NCBI GenBank assembly: GCA_947588925.1
Contig: CANQAT010000003.1
Span: forward strand, 1 to 45,795
Origin: an uncultured Bacilli bacterium
Lineage (GTDB): Bacteria > Bacillota_I > Bacilli_A > RF39 > UBA660
Direction of reading: 5' to 3'
DNA: 45,795 bases
Every line of letters starts with the position of its first letter. Position 1 is the stretch's first letter. Positions 1 through 45,795 of the stretch are shown here, in pieces. Below the pieces are notes generated by a model that ran no database searches, was not told the origin of the DNA, and worked only from the letters and a program-made list of their open reading frames with translations. The translations under genes were made by a program, and so were the position numbers.

Positions 1-1637
1 AGGGATTTACATTAGTAGAGTTACTAGCAGTAATATTAATATTATCATTTATAGCAATAATAGCAGTACCAATAGTAATAAATATAATAACAGAAGCTAA
101 AGAAAGAAGTTATGTATTAAGTATTAAAAGCTATGTAAGAGCAGTAGAACAATCTATATATAATGAAAATTTAAATAGGGAGTTTAATCCTACTGAATGT
201 ATAATAAATAGTAGCGGTAATATGGTCTGTGATGGAGAAAATTTAGTTATTAATGTAGATGGAAATAAACCGATTAGTGGAGTTATATATGTAAAAGACA
301 AGAAGATAACTAAAGTACTAAATATAGAGTACAGAAATTTAAAAAACTATATTACAAAAAATTATTTAGATAATGAATATATTATAACAGATGAGTATAT
401 ACCAATACCAAAATTATATAAGGGATTAACACCTGTGATATATAAAGTTGACCACTGGGAAGTAGCAGATATAACAGGTAATTGGTATAATTATTCTAAT
501 CAAGAGTGGGCAAATGCGGTTATATTAGAAAAAGAAACAGAAAAAAATGTGGGAGATACATTAGATATAGAAAAAGAAGTAAGGGCAATGTTAGTATGGA
601 TACCAAGATATTCATATACAATAGGAAATACATACGGAATTAGGTTAGAAGGAGGCGGGATTCCTTCTGAGAAAACCCCTGGGGCTATAGATATAAAATT
701 TGTGAGTATTACTACAAAAGATATTAATATACCAACATATGAAGGTAATAATCCTAAAAATTGGTACACACATCCTGCCTTTACATTTGGTGGTGAAGAA
801 CTCTCAGGATTATGGGTAGGAAAATTTGAAGCAAGTCATGTTCTTGGACAGAAAATATTAGATTGTGTCAATGAAGAATGTAATGAGGCAGATAACATAA
901 GAATATTGCCAAATGTATCTGCACTAAGAAACAATAATATATCAAGTATGTTTTATGTATCAAGGTCAATGTCAAGAGAAAATAATTCATTTGGACTAGA
1001 TAGAAACGAAGTTAATACGCATTTGATTAAAAATAGTGAATGGGGAGCAGTAGCTTATTTATCTCAAAGCACATATGGGAAATATGGTAATAAAATTTAT
1101 AGTGATACTAATAAGGCGGTATATCATAATAATTCAAAAGACTTTATAACAGGAAGTAGTAATGGTACCCCGGATTTTATAAATGATTATACAAGTAGTT
1201 GCGATTATAGTGATATTTTAGATAGAGGAAATGGTACAGGATATTGTGGTGCGGGAGCCTCTACGACAGGAAATATCACAGGTATATATGATATGAATGG
1301 TGGGGCTAGTGAATTTACAATGGCAAATTATAATAAAAAAACGAATAAAGATGGCTTTGCTTCCTCCTTCTTTCTTGATGATTCTAACGAAAAATATTAT
1401 GATTTATATTTAGATAAAAATATTACTTCTGCCTGTGATAAATATGGATGTTACGGACATGGTTTAACAGAAGTTTATAAATGGTATGGAAGCTTTATGG
1501 CTAATTTTTCTGATGATTTTGTTTGGCATATAAGGGGCGGTATGTATGATGATAATGGTGGAATATTTAACTCAAATAATGATTATGGGGCAGGAGATTG
1601 GGATGATAAACCAGTTCTTAGAGTTGTAATAAGTTAA
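1..1637 (+). CDS. Prepilin-like protein with C-terminal FGE/C-type-lectin-like domain (5' partial)
   Basis: The frame is open from base 3 and the start codon lies before the window. The first visible residues (GFTLVELLAVILILSFIAII) are a type IV prepilin methylation site plus hydrophobic helix, so the ATG inside the frame at 222 is not the start. A short linker leads to a C-terminal domain with FGE/sulfatase-modifying-factor-like hallmarks: VWIPRYSY, HPAFTFGGEELSGLWVGKFE, NSEWGAVAYLS, GIYDMNGGASEF and a final IRGG...LRVVIS. This fold is used by ligand-binding C-type-lectin-like proteins, so I infer a surface-displayed minor-pilin-like adhesin or receptor. It is a clear paralogue of the gene at 5938. 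Its C-terminal tip is AT-rich with ordinary codons, unlike that paralogue. An intrinsic terminator follows at once. The prepilin and FGE-like calls are firm; the function is inferred. Confidence 0.85.
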   Translation, partial: GFTLVELLAVILILSFIAIIAVPIVINIITEAKERSYVLSIKSYVRAVEQSIYNENLNREFNPTECIINSSGNMVCDGENLVINVDGNKPISGVIYVKDKKITKVLNIEYRNLKNYITKNYLDNEYIITDEYIPIPKLYKGLTPVIYKVDHWEVADITGNWYNYSNQEWANAVILEKETEKNVGDTLDIEKEVRAMLVWIPRYSYTIGNTYGIRLEGGGIPSEKTPGAIDIKFVSITTKDINIPTYEGNNPKNWYTHPAFTFGGEELSGLWVGKFEASHVLGQKILDCVNEECNEADNIRILPNVSALRNNNISSMFYVSRSMSRENNSFGLDRNEVNTHLIKNSEWGAVAYLSQSTYGKYGNKIYSDTNKAVYHNNSKDFITGSSNGTPDFINDYTSSCDYSDILDRGNGTGYCGAGASTTGNITGIYDMNGGASEFTMANYNKKTNKDGFASSFFLDDSNEKYYDLYLDKNITSACDKYGCYGHGLTEVYKWYGSFMANFSDDFVWHIRGGMYDDNGGIFNSNNDYGAGDWDDKPVLRVVIS

Positions 1638-1666
1638 AAAACGTATTTAAAATATTACGTTTTTTT
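1636..1666 (+). terminator. Intrinsic terminator after prepilin-FGE gene
   Basis: The inverted repeat AAAAAACGTA / TACGTTTTTT runs into a T-run and overlaps the stop codon of the upstream gene. Confidence 0.75.
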
Positions 1667-1689
1667 GATATACTAATATCGGTGGTAAT

Positions 1690-2562
1690 ATGGATTTAAT
1701 AATAGGCTCACATGTATCGTTTAATAGTAGTGAACAACTTTTAGGAAGTGTTAAAGAAACACTAGGATATGGCGCTACTACATTCATGTTTTATACAGGA
1801 GCTCCTCAAAATACTGTAAGGGTGCCAATAAATTTAGAACTTACAAAAGAGGCTTTAATTCTTATGAGTGAAAATAATATAGATATTAAAAATGTAGTTG
1901 TGCACGCACCATATATAATTAATCTTGCAAATTCTAATAATTTTGATTTCAATGTTAGATTTCTTAAAGAAGAGTTATCAAGAGTAGAAGCTTTGGGTGT
2001 TGATAAACTTGTTTTACACCCCGGAAGTCACGTTAATTTAGGAGTAGATGTAGGAATTAAAAACATAGTAGATTCTCTTAATATGGCATTAGATGATGAT
2101 ACAAAAGTTACGATATGCCTTGAGACTATGGCAGGTAAAGGAACTGAACTAGGCAAATCTTTTGATGAGATAAAAAAAATTATAGATGGAGTAAAACTAA
2201 AAGATAAGATTGGTGTATGCATGGATACTTGTCACTTAAACGACGCAGGTTATGATTTAAAAGATTTTGATACTATATTAGATGAGTTTGATAAGATAGT
2301 AGGTCTTAAATACTTAAAAGTAATACATATAAACGATTCTAAAAATTTAATAAGTACACATAAAGATAGACACGAGAATATTGGATTTGGTACTATTGGA
2401 TTTGATACATTAATAAATATTATTTATAACGATAGATTAAAAGGAATTCCAAAGATACTTGAAACTCCTTATGTAGAGAAATACCCTCCATATAAATACG
2501 AAATAGAAATGATAAGAAATAAAAAATTTAATCCAAATTTAAAAGAAGATATATTAAAATAA
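1690..2562 (+). CDS. nfo: Endonuclease IV (AP endonuclease)
   Basis: This is a 290-aa class II apurinic/apyrimidinic endonuclease for base excision repair. It cleaves the DNA backbone 5' of abasic sites. The TIM-barrel signatures and the expected zinc ligands are present: H72 (VVVHAPY), H109 and H113 (LVLHPGSH), E144 (CLETMAG), D178 and H181 (CMDTCHLNDAG), H212 with D215 (HINDS), D225 and H227 (HKDRHENIG), and E257 (ILETPY). Length is normal for the family. The ATG has a GGTGG ribosome site 3-4 bases upstream. Its last 9 bases overlap the end of a small convergent gene. The call is firm. Confidence 0.96.
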   Translation: MDLIIGSHVSFNSSEQLLGSVKETLGYGATTFMFYTGAPQNTVRVPINLELTKEALILMSENNIDIKNVVVHAPYIINLANSNNFDFNVRFLKEELSRVEALGVDKLVLHPGSHVNLGVDVGIKNIVDSLNMALDDDTKVTICLETMAGKGTELGKSFDEIKKIIDGVKLKDKIGVCMDTCHLNDAGYDLKDFDTILDEFDKIVGLKYLKVIHINDSKNLISTHKDRHENIGFGTIGFDTLINIIYNDRLKGIPKILETPYVEKYPPYKYEIEMIRNKKFNPNLKEDILK

Positions 2563-2814
2563 ATAACCTTTATATCTTTTCTTATAGTATAAAACTAAAT
2601 TTTTAATCTTTATAAAATCATCTTTGTTTATGTGACTTTCTAAATCGTTTAAATATTTAGTCTCATCTTTAAGAATATCTTGATAATTATTTTTAACTAA
2701 ATTAAGTAAGTATTCAAGTTCATCATTATTTAGATGTATATCGTTTTTAATACCAAAATCATTTAACTTATTTATATCGAGTAAATCTATATAATTTCCA
2801 ATTAGACTTTTCAT
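2554..2814 (-). CDS. Small hypothetical protein, possibly DUF2624-like
   Basis: An 86-aa reading frame starts at the ATG on 2814-2812, preceded by GGTG. The frame extends 30 codons upstream, but that extension is low-complexity hydrophobic sequence and unlikely to be used. The protein is charged and looks fully helical (ELEYLLNLVKNNYQDIL, then KDDFIKIKNLVLYYKKRYKGYLF). Its size, helical pattern and position beside nfo recall the DUF2624 protein YqfT next to nfo in Bacillus, but here it is convergent and the similarity is weak. It overlaps the 3' end of nfo by 9 bases. I cannot assign a function. Confidence 0.5.
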   Translation of the reverse strand: MKSLIGNYIDLLDINKLNDFGIKNDIHLNNDELEYLLNLVKNNYQDILKDETKYLNDLESHINKDDFIKIKNLVLYYKKRYKGYLF

Positions 2815-2884
2815 ATATTCACCATTATAATATATGATTAAATAATATAATAATGAGTAAAATAAATTGTGGGTGATAAAAATC

Positions 2885-4957
2885 ATGAAGAAGAAAATAA
2901 ACAAGTATAAATATCATAAAAAGAAAGTAACCCTAGAAGAGATAATTGAAAAAAGATATAAAATATTAGTAGGTGTAGTAATTTCTATAATGTCCTTGCT
3001 TTTATGTGCGCTATTTTTTATTCAAATAATAAAGAATAACTACTATAAAGAAAAACTTGATAAATTAACTATTACAGTAATAGAAGGTGATTCTGCGCCA
3101 AGAGGTAGAATATATGATAGAAATGGAGTACTTATAGTAGATAACGTATCAGTTAAAACTATTTACTATAAAAAGCCAAGTAATATTAAAGATAGTGAGG
3201 AAGTAGAAATTGCATATAAAGTTGCGCAGTTTATAGATGTAGATTATAGTAAACTCTCTTTAGATATGCTTAAAAACTTTTGGATACTTAATAATAAAGA
3301 TGAGTCTAATGATAGAATAACTGATAGTGAATGGAAGGACTATCAAAATAGAAAACTATCTAGTAGTGATATTAAAGAGTTAAAATTAAGTAGAGTAACG
3401 CTTGAAGATTTAAAAGACTATAATGAACTTGATAAAGAGGCATGTTATATTTATAACCTCATGAATAAAGGTTATTACTATACAGAAAAAACTATAAAAA
3501 ACGAGGGCGTTACTGACATAGAATTTGCTAAAATAGCAGAAAATATAGATACATTAAAAGGATTTAATGTAAAACTAGATTGGGAAAGATACTATCCTTA
3601 TGGAGACGCATTTAAATCTATATTAGGTAGCGTTTCATCTAGTAGTAGTGGTATTCCATATAACTTAAAAGAATATTATTTAGATAAAGGCTATGCACTT
3701 ACAGATAGAGTAGGTACAAGTTATATAGAGTATGAGTATGAAGATTATTTAAGAGGAGTAAAACCTAAATATCAAGTAAATAGTGATGGAAGTTATACTT
3801 TAATTTCAAATGGTTCAAGAGGTAATGATATAGTACTTACAATAGATATAAAATTACAAAAAGAAGTAGAAAAGATACTTGAAGAAGAATTAATCAAAGC
3901 TAAAAAAGAAAAAGGTACTAAATATTATGATAAGTCTTATGTAATAATAAATGATCCAAAGACTGGTGAAATACTTGCAATGGCTGCAAAACAAATAGTA
4001 GAAAATGATGATGGAACGTATTCTATTTATGACTACACTCCGGGTGTTATAACATCATCAGTAACTCCTGGTTCTATTGTAAAAGGAGCTTCCCATATTG
4101 TTGGATATAATACGGGTGCCCTAAAGATTGGTGAGGTAAGAAAAGATGAATGTATTAAAATAGCTTCTACGCCACTTAAATGTTCATATAAAGATTATGG
4201 TAAAATAGATGATCTTGGTGCGTTGAAGTATTCATCTAATATATATCAGTTTTATACTGCAATAAAAGTTGGAGGAGGTATTTATAAATATAACGAACCA
4301 TTAGTTATAGATGAGAGTGCTTTTGATATATATAGAGATACATTTAAAGAGTTTGGACTGGGTGTTAAAACAGAAATAGACTTGCCTAATGAGTCACTAG
4401 GATATAAAGGTACAAATAGATTATCTGGACTTCTTTTAGATTTTTCAATAGGACAGTATGATACATATACTCCAATACAAATAGCTCAGTATATGTCTAC
4501 AATTGCAAATGATGGAGTAAGACTTAGACCATTTCTACTTAAAGCAGTATTTAAAAGTAGTGAAGAGTCTTTATCAGAATTAATCTATGAAACAAGTGTA
4601 AAAGAATTAAATAAAGTCTCAACTGATAGTATTTATATAAATAGAGTAAAAGAAGGATTTAGACAAGTACTAGCTAGTGGAGGTACTGGATCTGGGTATA
4701 TATCTTCAAAATATAAACCTGCAGGTAAAACAGGAACAGCAGAAAGCTTTGTTGATACAAATAAAGATGGAGTAATAGATACTCCAACTATTACAAATAC
4801 ATTTTCAGCTTATGCTCCTTACGATAATCCAGAAGTCGTTTTTACTGTAATTTCACCTGATATAGCCTTAAATGACAATAAAAAAACTGCTATTAGTAGT
4901 GTAAATAAAAGAATAAGTCAAAAAGTTAGCAAAAAATACTTTGAAATTTATGGATAA
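2885..4957 (+). CDS. Class B penicillin-binding protein (PBP2/FtsI-like transpeptidase)
   Basis: This 690-aa membrane-anchored DD-transpeptidase would cross-link peptidoglycan. A basic cytoplasmic N-terminus is followed by one membrane helix (about residues 25-48), a dimerisation/pedestal region starting with the typical PRGRIYDRNG motif, and the transpeptidase domain. All three active-site motifs are visible: SIVK with the acylated serine near residue 397, SSN near 450-452, and KTGTAE near 615. I chose the ATG at 2885 because GGGTG lies 8-13 bases upstream; a TTG six codons earlier is in frame but has no ribosome site. It lies upstream of rpmG. Whether it serves elongation or division cannot be settled here. 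Confidence 0.92.
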   Translation: MKKKINKYKYHKKKVTLEEIIEKRYKILVGVVISIMSLLLCALFFIQIIKNNYYKEKLDKLTITVIEGDSAPRGRIYDRNGVLIVDNVSVKTIYYKKPSNIKDSEEVEIAYKVAQFIDVDYSKLSLDMLKNFWILNNKDESNDRITDSEWKDYQNRKLSSSDIKELKLSRVTLEDLKDYNELDKEACYIYNLMNKGYYYTEKTIKNEGVTDIEFAKIAENIDTLKGFNVKLDWERYYPYGDAFKSILGSVSSSSSGIPYNLKEYYLDKGYALTDRVGTSYIEYEYEDYLRGVKPKYQVNSDGSYTLISNGSRGNDIVLTIDIKLQKEVEKILEEELIKAKKEKGTKYYDKSYVIINDPKTGEILAMAAKQIVENDDGTYSIYDYTPGVITSSVTPGSIVKGASHIVGYNTGALKIGEVRKDECIKIASTPLKCSYKDYGKIDDLGALKYSSNIYQFYTAIKVGGGIYKYNEPLVIDESAFDIYRDTFKEFGLGVKTEIDLPNESLGYKGTNRLSGLLLDFSIGQYDTYTPIQIAQYMSTIANDGVRLRPFLLKAVFKSSEESLSELIYETSVKELNKVSTDSIYINRVKEGFRQVLASGGTGSGYISSKYKPAGKTGTAESFVDTNKDGVIDTPTITNTFSAYAPYDNPEVVFTVISPDIALNDNKKTAISSVNKRISQKVSKKYFEIYG

Positions 4958-4968
4958 TTTGCTATAAT
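4941..4968 (+). promoter_or_regulatory. Extended -10 promoter for rpmG
   Basis: TTGAAA (4941-4946), 16-bp spacer and TATAAT (4963-4968) with TGC just before it, inside the end of the PBP gene. Confidence 0.65.
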
Positions 4969-5000
4969 ATACTAGTAATGTTGAAAAAGGAGGAGATACT

Positions 5001-5168
5001 ATGGCAAAAAAAGGAGAAGCTAGAGCTAGAATAACTCTTAAATGTACAGAGTGTGGAGAAGAAAATTATCGTACTGAAAAAAATAAAAAAAATACTACTG
5101 ATAGAATTGAACTTAATAAATTCTGTTCTAAATGTAAAAAAACTACACTTCATAAAGAGACTAAATAA
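5001..5168 (+). CDS. rpmG: 50S ribosomal protein L33 (zinc-binding form)
   Basis: This is a 55-aa ribosomal protein ([20 protein letters not shown]...[15 protein letters not shown]). Two CxxC pairs (C15/C18 and C42/C45) mark the zinc-binding form of L33. A strong AAAGGAGGAG ribosome site lies 5-6 bases upstream of the ATG. It sits between the PBP gene and efp and has its own extended -10 promoter. Length and motifs are typical and the call is firm. Confidence 0.95.
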
Positions 5169-5200
5169 TAACAATTATAAATTAAGGGAGGAGGAGTGTA

Positions 5201-5758
5201 ATGTTTAACGTTAATGATATCAAAAATGGTATGACTATACTTTTTGAAGATAACATATATACTGTTTTAGAGTTTTCACATGTAAAACCTGGTAAAGGTG
5301 CGGCTTTTGTTCAAGCAAAATTAAAAAATTTAAGAACTGGTTCAATAGTTGAAAAAAGATTTAATTCAGGTGTAAAACTAGAAAAAGCAATGGTTGATAA
5401 AGTCGGTATGCAATTCTTATATGCTAGTGGGGATACTTATAACTTCATGAATATGGAAACATATGAGCAAATAGAACTTACTAAAGAACAACTTGGAGAT
5501 AATGTTAATTATTTAAAAGAAGGTTTAGATGTACTTGTATCTTTCTATGAAGGGGAGTTACTTGGTATAATACTTCCAGCACAAGTAGATTTAAAAGTAA
5601 TTAAGACTGAACCTGCTGTAAAAGGAAATACTACAAATAACGCAACTAAGGATGCAACACTCGAAACTGGATTAGTAGTTAGAGTACCACTTTTCATTGA
5701 ACAAGATGAGGTAATATCAATTTATACAGAAGATGGAAAGTATGCGTCTCGTGCTTAA
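5201..5758 (+). CDS. efp: Elongation factor P
   Basis: This 185-aa translation factor binds between the ribosomal P and E sites and relieves stalling at polyproline stretches. It has the three beta-barrel domains of EF-P. The loop that contacts the peptidyl-tRNA end reads SHVKPGKGAAF, with K32 at the position modified post-translationally in Bacillus. The C-terminal signature (ETGLVVRVPLFIEQDEVISI) is intact. GGGAGGAGG precedes the ATG. The 33-base gap after rpmG suggests co-transcription. A long hairpin terminator follows. Confidence 0.97.
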   Translation: MFNVNDIKNGMTILFEDNIYTVLEFSHVKPGKGAAFVQAKLKNLRTGSIVEKRFNSGVKLEKAMVDKVGMQFLYASGDTYNFMNMETYEQIELTKEQLGDNVNYLKEGLDVLVSFYEGELLGIILPAQVDLKVIKTEPAVKGNTTNNATKDATLETGLVVRVPLFIEQDEVISIYTEDGKYASRA

Positions 5759-5785
5759 AAGACGTAAAGTAAACGTATATGTATT

Positions 5786-5848
5786 AAAAGACTAGATAAT
5801 AATAAACTCAAGGAAATATAAAGGTTTATTAGTTATCTAGTCTTTTTA
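5786..5848 (+). terminator. Intrinsic terminator after efp
   Basis: A long stem pairs AAAGACTAGATAA and nearby bases with TTATCTAGTCTTT, and ends in a T-rich run. Confidence 0.8.
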
Positions 5849-5877
5849 TTATTATTTTAAAAAAAATTATATTAATC

Positions 5878-5906
5878 TTGACAGTTAAGTTTAGTGCTGA
5901 TAAAAT
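5878..5906 (+). promoter_or_regulatory. Sigma-A promoter of the DGR-type prepilin gene
   Basis: TTGACA (5878-5883), 17-bp spacer and TAAAAT (5901-5906). The leader (AAGTATAAGAT, then AAGGAGGAAAG) closely resembles that of the gene at 7804. The TTG of this -35 box opens the longest frame but cannot be the start codon. Confidence 0.85.
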
Positions 5907-5937
5907 AGATAGTAAGTATAAGATAAGGAGGAAAGAT

Positions 5938-7521
5938 ATGAGAAATAAAGGTTTTACACTTATAGAATTATTAGCAGTAATAGTAATACTTGCTATTATC
6001 GCACTAATAGCTGTACCAATAATATTAAATATAATTGGACAGGCTAAAGGAGAAGCAATAGAAAGGAGTAAAGAGTTATATCTTGAAGCTGTAAAAGAAG
6101 CAGTAGCAAGAAAAAACTTAACAGAAGAGTTTAATCCTACTACATGTACAGTTAAATCTGATGGTAATTTAAACTGTAAATCAGGTGATAAAACAGTTGA
6201 TTTAACAGTAGAATCAAATGGAACAAGACCAACAGGTGGAACAGTTACACTAGAAGATGGAGTAGTAAAAAGCGAAACATTAGTGTTTGGTGGAGGTACT
6301 AGTACAACAGAAGAATATGTAGATGAGAGTGGCGCAAACAAACCAGAACTAGTAGATGGATTAATTCCAGTTATCTATGATGAAACATCAAAACAGTGGA
6401 AGATAGCAGACCCAACAAAGGATGAATGGTATAACTATGATAAAAAACAATGGGCAAATGCAGTTATACTAAGTGATAAAGGAAAAAATAAAAAAGCAGG
6501 AGAAACATTAACACTTCCAACTTCAACTACTGACGCAAGTAATTCAGATGTAAGAGCAATGTTTGTATGGATACCAAGATATGAATATAAAATGCCTGAA
6601 AATGTAACTACAAGTAATCCAGCTTTGATAGAGATAAAATTTATAAGTAAAGATGTATCAAAAGAAACAGATGGATACATTTTACATCCGGGATTCACAT
6701 TTGGGGATGAAACTCTATCAGGAATATGGGTAGGAAAGTTTGAAACAAGTGCTAAAGCAGATAGTACTTGCTATAGTTCTGCTTCTAAAAACAATTGTAA
6801 TAATACTACTCAAGATCCATATATACTACCAAATGTATATTCGCTTAGATATCAAACTGTAAGCAATCAATTTGAAACAGCAAAAAAATTTAATCAGAAT
6901 TTAAATAATGCTTTAGATAGCCATATGATGAAGAATAGTGAATGGGGAGCAGTGGCTTACTTATCACATTCAAAATATGGAAAAAAAGATGAGGTATATA
7001 TAAACAATTGTAAAAATTATATAACAGGAATAGGAGCAGATAGTGTAAGCGCTTCATTAACTGATACTACATGCACAAATGATACCAATAAATATAATGG
7101 AACAAGTGGAGTAAATGCATCAACAACAGGAAACGTATATGGAATATATGATATGAGTGGTGGTGCACGGGAATATGTAATGGGATATTTAACAACTGCG
7201 ACTTCATCTGGTACTTGGGGTTCAACTTCAAGTAGTAATTATGCAGGATTTACGACTGAACCTGAAAATAAATATTTCGATTCATATACAACAACGACTA
7301 CAACGGATGAAGAATATAAAGGGCATGCTTTAGGAGAAACTTCAGGTTGGTATGGTGATACCGCTAGCTTTGTTTTTTCGAGTTATCCGTGGTTCGAACG
7401 CGGGGGCTACTGTGACTCTGCGTCGCGTGCGGGCGTGTTCAACTTCAACTTCGACGATGGCAATAGTAACAGCCTCAGTTCGTTCCGCGTCGTCTTAGCC
7501 CCAACTCCTTATGTTGAATAA
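5938..7521 (+). CDS. Prepilin-like protein with FGE/C-type-lectin domain and DGR-type variable tip
   Basis: This 527-aa protein starts MRNKGFTLIELLAVIVILAI, a type IV prepilin signal (cleavage after the first G). A linker of about 100 residues leads to an FGE-like domain with VWIPRYEYK, HPGFTFGDETLSGIWVGKFE, NSEWGAVAYLS and GIYDMSGGA. The C-terminus runs WFERGGYC...GVFNFNF...SFRVVL, the layout of DGR target proteins such as Treponema TvpA. From about 7387 to 7500 the DNA changes to roughly 59% GC (67 of 114 bases) and is poor in adenine, while the rest of the gene is AT-rich. The ATG at 5938 has AAGGAGG upstream. I infer a surface-displayed binding protein with a diversified ligand face. No reverse transcriptase or template repeat is in the window. 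Confidence 0.88.
   Translation: MRNKGFTLIELLAVIVILAIIALIAVPIILNIIGQAKGEAIERSKELYLEAVKEAVARKNLTEEFNPTTCTVKSDGNLNCKSGDKTVDLTVESNGTRPTGGTVTLEDGVVKSETLVFGGGTSTTEEYVDESGANKPELVDGLIPVIYDETSKQWKIADPTKDEWYNYDKKQWANAVILSDKGKNKKAGETLTLPTSTTDASNSDVRAMFVWIPRYEYKMPENVTTSNPALIEIKFISKDVSKETDGYILHPGFTFGDETLSGIWVGKFETSAKADSTCYSSASKNNCNNTTQDPYILPNVYSLRYQTVSNQFETAKKFNQNLNNALDSHMMKNSEWGAVAYLSHSKYGKKDEVYINNCKNYITGIGADSVSASLTDTTCTNDTNKYNGTSGVNASTTGNVYGIYDMSGGAREYVMGYLTTATSSGTWGSTSSSNYAGFTTEPENKYFDSYTTTTTTDEEYKGHALGETSGWYGDTASFVFSSYPWFERGGYCDSASRAGVFNFNFDDGNSNSLSSFRVVLAPTPYVE
7390..7503 (+). other. Candidate DGR variable region (VR)
   Basis: The 3' end of the prepilin-FGE gene is GC-rich; only 4 of the 54 bases in 7387-7440 are A. 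Fixed codons (CGC GGG GGC; GCG TCG; GCG GGC GTG TTC; TCG TTC CGC GTC GTC) separate 17 codons, 7408-7479, at positions that commonly vary in this fold. All 17 end in C or T, as expected if template AAC/AAT codons were changed at their adenines. The GC-rich end (TTCCGCGTCGTC) sits where an initiation-of-mutagenic-homing sequence would lie. The signature is strong; activity is inferred. Confidence 0.75.
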
Positions 7522-7530
7522 AAGATGATA

Positions 7531-7556
7531 AAGATGATTAATCCATCATCTTTTTT
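7531..7556 (+). terminator. Intrinsic terminator after DGR-type prepilin gene
   Basis: AAGATGAT / ATCATCTT stem with a 6-base loop, then a T-run. Confidence 0.75.
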
Positions 7557-7738
7557 GTATATATTCAACATATACGTACAAAATATATAAAGAAATAAAT
7601 AAAACATATTGCAAAAATTTAATTTGCAGGATATAATATTTTTATAAAAAATGTATAGTGTTTACACTCACAACACGTTTTAAATAAGCATTTAAAGGTA
7701 ACATTTTCGTTAAATCAAATTTTTGTTTAAACTCCCCC

Positions 7739-7766
7739 TTGACAGGGGGGGGGGGGGGGGTATGAT
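7739..7766 (+). promoter_or_regulatory. Promoter with poly-G spacer, candidate phase-variable switch
   Basis: TTGACA (7739-7744) is followed by exactly 16 G (7745-7760) and then TATGAT (7761-7766). The whole spacer is a homopolymer, so slippage would change the -35/-10 distance; the form shown has 16 bp against the 17-bp optimum. Five C (7734-7738) just before the -35 box could pair with the G-run. The remainder of this intergenic stretch (7557-7733) shows nothing else I can support. Confidence 0.85.
7745..7760 (+). repeat. Homopolymeric G tract (16 G)
   Basis: Sixteen consecutive G lie in otherwise AT-rich DNA and fill a promoter spacer. The true length may differ between cells, and sequencers miscount such runs. 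Confidence 0.95.
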
Positions 7767-7803
7767 AGAATAGGAGTATAAGTATAAGATTGGGAGGAAT
7801 GAT

Positions 7804-9354
7804 ATGAAAAATAAAGGTTTTACACTTATAGAATTATTGGCAGTAATAGTAATACTTGCTATTATTGCATTAATAGCAGTACCAATAATATTAAATATAA
7901 TTGGACAGGCTAAAGAAAAATCAAGATTAGCAAGTGTTGAACTTATAAGCAGTACAGCAGAATTGTATTATGCAAATAGTATACTAGTTGATGATAGCAA
8001 TTTAACTGGTAATTTATATGATAAGGTTGTTAACAACATGAATGGAGAAATGCCTAGTAATGGGCAGGTGTATGTAGATAAAAATGGTAATATAGCTTTT
8101 GCACTCAGTTATGATAATTATTGCTATACTAAAGAGTTTTCAAGTCCTGAAATAAATAAAGAAAGAACAGATAATTGTGTTGCTCCAATAAATTATTTAG
8201 CAGTCTCACAAAATACAAGTGAAACAGCTACATTTTTAAATGGAAATATACCAAAAAATAAAATAGAAGCAATAGAATTTGTAACCAATATAGATGTCCC
8301 TGAAAATGCTTTAGGAAGATTTGACGCTTCAGAAAAGCAAAATGGTAGTATTCTTGCATGGTATTTTGATAATGATAACAATGGATTATATGAACTTTAT
8401 ATAGGTGAAGAGGGTGGTGTTAAAGCAAATCCTAATTCTGGAATGTTATTTTTAAACTTTAAGTCATTAAAAAAATTAAATTTAGAGTATTTAGATACAA
8501 GTAATTCCACTAATATTATGGGAATGTTTAGGTATTGTAGCAGTCTAACGGAACTTGATTTATCTAGTCTTAATACAAAAAATGTAGTTAATATGATGTC
8601 GTTATTTTCCTTTAGCAGTAATTTGGAAAGAATAATAGGGTTGGAAAACCTTAATACAAGCAAAGTGACAGACGTAGCTGGAATGTTTCAGGGATGTAGC
8701 AGTCTAATAGAGCTTGATGTAAGTCACTTTGATACAAGAAATGTATCAACTATGTTAACTATGTTTTCTAGTTGTACTAATTTAAAGAAAATAAAAGGTT
8801 TAGAAAAATTTGATACAAGTAAAGTAAACAACATGAGACAAATGTTTGTTGGATGTAGCAGTTTAACAAGTCTTGATGTAAGTCATTTTGATACATCTAA
8901 TGTAACAAATATAGAAGGAATGTTTAGTGATTGTAGTAGCCTAACCGAACTAGATTTGAGTAATTTTAATACAAGTAATGTAATTGATATGACGCTTTTG
9001 TTTAACAAATGTAGAAGTTTAGAACATTTGAATTTGGGTAAATTTGATAATGATAGAATCACAAGTGTGTATTGTATGTTTAACGAATGTAATAGTTTAA
9101 AGGAATTGGATTTAAGCAATTTTAATACGAGTAATTTAATTGATATGTCGTATATGTTTGCGGCTTGTAGTAGTTTAACAGAACTAAATTTAACTAATTT
9201 TGATACATCAAGTGTAACAAACATGACAGGTATGTTTGAAGATTGTACAGAATTAACTTCAATATTAGTTTCTGATAAATGGAAAGAAAATAGTACTCTT
9301 GACAAAACGGATATGTTTAATAACTGTGGGACTGAAGAACTTACAGTTATATAA
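7804..9354 (+). CDS. Prepilin-like protein with BspA/DUF285-type leucine-rich repeats
   Basis: This 516-aa protein starts MKNKGFTLIELLAVIVILAI; its first 35 codons are almost identical in DNA to the gene at 5938. After a spacer of about 180 residues come some 10 tandem repeats of about 23-27 residues (about residues 215-495) of the form SSLTELDLSNFNTSNVxDMxxMFxxC. These are the BspA-like/DUF285 repeats known from surface proteins of Mycoplasma and gut Bacillota. I infer a surface-exposed adhesin carried on a pilin-type anchor. GGGAGG lies upstream of the ATG. Its only visible promoter holds the poly-G spacer, so expression is probably phase variable. A terminator follows. Confidence 0.9.
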   Translation: MKNKGFTLIELLAVIVILAIIALIAVPIILNIIGQAKEKSRLASVELISSTAELYYANSILVDDSNLTGNLYDKVVNNMNGEMPSNGQVYVDKNGNIAFALSYDNYCYTKEFSSPEINKERTDNCVAPINYLAVSQNTSETATFLNGNIPKNKIEAIEFVTNIDVPENALGRFDASEKQNGSILAWYFDNDNNGLYELYIGEEGGVKANPNSGMLFLNFKSLKKLNLEYLDTSNSTNIMGMFRYCSSLTELDLSSLNTKNVVNMMSLFSFSSNLERIIGLENLNTSKVTDVAGMFQGCSSLIELDVSHFDTRNVSTMLTMFSSCTNLKKIKGLEKFDTSKVNNMRQMFVGCSSLTSLDVSHFDTSNVTNIEGMFSDCSSLTELDLSNFNTSNVIDMTLLFNKCRSLEHLNLGKFDNDRITSVYCMFNECNSLKELDLSNFNTSNLIDMSYMFAACSSLTELNLTNFDTSSVTNMTGMFEDCTELTSILVSDKWKENSTLDKTDMFNNCGTEELTVI

Positions 9355-9380
9355 GAACTCTAAATTAGTTATTAAAGAAA

Positions 9381-9409
9381 AAACTTTATCTAAAATGATA
9401 AGTTTTTTT
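9381..9409 (+). terminator. Intrinsic terminator after LRR prepilin gene
   Basis: AAACTTTATC pairs with GATAAGTTT (one bulged T) across a 6-base loop, followed by a T-run. Confidence 0.7.
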
Positions 9410-9449
9410 GAATTTGAATGTAAAGTTTCTATTTTAATACAATATATTA

Positions 9450-9478
9450 TTGAATAAAGATTAATTTTATGATAAAAT
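9450..9478 (+). promoter_or_regulatory. Sigma-A promoter of the short prepilin gene
   Basis: TTGAAT (9450-9455), 17-bp spacer, TAAAAT (9473-9478). It overlaps the more upstream in-frame ATG at 9469, which supports the start at 9505. Confidence 0.7.
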
Positions 9479-9504
9479 TTATATGTAATAGGCAAGGTGG
9501 TTAT

Positions 9505-9867
9505 ATGAACAATAAAGGCTTTACCTTAATAGAATTAACTGCTATTATAGTAGTATTAGTAGCTATATTTCTTGTTAGTTTTCCATCATTATTAGGCTTA
9601 GCTAAAGATAATGAAGAAAAACAATATAATAATATGGTCGATAATATATGCACAGCAGGTAAAGAATATATATATTCAAATATAGAAAAATATAGCGAAG
9701 AAATGCAAAATAGTGGTATAATTCAGATATATGTTAATACACTTATATCTTATGGGAATGTAGACGGTAGTATAATTAATCCTAAAACAGATGAAAGTAT
9801 AAATAAAGACACTTTAGAATATAAAGTTTTATCTGATAAGTCTTTAAATTGTACATATAGAGATTAA
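9505..9867 (+). CDS. Short prepilin-like protein
   Basis: This 120-aa protein begins MNNKGFTLIELTAIIVVLVA, a type IV prepilin/pseudopilin signal with hydrophobic helix and the conserved glutamate at position +5 of the mature protein. The remaining 85 residues are polar with two cysteines (near residues 48 and 116) and match no family I recognise. The ATG at 9505 has AAGGTGG 4 bases upstream. It is probably a minor pilin or pseudopilin. The stop codon is followed by a ribosome site and another small gene 17 bases on, so the two are likely co-transcribed. Confidence 0.82.
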   Translation: MNNKGFTLIELTAIIVVLVAIFLVSFPSLLGLAKDNEEKQYNNMVDNICTAGKEYIYSNIEKYSEEMQNSGIIQIYVNTLISYGNVDGSIINPKTDESINKDTLEYKVLSDKSLNCTYRD

Positions 9868-9884
9868 TGAATGGAGGGGAAAAA

Positions 9885-10115
9885 ATGTTAGAGTTAGGTG
9901 AGATAGTAAATTTAAGCGATGATAAGGAATACATTGTTGCAAACATATTGAATTTGCACACTTCTAGATATGTATTTTTAGTAACAAATTCTAAGCCTTT
10001 AGAATTAGTAGTTGCTAAAGAAAAAATAGAGGGTGAAAACATAGTTCTAGAAGAGGTGAAGGATAATAGCGAGTTAGATTACGTTTTAAGTAATATAGCT
10101 AATTCAAAAGATTAA
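9885..10115 (+). CDS. Small acidic hypothetical protein
   Basis: This 76-aa protein (MLELGEIVNLSDDKEYIVAN...) is preceded by a strong GGAGGGG site. An ATG six codons earlier overlaps the upstream stop codon and has no ribosome site of its own, so 9885 is preferred. The sequence looks like a small beta-rich domain followed by an acidic helix. I recognise no family. Its tight spacing behind the short prepilin gene suggests the two are expressed together. Confidence 0.7.
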   Translation: MLELGEIVNLSDDKEYIVANILNLHTSRYVFLVTNSKPLELVVAKEKIEGENIVLEEVKDNSELDYVLSNIANSKD

Positions 10116-10117
10116 AT

Positions 10118-10146
10118 TTGACATATATTGAAAAATGTGTTAGAAT
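10118..10146 (+). promoter_or_regulatory. Sigma-A promoter of the coiled-coil protein gene
   Basis: TTGACA (10118-10123), 17-bp spacer, TAGAAT (10141-10146). It overlaps the longest in-frame start at 10128, which rules that start out. Confidence 0.85.
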
Positions 10147-10175
10147 ACGTGTTATATTTTTGGAGGGGAAGAAAA

Positions 10176-11876
10176 ATGGAAGAAAATATAGAAAGAATTA
10201 TGAAACCTTATTTTGATAAAATGAAGGAGTTTGAAACACCAGCAATTGATATTGAAGAGTTAAATAGACTAAGAAGCAGACTTGATTATTTGAGAAATAT
10301 GGTTATATTTGAATCAAGAGAAAAGACTGATGAAGAAAAAAGAGTAGAAGCAGAAGAAAGAGAAAAAGAAATAAATGATTATATTAATGGGGATAAGAAT
10401 GATAATTTTTATAGTGGCCTTTATTCAAATGCTTCAGATATAAGAAGAAGATTAGAAGAAGAGTATAACAAAAAAGATAGACTTAAAGAAACTGCAAGAT
10501 TAGAAAGATTATCTCAATATGAGAATGAAATAATAGATATTAGAATTAAGATTAATGATCTTGAAAATCCTAAAGAAAATAAACCAGGTTTGGTAGATTT
10601 AAGAGAGCTTATTGATATTAAGAATGAAATGAGAAAAGGTTTGTTTGATCTAAGAAAACAATTACAGCAGGAGCACGAACAAATATTAAATAAGACAAAT
10701 GAACTTATGGTAAATTATAATTCCAAAGGTGAATTTGGTGGGGACGCTCTTACTGACTTAATTCAAGAAAGAAATAAATTAGAAAAAAGAGACTTTGAAA
10801 TATCTACTTTATTAAGAAAAATAGAAGAAAATTTAAAATTAACTAATTTAACAGACGATGAAATATCTGCTGCTATGAGAAGTTTAACAGAGGAACAAAG
10901 AGAAGAGTTAAATAGAAGAAATATACTTCGTAATGTTGCTAATGAAAAAGTAGAAGAAACTACTTCTAAATCTGAAAGCGATAAAGAAGAAACAGCTGAA
11001 GTTACTAGAGATAAAAAAGGTAATATAGTAGTTGAAGATGAAGAACAATTATTAGCTGCTATAAGAGACGAGATAATGAATGAACTTCATATTTCAGGAA
11101 CTGTTAAAGTAGATTCAAAAGACGGTGTTAAATATGCAAAAGTTGATTCTGGTGATGGTTTAAATTCAACTACGGCAAGACTTGGTGAAGAGGATAAAAT
11201 ACAATTACCAAATGGTGAGTATTTACTTTCTAGCGATTTTGATAAAGCAATAGAAGCCTTTTATAATAAACAAAAGGGTAAGAAGCTTATTGTTAAATCA
11301 TCTAATAGAAAATATAAAGTCACACCAAAAACTATTAATAAATTAAAAGAAAGTTTAAAAAATGCAGCTATAGTTTCATTATCAAAGAATAGTGCAACAT
11401 CTAAATTAGATCTAGTTGCAGGAAAAACTGCAAAAGATAGAGCAACTGTTGCAGAAGTTAGTGATGTTAAAGTTCCAACAGGAAATTATCTATTAGAAAC
11501 TGATGTAGTTAAGGCATTGAACAATGTGTTTGAACCAACAAGAATACAAAAAATAAAAGACCGTTTAAGGAATTTTAAAAATAGAATGAAAGAAATTATA
11601 AATGAAGTAAAAGAAGAAAATTACGATGATATGTGGAAAGATGATGAAACTGAAAAATCTGAAAGTGAATCATTAGATGTAGTAGAAACTGACAAGCTTA
11701 GAGTATTGCCAAGAGAAGGAGTAGAACCTGTAGAACCAGTTGTTAGTGAGGGTACTATTCTTGCAAGAAGTTATGATGATTCACCATACGAAGCAGACTC
11801 AGAGAGAGTTATATATACTCCAAAGGGAGAATGGCCTTATGAAGAAGAAGAGGTTATTGAACATAGACATAGATAA
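10176..11876 (+). CDS. Large acidic coiled-coil protein, unknown function
   Basis: The 566-aa protein starts at the ATG on 10176 after TGGAGGGGAAG. I recognise no family. Residues about 1-260 are highly charged helix and probably coiled coil (repeated E/K/R with spaced L and I, for example LRSRLDYLRNMV and ERNKLEKRDFEI). Residues about 290-450 look like two repeats of a mixed domain, each with a conserved YLL segment (LPNGEYLLSSDFDKAI and VPTGNYLLETDVVKAL). The C-terminus is very acidic and ends in EEEEVIEHRHR. There is no signal peptide or membrane helix, so it is likely cytoplasmic. It has its own strong promoter and a strong terminator. Confidence 0.8.
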   Translation: MEENIERIMKPYFDKMKEFETPAIDIEELNRLRSRLDYLRNMVIFESREKTDEEKRVEAEEREKEINDYINGDKNDNFYSGLYSNASDIRRRLEEEYNKKDRLKETARLERLSQYENEIIDIRIKINDLENPKENKPGLVDLRELIDIKNEMRKGLFDLRKQLQQEHEQILNKTNELMVNYNSKGEFGGDALTDLIQERNKLEKRDFEISTLLRKIEENLKLTNLTDDEISAAMRSLTEEQREELNRRNILRNVANEKVEETTSKSESDKEETAEVTRDKKGNIVVEDEEQLLAAIRDEIMNELHISGTVKVDSKDGVKYAKVDSGDGLNSTTARLGEEDKIQLPNGEYLLSSDFDKAIEAFYNKQKGKKLIVKSSNRKYKVTPKTINKLKESLKNAAIVSLSKNSATSKLDLVAGKTAKDRATVAEVSDVKVPTGNYLLETDVVKALNNVFEPTRIQKIKDRLRNFKNRMKEIINEVKEENYDDMWKDDETEKSESESLDVVETDKLRVLPREGVEPVEPVVSEGTILARSYDDSPYEADSERVIYTPKGEWPYEEEEVIEHRHR

Positions 11877-11884
11877 TCATAAAG

Positions 11885-11917
11885 ACTAATAAAAATAAAA
11901 TTTTTATTAGTTTTTTG
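11885..11917 (+). terminator. Intrinsic terminator after coiled-coil gene
   Basis: A perfect 12-bp stem (ACTAATAAAAAT / ATTTTTATTAGT) with 3-base loop, followed by a long T-run. Confidence 0.85.
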
Positions 11918-11962
11918 TTTTTTTCGCACTTTTACATGATATACTATTTATAAGGTGGTAAT

Positions 11963-14900
11963 ATGGATTCTAAGATAAAAACATTAGTTGAAAAATTAAA
12001 TCTTTCTAAAGAATGTGTAACTGAATTAGAAAGTGCTAAAATAGATAAAATAGTAGGTAATAAGGATAAAACTAATTATTGTTTTTATATAAATACTTTA
12101 AAAACTCTTCCTGTAGATTTATATAAAGAATTTGTGGATAAATTAAAAAATGCATTTAATATAGAAAATGTAAGTGCGATTTTTAATGTCTTAGAAGAGG
12201 ATAATGATATAAAAGAAGAGTATGTAAGAAATATTATAGAATTCTATAGTAAAGATAGTACTATGTTAAGTATGTTTACAAAAAATAAAATAGATATAAA
12301 TGATGATAAAGTAATTATATATGTAGATAATGTTGCCGAGTTAAAAAAACTAGAGGAATATAAAATAAACATAGAAGAATATTTAACTAGAGTTGGATAT
12401 AAAAATAATAAACTTGATATTTTAGTTGATGAAGATGAGTCTTTAAAACTTCAAGAAGAAATAGAATCATCAAAAATAGATACTAGTAATATAGATTTAT
12501 CACGACTAAATGAAACGCCAAAAGAAGAAAAGCCTAATTGGAAAAAGAATTATGCGCCAAAAAAGGTAGAAACAGTAGATGATCCTAAAGTAATACTAGG
12601 TAGAGTAATAGATGATGAGAATACTAGAATAGATACCATAACAGGTAAAATGCCTCTTGTAACATTTGAAGCTCAAGTATTTGATATGGAAGTAAGGGAA
12701 ACTAAAACTGAACTTAGAATACTAACTTTAAAAATAACAGATAAAACTGATAGTATACAAGCAAAATTATTTATTAACGATAGCGAAGAGTTAAAAAGAA
12801 TTACTAAATTAATTAAAGTTGATAATTGGTATAGATTTAGAGGTTCCATAAAAGAGGATAAATTTACAAACGATGATGTACTTAATATAATGGATATAAA
12901 TTATAGCAATCATGAAGACATTAAAATAGTAGATGACGCCGAAGTAAAGAGGGTTGAGTTGCACGCACATACTATGATGAGTCAAATGGATGGTGTGACT
13001 AAAGTTGATTTAAATAAACACACTTGTGAGCTTGTAAGTCGCGCGATAGAGATGGGATATAGAGGAGTTGCTATAACAGATCATAGTGGATGTCAAGCTT
13101 TTCCTATAGCTTATGGAATAATAAGCTCACACAATAAATCGATTGAAGATCCTAAAGAACATTTCAAAGGATTATATGGAACTGAACTTACACTTGTAGA
13201 TGATACAGTAAATATAGTAGTAAGACCTAGTGATTTAAGTTTAAAAGGTACTACTTTTGTAGTATTTGATACAGAGACTACTGGATTTAATGCTGCTGGA
13301 TGTGACCAAATGATTGAAATTGGTGCGGTTAAAATAAGAGATGGAGTAATAATAGATAGATTTGATGAATTAATCGATCCAAAAAGACATATTCCAGATA
13401 GAATTACAGAACTAACACTAATTACTGATGAAATGGTTAAAGGTAAAGATAGTGAAGAAGAAGTAACTAAGAAGTTCTTAAAATGGACAGATAATTTGCC
13501 TATGGTCGCTCATAATGCTAAATTTGATATATCATTTATAGAAATGGCTATGAAAAAGTATAACTTAGGAGAATTTCAAAATACAGTAATAGATACACTT
13601 GAATTATCACGTGCTTTAGATCAAGGATTTACAAGACATGGCTTGTCCGCCCTTGTTAAAAGATATAATGTTCCATGGGATGAGGACGCTCACCACAGGG
13701 CAGATTACGACGCAGAGGGTACAGCTTTAGTATTCGATAAAATGTTACAAAAACTAATAACTCAGAATTTTAAAACTATAGCTGATTTAGAAAAACTAAT
13801 ACCAAAAGATGAGATACATAAATTTGGTAGGACGTACCACTTTAATGCAATTGCCTTAAATAAAGCTGGATTAAAAAACTTATTTAAGATTATATCACTT
13901 GCCAATACTACTTATCTTTATAAAACACCTAGAATACTTAGAAGTAAACTAAATGAGCTTAGAGATGGACTAATTATAGGTAGTGGGTGCTACGAATCTG
14001 AAGTATTTATAGAAGCGCGTAGTAAAGAAGGAGAAGAGTTAACTAATATAATTAATTTCTATGATTATGTAGAAGTACAACCACCAGAAGTTTACAATCA
14101 TTTGATACAAACTGGTGACTTTAAAGATGAATATGAGCTTAAGGAACACATAAAAAAGGTTATAAATGCCACTAAAGACGCAGGAAAAATTATTGTAGCA
14201 ACAGGTGATGTACACCATTTTACACGTGAAGATAAAATATATAGAGAAATTATTGTAAATCAAAAAGTACCAGGTGGAGGAAGACATCCTCTTGCAAAAA
14301 GTAGTATAACTAATATCCCTTCGCAGCACTTCCGTACAACAAGGGAAATGCTTGAGGATTTTAACTTTTTGGATGATGATCTAGCTTATGAAATAGTCGT
14401 TTTAAACACTAATAAAATACTAGATATGGTAGATGAGATTGAAGTAATTATAGATACAGGTGGTATACCTTTTTCTCCAAGAGTAAAAAGCGATGATGGT
14501 AAAAGTTACTTAGATTGTCCTCGTGTGGTTACAGATTTAGTATATGAAAAAGCTAAAGATTGGTACGGCGAAGTATTGCCACATAATATAGAATCTAGAA
14601 TTGCAACAGAGCTTTATGGAGATATAGTTTACAAATGTATAAAAGATAATCTATTAAAAGAAAATTCATTAACTGATGAAGAATTAGAAGATAAAATATA
14701 TCCTTTAATGCACGATAAAATACTAGAAGGTTTTGATAGTGTTAAAGATATGTTAAGAAAATACTTGAGTGAAAAATGGACTATAGAAGATGGTGAGTTA
14801 AACGATAAATCACTAGAGAAAAAGTTAAAGAAATCTTTAGGTGGTATTATAGGTGGAGGATTTGATCCTATATATTTAATTGCCCAAAGATTAGTTAAAC

Positions 14901-16630
14901 ACTCAAATGATGATGGATATTTAGTAGGTTCACGTGGTTCTGTAGGATCTAGCTTTGTTGCTACTATGATGGGTATAACAGAGGTTAACCCTCTACCTGC
15001 TCACTATAGGTGTTTAAACTGTAAAACTAGTATATTTAATGATGATGATGGTAATAGTTTAGGTGCGACTTATTCTAGTGGATTTGATTTGCCAGATAAG
15101 AAATGTCCTAATTGTGGATGTGATATGTACAAAGATGGACAAGATATGCCATTTGCTACATTCCTAGGTTTTAATGCAGATAAAGTACCTGATATAGACT
15201 TGAATTTCTCAGATTTAAACCAAGCAAGTGCGCATGAATATACTAAAGTACTATTTGGAGTTGATAACGTTTATCGTGCGGGAACTATTGGTACAGTTGC
15301 AGATAAAACTGCGTATGGATTTGTAAAAGGGTACTGTGAAGATAAAAACATAGTTATGAGGAACGCTGAAGTAGAGAGGCTTGCAATAGGTTGTACTGGT
15401 GTTAAAAGAACCACTGGTCAACACCCCGGAGGAATAGTAGTAGTGCCAGATTATATGGATGTATCAGATTTTACTCCATATCAATATCCTGCAGAAGATT
15501 CAACAAGTGCTTGGAGAACAACTCACTTTGATTATCATGCTATCGATCAAGACTTACTTAAACTAGATATTCTAGGACATTCAGATCCAACTCAACTACG
15601 TATGATACAAGATTTAACTGGTACAGATATACTTAAAGTACCAATGGATGATAAAGATACTATGAGTATATTTACATCAACTAAGGCACTTGGGGTAACA
15701 AATGAACAAATTATGAATGATACAGGTACACTTGGTATACCAGAATTTGGTACAAACTTTACAATAAGCATGGTTGCTGAAACTAAACCTACTACATTTG
15801 CAGAACTTATTAAAATATCTGGACTTTCACATGGTACGGACGTATGGCTTGGCAATGCTCAAGAATTAATAAAGAATAAAGTTGTTCCATTTAAAGATGT
15901 TATAGGGTGTCGTGACGATATAATGGTATACCTTATGTATAAGGGTGTAGAGCCTATAAAAGCATTTAAAATAATGGAATTTGTACGTAAAGGTAAAGCT
16001 TCTAAAGATCCTGAGACTTGGGAAGCACATAAAAAAACTATGGAAGATGCAGGAATAGAGAAGTGGTTTATAGATTCTTGTGGTAAGATTAAGTACATGT
16101 TCCCTAAAGCACACGCAGCTGCTTATGTTATAAGTGCGTTTAGAATTGCTTGGTATAAAGTACATATGCCAGTTTACTTTTACGCGTCATGGCTTACAAG
16201 TAAAGCAACAGATGTAGATGTTGAAGTAATGATAAAAGGTTACGATGCAATAAAAAATAAAATACTTGAAATACAGAATAAAGGCTTTGACGCCTCAAAC
16301 AAGGAGACAGGACAACTTGAAAGTTTAAAAGTAGCTCTAGAGGCTACTGCTCGTGGTATTAAATTTTTACCAATAGATTTACAAAAGTCAGAAGCAACAA
16401 CTTGGGGTGTTAGAGATGATACTAGTATCTATCCACCATTTTCAAGCATAGATGGACTAGGTGATACTGTTGCAACTAATATAGTAGAAGAAAGAACAAA
16501 GAGACCTTTCTTAAGCATAGAGGAGGTTCAACACAGAGCAAAAGTTTCTACAACATTGATAGATAAAATGAAATTTATGGGAATATTTGAGGGGTTAAGT
16601 GATTCAAATCAAATGAGTTTGTTTGATTAG
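11963..16630 (+). CDS. polC: DNA polymerase III subunit alpha, PolC type
   Basis: This 1555-aa protein is the Gram-positive replicative polymerase with built-in proofreading. In order it has an N-terminal region, an OB-fold, a PHP domain (ELHAHT, H334 and H336), an inserted DEDDh 3'-5' exonuclease (FDTETTG, D436 and E438), the second half of PHP, the polymerase core and C-terminal helix-hairpin-helix. Two CxxC pairs (CLNCK and CPNCGC) form the PolC zinc finger. Catalytic aspartates are D1077 and D1079 (PDIDLNF) and about D1202 (KLDILGH). It is roughly 100 residues longer than typical PolC. AAGGTGG precedes the ATG. It ends in the clamp-binding-like motif QMSLFD. Confidence 0.97.
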   Translation: MDSKIKTLVEKLNLSKECVTELESAKIDKIVGNKDKTNYCFYINTLKTLPVDLYKEFVDKLKNAFNIENVSAIFNVLEEDNDIKEEYVRNIIEFYSKDSTMLSMFTKNKIDINDDKVIIYVDNVAELKKLEEYKINIEEYLTRVGYKNNKLDILVDEDESLKLQEEIESSKIDTSNIDLSRLNETPKEEKPNWKKNYAPKKVETVDDPKVILGRVIDDENTRIDTITGKMPLVTFEAQVFDMEVRETKTELRILTLKITDKTDSIQAKLFINDSEELKRITKLIKVDNWYRFRGSIKEDKFTNDDVLNIMDINYSNHEDIKIVDDAEVKRVELHAHTMMSQMDGVTKVDLNKHTCELVSRAIEMGYRGVAITDHSGCQAFPIAYGIISSHNKSIEDPKEHFKGLYGTELTLVDDTVNIVVRPSDLSLKGTTFVVFDTETTGFNAAGCDQMIEIGAVKIRDGVIIDRFDELIDPKRHIPDRITELTLITDEMVKGKDSEEEVTKKFLKWTDNLPMVAHNAKFDISFIEMAMKKYNLGEFQNTVIDTLELSRALDQGFTRHGLSALVKRYNVPWDEDAHHRADYDAEGTALVFDKMLQKLITQNFKTIADLEKLIPKDEIHKFGRTYHFNAIALNKAGLKNLFKIISLANTTYLYKTPRILRSKLNELRDGLIIGSGCYESEVFIEARSKEGEELTNIINFYDYVEVQPPEVYNHLIQTGDFKDEYELKEHIKKVINATKDAGKIIVATGDVHHFTREDKIYREIIVNQKVPGGGRHPLAKSSITNIPSQHFRTTREMLEDFNFLDDDLAYEIVVLNTNKILDMVDEIEVIIDTGGIPFSPRVKSDDGKSYLDCPRVVTDLVYEKAKDWYGEVLPHNIESRIATELYGDIVYKCIKDNLLKENSLTDEELEDKIYPLMHDKILEGFDSVKDMLRKYLSEKWTIEDGELNDKSLEKKLKKSLGGIIGGGFDPIYLIAQRLVKHSNDDGYLVGSRGSVGSSFVATMMGITEVNPLPAHYRCLNCKTSIFNDDDGNSLGATYSSGFDLPDKKCPNCGCDMYKDGQDMPFATFLGFNADKVPDIDLNFSDLNQASAHEYTKVLFGVDNVYRAGTIGTVADKTAYGFVKGYCEDKNIVMRNAEVERLAIGCTGVKRTTGQHPGGIVVVPDYMDVSDFTPYQYPAEDSTSAWRTTHFDYHAIDQDLLKLDILGHSDPTQLRMIQDLTGTDILKVPMDDKDTMSIFTSTKALGVTNEQIMNDTGTLGIPEFGTNFTISMVAETKPTTFAELIKISGLSHGTDVWLGNAQELIKNKVVPFKDVIGCRDDIMVYLMYKGVEPIKAFKIMEFVRKGKASKDPETWEAHKKTMEDAGIEKWFIDSCGKIKYMFPKAHAAAYVISAFRIAWYKVHMPVYFYASWLTSKATDVDVEVMIKGYDAIKNKILEIQNKGFDASNKETGQLESLKVALEATARGIKFLPIDLQKSEATTWGVRDDTSIYPPFSSIDGLGDTVATNIVEERTKRPFLSIEEVQHRAKVSTTLIDKMKFMGIFEGLSDSNQMSLFD

Positions 16631-16900
16631 AAAAGTTAGGAATTTAAAAGTTTATTTTGAAAATAATGCTGTTAAATTAATCAATGACATATATGATATA
16701 GATGAGTGGCAAGGCTAGATATGGTGCTATTTGATAAACACGTAGGTATAGTATCGTACAAAAGAAGTAAAAAAAGTATAACTTATGTAATACATCATGC
16801 CAATCAGATATATTATGAAGAAGATATTCTAAAAAGAATGGATGTAGTAGGGCATTATAGAATTAGTTAGAAAAGTACAAGACTTTAAAATATATATAGT
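16631..16900 (+). pseudogene. Decayed remnants of a small gene
   Basis: Three short reading pieces follow polC. The first (about 16632-16717) reads RKVRNLKVYFENNAVKLIND and continues to a stop; the second is 16721-16870; the third (about 16868-16920) reads KVQDFKIYIVDLKTVNNY. The first and third resemble each other in DNA (AGAAAAGT, then TTTAAAA), so this looks like a broken tandem copy of one small gene. No family was recognised. The rest of the 376-base gap to the next gene holds that gene's promoter. Confidence 0.45.
16721..16870 (+). CDS. Short hypothetical ORF, probably a gene fragment
   Basis: A 49-codon frame starts at ATG 16721 (MVLFDKHVGIVSYKRSKKSI...VGHYRIS). It has coding-like composition but no convincing ribosome site, and is flanked by remnants with similar sequence in other frames. 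It is most likely the middle part of a decayed gene. Function unknown. Confidence 0.3.
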   Translation: MVLFDKHVGIVSYKRSKKSITYVIHHANQIYYEEDILKRMDVVGHYRIS

Positions 16901-16943
16901 TGATTTAAAAACAGTGAATAACTATTAAAACCAACATATTTAA

Positions 16944-16972
16944 TTGACTATGTGTATAAATTAATGTATAAT
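16944..16972 (+). promoter_or_regulatory. Sigma-A promoter of DUF3800 gene
   Basis: TTGACT (16944-16949), 17-bp spacer, TATAAT (16967-16972). Confidence 0.85.
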
Positions 16973-17006
16973 TTGTGTTGGACAAACTTGACGAGGTGGA
17001 TTTATT

Positions 17007-17723
17007 ATGAAAAAAACAACGTATATAGTAATTGATGAAAGTGGAGCAACACATCAAAAGCAAAATGATTATTTTGTAATTGCGGGGTATATAACTAAAC
17101 AAATTTATTCAGTTAAGTCTACTCATAAAATTATAGAAAAAAATTTAAAATTAAACTATCCATATTTAGCAAAATATAGTGAATTAAAAGGTTGTTATTT
17201 AAGATCATATCAGAAAGCAGAATTTTTAAATGAATTGTTTAAAATACCTACAACAATACCGATTGCTATAATAGTTGATAAAAAACATCTGTTTAAAAGG
17301 CAACAACACGATGAAAATATAAAATATAATTATTTTATTCAAATACTTTTGAGTTATTTACTTCATAATTTCCCAGGATTATTAAACGGCGATGAAATAC
17401 AATTAATACTAGATAATAGAAACGTTAGTGTTGGTTCCATGAATTCATTGCAAGATTATTTGAATTCTGCTCTTGGGTTAATATATAATAAAAAGTTTAA
17501 AGTAATATATAAAAATTCAACTGAACATAGAGAGGTGCAAATGGCAGATTTAATATCGAATGTATTATATGGGTATTACAATTTTAGAAATGAGTATTCT
17601 ACATATAATTTGGTACCATCAATGAGAAACACTATTATTTCTAGATTCCCTTATAAGTATTTTAAGGAACCAATTTGTAGTAAAAAATCTCAAAATGAAG
17701 TTGACAAACTAGTAAATATTTGA
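17007..17723 (+). CDS. DUF3800 domain protein
   Basis: This 238-aa protein starts at the ATG on 17007 after GAGGTGG. The N-terminal IDESG (D10, E11), a central LILDNRN and the C-terminal EVQMADLISNVLYGYY are the conserved acidic motifs of DUF3800, a family predicted to have an RNase H-like fold. Its biochemical role is not established. DUF3800 genes are often carried by mobile elements and some are linked to structured RNAs. It has its own strong promoter. Directly after it, partly inside its last codons, lies the promoter of a candidate small RNA. It ends in TGA, supporting TGA as a stop codon here. Confidence 0.85.
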   Translation: MKKTTYIVIDESGATHQKQNDYFVIAGYITKQIYSVKSTHKIIEKNLKLNYPYLAKYSELKGCYLRSYQKAEFLNELFKIPTTIPIAIIVDKKHLFKRQQHDENIKYNYFIQILLSYLLHNFPGLLNGDEIQLILDNRNVSVGSMNSLQDYLNSALGLIYNKKFKVIYKNSTEHREVQMADLISNVLYGYYNFRNEYSTYNLVPSMRNTIISRFPYKYFKEPICSKKSQNEVDKLVNI

Positions 17724-17729
17724 TATATT
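17701..17729 (+). promoter_or_regulatory. Promoter for the RNA downstream of DUF3800
   Basis: TTGACA (17701-17706), 17-bp spacer, TATATT (17724-17729). It lies across the last codons of the DUF3800 gene and would start transcription near 17736. Confidence 0.75.
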
Positions 17730-17735
17730 ATTTGT

Positions 17736-17830
17736 ACAAGACCTGGAAATGTCGGTTAGATAAAAAACCTAATCGTGCTGTATGTACGAGGCACTCCAGG
17801 CTAAAAAGATAGGGAATCCTATCTTTTTGT
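17736..17830 (+). ncRNA. Candidate structured RNA associated with DUF3800
   Basis: The transcript predicted from the promoter above folds as a three-way junction. The closing stem is CCTGG (17742-17746) with CCAGG (17796-17800). Inside are GGTTAG (17754-17759) with CTAATC (17769-17774), one G-U pair, and GTGC (17775-17778) with GCAC (17791-17794). An intrinsic terminator follows at 17803-17829. There is no reading frame of note. Comparative genomics has reported several RNA motifs next to DUF3800 genes; whether this matches one of them needs a covariance-model search. Confidence 0.65.
17803..17829. terminator. Bidirectional intrinsic terminator
   Basis: AAAAAGATAGG / CCTATCTTTTT with a 4-base loop is symmetric in its A and T runs. 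It can end the small RNA on the plus strand and the membrane protein gene on the minus strand. Confidence 0.85.
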
Positions 17831-17860
17831 TTTAGAACAAGTAGTATAACAAATTTATTT

Positions 17861-19909
17861 TTATACCCAAAACATGAACATATAATAAAATTTATCTATA
17901 TTTGTTAAGTCCTTATTTAAGAAAAATGTAAACATGTTAAGTATAATACTTATTGTTATAAATACTATAAGTATTTTTTTTAGATTATGATTTAATAAAT
18001 TTTTACTTAGTAATGACAATATTACAATAACTGTACTTAAAGATAACAACCAACCAAAATCTGATATATATCTTGGAAGTATACCTGCCATCTGCGTATC
18101 AGCTATTACTATAATTAAGGCAAATATTAAAGAAGCAATACTTATTTTGAATAAATCTTTATTAATAATTTTTTTAAATTTATATGATAGAACACCTAAT
18201 ACGCATATTGCGTTAGTAAATAGAAATCCTCCGTACATATACTCACTTATAGTGTTTCCAAGATATGTCGTAGTAACACTATATTTCTCTATAAAAGGAA
18301 ATATAGTAGATATGTGAATTGGAGCGATCAAAAAGTGATATAGACCTAAAAATGTTCTATCAAATACAAACCCTCTTTTTGTCATATCATTAGTTGTTAA
18401 ATTATAATTCGCTCCAAAATCAAATGGACTTTTAAATCTCGCAAAATTATAATACATTAAAAATAGTGCGATTACTATATAGGGAGCTACCAAAATTAAA
18501 GTCTCTTTTATAGATTTTTTACTAAATAATTCTCTTTTTTTAAATATATACGGATAAAATATTATAGCTATAAAGAACATCGATAATAAAACTTGTGGTC
18601 TGCACCCCGCAACGAGTGCGGTGAATAGACTTCCTAAAAATAAATATCTCTTTTTTAGTTTATCATAGTTAGTCGATTTTATATAAAAAGCAAGACCAAA
18701 CATCGCAAATGCAATAGCAAATACAATAGGCAAGTTATAGAAAGTCGGATATCCTACAAATGATGAAAGACCACTTGCAAATATAAAGAATATAGATAAA
18801 AACATATACCAAATATAAGATGTGTTTTTAAAATATTTATTTAGTATTTGATACATTAGATAGAATACTGAACATATAAATATACATATTGCAATTGATA
18901 TCGCTAAATTGTTAGGTAGATCACTTTTAGTTACAACATAATATGGCAAGTATAGTAATATACAAGGAACAACTCCAAAATAGGAATAATACCTACCATT
19001 ATAGTAAGAATAATCCCAGTAGTATTCTTTGTATCTTTCAAGTTGTTCATCTCTATATTTAGTGTCATATGGGTTTTCTAGTGATAGTAATTTATCAGAT
19101 ACATCTAAATCCAAATAAAAATGATTGTTGGCAAGCGCACGAGCCAAATTTTTATATTGAGAGTACTGTGATGTAGGAGCTACTGTTTTAGTTTTTTTAT
19201 TGTAGAATGTCATATTATAACTAAATATAGATAATATCGATATAAAAAGTATAGTTAGAGTGAGTGCTTTCTTATTATTAAACTTTATCTTATAAAAAAT
19301 AGATTTAGGATTTATAATAAATATAAATAAGATAAAAAATAAGGAAATAATTAAACGAAAATCATTTATAAATAAAGGTACTTTTTTATTTACAGAAATA
19401 GTGTTTAATTTAAAATCTTTAACTTCTTTATCAAATACTAGTTTAACATTTGAAGTAGTACCGCTAGAATGTACTGTTAAATATTTACTATTTTCTAACT
19501 TGTTTACGTAAGTTCTACTTCCTGCGTCTAAATATAATTTATTTGCTTCATCAGTAAAATATAGTTCATATGAAAATCTAAGACTTCTTTTGCCACTAAA
19601 GTCTATATAGATATTATTTATTTTTTGATTTACATTAAATTCTATGTAGGCATTTTCTACATCAGTTACGCTACACAATTCTCCTGTACAAGTAATTCCA
19701 TTATAGGTATAGTCTTTAATTTCTTTAAAATCTTTGAAAAATAAAGATTCATAATGTCTAAAATTAAATATTGTAATTTCTAGTATAGTACTAATTGATA
19801 TGGCAATAAGTAAATATTTAGATAAAACTTTTAGATATTCGTTTTTAAATACATTTAATTTTCTTAAAATTAAAAATAGTATTATAAGTACAAAAAATAC
19901 ATAAATCAT
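17861..19909 (-). CDS. Polytopic membrane protein, possibly GT-C-type glycosyltransferase
   Basis: This 682-aa protein starts at ATG 19909-19907, preceded by GAAGGAGCG on the minus strand. A frame 12 codons longer would overlap the -10 box and is unlikely. It has an N-terminal membrane helix pair, an extracytoplasmic beta-rich region of about 130 residues containing a CTGELC cysteine pair, then about ten more membrane helices. The loop with NHFYLDLDVSDKLLSLENPYD followed by YYNGRYYSYFGVVP recalls membrane glycosyltransferases of the GT-C superfamily that add sugars outside the membrane. No classical motif proves it. It stands alone on the minus strand with its own promoter. Confidence 0.75.
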   Translation of the reverse strand: MIYVFFVLIILFLILRKLNVFKNEYLKVLSKYLLIAISISTILEITIFNFRHYESLFFKDFKEIKDYTYNGITCTGELCSVTDVENAYIEFNVNQKINNIYIDFSGKRSLRFSYELYFTDEANKLYLDAGSRTYVNKLENSKYLTVHSSGTTSNVKLVFDKEVKDFKLNTISVNKKVPLFINDFRLIISLFFILFIFIINPKSIFYKIKFNNKKALTLTILFISILSIFSYNMTFYNKKTKTVAPTSQYSQYKNLARALANNHFYLDLDVSDKLLSLENPYDTKYRDEQLERYKEYYWDYSYYNGRYYSYFGVVPCILLYLPYYVVTKSDLPNNLAISIAICIFICSVFYLMYQILNKYFKNTSYIWYMFLSIFFIFASGLSSFVGYPTFYNLPIVFAIAFAMFGLAFYIKSTNYDKLKKRYLFLGSLFTALVAGCRPQVLLSMFFIAIIFYPYIFKKRELFSKKSIKETLILVAPYIVIALFLMYYNFARFKSPFDFGANYNLTTNDMTKRGFVFDRTFLGLYHFLIAPIHISTIFPFIEKYSVTTTYLGNTISEYMYGGFLFTNAICVLGVLSYKFKKIINKDLFKISIASLIFALIIVIADTQMAGILPRYISDFGWLLSLSTVIVILSLLSKNLLNHNLKKILIVFITISIILNMFTFFLNKDLTNIDKFYYMFMFWV

Positions 19910-19933
19910 AAAACGCTCCTTCACTTCATCAAC

Positions 19934-19961
19934 ATTATAGCACATTTTCTATTCATGTCAA
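19934..19961 (-). promoter_or_regulatory. Promoter of the polytopic membrane protein gene
   Basis: On the minus strand TTGACA (19961-19956), 16-bp spacer, TATAAT (19939-19934) with TGTGC just before it. Confidence 0.8.
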
Positions 19962-20013
19962 AAATATTAAAAATATTAAACTCTACAAATGGTATAGTAA
20001 TAAATTTAATTTG

Positions 20014-20024
20014 TGTGCTATAAT
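20014..20024 (+). promoter_or_regulatory. Extended -10 of first ABC transporter gene
   Basis: TGTGCTATAAT. The surrounding 80 bases are nearly repeated before the second ABC gene. Confidence 0.65.
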
Positions 20025-20045
20025 AGTTGTGAAAGGTAGGGAACT

Positions 20046-22544
20046 ATGATAGAGTTAGTAAATTTAAGCAAAGTGTATAAATCAAAAAAAGGTGCTTCTA
20101 CAACCGCTTTAAACGATATAAATTTAAAGATAGGAAATAAGGGCATGGTATTTATAGTAGGTAAAAGTGGAAGTGGTAAGTCAACTCTTCTTAATTTACT
20201 TGGAGGACTAGATGGAGTTACTAGTGGTAAAATACTTATTAATGGTAAAGATATTAGTAACTTTGAAAGTAGAGAGTACGATGCATATAGAAATACATAT
20301 ATAGGATTTGTATTTCAAGAATTTAATATACTAGAAGAATACAACATATATGAAAATATAAGTCTTTCACTAGAACTTCAAAATATAAAATCAACTAAAA
20401 GTGATATCGATAAACTTTTAGATAAACTTGGAATAAGTGGACTTGGAAATAGAAAAGTAAATGAATTATCAGGTGGACAAAAGCAAAGAGTCGCACTTGC
20501 AAGAGCCTTAATTAAAAATCCTGAGATAATTTTAGCAGATGAGCCAACTGGAAACTTGGATAAAACTTCAAGTGCGCAAATATTTGAAATATTAAAAGAA
20601 ATAAGTCGTGAAAAACTAGTAATAGTAGTCTCACACGATATAGAATCTGCTAAAACTTACGCAGATAGAATAGTAGAAATAGAAGATGGCAAAATAAAAA
20701 ATGATACAGATACTTTAGGTGAAAGTGAAATAAAACCATTCAAATTAAAGAAATCAAAACTACCTAATCTATTTGCCTTAAAGATGGCACTTGCCAATTT
20801 TAAATATAAACCATTTAAACTAATTATGACAATTATTTTAACGACATTCTCTTTAATATTTATGGGAGTTACAATAAACTTTTATATGTTTGATAAAAAT
20901 CTATTTATTACAAACACAATGAAAGATAACAATAATTATGTTTACGATGTTAAAAATACAAAATTCTTTTATAGTTATGGATTTATTGATTCTATTGATT
21001 TAAAACTTACTTTAGATGACTTAAAGAACATTGAACCTATAACTAAATCTAAAGTGAATGCAATATATTCTTTATATGATAATAACAAGTTATTAGAATT
21101 TGAATTTGGACCTAGTGAGGAACAAAATGACTTTTACAGGTCAGAACCTTCAACTAGTTTTGTCGATGTGAAAGATACAAGACTTTTAAATAATATAATA
21201 GGTAGTATTCCTGTTAATAATAACGAAGTGGTAGTACATAAATATTTTGCGGATTATGCAATAAAATTTGGAATAAAACTAGTAGATGATACCTTATACT
21301 TTCCAAAAGATTATAATGATTTAGTAACTTCTAGAAAAGAGATTAAACTTGGTAGTAATAGTGTTATAATAACTGGTATTATTGATGATGATGACACTTT
21401 ATATAAAGATGCAAAAGAAACAGGACGATTCAAAAGTAGTAGTTTGGAACAATATTTTAGTGAAAATTATTATGGAAAAGGTAGTTATATATATAGTATT
21501 GGATTAATTGATAATATAGCCTTAAACGAAGATAAATTATCAGTTTTAGATTCTACAATGCTTACAACGAGAATCGGACTTAGTGAAATATTTGTTTCGG
21601 ATGGAACACCTTTTAAAGTGTTTGATAGTGAGATTAATGTAATTGATGAAAATGGAAACAGTAGTATATTGAACCTAGAAAAGGAAGAGGTTTTAGTATC
21701 TTTAAATTCATTAAAGAAAATATATGGACAGTTTAATGGAACATTCGATAATAATTTACTTGAATTTATAAAAAATAATGCTAATTTAACTTATGATGAA
21801 GCTTTAGCAAGGTTTGTAAGTGATTATTTAAAAGAACATTCAAATCTTACACTTACTTTACATAATTATGCAAATGAAAAAATGTATAGTGTTACTGTAA
21901 AGGGTGTCACACTAGATGATACAAACTATGTAAGTTATGATTATATTAATGATTCTGAAATTAAAACAAAAGAGATTGTAGGTGCAAGAGTATACGATAA
22001 TGATATTAACAATTTAAAAAATACATTTAGTAAATTAATATTTAGAGATAATTATGATAGGGGAGATGAGGGAACTTTTTATACTTTCACTTTGGAAAAT
22101 CACGATGACATTAGTTCTATAATCGGCATATATAAATCTTTATCAAAGTATATTCTAGTAATTAGCCTAGTATTTGTATTATTTAATATATTATTATTTT
22201 CAAACTTTATAGCAGTTACGATATCATATTCTAAAAAACAAATAGGTATTTTAAGAGCCCTTGGCGCAAAGGCAAAAGACGTTACAAAGATATTTAGCTT
22301 TGAAGCTTTGATAATTGGAATTATTTCTTGGATACTCTCTATTATAGGATTTACTATTATTTGTAATTTACTTAATAATTCTATATTTGGAAGTATGTAT
22401 TATACATTAAATGGAATAGTTAGAAATCCATTTATACCAATAATAATGCTTGTTTATACTATTGCAATATCATTCTTAATAACATTTATATCTACTAGTA
22501 AAGTAACAAAGATTAAACCAATAGATGCTATATTAAACAAATAG
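20046..22544 (+). CDS. ABC transporter, fused ATPase and FtsX-like permease (copy 1)
   Basis: This 832-aa protein joins a nucleotide-binding domain to a MacB/FtsX-type permease. The ATPase has Walker A GKSGSGKST (39-47), Q-loop Q91, signature LSGGQ (141-145), Walker B ILADEP (162-167) and H-loop SHD (196-198). A membrane helix at about 258-280 is followed by an extracytoplasmic region of about 415 residues and three C-terminal helices with the FtsX motif KKQIGILRALGAK. Such proteins transmit ATPase movement outward, for example in antimicrobial peptide resistance, lipoprotein handling or wall hydrolase control; the substrate here is unknown. It is followed by a close paralogue with a copy of its promoter, so the pair is a tandem duplication. 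Confidence 0.9.
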   Translation: MIELVNLSKVYKSKKGASTTALNDINLKIGNKGMVFIVGKSGSGKSTLLNLLGGLDGVTSGKILINGKDISNFESREYDAYRNTYIGFVFQEFNILEEYNIYENISLSLELQNIKSTKSDIDKLLDKLGISGLGNRKVNELSGGQKQRVALARALIKNPEIILADEPTGNLDKTSSAQIFEILKEISREKLVIVVSHDIESAKTYADRIVEIEDGKIKNDTDTLGESEIKPFKLKKSKLPNLFALKMALANFKYKPFKLIMTIILTTFSLIFMGVTINFYMFDKNLFITNTMKDNNNYVYDVKNTKFFYSYGFIDSIDLKLTLDDLKNIEPITKSKVNAIYSLYDNNKLLEFEFGPSEEQNDFYRSEPSTSFVDVKDTRLLNNIIGSIPVNNNEVVVHKYFADYAIKFGIKLVDDTLYFPKDYNDLVTSRKEIKLGSNSVIITGIIDDDDTLYKDAKETGRFKSSSLEQYFSENYYGKGSYIYSIGLIDNIALNEDKLSVLDSTMLTTRIGLSEIFVSDGTPFKVFDSEINVIDENGNSSILNLEKEEVLVSLNSLKKIYGQFNGTFDNNLLEFIKNNANLTYDEALARFVSDYLKEHSNLTLTLHNYANEKMYSVTVKGVTLDDTNYVSYDYINDSEIKTKEIVGARVYDNDINNLKNTFSKLIFRDNYDRGDEGTFYTFTLENHDDISSIIGIYKSLSKYILVISLVFVLFNILLFSNFIAVTISYSKKQIGILRALGAKAKDVTKIFSFEALIIGIISWILSIIGFTIICNLLNNSIFGSMYYTLNGIVRNPFIPIIMLVYTIAISFLITFISTSKVTKIKPIDAILNK

Positions 22545-22568
22545 AAAAGGTACGCTTTTTCTATTTTT
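22539..22568 (+). terminator. Intrinsic terminator after ABC copy 1
   Basis: AAATAGAAAA / TTTTCTATTT stem overlapping the stop codon, then a T-run. Confidence 0.75.
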
Positions 22569-22661
22569 ATATAATAAAAACATATGATTATGTGTTTAAC
22601 ATATCCTTTTTATTTTAGAAACATTAAACTCTACGAATGGTATAGTAATAAATTTAGTTTG

Positions 22662-22672
22662 TGTGCTATAAT
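22662..22672 (+). promoter_or_regulatory. Extended -10 of second ABC transporter gene
   Basis: TGTGCTATAAT inside a duplicated upstream block. Confidence 0.65.
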
Positions 22673-22693
22673 AATGGAGAAAGGTAGGGAACT

Positions 22694-25210
22694 ATGATAG
22701 AATTAGTAAATTTAAGCAAAGTATATAAATCAAAAAAAGGTGCCTCTACAACAGCTTTAAATGATGTTAATTTAAAGCTTGGAAATAAGGGCATGGTATT
22801 TATAGTAGGTAAAAGTGGAAGTGGTAAGTCAACTCTTCTTAATTTACTTGGAGGACTAGATGGAGTAACTAGTGGTAAAATACTTATTAATGGTAAAGAT
22901 ATTAGTAACTTTGAAAGTAGAGAATACGACTCATATAGGAATACATATATAGGATTTGTATTTCAAGAATTCAATATATTAGAAGAATATAACATATATG
23001 AAAATATAAGTCTTTCACTAGAACTTCAAAATATAAAGCCGAATAAAACTGATATTGATAAACTTTTAGATAAACTTGGGATAAGTGGACTTGGGAATAG
23101 AAAAGTAAATGAATTATCAGGTGGACAAAAGCAAAGAGTCGCACTTGCAAGAGCCTTAATTAAAAATCCTGAGATAATTTTAGCAGATGAGCCAACTGGA
23201 AACTTGGATAAAACTTCAAGTGCGCAAATATTTGAAATGTTAAAAGAAATAAGCAAAGAAAAACTAGTAATAGTAGTCTCACACGATATAGAATCTGCTA
23301 AAAATTATGCAGATAGAATAGTAGAAATAGAAGATGGTAAAATAAAGAGTGATACAGATACTTTGGGTGAAAGTGAAATAAAACCATTCAAATTAAAGAA
23401 ATCTAAGCTACCTAATCTATTTGCTCTAAAAATGGCACTTGCAAATTTTAAATATAAACCATTTAAACTAATTATGACAATTATTTTAACTACATTCTCT
23501 TTAATATTTATGGGAGTTACTATAAACTTTTATATGTTTGATAAAAATCTATTTATTGCAAACACTATGAAGGATAACAATAATTATGTTTATGATGTTT
23601 ATAATACCGAGTATACTCATTGTAATGATAACAGTAATTGCCCTTTGAATTTAAAACTTGATGATACTGATTTAAAAAATATAGAAAGTATTACTAAGTC
23701 TAAAATAAATCCCATATATAGTCTTTATGACAATAATAAAGAATTAAGTTTTGAGTTTGGAGATAGTGATATAGAATCTGAGTTTTATGGTAGGGATTTT
23801 CAAACCTTTGGAGATTTTTTTAAATTTGTAGATACTAAAGATTATAGATTATTTTCAAATATAATAGGTGAAGTGCCTACTAATAGTAATGAAATAGTTA
23901 TACATAAATATTTAGCTGATTATATAGTTAAATTTGGAATAAAACTAGTAGATGATACTTTATATTTTCCAAAAGATTATAATGATTTAGTAACTTCTAG
24001 AAAAGAGATTAAACTTGGAAGTAATAGTGTTATAATAGTTGGAATAATTAATGATGATGATAGTTTATATATAAATGCCAAAGAAACTGGTAAGTTTGAA
24101 AGTCAAAATTTACATGATTATTTTTATGAGAATTACACTGAAAAAGGGGAATATGTATATATAAATGGTATAGACAATATTAAACTAAATGTAGATCCTG
24201 TCTCAATTTTAGATAGAGCAACTTTAATGAAAGGCTCTGATTCAGATTTGAAGACTGTTGCTTATGGAAACTTTAAAGTAATAGATGATGAGATTAATGT
24301 AGTAGGTGAAGCTGGTAATACATCTATTTCCAAACTTAATAAAAATGAGATTGTAATCACTTTAGATACGTTAAAACACATATATAATAGTGAGAATAAA
24401 ACATTTGATAATGACTTATTAGAGTATATAAAAAGCAATAATTTAGCTTATGATGAAGCGCTTATTTCTTTTATAAGTCAATATTTAAGGGAATTTTCTA
24501 AAGATGTTATACTTAATTTAAGTTATTTAGGTAATCCAACAGGAAATACAACTAGTGTGACTATAAAGGCAGTTTCAATGGGTGATACTAACTATGTAAG
24601 TTATGAATATTTAACTGAAAATAAACCTAGAGAAAAAGAAATAGTAAGTGTAAGAATATATGACGATAATATAAATAACTTAAAAAATGCATTTAATAAT
24701 TTAAAATTACAAGAAGACTTAACATCAAATGAAACTGGTGTATTTTATACATATATGGTAGATCACCTTTACGACATAAGAAATATAATATACTTATATA
24801 AATATTTATCAAAGTATATTCTAGCAGTTAGCCTAGTGTTTGTGTTATTTAATATATTATTATTTTCAAACTTTATAGCAGTTACGATATCATATTCTAA
24901 AAAACAAATAGGTATTTTAAGAGCTCTTGGCGCAAAGTCAAAAGATGTCACAAAGATATTTAGTTTTGAAGCGTTGATAATTGGAATTATTTCTTGGATA
25001 CTCTCTATTATAGGATTTATTATAGTTTGTAATTTGCTTAATAATTCTATATTTGGAAGTATGTACTATACATTAAATGGAATAGTTAGAAATCCATTTA
25101 TACCAATAATAATGCTTGTTTATACTATTGCAATATCATTTTTAATAACATTTATATCTACTAGTAAAGTAACAAAAATTAAACCAATAGATGCTATATT
25201 AAACAAATAG
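22694..25210 (+). CDS. ABC transporter, fused ATPase and FtsX-like permease (copy 2)
   Basis: This 838-aa paralogue has the same layout as the gene at 20046. The ATPase domain, first membrane helix and last three helices are nearly identical to copy 1 in protein and DNA, while the extracytoplasmic domain (about residues 290-690) differs heavily, with only islands such as KFGIKLVDDTLYFPKDYNDL shared. An added CNDNSNCP cysteine pair appears near the start of that region. This suggests the same mechanical engine with a different outside partner, or gene conversion of the flanks. The start and AGGTAGGGA ribosome site match copy 1. A palindromic terminator follows. Confidence 0.9.
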   Translation: MIELVNLSKVYKSKKGASTTALNDVNLKLGNKGMVFIVGKSGSGKSTLLNLLGGLDGVTSGKILINGKDISNFESREYDSYRNTYIGFVFQEFNILEEYNIYENISLSLELQNIKPNKTDIDKLLDKLGISGLGNRKVNELSGGQKQRVALARALIKNPEIILADEPTGNLDKTSSAQIFEMLKEISKEKLVIVVSHDIESAKNYADRIVEIEDGKIKSDTDTLGESEIKPFKLKKSKLPNLFALKMALANFKYKPFKLIMTIILTTFSLIFMGVTINFYMFDKNLFIANTMKDNNNYVYDVYNTEYTHCNDNSNCPLNLKLDDTDLKNIESITKSKINPIYSLYDNNKELSFEFGDSDIESEFYGRDFQTFGDFFKFVDTKDYRLFSNIIGEVPTNSNEIVIHKYLADYIVKFGIKLVDDTLYFPKDYNDLVTSRKEIKLGSNSVIIVGIINDDDSLYINAKETGKFESQNLHDYFYENYTEKGEYVYINGIDNIKLNVDPVSILDRATLMKGSDSDLKTVAYGNFKVIDDEINVVGEAGNTSISKLNKNEIVITLDTLKHIYNSENKTFDNDLLEYIKSNNLAYDEALISFISQYLREFSKDVILNLSYLGNPTGNTTSVTIKAVSMGDTNYVSYEYLTENKPREKEIVSVRIYDDNINNLKNAFNNLKLQEDLTSNETGVFYTYMVDHLYDIRNIIYLYKYLSKYILAVSLVFVLFNILLFSNFIAVTISYSKKQIGILRALGAKSKDVTKIFSFEALIIGIISWILSIIGFIIVCNLLNNSIFGSMYYTLNGIVRNPFIPIIMLVYTIAISFLITFISTSKVTKIKPIDAILNK

Positions 25211-25234
25211 AAAAAGTGCACTTTTTCTATTTTT
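25205..25234 (+). terminator. Perfect palindromic terminator after ABC copy 2
   Basis: A 14-bp perfect inverted repeat (AAATAGAAAAAGTG and its complement) overlaps the stop codon and runs into T. Confidence 0.75.
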
Positions 25235-25244
25235 GTGTTATACT
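25234..25244 (+). promoter_or_regulatory. Extended -10 of bile salt hydrolase gene
   Basis: TGTGTTATACT directly after the upstream terminator. Confidence 0.6.
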
Positions 25245-25263
25245 ATTTGTGGAGGGTGATATT

Positions 25264-26238
25264 ATGTGTACAGCAGTAACATATAAAACAAAAGATAGTT
25301 ATTTTGGTAGAAATTTAGATCTTGAGTATTCATATAAAGAAACAGTTACGATTACGCCACGAAATTATCCATTTAAGTTTAGAAAAGTAGGTGAGAATAA
25401 TAAACATTTTGCTATTATAGGAATGGCTTATGTTAGTGATAATTATCCACTTTATTATGACGCGATTAACGAAAAAGGACTTGGTATGGCAGGACTTAAT
25501 TTTCCTTCGAATGCACATTATTTTGATGTAAAAGATGGTTTAAACAATATATCTCCATTTGAGTTAATACCATATATATTATCTAACTATTCCGAGGTTA
25601 AAGAGGTTAAAGAGGCACTCAAAAGTATTAATATAGTTAATATTAATTTTAGTGATGAGCTTCCTTTATCACCACTTCACTGGATTATAGCAGATAAAAC
25701 ATCATCGATAACAGTAGAATCAGTAAAAGATGGATTAAAGGTGTACGATAATCCAGTTGGAGTTTTAACTAATAATCCTACATTTGATATGCAGATGTTT
25801 AATTTAAATAATTATATGAGTTTATCTATTGAGCCGCCAGTTAATAATTTTTCTAAAAAATTAGAATTTTCTACATATAGTAGGGGAATGGGAGCTTTAG
25901 GACTACCGGGTGATTTATCTAGTCAATCAAGATTTGTAAAAGCGACATTTACAAAAATGAACTCATTATCAGATGAAACAGAAGTATCAAGTGTAAATCA
26001 ATTCTTTCATATTTTAACATCGGTTGAGCAGCAAAGAGGATGTGTTCATATGGGTGAGGATAAATACGAGATAACTATATATAGTTCTTGTGCGAATATG
26101 GATAAATGTATTTATTATTACACCACTTATGATAATAGAAGAATAATAGGTATAGATATGCATAAAGAACCCTTAGATGGTAGTGAGCTTATAAATTATG
26201 ATTTAATTAAGAATGAAGAATTTTATATTCAAAATTAG
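25264..26238 (+). CDS. bsh: Choloylglycine (bile salt) hydrolase family protein
   Basis: This 324-aa Ntn-hydrolase begins MCTAVTYKTKDSYFGRNLDL. Removing Met exposes the nucleophile C2. The family's catalytic set is present: R16 and D19 in FGRNLD, N79 in GLNF, N171 in LTNNP, and R223 in SSQSRF. Members split glycine- or taurine-conjugated bile acids in the gut; close relatives cleave penicillin V, and the sequence alone does not settle the preference. The ATG at 25264 follows GGAGGGTG; an earlier in-frame start lies in the terminator hairpin. It is cytoplasmic by sequence. It is followed 10 bases later by a lipoprotein gene, probably in one operon. Confidence 0.9.
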   Translation: MCTAVTYKTKDSYFGRNLDLEYSYKETVTITPRNYPFKFRKVGENNKHFAIIGMAYVSDNYPLYYDAINEKGLGMAGLNFPSNAHYFDVKDGLNNISPFELIPYILSNYSEVKEVKEALKSINIVNINFSDELPLSPLHWIIADKTSSITVESVKDGLKVYDNPVGVLTNNPTFDMQMFNLNNYMSLSIEPPVNNFSKKLEFSTYSRGMGALGLPGDLSSQSRFVKATFTKMNSLSDETEVSSVNQFFHILTSVEQQRGCVHMGEDKYEITIYSSCANMDKCIYYYTTYDNRRIIGIDMHKEPLDGSELINYDLIKNEEFYIQN

Positions 26239-26248
26239 GAGGTAAAAA

Positions 26249-26785
26249 ATGAAAAAAATATTAATATGTTTAATTGCTCTTGTAGCAGGTTTAACCCTAA
26301 CTGGGTGTGAAGACAAATTAAAAACAACTATTAAAGATATAGCTGAGTTAAATGAGATAGATGGCGTTACTATGACAATAAAAAAGGATACACTTACTAG
26401 AACGGGAGCTACTATTATAATTACTGATGTGAGTGGTAAGAGTAACATATATGGTGATGAATATAGATTAGATAAAAAAGTAAATGGAAAATGGGAAGAA
26501 TTAGAAGTTATATATAAAGGCGATTATGGTTGGAATTTAGTTGGATATACTAAAGATAAAAATAATAAAATAGAGATGGATATGAACTGGGAATGGTTAT
26601 ATGGTTCTCTTGAAGATGGAGAATATAGAATAGTTAAAGACACAGCTACAATTCAAATGGATAAAAAATATAGCTTTTCAGATTGGAAAGAGATATATAA
26701 TAATTTAAATAGTGAACCAAATGATGATAAAGATTCTGATATTAAAAACTATTATTTTTCAGTTGAGTTTATGATAGGAGAATAA
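26249..26785 (+). CDS. Lipoprotein with Ig-like domain
   Basis: The 178-aa protein has a lipoprotein signal peptide with lipobox LTGC (C20). The rest reads as one beta-sandwich: GVTMTIKKDTLTRTGATIII, then YGDEYRLDKKVNGKWEELE and, near the end, DGEYRIVKD. This pattern is typical of bacterial Ig-like lipoprotein domains in gut Bacillota. It would be anchored outside the membrane. AGGAGG lies before the ATG. It sits between the bile salt hydrolase gene and a second lipoprotein gene that starts one base after its stop codon. The function is unknown. Confidence 0.82.
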   Translation: MKKILICLIALVAGLTLTGCEDKLKTTIKDIAELNEIDGVTMTIKKDTLTRTGATIIITDVSGKSNIYGDEYRLDKKVNGKWEELEVIYKGDYGWNLVGYTKDKNNKIEMDMNWEWLYGSLEDGEYRIVKDTATIQMDKKYSFSDWKEIYNNLNSEPNDDKDSDIKNYYFSVEFMIGE

Positions 26786-26786
26786 A

Positions 26787-27269
26787 TTGAAAAAAATATT
26801 GATTTCGCTACTGTTTATACATTTTATAACTGGTTGTTCTAATAATAGTATAACAAAATACATAGAAAAAAATATGAATTTAGATGTATCATCTTGCAAG
26901 GTTATAGAAAGTAGTGATACTCACGGGGGATTTTTAGGTGATGGAGAGACCATTTTTAAAGCAGATTGCTCTAGTGTTAAAGATGAAATATTAAGTGAGC
27001 TTAAAACTTGGAATGCTTTGCCACTTTCTCAAAATCTAGATGTAATTATGTATGGTGGGACTTTAGATGGAACTACTTATGGATATGATTTTGGTATAAA
27101 AAATGGTATTCCTAAAATAGATAACGGATATTATTACTTTATAGATAGAAGTAATTATGCAAAAGATATAAATAGTGATAAAGATATTTTTAGAATTTCA
27201 TTTAATTTTGATATAGCACTTTACGATATAGACACTAATACATTTTATTTTTACAAAATAGATACATAA
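26787..27269 (+). CDS. Hypothetical lipoprotein with TTG start
   Basis: This 160-aa protein starts at TTG 26787, with AGGAG ending 6 bases upstream. The signal peptide (MKKILISLLFIHFITGC) is a clear lipobox with C17. The mature part contains a possible disulfide pair (C38 and C61) and a C-terminal beta-rich region. I do not recognise the family. It is translationally close to the upstream lipoprotein gene (1-base gap), suggesting a common transcript with the bile salt hydrolase. Confidence 0.78.
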   Translation: MKKILISLLFIHFITGCSNNSITKYIEKNMNLDVSSCKVIESSDTHGGFLGDGETIFKADCSSVKDEILSELKTWNALPLSQNLDVIMYGGTLDGTTYGYDFGIKNGIPKIDNGYYYFIDRSNYAKDINSDKDIFRISFNFDIALYDIDTNTFYFYKIDT

Positions 27270-27310
27270 ACTAGTGTCTTTTTCTATTTCCAAGAGTATC
27301 GGCTTAATAT

Positions 27311-27338
27311 AACTTTTGGAAATATTTTTCCAAAAGTT
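27311..27338. promoter_or_regulatory. Candidate operator: perfect inverted repeat at -35
   Basis: AACTTTTGGAAA, 4-base spacer, then its exact complement. The repeat ends on the first two bases of the TTGACT -35 box. No T-run follows on either strand, so it is not a terminator. Confidence 0.6.
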
Positions 27339-27365
27339 GACTATGCTTGATTTTAATGATATAAT
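27337..27365 (+). promoter_or_regulatory. Sigma-A promoter of the DUF4143 ATPase gene
   Basis: TTGACT (27337-27342), 17-bp spacer, TATAAT (27360-27365). Confidence 0.85.
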
Positions 27366-27387
27366 TTATTTAGAAAGGAAGAATTAT

Positions 27388-28596
27388 ATGATAGAAAGGG
27401 TAGAATATTTAGACGAATTAAAAAGATGGAAAGATAAGAATTTAATAAAAGTAGTAACTGGAATAAGAAGATGTGGTAAATCCACACTATTTGAACTTTT
27501 TATAGAATATTTAAAGAGTACAGGAGTTAAAGATAACCAAATAATATCAATAAATTTAGAGAGTTTAGATTATCAATTTTCTAATTATAAAGAGTTATAT
27601 GACTATGTAAATAAGAAAATAACTTCAAATAATAAATACTATGTTTTTTTAGATGAAGTTCAAAATGTACCTGAATTTCAAAGAGCCGTTGATTCACTTT
27701 ATATAAAAGAAAATGTAGATGTTTATATAACTGGTTCAAATGCATATCTTTTATCTGGAGAACTTGCCACACTACTTTCAGGAAGATACGTAGAAATAAA
27801 AATGTTGCCTTTATCTTTTAAAGAGTATGTAACTGCATTTAATGGAAATAACAATTATCAACAATTATTTCTTGATTATATGAAAAATGGAGGCATGCCG
27901 GGGAATATAGATATATTAAAAACCAATTCAAATGATGTTGATAAATATTTAGATGGAATATTTTCAACAATAGTATATAAGGATATAATGTCTAGAAATA
28001 ATATAACTGATAAAATGCTTTTAGAAAGTGTATTAAAATATATATTTGATAGTATAGGAAGTCCAGTTTCAACAAAAAAAATAAGCGATACATTAACTAG
28101 TAAAGGGTTATCTACGAGTAATCATACTGTTGAAAATTATATAACTGCATTTATAGAGAGTTTTCTAATATATAAAGCAGAGAGGTTTGATGTAAAGGGT
28201 AAAAATTTACTTGCTAGAGACTATAAATATTATGTAGTTGATTCAGGTTTAAGAAGTTATCTTTTAGGCAAGAAATCAGATAGTGATATGGGTCATATAC
28301 TAGAAAATATAGTTTATCTTGAATTATTAAGAAGAGGATATAAGGTATATGTTGGAAAAGTAGATGATTTAGAAATAGATTTTGTCGCTTCTAATAGAGA
28401 TGGATTAAAGTATTATCAAGTTGCCCTTACTTTGAGAGATGAAAAAGTTCTTGAAAGAGAACTTAAGTCATTACAAAAAACAGGAGACTTTTATCCAAAG
28501 TATCTTTTAACTCTTGATATGGATTTAGAAGCAGATTATAATGGTATAAAAAAGATAAACGTTGTAGATTGGTTATTAAATGGGGATAAAGACTAG
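27388..28596 (+). CDS. AAA family ATPase with DUF4143 domain
   Basis: This 402-aa protein has an AAA_14 domain with Walker A GIRRCGKST (about residues 23-31), Walker B YYVFLDEVQN and a sensor-like YITGSNAYLLSGEL. A C-terminal DUF4143 domain follows, with the nuclease-like segment LEIDFVASNRDG and downstream KYYQVA. Such ATPases are common in gut bacteria and archaea, and their role is not established. The ATG at 27388 follows AAAGGAAG; an earlier in-frame start lies upstream of the -35 box. It has its own promoter with an inverted repeat across -35, so regulated expression is likely. Confidence 0.88.
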   Translation: MIERVEYLDELKRWKDKNLIKVVTGIRRCGKSTLFELFIEYLKSTGVKDNQIISINLESLDYQFSNYKELYDYVNKKITSNNKYYVFLDEVQNVPEFQRAVDSLYIKENVDVYITGSNAYLLSGELATLLSGRYVEIKMLPLSFKEYVTAFNGNNNYQQLFLDYMKNGGMPGNIDILKTNSNDVDKYLDGIFSTIVYKDIMSRNNITDKMLLESVLKYIFDSIGSPVSTKKISDTLTSKGLSTSNHTVENYITAFIESFLIYKAERFDVKGKNLLARDYKYYVVDSGLRSYLLGKKSDSDMGHILENIVYLELLRRGYKVYVGKVDDLEIDFVASNRDGLKYYQVALTLRDEKVLERELKSLQKTGDFYPKYLLTLDMDLEADYNGIKKINVVDWLLNGDKD

Positions 28597-28611
28597 TGTT
28601 TTTTTTCTTTA

Positions 28612-28622
28612 TGTGTTATAAT
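28612..28622 (+). promoter_or_regulatory. Extended -10 promoter of small membrane protein gene
   Basis: TGTGTTATAAT, 25 bases upstream of the ATG. Confidence 0.6.
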
Positions 28623-28646
28623 TGAATTGTAAACATAGGAGGCATT

Positions 28647-29009
28647 ATGCAATCTAAAAAGTACATAATTATCAAGTTTTATCTTAAATACTTAATACTT
28701 TTATTACTATTTAAAGTTATATGGGTATTTCAATACTTTGATAATTATTTTATAGTATATATACCACTATCATATTTAGTAGTAAAATATACTTTTATAT
28801 ATCCTTTAGAAAAGAATAAATATACAAAAAAAGATTATTTATTGCCAGTAATTATAGGATATACAATATTGAATTTAATTTTTAGAATGCATTTATTATA
28901 CGATATATGTATCATAGTATTTTTACTAGTATTAAAAGATAAAAATGCGCAGATTGAACAAGAAACTAGTAAATATATTAAAGAATATTATGAGAAGAAA
29001 AATAAATAG
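28647..29009 (+). CDS. Small membrane protein
   Basis: This 120-aa protein has about four hydrophobic segments (residues about 11-30, 33-50, 65-80 and 85-98) and a charged C-terminal tail (EYYEKKNK). AGGAGGC precedes the ATG. No family recognised. It lies 11 bases upstream of a DUF5301-like lipoprotein gene and close to the third ABC transporter, so these may act together. Confidence 0.7.
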   Translation: MQSKKYIIIKFYLKYLILLLLFKVIWVFQYFDNYFIVYIPLSYLVVKYTFIYPLEKNKYTKKDYLLPVIIGYTILNLIFRMHLLYDICIIVFLLVLKDKNAQIEQETSKYIKEYYEKKNK

Positions 29010-29020
29010 GGTGATTTTTA

Positions 29021-29404
29021 ATGAAGAAAAATTTATTTGTTTTAACAGTTATACTTTTTTCAGGTTTATTAATTGGGTGTTCTAGCAAAACATACAATAT
29101 AGACTTGCCAGATAAAAGTGATATAGAAAGCATTACAGTTTTAAATGATGGTATATTAAAAGATATAAGTGAAAATGAATTTGAAACTATATTTGATATA
29201 TTAAAAAATAAAGAAACAAAAGAGGATAGTATTCAAGATGGACCTGTAGGTGTGTCTAATTATATTACTTTAACGCTCCATACAGAAAGTAAAAAATATA
29301 CAGTATATGTATATGAAAAAGGGAGTAAATATTATATAGAACAACCTTATAATGGTATTTATAAAATATCAAGTGATGAATACGATATACTTAAACAAGT
29401 ATAA
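29021..29404 (+). CDS. DUF5301-like lipoprotein
   Basis: The 127-aa protein has a lipobox LIGC (C20). The mature part (DIESITVLNDG, NYITLTLHTESKKYTVYVYE and GSKYYIEQPYNGIYKISSDE) resembles the small DUF5301 domain found in lipoproteins of Bacillota. The ribosome site is weak (AGGGTGA). It probably shares a transcript with the preceding small membrane protein. Its position 126 bases before an FtsX-type ABC transporter is compatible with an accessory role in that system, but this is only context. Confidence 0.75.
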   Translation: MKKNLFVLTVILFSGLLIGCSSKTYNIDLPDKSDIESITVLNDGILKDISENEFETIFDILKNKETKEDSIQDGPVGVSNYITLTLHTESKKYTVYVYEKGSKYYIEQPYNGIYKISSDEYDILKQV

Positions 29405-29530
29405 GATGTTTAAATTAGTTTGCGCAACTAAAAAGATAGATAGGTCAACTAAAATTATTCTATTTGCAACTAAAACTATGTATATTTTAAATAAAAAATG
29501 TAGTAAACTTAAATCGTTAAGGAGGATTTT

Positions 29531-32122
29531 ATGATAGAACTTAAAAATGTATGTAAGACATACAAATCAAAAAAGGGAAGTAAGACAAAAGCACTCAATA
29601 ATATATCTTTAAAGTTTGATGAAAAAGGTATGACTTTTATACTTGGTAAAAGTGGAAGTGGTAAGTCCACACTTTTAAACATACTTGGAGGACTTGATAA
29701 ATACGATAGTGGAGATATGCTAATACTAGGTAAGAGTAGTAAGGACTTTAATGCTTCTTTATTTGACTCATATAGAAATACCTATGTTGGATTTGTATTT
29801 CAAGAGTTTAATATATTAGAAGACTATAACGTATACGAAAATATCGTTTTAGCCTTACAGTTACAACAAAAGGATATAGATAAAGAAAAAATAGATAACT
29901 TACTTGATAAATTAGAGCTAAGTGATTTAAAAACTAGAAAAGTTAACGAACTATCAGGTGGACAAAAACAAAGAGTCGCAATCGCACGCGCACTAATAAA
30001 AGACCCTAAAATAATACTTGCAGATGAACCAACTGGAAATCTCGATAGTAAAACAGGTAAACAAGTTATGGACTTACTAAAAGAAATAAGTAAAGAAAAA
30101 CTTGTAATTATAGTTTCACACGATACAGAATCCGCTGATAAATATGGTGATAGAATAATTGAAATTAAAGATGGTAGCGTTATAAAAGATACAAAAGAGT
30201 GTGTAACTAAAGGTGATAAAGATACCTATAAACCTATTAAATCAAAACTACCATTTAAAGATAGTTTTAAACTTGGAATAGGTAGTTTAAGACATAAAAA
30301 AATTAAATTAGTATTTACAATATTACTTACAATAGGCACTTTACTATTTTTAAGTATTATGGATACATTGTCAAATTATAATGTAGAAGAAGCTCATTCA
30401 AAACTATTAGTAGATAAAAAAGAAGAATCTATAAAAATAGAAAAGTATTATTTCTTTAATAAAAAGTATGATAAATATGACTTTTATAATAAAGACCAAG
30501 TTAAATTAACTATAGAAGATGAAAAATATATAAATTCAAAACTTAAAAATAAGTATTATCCTATATATAAATTACAGGAGTCATACTCATTTATGCAAAT
30601 TGGTGAGGCATTAAAGATAGGAGATATCGCCCACAATAGTTTTTATTTAGAAATGGGTGCGTACCGAACTTTAAATATAGTAGTTGTAGATAATTTTAAC
30701 GATTTTACAAAAGAAAAAATAATAGGAAGATATCCTAGTAATTATAATGAAATATTAATTCCAAATTATATGGCTGATTTAATTATTGAGGGTGGTATTA
30801 CAACTTATGAGAAAAACGATGTAGATGAGTTTAGTGATGATTATACATTTAAGCCTAAAGATTATGAAGATATAATAAATAGTAATAAAACATTCTATTT
30901 TGGAAGTAAAGGTAAAGTAAAAATAGTTGGAATAATAGATTATGATTTATCTAAATATAATTCATTAAAAAATAAAGAATATGATTATGGTGCTATGACT
31001 GATGAGCAATATGATTTACTTGATGAACTTATTTTAAAAGAAAAAAATTTATATAATAATGTCTATGTAACTAATGGATTTATAGAAAAACTAGATGTTG
31101 CTAATATAGAAGAGTTAGATGAAAATACTGTTTTCTTTAATTTAGATAGTGATAGTATAGATTTACAAAGAGAGGGTTATTATATAGCCCCAGCAATACT
31201 TCAAAATGAATTAGAGTATTATGATGGAACTAAGTGGGTAAAAACTAAAAAGTTAAATAAAAACGATGTTATTATAAATATATATCAATTAATGCAAGGC
31301 TCTTCACAAGACTACGAAAAAGGATTAGAAAAGTATATTTCAAATAATCCAGATGTAGATGTAGAAACACTAGAGAAAAGATACTTTGTTAATTACATAA
31401 AAGATTTTGATGTAATCGGTAAAAAAGTAAATCTAAAAGTTAAAAATAGAATTGATGAAGTCGTTAACGATTATAAAGATTTAAACATTATTGGTATTAC
31501 AGGATTTAGTGATACTCAAAGTAGAAATTATTATTTATCTAATGATTTAGTTGGCGAATATAAAATAGAAGTAATACAAAAAACTGGTTATCTTGTACCA
31601 ATGTCAGATTATAAAGACTTTAAATATATGTTAACTACATTCCCTTATAATAGTGAAATACAAGCAGTCACACCTTATAGTGAAGAAGTTACAATGCTTG
31701 TAAGGACTATAGATATATTAAAAGATATAGCATTCTATGTAAGTTTAGTATTATTTATATTTACAGTATTTTTGATAGGTAACTTTATTATGACAAGTAT
31801 TCACTACCGTAAAAAGGAGATTGGAGTTTTAAGGGCACTTGGAGCAAGAAGTTTTGATATTGTTAAGATATTCTTATGGGAAGGTATTGTAATGTCATTC
31901 ATATCAGCTACTATTGCATCAATATTACTTGTTTTAGTAACTAATTTACTAAATAATGTAATTATGGCAGGTACAAATTTGATACTAACACCTTTTATAC
32001 TTAATATAAGACAGTTTGTATTAATATATTTAGTTGTATTTATAGTAACTATTATATCAAGTATTATACCGATAATTAAGATATCTAAAATGAAACCAAT
32101 AGACGCTATATTAAATAAATAG
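29531..32122 (+). CDS. ABC transporter, fused ATPase and FtsX-like permease (copy 3)
   Basis: This 863-aa protein has the same layout as the genes at 20046 and 22694 but is more diverged. It keeps Walker A GKSGSGKST, LSGGQKQRVAIARAL, ILADEPTGNLDS and SHD. A membrane helix near 262-280 is followed by a large extracytoplasmic domain and three C-terminal helices with RKKEIGVLRALGAR. The outside domain shares landmarks with the other copies (FKPKDYEDI, then FYFGSKGKVKIVGIID). AAGGAGG precedes the ATG. It follows a lipoprotein gene and has a terminator. Substrate unknown. Confidence 0.9.
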   Translation: MIELKNVCKTYKSKKGSKTKALNNISLKFDEKGMTFILGKSGSGKSTLLNILGGLDKYDSGDMLILGKSSKDFNASLFDSYRNTYVGFVFQEFNILEDYNVYENIVLALQLQQKDIDKEKIDNLLDKLELSDLKTRKVNELSGGQKQRVAIARALIKDPKIILADEPTGNLDSKTGKQVMDLLKEISKEKLVIIVSHDTESADKYGDRIIEIKDGSVIKDTKECVTKGDKDTYKPIKSKLPFKDSFKLGIGSLRHKKIKLVFTILLTIGTLLFLSIMDTLSNYNVEEAHSKLLVDKKEESIKIEKYYFFNKKYDKYDFYNKDQVKLTIEDEKYINSKLKNKYYPIYKLQESYSFMQIGEALKIGDIAHNSFYLEMGAYRTLNIVVVDNFNDFTKEKIIGRYPSNYNEILIPNYMADLIIEGGITTYEKNDVDEFSDDYTFKPKDYEDIINSNKTFYFGSKGKVKIVGIIDYDLSKYNSLKNKEYDYGAMTDEQYDLLDELILKEKNLYNNVYVTNGFIEKLDVANIEELDENTVFFNLDSDSIDLQREGYYIAPAILQNELEYYDGTKWVKTKKLNKNDVIINIYQLMQGSSQDYEKGLEKYISNNPDVDVETLEKRYFVNYIKDFDVIGKKVNLKVKNRIDEVVNDYKDLNIIGITGFSDTQSRNYYLSNDLVGEYKIEVIQKTGYLVPMSDYKDFKYMLTTFPYNSEIQAVTPYSEEVTMLVRTIDILKDIAFYVSLVLFIFTVFLIGNFIMTSIHYRKKEIGVLRALGARSFDIVKIFLWEGIVMSFISATIASILLVLVTNLLNNVIMAGTNLILTPFILNIRQFVLIYLVVFIVTIISSIIPIIKISKMKPIDAILNK

Positions 32123-32146
32123 TATATAAATAAAATGGGTTAAGTT

Positions 32147-32184
32147 AAAAATGTAAAAATTTTGCACTATTTTTACATTTTTTT
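32147..32184 (+). terminator. Intrinsic terminator after ABC copy 3
   Basis: AAAAATGTAAAAA / TTTTTACATTTTT with a 10-base loop, then T. Confidence 0.75.
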
Positions 32185-32189
32185 GAATA

Positions 32190-32211
32190 AAAAAAGAGTA
32201 ATTTTACTCCA
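32190..32211 (-). terminator. Intrinsic terminator after rpsT
   Basis: On the minus strand GAGTAA and TTACTC pair, overlapping the stop codon, followed by seven T. Confidence 0.7.
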
Positions 32212-32467
32212 TTGAATTAACTTTTTTACTTAATCTTGATTTGTTTCTAGCTCCAGTTTTTTTAGAAGTTACTCCTTTACTAGACGCTTTATCTATAGCT
32301 TTAATAGCTACTTTTAATTTATTGTTTGCGCTTTCTTTATCTTTTGCTGCAACAGCTCTTTCTACGTTTTTAATAGCAGTTTTCATACTAGCTGCAAATT
32401 CGTTATTAACTTTTTCTTTCTTTTCATTAACTAAAACTCTTTTTTTAGCATTTTTTAAATTTGGCAT
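32204..32467 (-). CDS. rpsT: 30S ribosomal protein S20
   Basis: This 87-aa basic protein (MPNLKNAKKRVLVNEKKEKV...KTGARNKSRLSKKVNSME) has the typical S20 N-terminus, helical bundle and KKTGARNKSRLSKKVN C-terminal signature. It binds 16S rRNA in the small subunit. The ATG at 32467 follows GGAGGTGAACTT; a longer frame upstream has no support. It is divergent from gpr, a pair of neighbours also seen in Bacillus-type genomes. Its terminator overlaps the stop codon. Confidence 0.96.
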   Translation of the reverse strand: MPNLKNAKKRVLVNEKKEKVNNEFAASMKTAIKNVERAVAAKDKESANNKLKVAIKAIDKASSKGVTSKKTGARNKSRLSKKVNSME

Positions 32468-32565
32468 AAGTTCACCTCCAAGCCACATATACCCATATTT
32501 TAGCAAAAATTATAAAAAAATGCAATAAAATAAATAAAATTGTTAAAAATAATATTGGTGATTTT

Positions 32566-33585
32566 ATGAATAAAGAAGTAGATCTTAGCAAATATCAAAT
32601 AAGGACTGACCTTGCAATAGATTACGTGAATGAAAATAAAGAGTTAAAGGGAGTTAAATATAAAACTGAAGTAGTAAATGGAATTAAAGTTACAAATGTT
32701 GAACTTGAATTAGAAAATGAACTATCTAAAAAGAAAGGCAAATATATTACTTTAGAATTTGAAGATGTAACTGATTATAAAAATAGAGATAATATTATTA
32801 GTACTTTGACATTTGTATTAAAAAAATTAATTAAACCTAAGAAAAACTCTTTTGGATTAATAGTAGGGCTAGGAAATGATTCTTCTACTCCTGATTCGCT
32901 TGGCCCACTCGTTGTAAAAGATATAATAGTTACTAATCATCTTTATTTATTGAATGAACTTAGTAGTGGTTACAAAAGACTTGCCGCAATATCTCCAGGA
33001 GTTATGGGTGAAACTGGTATTGAAACCAGTGATATAATAGAGGCAATAGTAAAAAAAGTAAAACCTAGTTATTTAATCGCAGTAGATTCACTTGCAAGTA
33101 AATCTATAGAAAGACTTAACAAAACTATTCAAATAACTGATACTGGAATTCATCCGGGAAGTGGAGTCGATAACAAAAGAAAAGAATTAAGCTTTGAGTC
33201 ACTAGGTATACCAGTTATTGCTATTGGAGTTCCAACAGTTGTAGATGCATCTATTATAGTTTCAGATACTATTAACTTTATATATAAAAATTATGCATTT
33301 AATAAAGAATATATGAAAGATCCTAAGAGTAAATTTACATTTAATAATGTTAATTATCTAAGTAAAAAAATAAAAGAAAATAAATTAGATAAAGAAAAGC
33401 TATTAGGATTAGTAGGAACACTAGATGATGAAGAGTTGGAGGCACTTATATATGAAGTATTAAATCCAGTAGGCTACAATTTGATGGTAACGCCAAAAGA
33501 AATAGATTTTATTATAGAAAAATTGTCGAAAGTCATATCTATTTCTATAAATAATTCAATTCATAATATTGACAGAAATAAATAA
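32566..33585 (+). CDS. gpr: Germination (spore) protease GPR
   Basis: This 339-aa protease degrades small acid-soluble proteins during spore germination. The N-terminus (LSKYQIRTDLAID) matches the self-cleaved propeptide region. The core motifs GLGNDSSTPDSLGP (D110) and AVDSLAS (D174) carry the two aspartates required in this family, and TGIHPGSGVDNKRKELS, then GIPVIAIGVPTVVDA are intact. Length is slightly below the usual 360-370. Together with the SpoVIF-like gene at 37879 it indicates sporulation capacity. It lies divergent from rpsT and upstream of the pilin triplet. Confidence 0.95.
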   Translation: MNKEVDLSKYQIRTDLAIDYVNENKELKGVKYKTEVVNGIKVTNVELELENELSKKKGKYITLEFEDVTDYKNRDNIISTLTFVLKKLIKPKKNSFGLIVGLGNDSSTPDSLGPLVVKDIIVTNHLYLLNELSSGYKRLAAISPGVMGETGIETSDIIEAIVKKVKPSYLIAVDSLASKSIERLNKTIQITDTGIHPGSGVDNKRKELSFESLGIPVIAIGVPTVVDASIIVSDTINFIYKNYAFNKEYMKDPKSKFTFNNVNYLSKKIKENKLDKEKLLGLVGTLDDEELEALIYEVLNPVGYNLMVTPKEIDFIIEKLSKVISISINNSIHNIDRNK

Positions 33586-33598
33586 ATTGTGATATATT
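33569..33598 (+). promoter_or_regulatory. Promoter of pilin gene 1
   Basis: TTGACA (33569-33574), 18-bp spacer, TATATT (33593-33598), overlapping the end of gpr. Confidence 0.75.
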
Positions 33599-33629
33599 TA
33601 TATCATAGGTAAAGTAAGGTGGTGAAAAA

Positions 33630-34043
33630 ATGAAAAATAAAGGTTTTACATTGATAGAATTATTAGCAGTTATCGTAATACTTGCAATCATTGCATTAAT
33701 TGCAACACCAATCATACTAGGAATTATAAATGACGCAAGAACTGAAGCAAAGAAACGTTCTGCAGAACTTGCTTATTCAGGTGTAGAGTACGCAGTAACA
33801 TCATACATGTTTGAACATAGTGGTAACGTTCCAGGAACAGTAAATGATTTAAAAGATCATTTTAGAGCAGACAATGTTACTTTTACAGTATCTGGAGATA
33901 CAGCAACAATAACAGATAAAGCAAATAATAAATTATGTACAGTAACATATGTTGCTGGAGAAAATGGTAAAGAAGCTGCATTCAAAGTAACATGCGAGGG
34001 ATTAATGGATGAAAAATTAATCACAGTAGGTACTTCAAAATAA
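33630..34043 (+). CDS. Type IV pilin-like protein (tandem copy 1)
   Basis: The 137-aa protein begins MKNKGFTLIELLAVIVILAI (prepilin signal, cleavage after the first G, E at +5), followed by the alpha-helical spine to about residue 70. A small C-terminal domain holds two cysteines (KLCTVTY and KVTCEGLM) that may form the D-loop disulfide of a type IV pilin. Its repetition and simple domain suit a major structural pilin. AAGGTGGTG precedes the ATG. No assembly genes (ATPase, platform, peptidase) are in the window. It is one of three close paralogues in a row. Confidence 0.88.
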   Translation: MKNKGFTLIELLAVIVILAIIALIATPIILGIINDARTEAKKRSAELAYSGVEYAVTSYMFEHSGNVPGTVNDLKDHFRADNVTFTVSGDTATITDKANNKLCTVTYVAGENGKEAAFKVTCEGLMDEKLITVGTSK

Positions 34044-34064
34044 AACTCATACTTGAGTTTTTTT
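34042..34064 (+). terminator. Intrinsic terminator after pilin 1
   Basis: AAAACTCA / TGAGTTTT with a 4-base loop, then T. The same hairpin follows pilin 3. Confidence 0.75.
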
Positions 34065-34106
34065 CTTGTTTTTAAAGTAATATTGCAACATTTCTTCGAA
34101 AAAATA

Positions 34107-34136
34107 TTGACAAAAATAGATAAAAAGTGATATATT
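34107..34136 (+). promoter_or_regulatory. Promoter of pilin gene 2
   Basis: TTGACA (34107-34112), 18-bp spacer, TATATT (34131-34136). Confidence 0.8.
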
Positions 34137-34167
34137 TATACTGTAGGTGAGGTAAGGTGGTGAGAAA

Positions 34168-34575
34168 ATGAGAAATAAAGGTTTTACACTTATAGAATTA
34201 TTAGCAGTAATAGTAATACTTGCAATAATTGCATTAATCGCAACACCAATCATACTAGGAATTATAAATGACGCAAGAACAGAGGCAAAGAAACGTTCTG
34301 CAGAACTTGCTTATTCAGGTGTAGAGTACGCAATTACATCATATATGTTTGAACATAGTGGTAACGTTCCAGGGTCAGTAGCTGATTTAAAAGATCACTT
34401 TAAAGCAGACAATGTTACTTTTGATTCTTCAAATGGAAAAATAACAGATAAAGCAGGAACTGAATTATGTACAGTATCATATGAAAATGGAGCTGAAGGT
34501 AAACAAGCTGCTTTCAAAGTAACATGTGGAGACTTAATGGAAACAAAGCTTATTACTGTTGGAACTTCAAAATAG
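34168..34575 (+). CDS. Type IV pilin-like protein (tandem copy 2)
   Basis: The 135-aa paralogue of the gene at 33630 starts MRNKGFTLIELLAVIVILAI. It is almost identical over the first 75 residues; differences concentrate in the C-terminal tip (VTFDSSNGKITDKAGTELCT and SYENGAEGKQAAFKVTCGDLM). The two cysteines are kept. It has its own promoter, leader with AAGGTGGTG and terminator, so it is not simply part of an operon with copy 1. Confidence 0.88.
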   Translation: MRNKGFTLIELLAVIVILAIIALIATPIILGIINDARTEAKKRSAELAYSGVEYAITSYMFEHSGNVPGSVADLKDHFKADNVTFDSSNGKITDKAGTELCTVSYENGAEGKQAAFKVTCGDLMETKLITVGTSK

Positions 34576-34614
34576 CATCATGAATTAACTATAAAAAAAC
34601 AATACCAAAAATAT

Positions 34615-34637
34615 AAGTAGCAAATAGCTACTTTTTT
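34615..34637 (+). terminator. Intrinsic terminator after pilin 2
   Basis: AAGTAGC / GCTACTT with a 5-base loop, then T. Confidence 0.75.
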
Positions 34638-34657
34638 GATATTACTTTGCAAAGATA

Positions 34658-34687
34658 TTGACAAAAATAGGTAAAATGTGATAAATT
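34658..34687 (+). promoter_or_regulatory. Promoter of pilin gene 3
   Basis: TTGACA (34658-34663), 18-bp spacer, TAAATT (34682-34687). Confidence 0.75.
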
Positions 34688-34718
34688 TATATCGTAGGTA
34701 AAGTAAGGTGGTGAAAAA

Positions 34719-35126
34719 ATGAAAAATAAAGGTTTTACACTTATAGAATTATTAGCAGTTATCGTAATACTTGCAATCATTGCATTAATCGCAACACCAA
34801 TCATATTAGGAATAATTAACGACGCAAGAACTGAAGCAAAGAAACGTTCTGCAGAATTAGCATACTCAGGAGTAGAATATGCAATTACATCATATATGTT
34901 TGAACACAGTGGTAACGTCCCAGGATCATTAGCTGATTTAAAAGATCATTTTAAAGCAGATAATGTTACTTTTGATTCTACAAATGGAGAAATAAAAGAT
35001 AAAGCAGGAACTAAACTATGTACAGTATCATATGTACAAGGCACTGAAGGTAAACAAGCTGCTTTCAAAGTAACTTGTGATAAATTGATGGATGAAAAAT
35101 TAATCACAGTAGGTACTTCAAAATAA
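34719..35126 (+). CDS. Type IV pilin-like protein (tandem copy 3)
   Basis: The 135-aa third copy starts MKNKGFTLIELLAVIVILAI and is closest to copy 2 in the C-terminal domain (VTFDSTNGEIKDKAGTKLCT) but shares its last residues (LMDEKLITVGTSK) and terminator with copy 1. This mosaic suggests gene conversion among the copies. Both cysteines are kept. It has its own promoter and ribosome site. Confidence 0.88.
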   Translation: MKNKGFTLIELLAVIVILAIIALIATPIILGIINDARTEAKKRSAELAYSGVEYAITSYMFEHSGNVPGSLADLKDHFKADNVTFDSTNGEIKDKAGTKLCTVSYVQGTEGKQAAFKVTCDKLMDEKLITVGTSK

Positions 35127-35150
35127 AACTCATACTTGAGTTTTTTTTTT
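35125..35150 (+). terminator. Intrinsic terminator after pilin 3
   Basis: AAAACTCA / TGAGTTTT hairpin identical to the one after pilin 1, with a longer T-run. Confidence 0.8.
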
Positions 35151-35188
35151 CTTAATGATATAATACTTTTGTTTGAAAGGGGTGCCTT

Positions 35189-36502
35189 ATGAAAAAATCT
35201 GTAGTTGCCTTAGTAGGAAGACCAAATGTAGGAAAAAGTACATTATTTAATAAAATGGTAGGTAAAAAGATATCTATAATAGAAGATACTCCAGGGGTTA
35301 CTCGTGATAGAGTATATGGAAGTGTTAACTATAAAGATTATAAGTTTCATTTGATAGATACAGGTGGTATCGAACTTGGTAAAAGTGATTTTAATGATGA
35401 AATAAAAGTTCAAGCAATGCTTGCAATAGATGAAGCAGATATAGTAGTATTTGTAGTTGACGGCAAAGAAGGATTAACGAGTGATGACTTTTTAGTACGA
35501 GATATGCTTAAAAAAGTATCTAATAAAGTTATTGTTGCTATAAATAAATGTGATAGTAAAAAGATAAAAGAAACAGAGTATGACTTTTATGAATTGGGAT
35601 TTTCTAATATCGTTAAAGTAAGCGGTGAACAGGGAGACGGGATATACGATTTACTAGATTTAATAACTAGTAACTTCCCTAAATATGAAGAAGATATAGA
35701 TGATACAAAAGTTAGATTTTCTATTATAGGAAGACCAAATGTAGGTAAAAGCAGTTTAGTAAATGCAATACTTAATGAAGATAGAGTTATAGTATCTAAT
35801 GTGGCTGGAACAACAAGAGACGCAATAGATACTGAATTTAACTACAATAATGAAAAATATGTAGTAATAGATACAGCTGGTATGAGAAAAAAAGGAAAAG
35901 TATATGAAAATATAGAAAAATATAGTTTAATTAGAAGTTTAAAAGCAATAGACAGATCAGATGTGTGTGTTCTTGTTATTAATGCAGAAGAAGGTATAAT
36001 AGAGCACGATAAACATATAGCAGGTTACATTAAAGACGCAGGAAAACCATGTGTAATCGCTGTAAATAAATGGGATTTAATAGAAGATAAAGATAGTGCG
36101 ATAAAGAAATGGAAACAGGATATAATGGCTGACTTTTCATTTATGGATTATGCAAAAATAGTATTTTTAAGTGCGAAAACTAAAAAGAGAATTCACACTT
36201 TAATGCCAGAAGTATTAAGTGCTTATGAAAATAGTAAAAGAGAAATTAAGACAAGTCTACTTAATAGTGTTATAAACGACGCATATGAACTTAATTTGCC
36301 TCCAAGCTATAAGGGTAGAAGACTTAAGATATACTTTTCAACTCAGGTTAGAACAATGCCTCCAACATTTAATATACAAGTAAATAGCAAGGGGCTTGTA
36401 CACTTCTCATATGAAAGATATTTAGAAAACAAAATAAGAGAGTCCTTTGATTTTAGTGGTACACCCATAGTTATAAATTTTAAAAGTAAAGGTGAAGAGT
36501 AG
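35189..36502 (+). CDS. der: Ribosome biogenesis GTPase Der (EngA)
   Basis: This 437-aa protein has two tandem GTPase domains, each with GRPNVGKS (near residues 10-17 and 181-188), DTPGVTRD or NVAGTTRDA switch I, DTGG or DTAG, and NKCD or NKWD. A C-terminal KH-like domain follows (LNLPPSYKGRRLKIYFSTQ). Der is essential for assembly of the 50S subunit. Length is standard. AAAGGGGTG precedes the ATG. A terminator-like hairpin spans the stop codon. Confidence 0.97.
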   Translation: MKKSVVALVGRPNVGKSTLFNKMVGKKISIIEDTPGVTRDRVYGSVNYKDYKFHLIDTGGIELGKSDFNDEIKVQAMLAIDEADIVVFVVDGKEGLTSDDFLVRDMLKKVSNKVIVAINKCDSKKIKETEYDFYELGFSNIVKVSGEQGDGIYDLLDLITSNFPKYEEDIDDTKVRFSIIGRPNVGKSSLVNAILNEDRVIVSNVAGTTRDAIDTEFNYNNEKYVVIDTAGMRKKGKVYENIEKYSLIRSLKAIDRSDVCVLVINAEEGIIEHDKHIAGYIKDAGKPCVIAVNKWDLIEDKDSAIKKWKQDIMADFSFMDYAKIVFLSAKTKKRIHTLMPEVLSAYENSKREIKTSLLNSVINDAYELNLPPSYKGRRLKIYFSTQVRTMPPTFNIQVNSKGLVHFSYERYLENKIRESFDFSGTPIVINFKSKGEE

Positions 36503-36514
36503 CTTTACTTTTTT
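36482..36514 (+). terminator. Intrinsic terminator at end of der
   Basis: AAAAGTAAAG / CTTTACTTTT with an 11-base loop containing the stop codon, then T. Confidence 0.6.
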
Positions 36515-36520
36515 AGTTTG

Positions 36521-36531
36521 TGTGTTATAAT
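36521..36531 (+). promoter_or_regulatory. Extended -10 promoter of the O-antigen ligase-like gene
   Basis: TGTGTTATAAT 16 bases before the ATG. Confidence 0.6.
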
Positions 36532-36546
36532 TTAGTAGGTGGTAGT

Positions 36547-37836
36547 ATGGAGTTAAATAGTAAAAAAATATTAAAAATAATTAGTATATGTATAATGATA
36601 CTAATCCCTTTTTTGCAAGTGTTTGGAAGATATCTTGAAAAATACAATATAATTAATAACAGTGATTCTATTAATCCAGCAATTATATTTTATGTAGCTA
36701 CTCCAGTCTTATTATTTATATATATAAGAGATTTAATTAAAAGTAAAAGAAAACTAGATATATTTGATTATTTATTTTATATACTAACATTCGCTGGAAT
36801 AATAGCTTCTGTTTTTGCTATAGATAGCTATTTATCTATATTTGGAAAAGCATTAAGACATGAAGGCTTTCTAACAGTATTAAGCTATTATTTGTTATTT
36901 ATAAATTGGAAGAATAATGGAACTAAAAAAGAAGTATGTGATTTTATAAAATTAGTAGTCTTAATTGGAATTTTAAACTCTATATATTCAATACTTCAGA
37001 TATATACGAACTTTAGCTTTATTTTAAGATTCTCACAGGATGATACTATGGCATTTGGTTTATGTATTAATCCAAATTTCTTTGGAAGTTTAATGGTAAC
37101 AGTACTAAGTATTGTTTCTTGTTACTTTTTGATGAATAAAAACTCTTCTATAAAAGAATATTTAATTATAATATTATTATTTATAGGTCTTATAAATTCA
37201 CAATCAACAGGACCATTTTTAACTATTGTAGTAGCGCTTATATTCATATCTATATTCCTATATAAAAAGAAAAACTTAGTTTTAAGAAAATTAATTATAT
37301 TAACGTTTATTTTACTTGCAACTTATTCATCTATATATCTTTTAAATAAATATGTATATAGAATTGATAGATGTGAGATGTGCGATATAAATAAAACTAT
37401 TGAAAATGGTGGGAATGGTAGATTAAATATATGGAAAAATAGTTTAGGCGTTATAAAGGATAACTTCTTTACAGGTGTTGGATTTGATAATTTTCATTTA
37501 GCATATCCTAATCCTAAAATTGATTCAAGTATAAGTTTAACCGTTACAAATGGAGAGGTTAGCGCTTCTCCTATGAAGAGTTACTTTATTGTTGATAACG
37601 CTCATAATGTTTATTTGCACACCCTTTCTACAACTGGTATTATTGGTCTTATCCCATATCTGATGTTATGCTTATTTACATTTATTAAAGGATTAAAATC
37701 TAAAAATAAATTAATGTTTTTATTACTTAGTGGATTTGTCGCATATTCGGTTCAAGCATTTGCTAATATAAGCGTTATTGAAGTCGCTCCAATATATTAT
37801 ATAATAATCGGATTAATGTTATCTATAAAAGATTAA
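36547..37836 (+). CDS. O-antigen ligase/polymerase-like membrane protein
   Basis: The 429-aa protein has about eleven membrane helices. Its signature is the large extracytoplasmic loop NGGNGRLNIWKNSLGVI, then GVGFDNFHLAYP and, later, DNAHNVYLHTLSTTGIIGL, typical of the Wzy_C/O-antigen ligase family. Those enzymes join or polymerise lipid-linked sugars outside the membrane; in a Gram-positive cell a capsule, teichoic acid or glycoprotein polymer is likelier than O-antigen. A CEMC motif lies in the loop. The ATG at 36547 follows GGTGG; a frame nine codons longer begins in the -10 box. No other polysaccharide genes are nearby. Confidence 0.85.
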   Translation: MELNSKKILKIISICIMILIPFLQVFGRYLEKYNIINNSDSINPAIIFYVATPVLLFIYIRDLIKSKRKLDIFDYLFYILTFAGIIASVFAIDSYLSIFGKALRHEGFLTVLSYYLLFINWKNNGTKKEVCDFIKLVVLIGILNSIYSILQIYTNFSFILRFSQDDTMAFGLCINPNFFGSLMVTVLSIVSCYFLMNKNSSIKEYLIIILLFIGLINSQSTGPFLTIVVALIFISIFLYKKKNLVLRKLIILTFILLATYSSIYLLNKYVYRIDRCEMCDINKTIENGGNGRLNIWKNSLGVIKDNFFTGVGFDNFHLAYPNPKIDSSISLTVTNGEVSASPMKSYFIVDNAHNVYLHTLSTTGIIGLIPYLMLCLFTFIKGLKSKNKLMFLLLSGFVAYSVQAFANISVIEVAPIYYIIIGLMLSIKD

Positions 37837-37846
37837 CCAATTTAAG

Positions 37847-37877
37847 CCTCTTACATAAACTAATGTAGGAGGTTTTT
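37847..37877 (+). terminator. Terminator whose 3' arm is the next gene's ribosome site
   Basis: CCTCTTACAT (37847-37856) pairs with ATGTAGGAGG (37863-37872), one wobble, followed by TTTTT. The 3' arm contains the AGGAGG that serves the ATG at 37879. Confidence 0.75.
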
Positions 37878-37878
37878 C

Positions 37879-38121
37879 ATGGCTTTTTCAGATTCCTTTT
37901 TTAATAGAATAGAGAAAAAAACTAATGTTGGAAAAGATACTATAATAGAACTTGCTAAAAAATTACAACAAAACGATTTAAAAAATGAGGGAACGCTTAG
38001 AGAAGTAATACAAACATTAAGTAAAATGACAGGTAGAGATGTATCAAAAGAACAAGAAGATAAAATAATAAACGCAGTTGTTACAGATAAAGTTCCAAAA
38101 GATATCGATAAGTTAATTTAA
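37879..38121 (+). CDS. SpoVIF-like sporulation protein
   Basis: This 80-aa protein (MAFSDSFFNRIEKKTNVGKD...LAKKLQQNDLKNEGTLREVI) resembles stage VI sporulation protein F of Bacillus: FF..IEKKTNV, a central NLK/DLK...TLR region and SKEQEDKI near the end. In Bacillus it acts in the mother cell for coat maturation. Size fits. The AGGAGG ribosome site lies within the 3' arm of the upstream terminator hairpin, so read-through RNA should translate it poorly. It agrees with gpr in pointing to sporulation. Moderately confident by motif only. Confidence 0.75.
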   Translation: MAFSDSFFNRIEKKTNVGKDTIIELAKKLQQNDLKNEGTLREVIQTLSKMTGRDVSKEQEDKIINAVVTDKVPKDIDKLI

Positions 38122-38133
38122 TTAACTTTTTTC
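38109..38133 (+). terminator. Intrinsic terminator after SpoVIF-like gene
   Basis: AGTTAAT / ATTAACT around the stop codon with a 3-base loop, then TTTTTT. Confidence 0.65.
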
Positions 38134-38190
38134 TTTTTAAATAAACTTGTTTTAGTATATAAAATATTATATAATTAAACTGGTGAGACT

Positions 38191-38682
38191 ATGGAATATT
38201 TAGATATATATGATAAAGATAGAAATTTAACAGGTGAAAAGATTTTAAGAAGTAAAGATATGAATATTCAAGGTGGATATATAAATATCGTTATAGTGTT
38301 TATTCAAAATAGTAAAGGCGAATTTTTAATACAAAAGACATCCAAAGAAAAGGGAAGTATATTTGCAACTACAGGCGGGTTTGTTAAAAGCGGAAGTACT
38401 AATAACAAAACCATTGTAGAAGAGATTAAAGAAGAACTTGGAATAGATATAGATATCAATGATTTGACATTAATACATACTGTTTATCATAAACATGCGA
38501 TACAGGACGCATACTACGTTATAAAAGATATAGATATAAATAAACTAAAGCTTCAAAAAGAAGAAGTAGAGTATGTCAAGTGGATGAGTATAGAAGAAAT
38601 TGAAGCCTTAATAGAAAAAGGAGAATTTAGAAAAGGGAACATAGACTCGTTTAGATATATAAAAGAAAATAAATTAAATTAA
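38191..38682 (+). CDS. NUDIX hydrolase
   Basis: The 163-aa protein has an isopentenyl-isomerase/NUDIX-like start (MEYLDIYDKDRNLTGEKILR) and a Nudix box near residues 65-87. The C-terminal half of the box is good (VEEIKEELGI), but the usual GE is GS and the usual RE is EE, so the box is atypical. Members hydrolyse nucleoside diphosphate derivatives; the substrate cannot be told. GGTGAG precedes the ATG. Directly after it begins a broken second copy of the same gene. Confidence 0.85.
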   Translation: MEYLDIYDKDRNLTGEKILRSKDMNIQGGYINIVIVFIQNSKGEFLIQKTSKEKGSIFATTGGFVKSGSTNNKTIVEEIKEELGIDIDINDLTLIHTVYHKHAIQDAYYVIKDIDINKLKLQKEEVEYVKWMSIEEIEALIEKGEFRKGNIDSFRYIKENKLN

Positions 38683-38689
38683 CTAAAAT

Positions 38690-38773
38690 ATTACGTACAC
38701 GAGGCTATGGATATATGATGAAAACAAAAATTTAACAGGTGAAAAGATTTTAAAAAGTAAAGATATGAATATT
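38690..38773 (+). pseudogene. 5' fragment of a duplicated NUDIX gene
   Basis: The stretch up to 38773 repeats the upstream region and first codons of the NUDIX gene at 38191 (shared AAATTTAACAGGTGAAAAGA, then AGTAAAGATATGAATATT), with small changes that break the frame. Similarity stops sharply at 38773. The matching 3' part lies at 40010. Confidence 0.8.
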
Positions 38774-38902
38774 TATTCAGTGGCACCAAAGATTTACAAC
38801 TTCCTTTATTTTTTATAAGGAAATATAAAAAAAGAAATAATTGTTGTAAAAACTATTTGGCAATATTTTCATTAATTATTATACTTAATTTTTTTAACGC
38901 TT

Positions 38903-39907
38903 TCATAAAGATTCATCTCTATTTGACAATATATCATCTTTATTAGCTATACCTTTTAAAGCTCTTAAAATATCTTTATCTAATATTTTATATTCACTTA
39001 CACCTACTGGTTTATTAATATACTTTAAAGTATAATCCACTATTTTATTACTTTTATTTTGACATAATATTAATCCAATTGAAGGATTATCATTTTCATC
39101 TTTTATTTCTTCATCTAATGCAGTTAAATAAAATCCCATTTTACTAGCAAACTCAGTTTTAAATTCAGTAGCTTTAAGTTCTACTGCTATATAACATTTT
39201 AATTTAATATGATAAAAAAGTAAGTCGATATAAAAATCCTGATTATCAACTGTTATTTTATATTGATTACCAACAAATGAAAAGCCTGATCCTAATTCTA
39301 ATAATACATTTTTTAATTTTTCTAACATTTTATTTTCTAATTCTTTTTCTTTATAGTCTTCTGTTAATTCGATTAAGTCGAAAACATAAGGTTCTTTCAT
39401 CATATTATTTGCAAGGTCACTATTCTTTTTTAAGGTTATACTAAAATTATTATGTTTAATTGTCTTTTCTTGTCTATTATATAAATTTGTGTCTATTTGA
39501 TAAATTAAAATACTATCTGACCATCCTTCTTCAAGACACTTATTCATATACCATTTACGTATTCCCTTATCTTTAACTTTTTGTATTAATGTAATATTAT
39601 GTTTCCAAGGTAATTGTGCAACCAATTGCACAAATTCATTATTATCTTTATATTCATTATAAAAGGACTTCATATATTTCAAATTACGAACCGAAAACCC
39701 TTTTAATTTAGGAAAAGATAATTTTAATTCCATAGCAACATTATCAATAAATTTATTTCCCCAATTACTATTTTCTTCTAGTGTTTTACCAATATTATAA
39801 TATAGATGTACTAATCTTTTATTTGCATTACTCATAATTTCAAGTTGCGTATTTGTTATTTCCTCTTTAATACTATTTGTTATTTCTTGAAATGATTTAT
39901 CTAACAT
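38903..39907 (-). CDS. DUF1016 / PDDEXK nuclease-domain protein (YhcG-like)
   Basis: This 334-aa protein has an N-terminal DUF1016 helical domain (LYYNIGKTLEE...NWGNKFIDNVAMEL, then FPKLKGFSVRNLKYMKSFY) and a C-terminal PDDEXK nuclease fold with D228 (FYIDLLFYH) and E243-K245 (AVELKA). Relatives occur in restriction and mobile contexts; the exact role is unclear. It has a promoter on the minus strand (TTCAAA, 17 bp, TATAAT at 39935-39930) and an AGGGAGG ribosome site. It lies inside a segment that splits a duplicated NUDIX gene, so it is probably acquired DNA. Its stop is TGA. Confidence 0.9.
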   Translation of the reverse strand: MLDKSFQEITNSIKEEITNTQLEIMSNANKRLVHLYYNIGKTLEENSNWGNKFIDNVAMELKLSFPKLKGFSVRNLKYMKSFYNEYKDNNEFVQLVAQLPWKHNITLIQKVKDKGIRKWYMNKCLEEGWSDSILIYQIDTNLYNRQEKTIKHNNFSITLKKNSDLANNMMKEPYVFDLIELTEDYKEKELENKMLEKLKNVLLELGSGFSFVGNQYKITVDNQDFYIDLLFYHIKLKCYIAVELKATEFKTEFASKMGFYLTALDEEIKDENDNPSIGLILCQNKSNKIVDYTLKYINKPVGVSEYKILDKDILRALKGIANKDDILSNRDESL

Positions 39908-39929
39908 ATTTATCCTCCCTTATATAAGT

Positions 39930-39958
39930 ATTATACCATTTATTTGATATAGTTTGAA
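39930..39958 (-). promoter_or_regulatory. Promoter of the DUF1016 nuclease gene
   Basis: On the minus strand TTCAAA (39958-39953), 17-bp spacer, TATAAT (39935-39930). Confidence 0.6.
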
Positions 39959-40009
39959 CTACGTTAAATAAAAATTCTATATTTTGTCACCTAAATGCTA
40001 CCAAAAATG

Positions 40010-40222
40010 CATACTGTTTATCATAAACATGCGATATAGGACGCATACTACGTTATAAAAGATATTGATATAAATAAACTAAAACTTCAAAAAGAAGAAG
40101 TAGAGTATGTCAAGTGGATGAGTATAGAAGAAATTGAAGCCTTAATAGAAAAAGGAGAATTTAGAAAAGGGAACATAGACTCGTTTAGATATATAAAAGA
40201 AAATAAATTAAATTAACTAAGA
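40010..40222 (+). pseudogene. 3' fragment of a duplicated NUDIX gene
   Basis: This block is nearly identical to 38476-38690, the 3' half of the intact NUDIX gene. One change turns the CAG codon of HAIQDAYYV into a TAG stop. Similarity begins abruptly at 40010. With the fragment ending at 38773 it represents one gene copy missing about 200 bases and split by about 1.24 kb. Bases 40223-40321 before the next gene hold only its promoter region. Confidence 0.88.
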
Positions 40223-40321
40223 TACACGTACTTTGTCAAAAAAAATATTCAAAATATATTTCAATTTTAATAATTATGTGCTAAAATGATTATAGTAGAC
40301 GTTAGAATTGGAGGAATAACC

Positions 40322-40723
40322 ATGGGTTTTATAAAAGGTTTATTTAACGATAAGGAAGAAGCACAAACAGGAGGAAATGAATACTACGATATAAAAGCAG
40401 AAGAAGCCTATACAGAAGAAGGCGGAGCTAAAATGATTTTACTTGAACCACGCGCTTATTCTGAAGCACAACAAATAGCAGATCATTTAAAAAAAAGAAA
40501 TACTGTTGTTGTAAATCTTAAAAGAGTAACGAGTGATCAAGCAAAACGTATCATGGATTTTTTGAGTGGATGTATATATGCAATTAAAGGAAACATTCAA
40601 AAAATAGGTAGTGGTATATTTTTATGTACTCCTAATAATATAAACGTACAAGGTAAAATAACTGATGATACAGAAAAAGATAAAGATAAAGACGAAGAAG
40701 AAAATATAAATTACGAGTGGTAA
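40322..40723 (+). CDS. sepF: Cell division protein SepF
   Basis: This 133-aa protein has an N-terminal membrane-binding helix (MGFIKGLF), an acidic linker and the SepF core (ILLEPRAYSEAQQIADHLKK, then VVVNLKRVTSDQAKRIMDFL, GSGIFLCTP). SepF polymerises and tethers FtsZ to the membrane during septum formation. The ATG at 40322 follows GGAGG; the frame extends 12 codons upstream into the -10 region and is not used. divIVA follows, as in many Gram-positive division clusters. Confidence 0.95.
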   Translation: MGFIKGLFNDKEEAQTGGNEYYDIKAEEAYTEEGGAKMILLEPRAYSEAQQIADHLKKRNTVVVNLKRVTSDQAKRIMDFLSGCIYAIKGNIQKIGSGIFLCTPNNINVQGKITDDTEKDKDKDEEENINYEW

Positions 40724-40782
40724 AACACTTGAAAAAGAGAAAAAATTGTGCTATCATATGAAGCACAACGTTTGAGGTTGAT

Positions 40783-41268
40783 ATGCTTATGGAAAATAAT
40801 AGTAAAACGTTTAAAAATTATAGTCCTGAAGAAGTCGATAAATTTTTAGATCAAATTATTAAGCAAGTAGAAAGAATGATTGAAGATAATAAGGCTAAAA
40901 ATAAAGAACTTATCTTAAAGGATCAAAAGATTGAAGAGTTAAATCGCACTATTGCTAATCTCCATGTAAAGGAAGAAAAACTTGCTCAATATGAACGTAT
41001 GGAAGGTACTTTAAATAGAGCAATAGTAATGGCTCAAAAGACATCTGACCAGATTAAATCAAGTGCGCACAAAGAATCTGAAATAATTTTAGAAGACGCA
41101 AAGAGAAATGCTAGTCGCATTGTAAATGAATCACTATTAAAAGCAGAAAAAACTGAAATGGAAGCAGATATGCTAAAGAGAAACATAAACATATTCAAAC
41201 GTAAATTAAGAGGTTTAATAGAGGCTCAACTTGAAATGGTTGACGATATAGAAAAAGTAGATTTTTAA
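40783..41268 (+). CDS. divIVA: DivIVA-family cell division/polarity protein
   Basis: The 161-aa coiled-coil protein has the DivIVA N-terminal signature in short form (FKNYSPEEVDKFLDQIIKQVE) followed by long heptads (about residues 25-75 and 85-160). The family binds curved membrane at poles and septa. It lacks most of the usual residues before the FKNY motif, so it may be DivIVA or a GpsB-like variant. GAGGTTG precedes the ATG at 40783; an ATG two codons later is equally possible. It follows sepF, which supports a division role. Confidence 0.88.
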   Translation: MLMENNSKTFKNYSPEEVDKFLDQIIKQVERMIEDNKAKNKELILKDQKIEELNRTIANLHVKEEKLAQYERMEGTLNRAIVMAQKTSDQIKSSAHKESEIILEDAKRNASRIVNESLLKAEKTEMEADMLKRNINIFKRKLRGLIEAQLEMVDDIEKVDF

Positions 41269-41273
41269 AACAA

Positions 41274-41470
41274 AAGATAGAGACGATATATAATGTAGTT
41301 TATAGAAAGTTCGTGGGTGATGGAAACGAATAACAAGTTATATATGTATCACTCTTGATGTGAGTATGAAGATATTTCCGGTAACGCGTTATAGTATTTG
41401 AGTGTATTATTAATAAAATAAGGTGGTACCGCGGGTAAAACTCGTCCTTAGGGATTGAGTTTTTTTGTAT
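41274..41470 (+). promoter_or_regulatory. Isoleucine T-box riboswitch
   Basis: The leader has the T-box core GGTGGTACCGCGGG (41422-41435), whose TGGT can pair with the ACCA end of uncharged tRNA, and a terminator AAAACTC...GAGTTTT with T-run at 41437-41467. In stem I AGAG (41279-41282) pairs with CTCT (41352-41355) and ATATATAA (41286-41293) with TTATATAT (41338-41345). This leaves a specifier loop holding ATC (41348-41350) followed by A, which matches isoleucine. It controls the antiporter gene and ileS. Confidence 0.93.
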
Positions 41471-41485
41471 GTGAGAGGAGTTTTT

Positions 41486-42454
41486 ATGATACTTAATATA
41501 TTAATTTTAATAATAGGTTTTGTACTTTTAATTAAAGGCGCAGATATATTAGTTGATGGAGCTAGCTCTATCGCACGTAATTTAAAAGTATCAAGCTTAC
41601 TTATAGGACTTACAGTTGTAACATTTGGAACAGGAATACCAGAACTTGCAGTATCTATTAAATCAATAGTATCAGGTAATTCAGATATGTTACTAGGTAA
41701 CGTAATTGGTAGTAATATTATAAACATATTGCTGATACTTGGTATATCTAGTGTAATATGCCCATTAAGGGTTAAAAATAATACGATACATAAAGAAATA
41801 CCTATGATGATATTAATTTCAATCTTATTAGTAACGCTATTTAATGATAGTTTATTTGATATCGATAAAGTTAATATTATTACTAGGTCAGATGGCGTTG
41901 TTATACTACTGTTCTTCTTAGTATTTATATACTATTTAATATCTATAATAAGGAAAAGAAGAGGGCAGGATGATGATACACTTATAGATAATCCAAAATA
42001 TCCGATATTTAAATCTATATTATTTGTAATATTAGGTCTTGCTTTTGTAATAGCCGGAAGTAATTTTGTAGTTGATAATGCAGCCATTATAGCTACATCT
42101 CTAGGACTTAGCGATAGATTAGTGGGTATTACTATTATCGCAATTGGAACATCACTTCCAGAGCTTGCAACATCTATATCTGCTTCAAAGAAGCAGGAGC
42201 ACGATCTACTTCTAGGTAATATAGTTGGAAGTAATATATTTAATATAGGAATTGTACTAGGACTTCCTGTTGCTATATTTGGTAGCATCTCAGGAGCTCA
42301 CTTTAGTTATGTAGATTTAATAGTATTATTGATATCAGGGTTTATGCTTTTAATAAGTGCTGGAACAAAAAAAGAAATAAGTAAAAAAGAGGGTATAGTG
42401 ATGTTACTAATATTTATAATTTATTATGCTTATATAATAGGAGGAGTAATATGA
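41486..42454 (+). CDS. CaCA family cation/calcium antiporter
   Basis: This 322-aa membrane protein has ten or so helices in two halves, each with the alpha-repeat: GTGIPELAVS with GNVIGSNIINI, and GTSLPELATS with GNIVGSNIFNI. It matches the YrbG-type sodium/calcium exchanger-like family. AGAGGAG precedes the ATG. It lies directly after the Ile T-box terminator and its stop overlaps the ileS start by 4 bases (ATGA), so the two are translationally coupled and both should rise when isoleucyl-tRNA falls. Why a cation antiporter is under this control is not clear. Confidence 0.92.
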   Translation: MILNILILIIGFVLLIKGADILVDGASSIARNLKVSSLLIGLTVVTFGTGIPELAVSIKSIVSGNSDMLLGNVIGSNIINILLILGISSVICPLRVKNNTIHKEIPMMILISILLVTLFNDSLFDIDKVNIITRSDGVVILLFFLVFIYYLISIIRKRRGQDDDTLIDNPKYPIFKSILFVILGLAFVIAGSNFVVDNAAIIATSLGLSDRLVGITIIAIGTSLPELATSISASKKQEHDLLLGNIVGSNIFNIGIVLGLPVAIFGSISGAHFSYVDLIVLLISGFMLLISAGTKKEISKKEGIVMLLIFIIYYAYIIGGVI

Positions 42455-45400
42455 AATTTCAAGAATTAGATAAAAGAAAAAATAGTGAGGTAGAAAGCTC
42501 ATTAACAGAGAAGTTTTTAAGTGAGGATTTACTTGAAGAGACAATAGAAAATAGAAAGAATAGTGAAAACTTTGTGTTCTATGATGGACCTGCAACTGCA
42601 AATGGAATGCCCGGTATTCACCACATGCTTGCTAAACTACTTAAGGATACTTTCTGTAAATATAAAACCATGAAAGGATATAGAGTACTTAGAAAAGTAG
42701 GATGGGATACACATGGACTTCCTGTTGAAGTACAAGTAGAAAAAGAACTTGGATTTAGTGGTAAAGGCGATATAGAGAAGTATGGTATAAAAGAATTCAA
42801 TAAAAAGTGTAAAGAAAGCGTATGGAAAAATGAAGCAGCGTTCAAAGACTTTACAAACAAAATGGGACAGTTTATAGATTTAAAAAATCCATATATAACT
42901 TATGATAATAACTATATTGAAACAGAGTGGTGGATACTTAAAAAATTCTTTGATGAAGGATTAATCTATAACGGACTTAAAATACTTCCATACTGTCCTA
43001 GATGTGGTACAGGTCTTGCAAGTCATGAGGTTGCGCAAGGTTATAAAGAGATTACTGTTAATACTGTAACAGTTCCATTTAAAGTAAAGAGTATGGAAAA
43101 TACTTATTTACTTATTTGGACAACAACACCTTGGACACTTATGTCTAATGTTGCCGCATGTGTAAACCCAAATGAAAAATATGTAAAGTGCTTATCTAAA
43201 GGTTATAACTTTATAGTTGCAGAAAAACTAGCTAAAAAAGTATTAGGCGATGAGTTTGAAGTAGTAGAAGAGTATATGGGTAAGGATTTAGAATACTTAG
43301 AGTATGAACAATATATGCCAATACTTAAAGTAAATAAAAAGGCATTCTATGTAACTTGTGATGAGTATGTAACTATGGAAGATGGTACAGGTATAGTACA
43401 CATTGCTCCTGCGTTTGGACAGGACGACTACGAAGTAGGTCTTAAATATGATCTTCCAGTACTTAATCCAGTTGACGAGAACGGTTGTTATAAAGAAGGT
43501 CCTTGGAAAGGTAGACTTGTTGTAGATAGTGAACTTGAAATAGAGATAATCAAATATTTAGCTGAACAAGATAAAATATTTAAAAAGCAAAAGATGGTAC
43601 ACAATTATCCACACTGTTGGAGATGTAAAACTCCACTTGTATACTATTCTAAGCCAAGTTTGTATATAAAAGTTACTGCTTTTAAAGATAAGATAATAGA
43701 AGCTAATAAAACAGTTAATTGGTATCCAGATTATGTAGGAGAAAAAAGATTTGGTAACTGGCTTGAAAACTTAAACGACTGGGCAATATCAAGAAATAGA
43801 TACTGGGGAACTCCAATTCCACTTTGGGAATGTGAATGCGGTCATAAAGTAATGATAGGTTCACGTAAAGAGTTGGTAGAAAAAGCAATAGAAGATATAG
43901 ATGAGACTATAGAATTACATAGACCATATGTAGATGATATACATATTAAATGCGAGAAGTGTGGTAAACCTATGACAAGAGTTAAAGAGGTTATGGACTG
44001 TTGGTTTGATTCAGGTTCAATGCCTTTTGCTCAGTACCACTACCCATTTGAAAACAAAGAACTATTTGAAAGTCAATTCCCAGCTGATTTCATCAGTGAA
44101 GGCATAGACCAAACAAGAGGATGGTTCTATTCATTACTTGTAATATCTACATTCTTAACAGGTAAAAGTCCATATAAAAATGTACTTGTAAATGATTTAA
44201 TAACTGATAAATTTGGGCAGAAGATGCACAAGAGTAAGGGTAATGCAGTTGAGCCATTTACAGTATTAAATAAGTATGGAGCAGACCCAATTAGATGGTA
44301 TATGCTATATGCCTCACCAGTTTGGACGCCACTTAGATTTGATGAAGATGGTATAAAAGAAGTAGATTCTAAATTCTTTAGTACTCTTAAAAACACTTAT
44401 ACATTCTTTATGATGTATGCAAATATTGATAATATAGACCCAAAAGAATATGAAATAGACTATAAAGATTTAGATGAAATAGATAAATGGTTGATATCTA
44501 AATATAATAAACTTGTTAAAAATGTAACTCTTGCTATGGATAGATATGACCTTACATATACGACAAGAGAAATACAAAACTTTGTATCAGAGGATTTGTC
44601 TAACTGGTATATAAGACGTAATAGAAGAAGATTTTGGGCAAGCGAGAACGATACATCTAAACTTGCAGTATATAAAGTTACTTACGATATATTAAAAGGT
44701 GTTTGTAAGTTAATCGCTCCAATCGCACCATTTACAAGTGAAGAGATTTATACTAAATTAACAGGTGAGAAGTCAGTACATTTAGCAGATTATCCAACAT
44801 ATGATGAAAAACTAATAAATGAAAAAATAGAAGCTAGAATGGATTTAGTAAGAGATTTAATAAGTCTTGGTAGAAATATAAGAGAAGAAGTTAAAATAAA
44901 AGTTAGACAACCTTTAAGTGAAGCTTTAATAGATGCTAAAAACAAGTCTTTAATAAGTGATTTAAAAGACCTTATTAAAGAAGAGTTAAATGTTAAAGAA
45001 GTTAAGTTTATAAGTGATGTTGAAAACTATATGAACTTTAGTGTTAAACCAAACTTTAAAGAAGTAGGTAAGGTATTTGGACCTCTTATGAAAGAATTCC
45101 AAGATAAATTAACTCATCTTTCAACAAGTGATATAACTAAATTAAAAAATGGCGAAGTAATAAAAATGACAATTGGGGATAAACAGTACGATATAGATCT
45201 TAATATGGTAGATATCAAAACTGAATCTAAAGAAGGATTTGATGTTGCAACAGATACAAATAATTTCATAATACTTAATACAGAACTTACAAATGATTTA
45301 GTTATGGAAGGTATTGCAAGAGAGCTTGTATCTAAAGTACAAAACTTAAGAAAAGCAAAAGACTTTGATATCGCAGATAGAATAATTTTGTATTACAACG

Positions 45401-45552
45401 GTGATGATGAAGTAACTGAAGCAGTAACTAAGTTTGACGAATTTATCAAAAATGAGACATTGTCTGTTGATATAGTTGTTAAGTTTAATCTAAAAGAAGA
45501 AGTAGACTTAAATGGTCATACAACATATATTGATGTAGAAAAGAAAAATTAG
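42451..45552 (+). CDS. ileS: Isoleucine-tRNA ligase, eukaryote-like (type 2) form
   Basis: This 1033-aa class I synthetase charges tRNA-Ile. The HIGH motif reads GIHH (55-58) in GPATANGMPGIHHMLAK and the KMSKS motif reads KMHKSKG (591-597). Editing-domain signatures (WTTTPWTL, then GTGIVHIAPAFGQDDY) are present. Motifs such as GHGL-like DTHGLPVEVQVEKELG and the HKSKGN loop fit the type 2 group related to eukaryotic enzymes rather than the type 1 form of most Bacilli; type 2 enzymes are generally insensitive to mupirocin. It is controlled by the T-box upstream of its partner gene. A terminator overlaps its stop. Confidence 0.95.
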   Translation: MKFQELDKRKNSEVESSLTEKFLSEDLLEETIENRKNSENFVFYDGPATANGMPGIHHMLAKLLKDTFCKYKTMKGYRVLRKVGWDTHGLPVEVQVEKELGFSGKGDIEKYGIKEFNKKCKESVWKNEAAFKDFTNKMGQFIDLKNPYITYDNNYIETEWWILKKFFDEGLIYNGLKILPYCPRCGTGLASHEVAQGYKEITVNTVTVPFKVKSMENTYLLIWTTTPWTLMSNVAACVNPNEKYVKCLSKGYNFIVAEKLAKKVLGDEFEVVEEYMGKDLEYLEYEQYMPILKVNKKAFYVTCDEYVTMEDGTGIVHIAPAFGQDDYEVGLKYDLPVLNPVDENGCYKEGPWKGRLVVDSELEIEIIKYLAEQDKIFKKQKMVHNYPHCWRCKTPLVYYSKPSLYIKVTAFKDKIIEANKTVNWYPDYVGEKRFGNWLENLNDWAISRNRYWGTPIPLWECECGHKVMIGSRKELVEKAIEDIDETIELHRPYVDDIHIKCEKCGKPMTRVKEVMDCWFDSGSMPFAQYHYPFENKELFESQFPADFISEGIDQTRGWFYSLLVISTFLTGKSPYKNVLVNDLITDKFGQKMHKSKGNAVEPFTVLNKYGADPIRWYMLYASPVWTPLRFDEDGIKEVDSKFFSTLKNTYTFFMMYANIDNIDPKEYEIDYKDLDEIDKWLISKYNKLVKNVTLAMDRYDLTYTTREIQNFVSEDLSNWYIRRNRRRFWASENDTSKLAVYKVTYDILKGVCKLIAPIAPFTSEEIYTKLTGEKSVHLADYPTYDEKLINEKIEARMDLVRDLISLGRNIREEVKIKVRQPLSEALIDAKNKSLISDLKDLIKEELNVKEVKFISDVENYMNFSVKPNFKEVGKVFGPLMKEFQDKLTHLSTSDITKLKNGEVIKMTIGDKQYDIDLNMVDIKTESKEGFDVATDTNNFIILNTELTNDLVMEGIARELVSKVQNLRKAKDFDIADRIILYYNGDDEVTEAVTKFDEFIKNETLSVDIVVKFNLKEEVDLNGHTTYIDVEKKN

Positions 45553-45568
45553 GGAAACCTAATTTTTT
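45544..45568 (+). terminator. Intrinsic terminator after ileS
   Basis: AAAAATTAGG / CCTAATTTTT with a GAAA loop, overlapping the stop codon. Confidence 0.8.
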
Positions 45569-45599
45569 CGTTCTTAAAATGTGTATAACCTGTTAGAAA

Positions 45600-45640
45600 T
45601 GTGAAAGATTTGTGAAAATTTTGTGCATTTTTTGTGAAAT
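45600..45640 (+). repeat. 11-nt-spaced TGTG repeats
   Basis: TGTG occurs at 45600, 45611, 45622 and 45633, exactly 11 bases apart, three times as TGTGAAA. It lies in the leader region between ileS and the next gene. Confidence 0.7.
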
Positions 45641-45722
45641 TTTCATTTTTTTTAAATTTTTTGAGGAAAAAAAAAGGAAATTCGAAAGTTTTGTAGAATG
45701 ATATATATAGGAGGTACGGAAA

Positions 45723-45743
45723 ATGATTTTTAGTTTAGGATGA
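45723..45743 (+). CDS. Possible six-codon mini-ORF
   Basis: ATG ATT TTT AGT TTA GGA TGA follows a perfect AGGAGG 8 bases upstream. It may be a leader peptide for the gene starting at 45787 or just the remnant of a start region. It would run on four codons to a TAG if TGA were read through. Confidence 0.35.
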   Translation: MIFSLG

Positions 45744-45786
45744 GTAGTTTGCTAGTAAAAGAATAAGAAGGAAAGAAAGGAGATAT

Positions 45787-45795
45787 ATGTTAGAA
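45787..45795 (+). CDS. Start of next gene (3' partial)
   Basis: Three codons (Met-Leu-Glu) follow AAAGGAG with good spacing before the window ends. Nothing can be said of the product. Confidence 0.5.

Follow-up and report, generated by a model that had tools for sequence, protein, structure and literature searches.

A DUF3800-I-like RNA gene behind the gene of a predicted RNase HII-like nuclease in an uncultured Bacilli bacterium

We analyzed a 45,795-nt stretch of an uncultured Bacilli bacterium (contig CANQAT010000003.1, hereafter the window) and found, directly behind its DUF3800 gene, a real RNA with a conserved secondary structure, as judged from covariation among its relatives. Sequence comparison places it as a divergent relative of DUF3800-I (RF02969), outside Rfam's own threshold. 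We propose, with a confidence that stops a little short of even, that this RNA acts in trans as the dedicated partner of the DUF3800 protein, binding it and restraining its nuclease activity. In the searchable literature, we found no paper giving a function for the DUF3800-linked RNAs catalogued in Rfam. What is new here is the picture of a trans-acting, non-guide RNA matched by clade to a predicted RNase HII-like protein, which turns a list of orphan DUF3800 motifs into a specific question, whether the RNA inhibits or activates the nuclease.

The RNA gene and its relation to DUF3800-I

The features of the locus are as follows.

17007-17723, + strand: DUF3800 gene, 238 aa, predicted RNase HII-like nuclease (PF12686, AlphaFold, Foldseek)
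17701-17729, + strand: sigma70-type promoter of the RNA, TTGACA-17-TATATT (11/12 consensus matches; TG precedes the -10)
17737-17832, + strand: predicted small RNA of ~95 nt, both ends predicted (promoter position and terminator hairpin)
17739-17801, + strand: three-way-junction core AGACC...AGGC, comprising the P1+P2 closing helix, P3, J3/4 UAA and P4 (models R1 and R2, RF02969)
17742-17747/17795-17800, + strand: P1 (computed fold)
17750-17753/17790-17793, + strand: P2 (computed fold)
17754-17757/17766-17769, + strand: P3 (computed fold)
17770-17772, + strand: J3/4 joint UAA (computed fold)
17773-17778/17784-17789, + strand: P4 (computed fold)
17770-17789, + strand: J3/4 UAA and P4 hairpin (UCGUGC-UGUAU-GUACGA), the most conserved element and putative protein-binding site (column conservation, alignment A6)
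17802-17829, + strand: terminator hairpin of 11 Watson-Crick pairs and an outer U-G, with a loop of 4, followed by TTTT (computed fold)

The original prediction described 17701-17830 as a complete structured RNA gene of about 95 nt, with a TTGACA-17-TATATT promoter in the last DUF3800 codons, a three-way junction and a terminator, and our analysis confirmed all of these parts. The -35 lies inside the last codons of the gene and the -10 begins directly after the stop; the core begins 15 nt past the stop codon, and 9 nt separate the promoter end from AGACC. The predicted start (~17736/17737) and end (~17832) agree with the size first given. The RNA folds with a minimum free energy of -38.5 kcal/mol (z = -5.25), matched by 0 of 200 shuffles. 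Promoter-like matches of at least 9/12 are frequent in the AT-rich DNA of the window (15 found vs 17.7 expected), and the promoter is convincing only because one recurs at the same position: a match of at least 10/12 ending 8-10 nt ahead of AGACC was present in 20 of 23 loci, compared with 0.3% of dinucleotide shuffles. A promoter shared by gene and RNA was also considered and was seen in one locus only (L026). A simple terminator scan of the window did not flag the hairpin at 17802-17829, probably because its T-run pairs within the stem. A hairpin and T-run 3' of the core are found in the window, in locus L005 and in relatives of a long type, whereas in RNAs of a short type P1 leads straight to a U-run.

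Rfam scans of the entire window at curated cut-offs, and of 1 kb at E up to 10, gave no match. In a search with 121 bases, RF02969 was the top of 4,227 Rfam families (30.9 bits, E 0.0019, 17726-17836), a score below its gathering threshold of 44.2. Relatives of the window locus scored 30-40 bits with this model, and one of them, L168, scored 45.4 bits, above the threshold. L168 was aligned with the window RNA in A6 and the models R1 and R2 both detected the window RNA, which makes it homologous to a threshold-passing member. Since RF02969 is the best family, the relatives score 30-40 bits and L168 passes, we regard the window RNA as a relative of DUF3800-I, and the expected tie to known DUF3800 RNA motifs is borne out. 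The Rfam gathering threshold thus misses many true members.

R1 was built from 15 RNAs behind DUF3800 genes of the same family, the proteins of which share ~30% identity with the window DUF3800; the window RNA was left out. With filters off, R1 detected the window at 17739-17801 (36 bits, E 6.5e-7), and its second-best match in the window reached 13 bits. Against the whole source genome, the window RNA was its sole match up to E = 10. R2 gave the window RNA 50.1 bits. A DNA search with the RNA region returned short chance-like matches only.

The original prediction had named a lack of covariation in homologous loci as grounds for abandoning it. Covariation proved strong, and the claim stands. 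In 15 RNAs without the window, 8 pairs had changed on both sides, which 0 of 500 shuffles equalled. When 27 RNAs including the window were compared, two-sided changes were found in 13 of 20 pairs and 94.6% of cells could pair (slid controls, at most 5 pairs). Among 73 RNAs, 61 of them distinct, such changes extended to 14 of 20 pairs and 182 cells with 94.9% pairing; again 0 of 500 shuffles equalled this, and slid controls gave at most 7 pairs. Alignments A4 and A6 were made to a covariance model and lean toward structure; A3, a plain MAFFT alignment, gave the same answer.

The consensus structure of RF02969, P1-P2-P3-UAA-P4 with covariation, is present in the window RNA, as is the nearby DUF3800 gene. 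The two share P1, a 2-nt bulge, P2, P3, the UAA joint, P4 with a UGUAA-like loop, and the terminator. However, the window RNA lacks the clear 5' hairpin of the model; in addition, its P3 loop is longer and its P1 contains an A/C mismatch. DUF3800-VII (RF02967), another Rfam RNA named for its linkage to DUF3800, showed no detectable match to the window RNA. In L168, a DUF3800-VII RNA (321-419, 60.6 bits) and the DUF3800-I RNA (2222-2338) flank one DUF3800 gene, the former ~1.1 kb upstream of it.

Linkage of RNA and DUF3800 across genomes

As seen in the sequences compared, the RNA is genetically linked to DUF3800 across many genera and in every orientation. The core shared the strand of the DUF3800 gene and started 4-88 nt past its stop in 23 of 24 loci; the gene of the remaining locus is broken. 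Searching for the RNA first in 386 genomes of the family revealed 35 RNAs in 33 genomes, of which 25 lay by an intact DUF3800 gene, 2 by a broken one, 7 without one and 1 at a contig end; "without" means none within 1.5 kb, and L100 has only ~335 nt on that side. Two weak matches (L121 and L122, 27-28 bits), which served as a blind check, lay tail-to-tail with a DUF3800 gene of another subfamily. Outside the family, 296 genomes of the class yielded 9 RNA loci, all 9 with DUF3800 within ~1.6 kb. Here the RNA was downstream on the same strand (L102), upstream on the same strand (L103, L104, L109), divergent (L106) or convergent (L101, with three RNAs, L107 and L108), or 1.55 kb away with one gene between (L105/L178). 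Several hosts in the class read TGA as tryptophan, judging by reading frames.

Among 80 named-genome DUF3800 loci, mostly from uncultured Bacilli and also from Clostridia, Lachnospira, Eubacterium and Mycoplasma-like bins, 71 carried the RNA, 70 of them in gene orientation. This sample is biased to the DESG[SAT] clades because the DESG[SAT] pattern was the search seed. The pair was also found on one viral contig (L204) and in a Fusobacterium record (L113; RNA 29.9 bits, E 2e-5). Scans of genome and viral collections with a single protein as query returned nothing, and an alignment query did find relatives. No phage record carried a DUF3800 protein, and few viral contigs did. At window 16631-17006, the genes that follow the polC-type DNA polymerase gene differ in order across the genus. 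The pair therefore occupies a variable position, and no clean empty site was available for comparison.

Most copies share the strand of the gene and follow it at 4-100 nt. This would suit a cis feature of the DUF3800 transcript, such as a terminator or a hairpin in its 3' UTR, or an RNA that regulates the gene by antisense pairing. We consider such a role the least probable of the explanations weighed here. A conserved promoter belongs to the RNA itself, and because its position varies among downstream, upstream, convergent and divergent, the RNA is not a leader and acts in trans. Antisense action on the gene's own start was rejected, as the RNA showed no preferential pairing with the start region of its own gene, which had a mean rank of 10.3 of 22. 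Since the pair recurs in many gut bacteria, the RNA is probably a dedicated partner of the DUF3800 enzyme.

The type of RNA also follows the type of protein. All 51 proteins with DESGSIH were accompanied by the short RNA and all 20 with DESGAMH by the long RNA; the window protein reads DESGATH, and its RNA has an intermediate form of its own. In the loci sampled, the RNA subtype thus tracks the DUF3800 protein clade with no exception. This concordance, together with the DUF3800 gene near each of the nine loci in other families of the class, argues against a host regulatory RNA with targets of its own, for which DUF3800 would be a frequent neighbor or would control the RNA level. Such an RNA would fit the orphan copies described below, which keep their structure, but we regard it as improbable.

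A strong dyad across the -35 and -10, with z below -2 in 10 RNAs and arms that change together between species, is present in the 55 nt that precede the short-type RNAs (e.g., L024, L030 and L022). It is weak or absent in the long type, in the orphans L085 and L087 and in the window (z 0.9), and is possibly an operator or a hairpin of the DUF3800 mRNA. As a general feature of the RNAs it was rejected, being confined to the short type.

The DUF3800 protein and the question of a guide

The window protein matched PF12686 with 45.5 bits, above the Pfam gathering cut-off of 21. Across the aligned relatives (A5), D10, E11, S12, G13, E59, K61, D136, S171, Q178, D181 and N185 were invariant, and we infer that the acidic residues among them are catalytic. 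The AlphaFold model had a pLDDT of 87 and a pTM of 0.86. In a Foldseek search with this model, the 12 best matches among solved structures were all RNase HII, HIII or H2, led by 1eke (E 7.4e-7, probability 1.00, TM 0.56), with TM scores of about 0.5-0.6 overall. Argonaute structures were far weaker matches, and a sequence search of the PDB with the window protein found no significant relative. A candidate anti-phage model, PDC-M04A, matched weakly (19.3 bits, E 1.4e-4).

Strand 1 ends in DESG, which is similar to the DEAG motif of RNase HII. However, the protein has only ~13% identity to RNase HII/HIII/H2, carries DESGATH and no GRG signature, has an additional invariant ExK and is paired with an RNA gene. 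On the predicted model, which has the class II RNase H fold, the window DUF3800 is similar in fold to RNase HII and is not a member of that group; it is predicted to combine an RNase HII-like fold with retained acidic residues. The RNase H-type fold anticipated at the outset is thus upheld. Altae-Tran and co-workers assigned to DUF3800 an RNase H fold that shows a catalytic rearrangement and noted that DUF3800 proteins adjoin some Cas12a2 systems (PMC10910872); the likeness to RNase HII is added here to that earlier description.

An RNase H-like fold, best matched by RNase HII and far more weakly by Argonaute, and the neighborhood of Cas12a2 would both be expected of an RNA-guided nuclease, in which the RNA would direct the enzyme to target DNA or RNA by base-pairing. 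The original prediction had raised this possibility, and here it found no support. It had also suggested that the protein may process the RNA, which already possesses a promoter and a terminator of its own. The guides of CRISPR and of TnpB/IscB have a variable segment, whereas no hypervariable unpaired segment was found among 72 relatives: in the 51 short-type RNAs, each unpaired column was at least 63% identical and most were more than 90% identical. The most variable columns were those of compensating stems, while AGA, UAA and much of the P4 loop were nearly fixed. Since the loops are fixed and variation is confined to the stems, the RNA does not behave as a CRISPR-like guide. In addition, the short RNAs are a structure of ~60 nt ending in a U-run, which leaves no room for a spacer, and the copies in the L005 array are near-identical. 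We therefore judge guidance very unlikely. The pattern of conservation, read from the alignments, is that of an RNA recognized by its shape and loop sequence.

Arrays, orphan RNAs and a proposed restraint of the nuclease

Some loci carry several RNAs. In L005 (2158-2508, genome G048), three near-identical tandem RNA genes ~142 nt apart are convergent with a single DUF3800 gene; all three possess a terminator hairpin, and the promoter is clear for two of them. In L112 (3284-3737; Ligilactobacillus salivarius plasmid NZ_LT604075.1), salivarius-1 (RF03030), an orphan family of Rfam, is present in three copies upstream of a DUF3800 gene and in divergent orientation to it. Salivarius-1, too, is small and able to adopt a three-way junction, but it has no sequence match to the window RNA. 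Its three copies by DUF3800 suggest that it is another DUF3800 partner RNA. The separate promoter, together with three RNA copies per nuclease gene in two unrelated lineages, suggests that the RNA is made in excess.

RNAs also outlast their nuclease genes. Intact RNAs were found by broken nuclease genes in L037, L095, L141 (one in-frame TGA) and L144 (frame lost), and without any nuclease gene in L080, L081, L085, L087, L098, L100 and L120. Within one genus, L026 has the order rpsI-DUF3800-RNA, whereas L080 and L081 have rpsI-RNA at the matching place. In the orphan RNA of L081, a C-G pair of P1 has become U-A, a compensated change that keeps the structure. The reverse case, an intact nuclease gene with no recognized RNA, was rarer than an RNA without an intact nuclease.

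We favor restraint of the nuclease because nuclease genes break or vanish while the RNAs stay and the reverse is rarer; the independent promoter and the triple arrays were also counted for it. Restraint was not among the roles raised in the original prediction, and it accounts for more of the evidence than those did. The RNA would be made in excess from its own promoter and would bind the DUF3800 protein, which we infer to occur through the invariant J3/4 UAA and P4 hairpin. It may then keep the nuclease in an inactive state that ends when the RNA is lost or out-titrated, as might happen in phage infection; this is the least certain step. The pair would thereby work like an RNA antitoxin (type III-like) or a defense module. 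The points counted against restraint are the intact same-clade DUF3800 genes with no recognized RNA nearby (L034, L147 and L154), the weak PDC-M04A match and the scarce viral carriage. The asymmetry between orphan RNAs and orphan genes could also reflect target size, a 700-bp gene against a 60-nt RNA, and errors in the assembly of MAGs may underlie some of the broken DUF3800 genes. Since target size by itself could produce this asymmetry, we hold restraint with modest confidence.

The linkage, the RNA-protein concordance and the conservation fit equally well with a non-guide cofactor, an RNA that serves the DUF3800 nuclease as scaffold or activator within a ribonucleoprotein, with the protein recognizing the target. 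Invariant loops would suit a protein-binding scaffold, and the acidic residues are kept in the RNA-linked proteins. On the other hand, intact RNAs without a nuclease, including the one with a compensated change, are less readily explained if the RNA is a pure activator, and triple copies with a separate promoter suggest excess and not a 1:1 scaffold. We consider this cofactor role unlikely, though a good deal less so than a guide or a cis element.

Restraint would recall type III toxin-antitoxin systems (ToxIN, CptIN and TenpIN), in which a structured RNA is paired with a ribonuclease. In those systems the RNA is in excess, sometimes as repeated copies, and lies ahead of the toxin within a shared operon; the toxin itself adopts the ToxN fold. 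The window likewise pairs a structured RNA with a predicted nuclease. Unlike type III systems, with their ToxN fold and upstream RNA repeats in one operon, the RNA here has its own promoter and is usually 3' of the gene, and the protein is RNase HII-like. A broader proposal, which we offer as tentative and doubtful, is that DUF3800 proteins may be a new class of nucleases, RNase HII-like and restrained by RNA, with exchangeable small three-way-junction RNAs (DUF3800-I, salivarius-1 and others, in some cases as triple arrays) as antitoxin-like inhibitors, acting as small mobile defense or addiction modules. The DUF3800-RNA modules are compact.

Two further observations were made. In L010, from the genus of the window, and in L192, another promoter-driven RNA lies behind a DUF3800 gene that is more distant; the RNAs of the two loci have the words CAGTAAGTCC...GGTAAGCG...TATGTGTTAGCG...AGGC in common and had been missed by the models used. 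Elsewhere in the window, two adjacent and closely similar ABC transporter genes (20046-22544 and 22694-25210; 832 and 838 aa) represent an evident tandem duplication.
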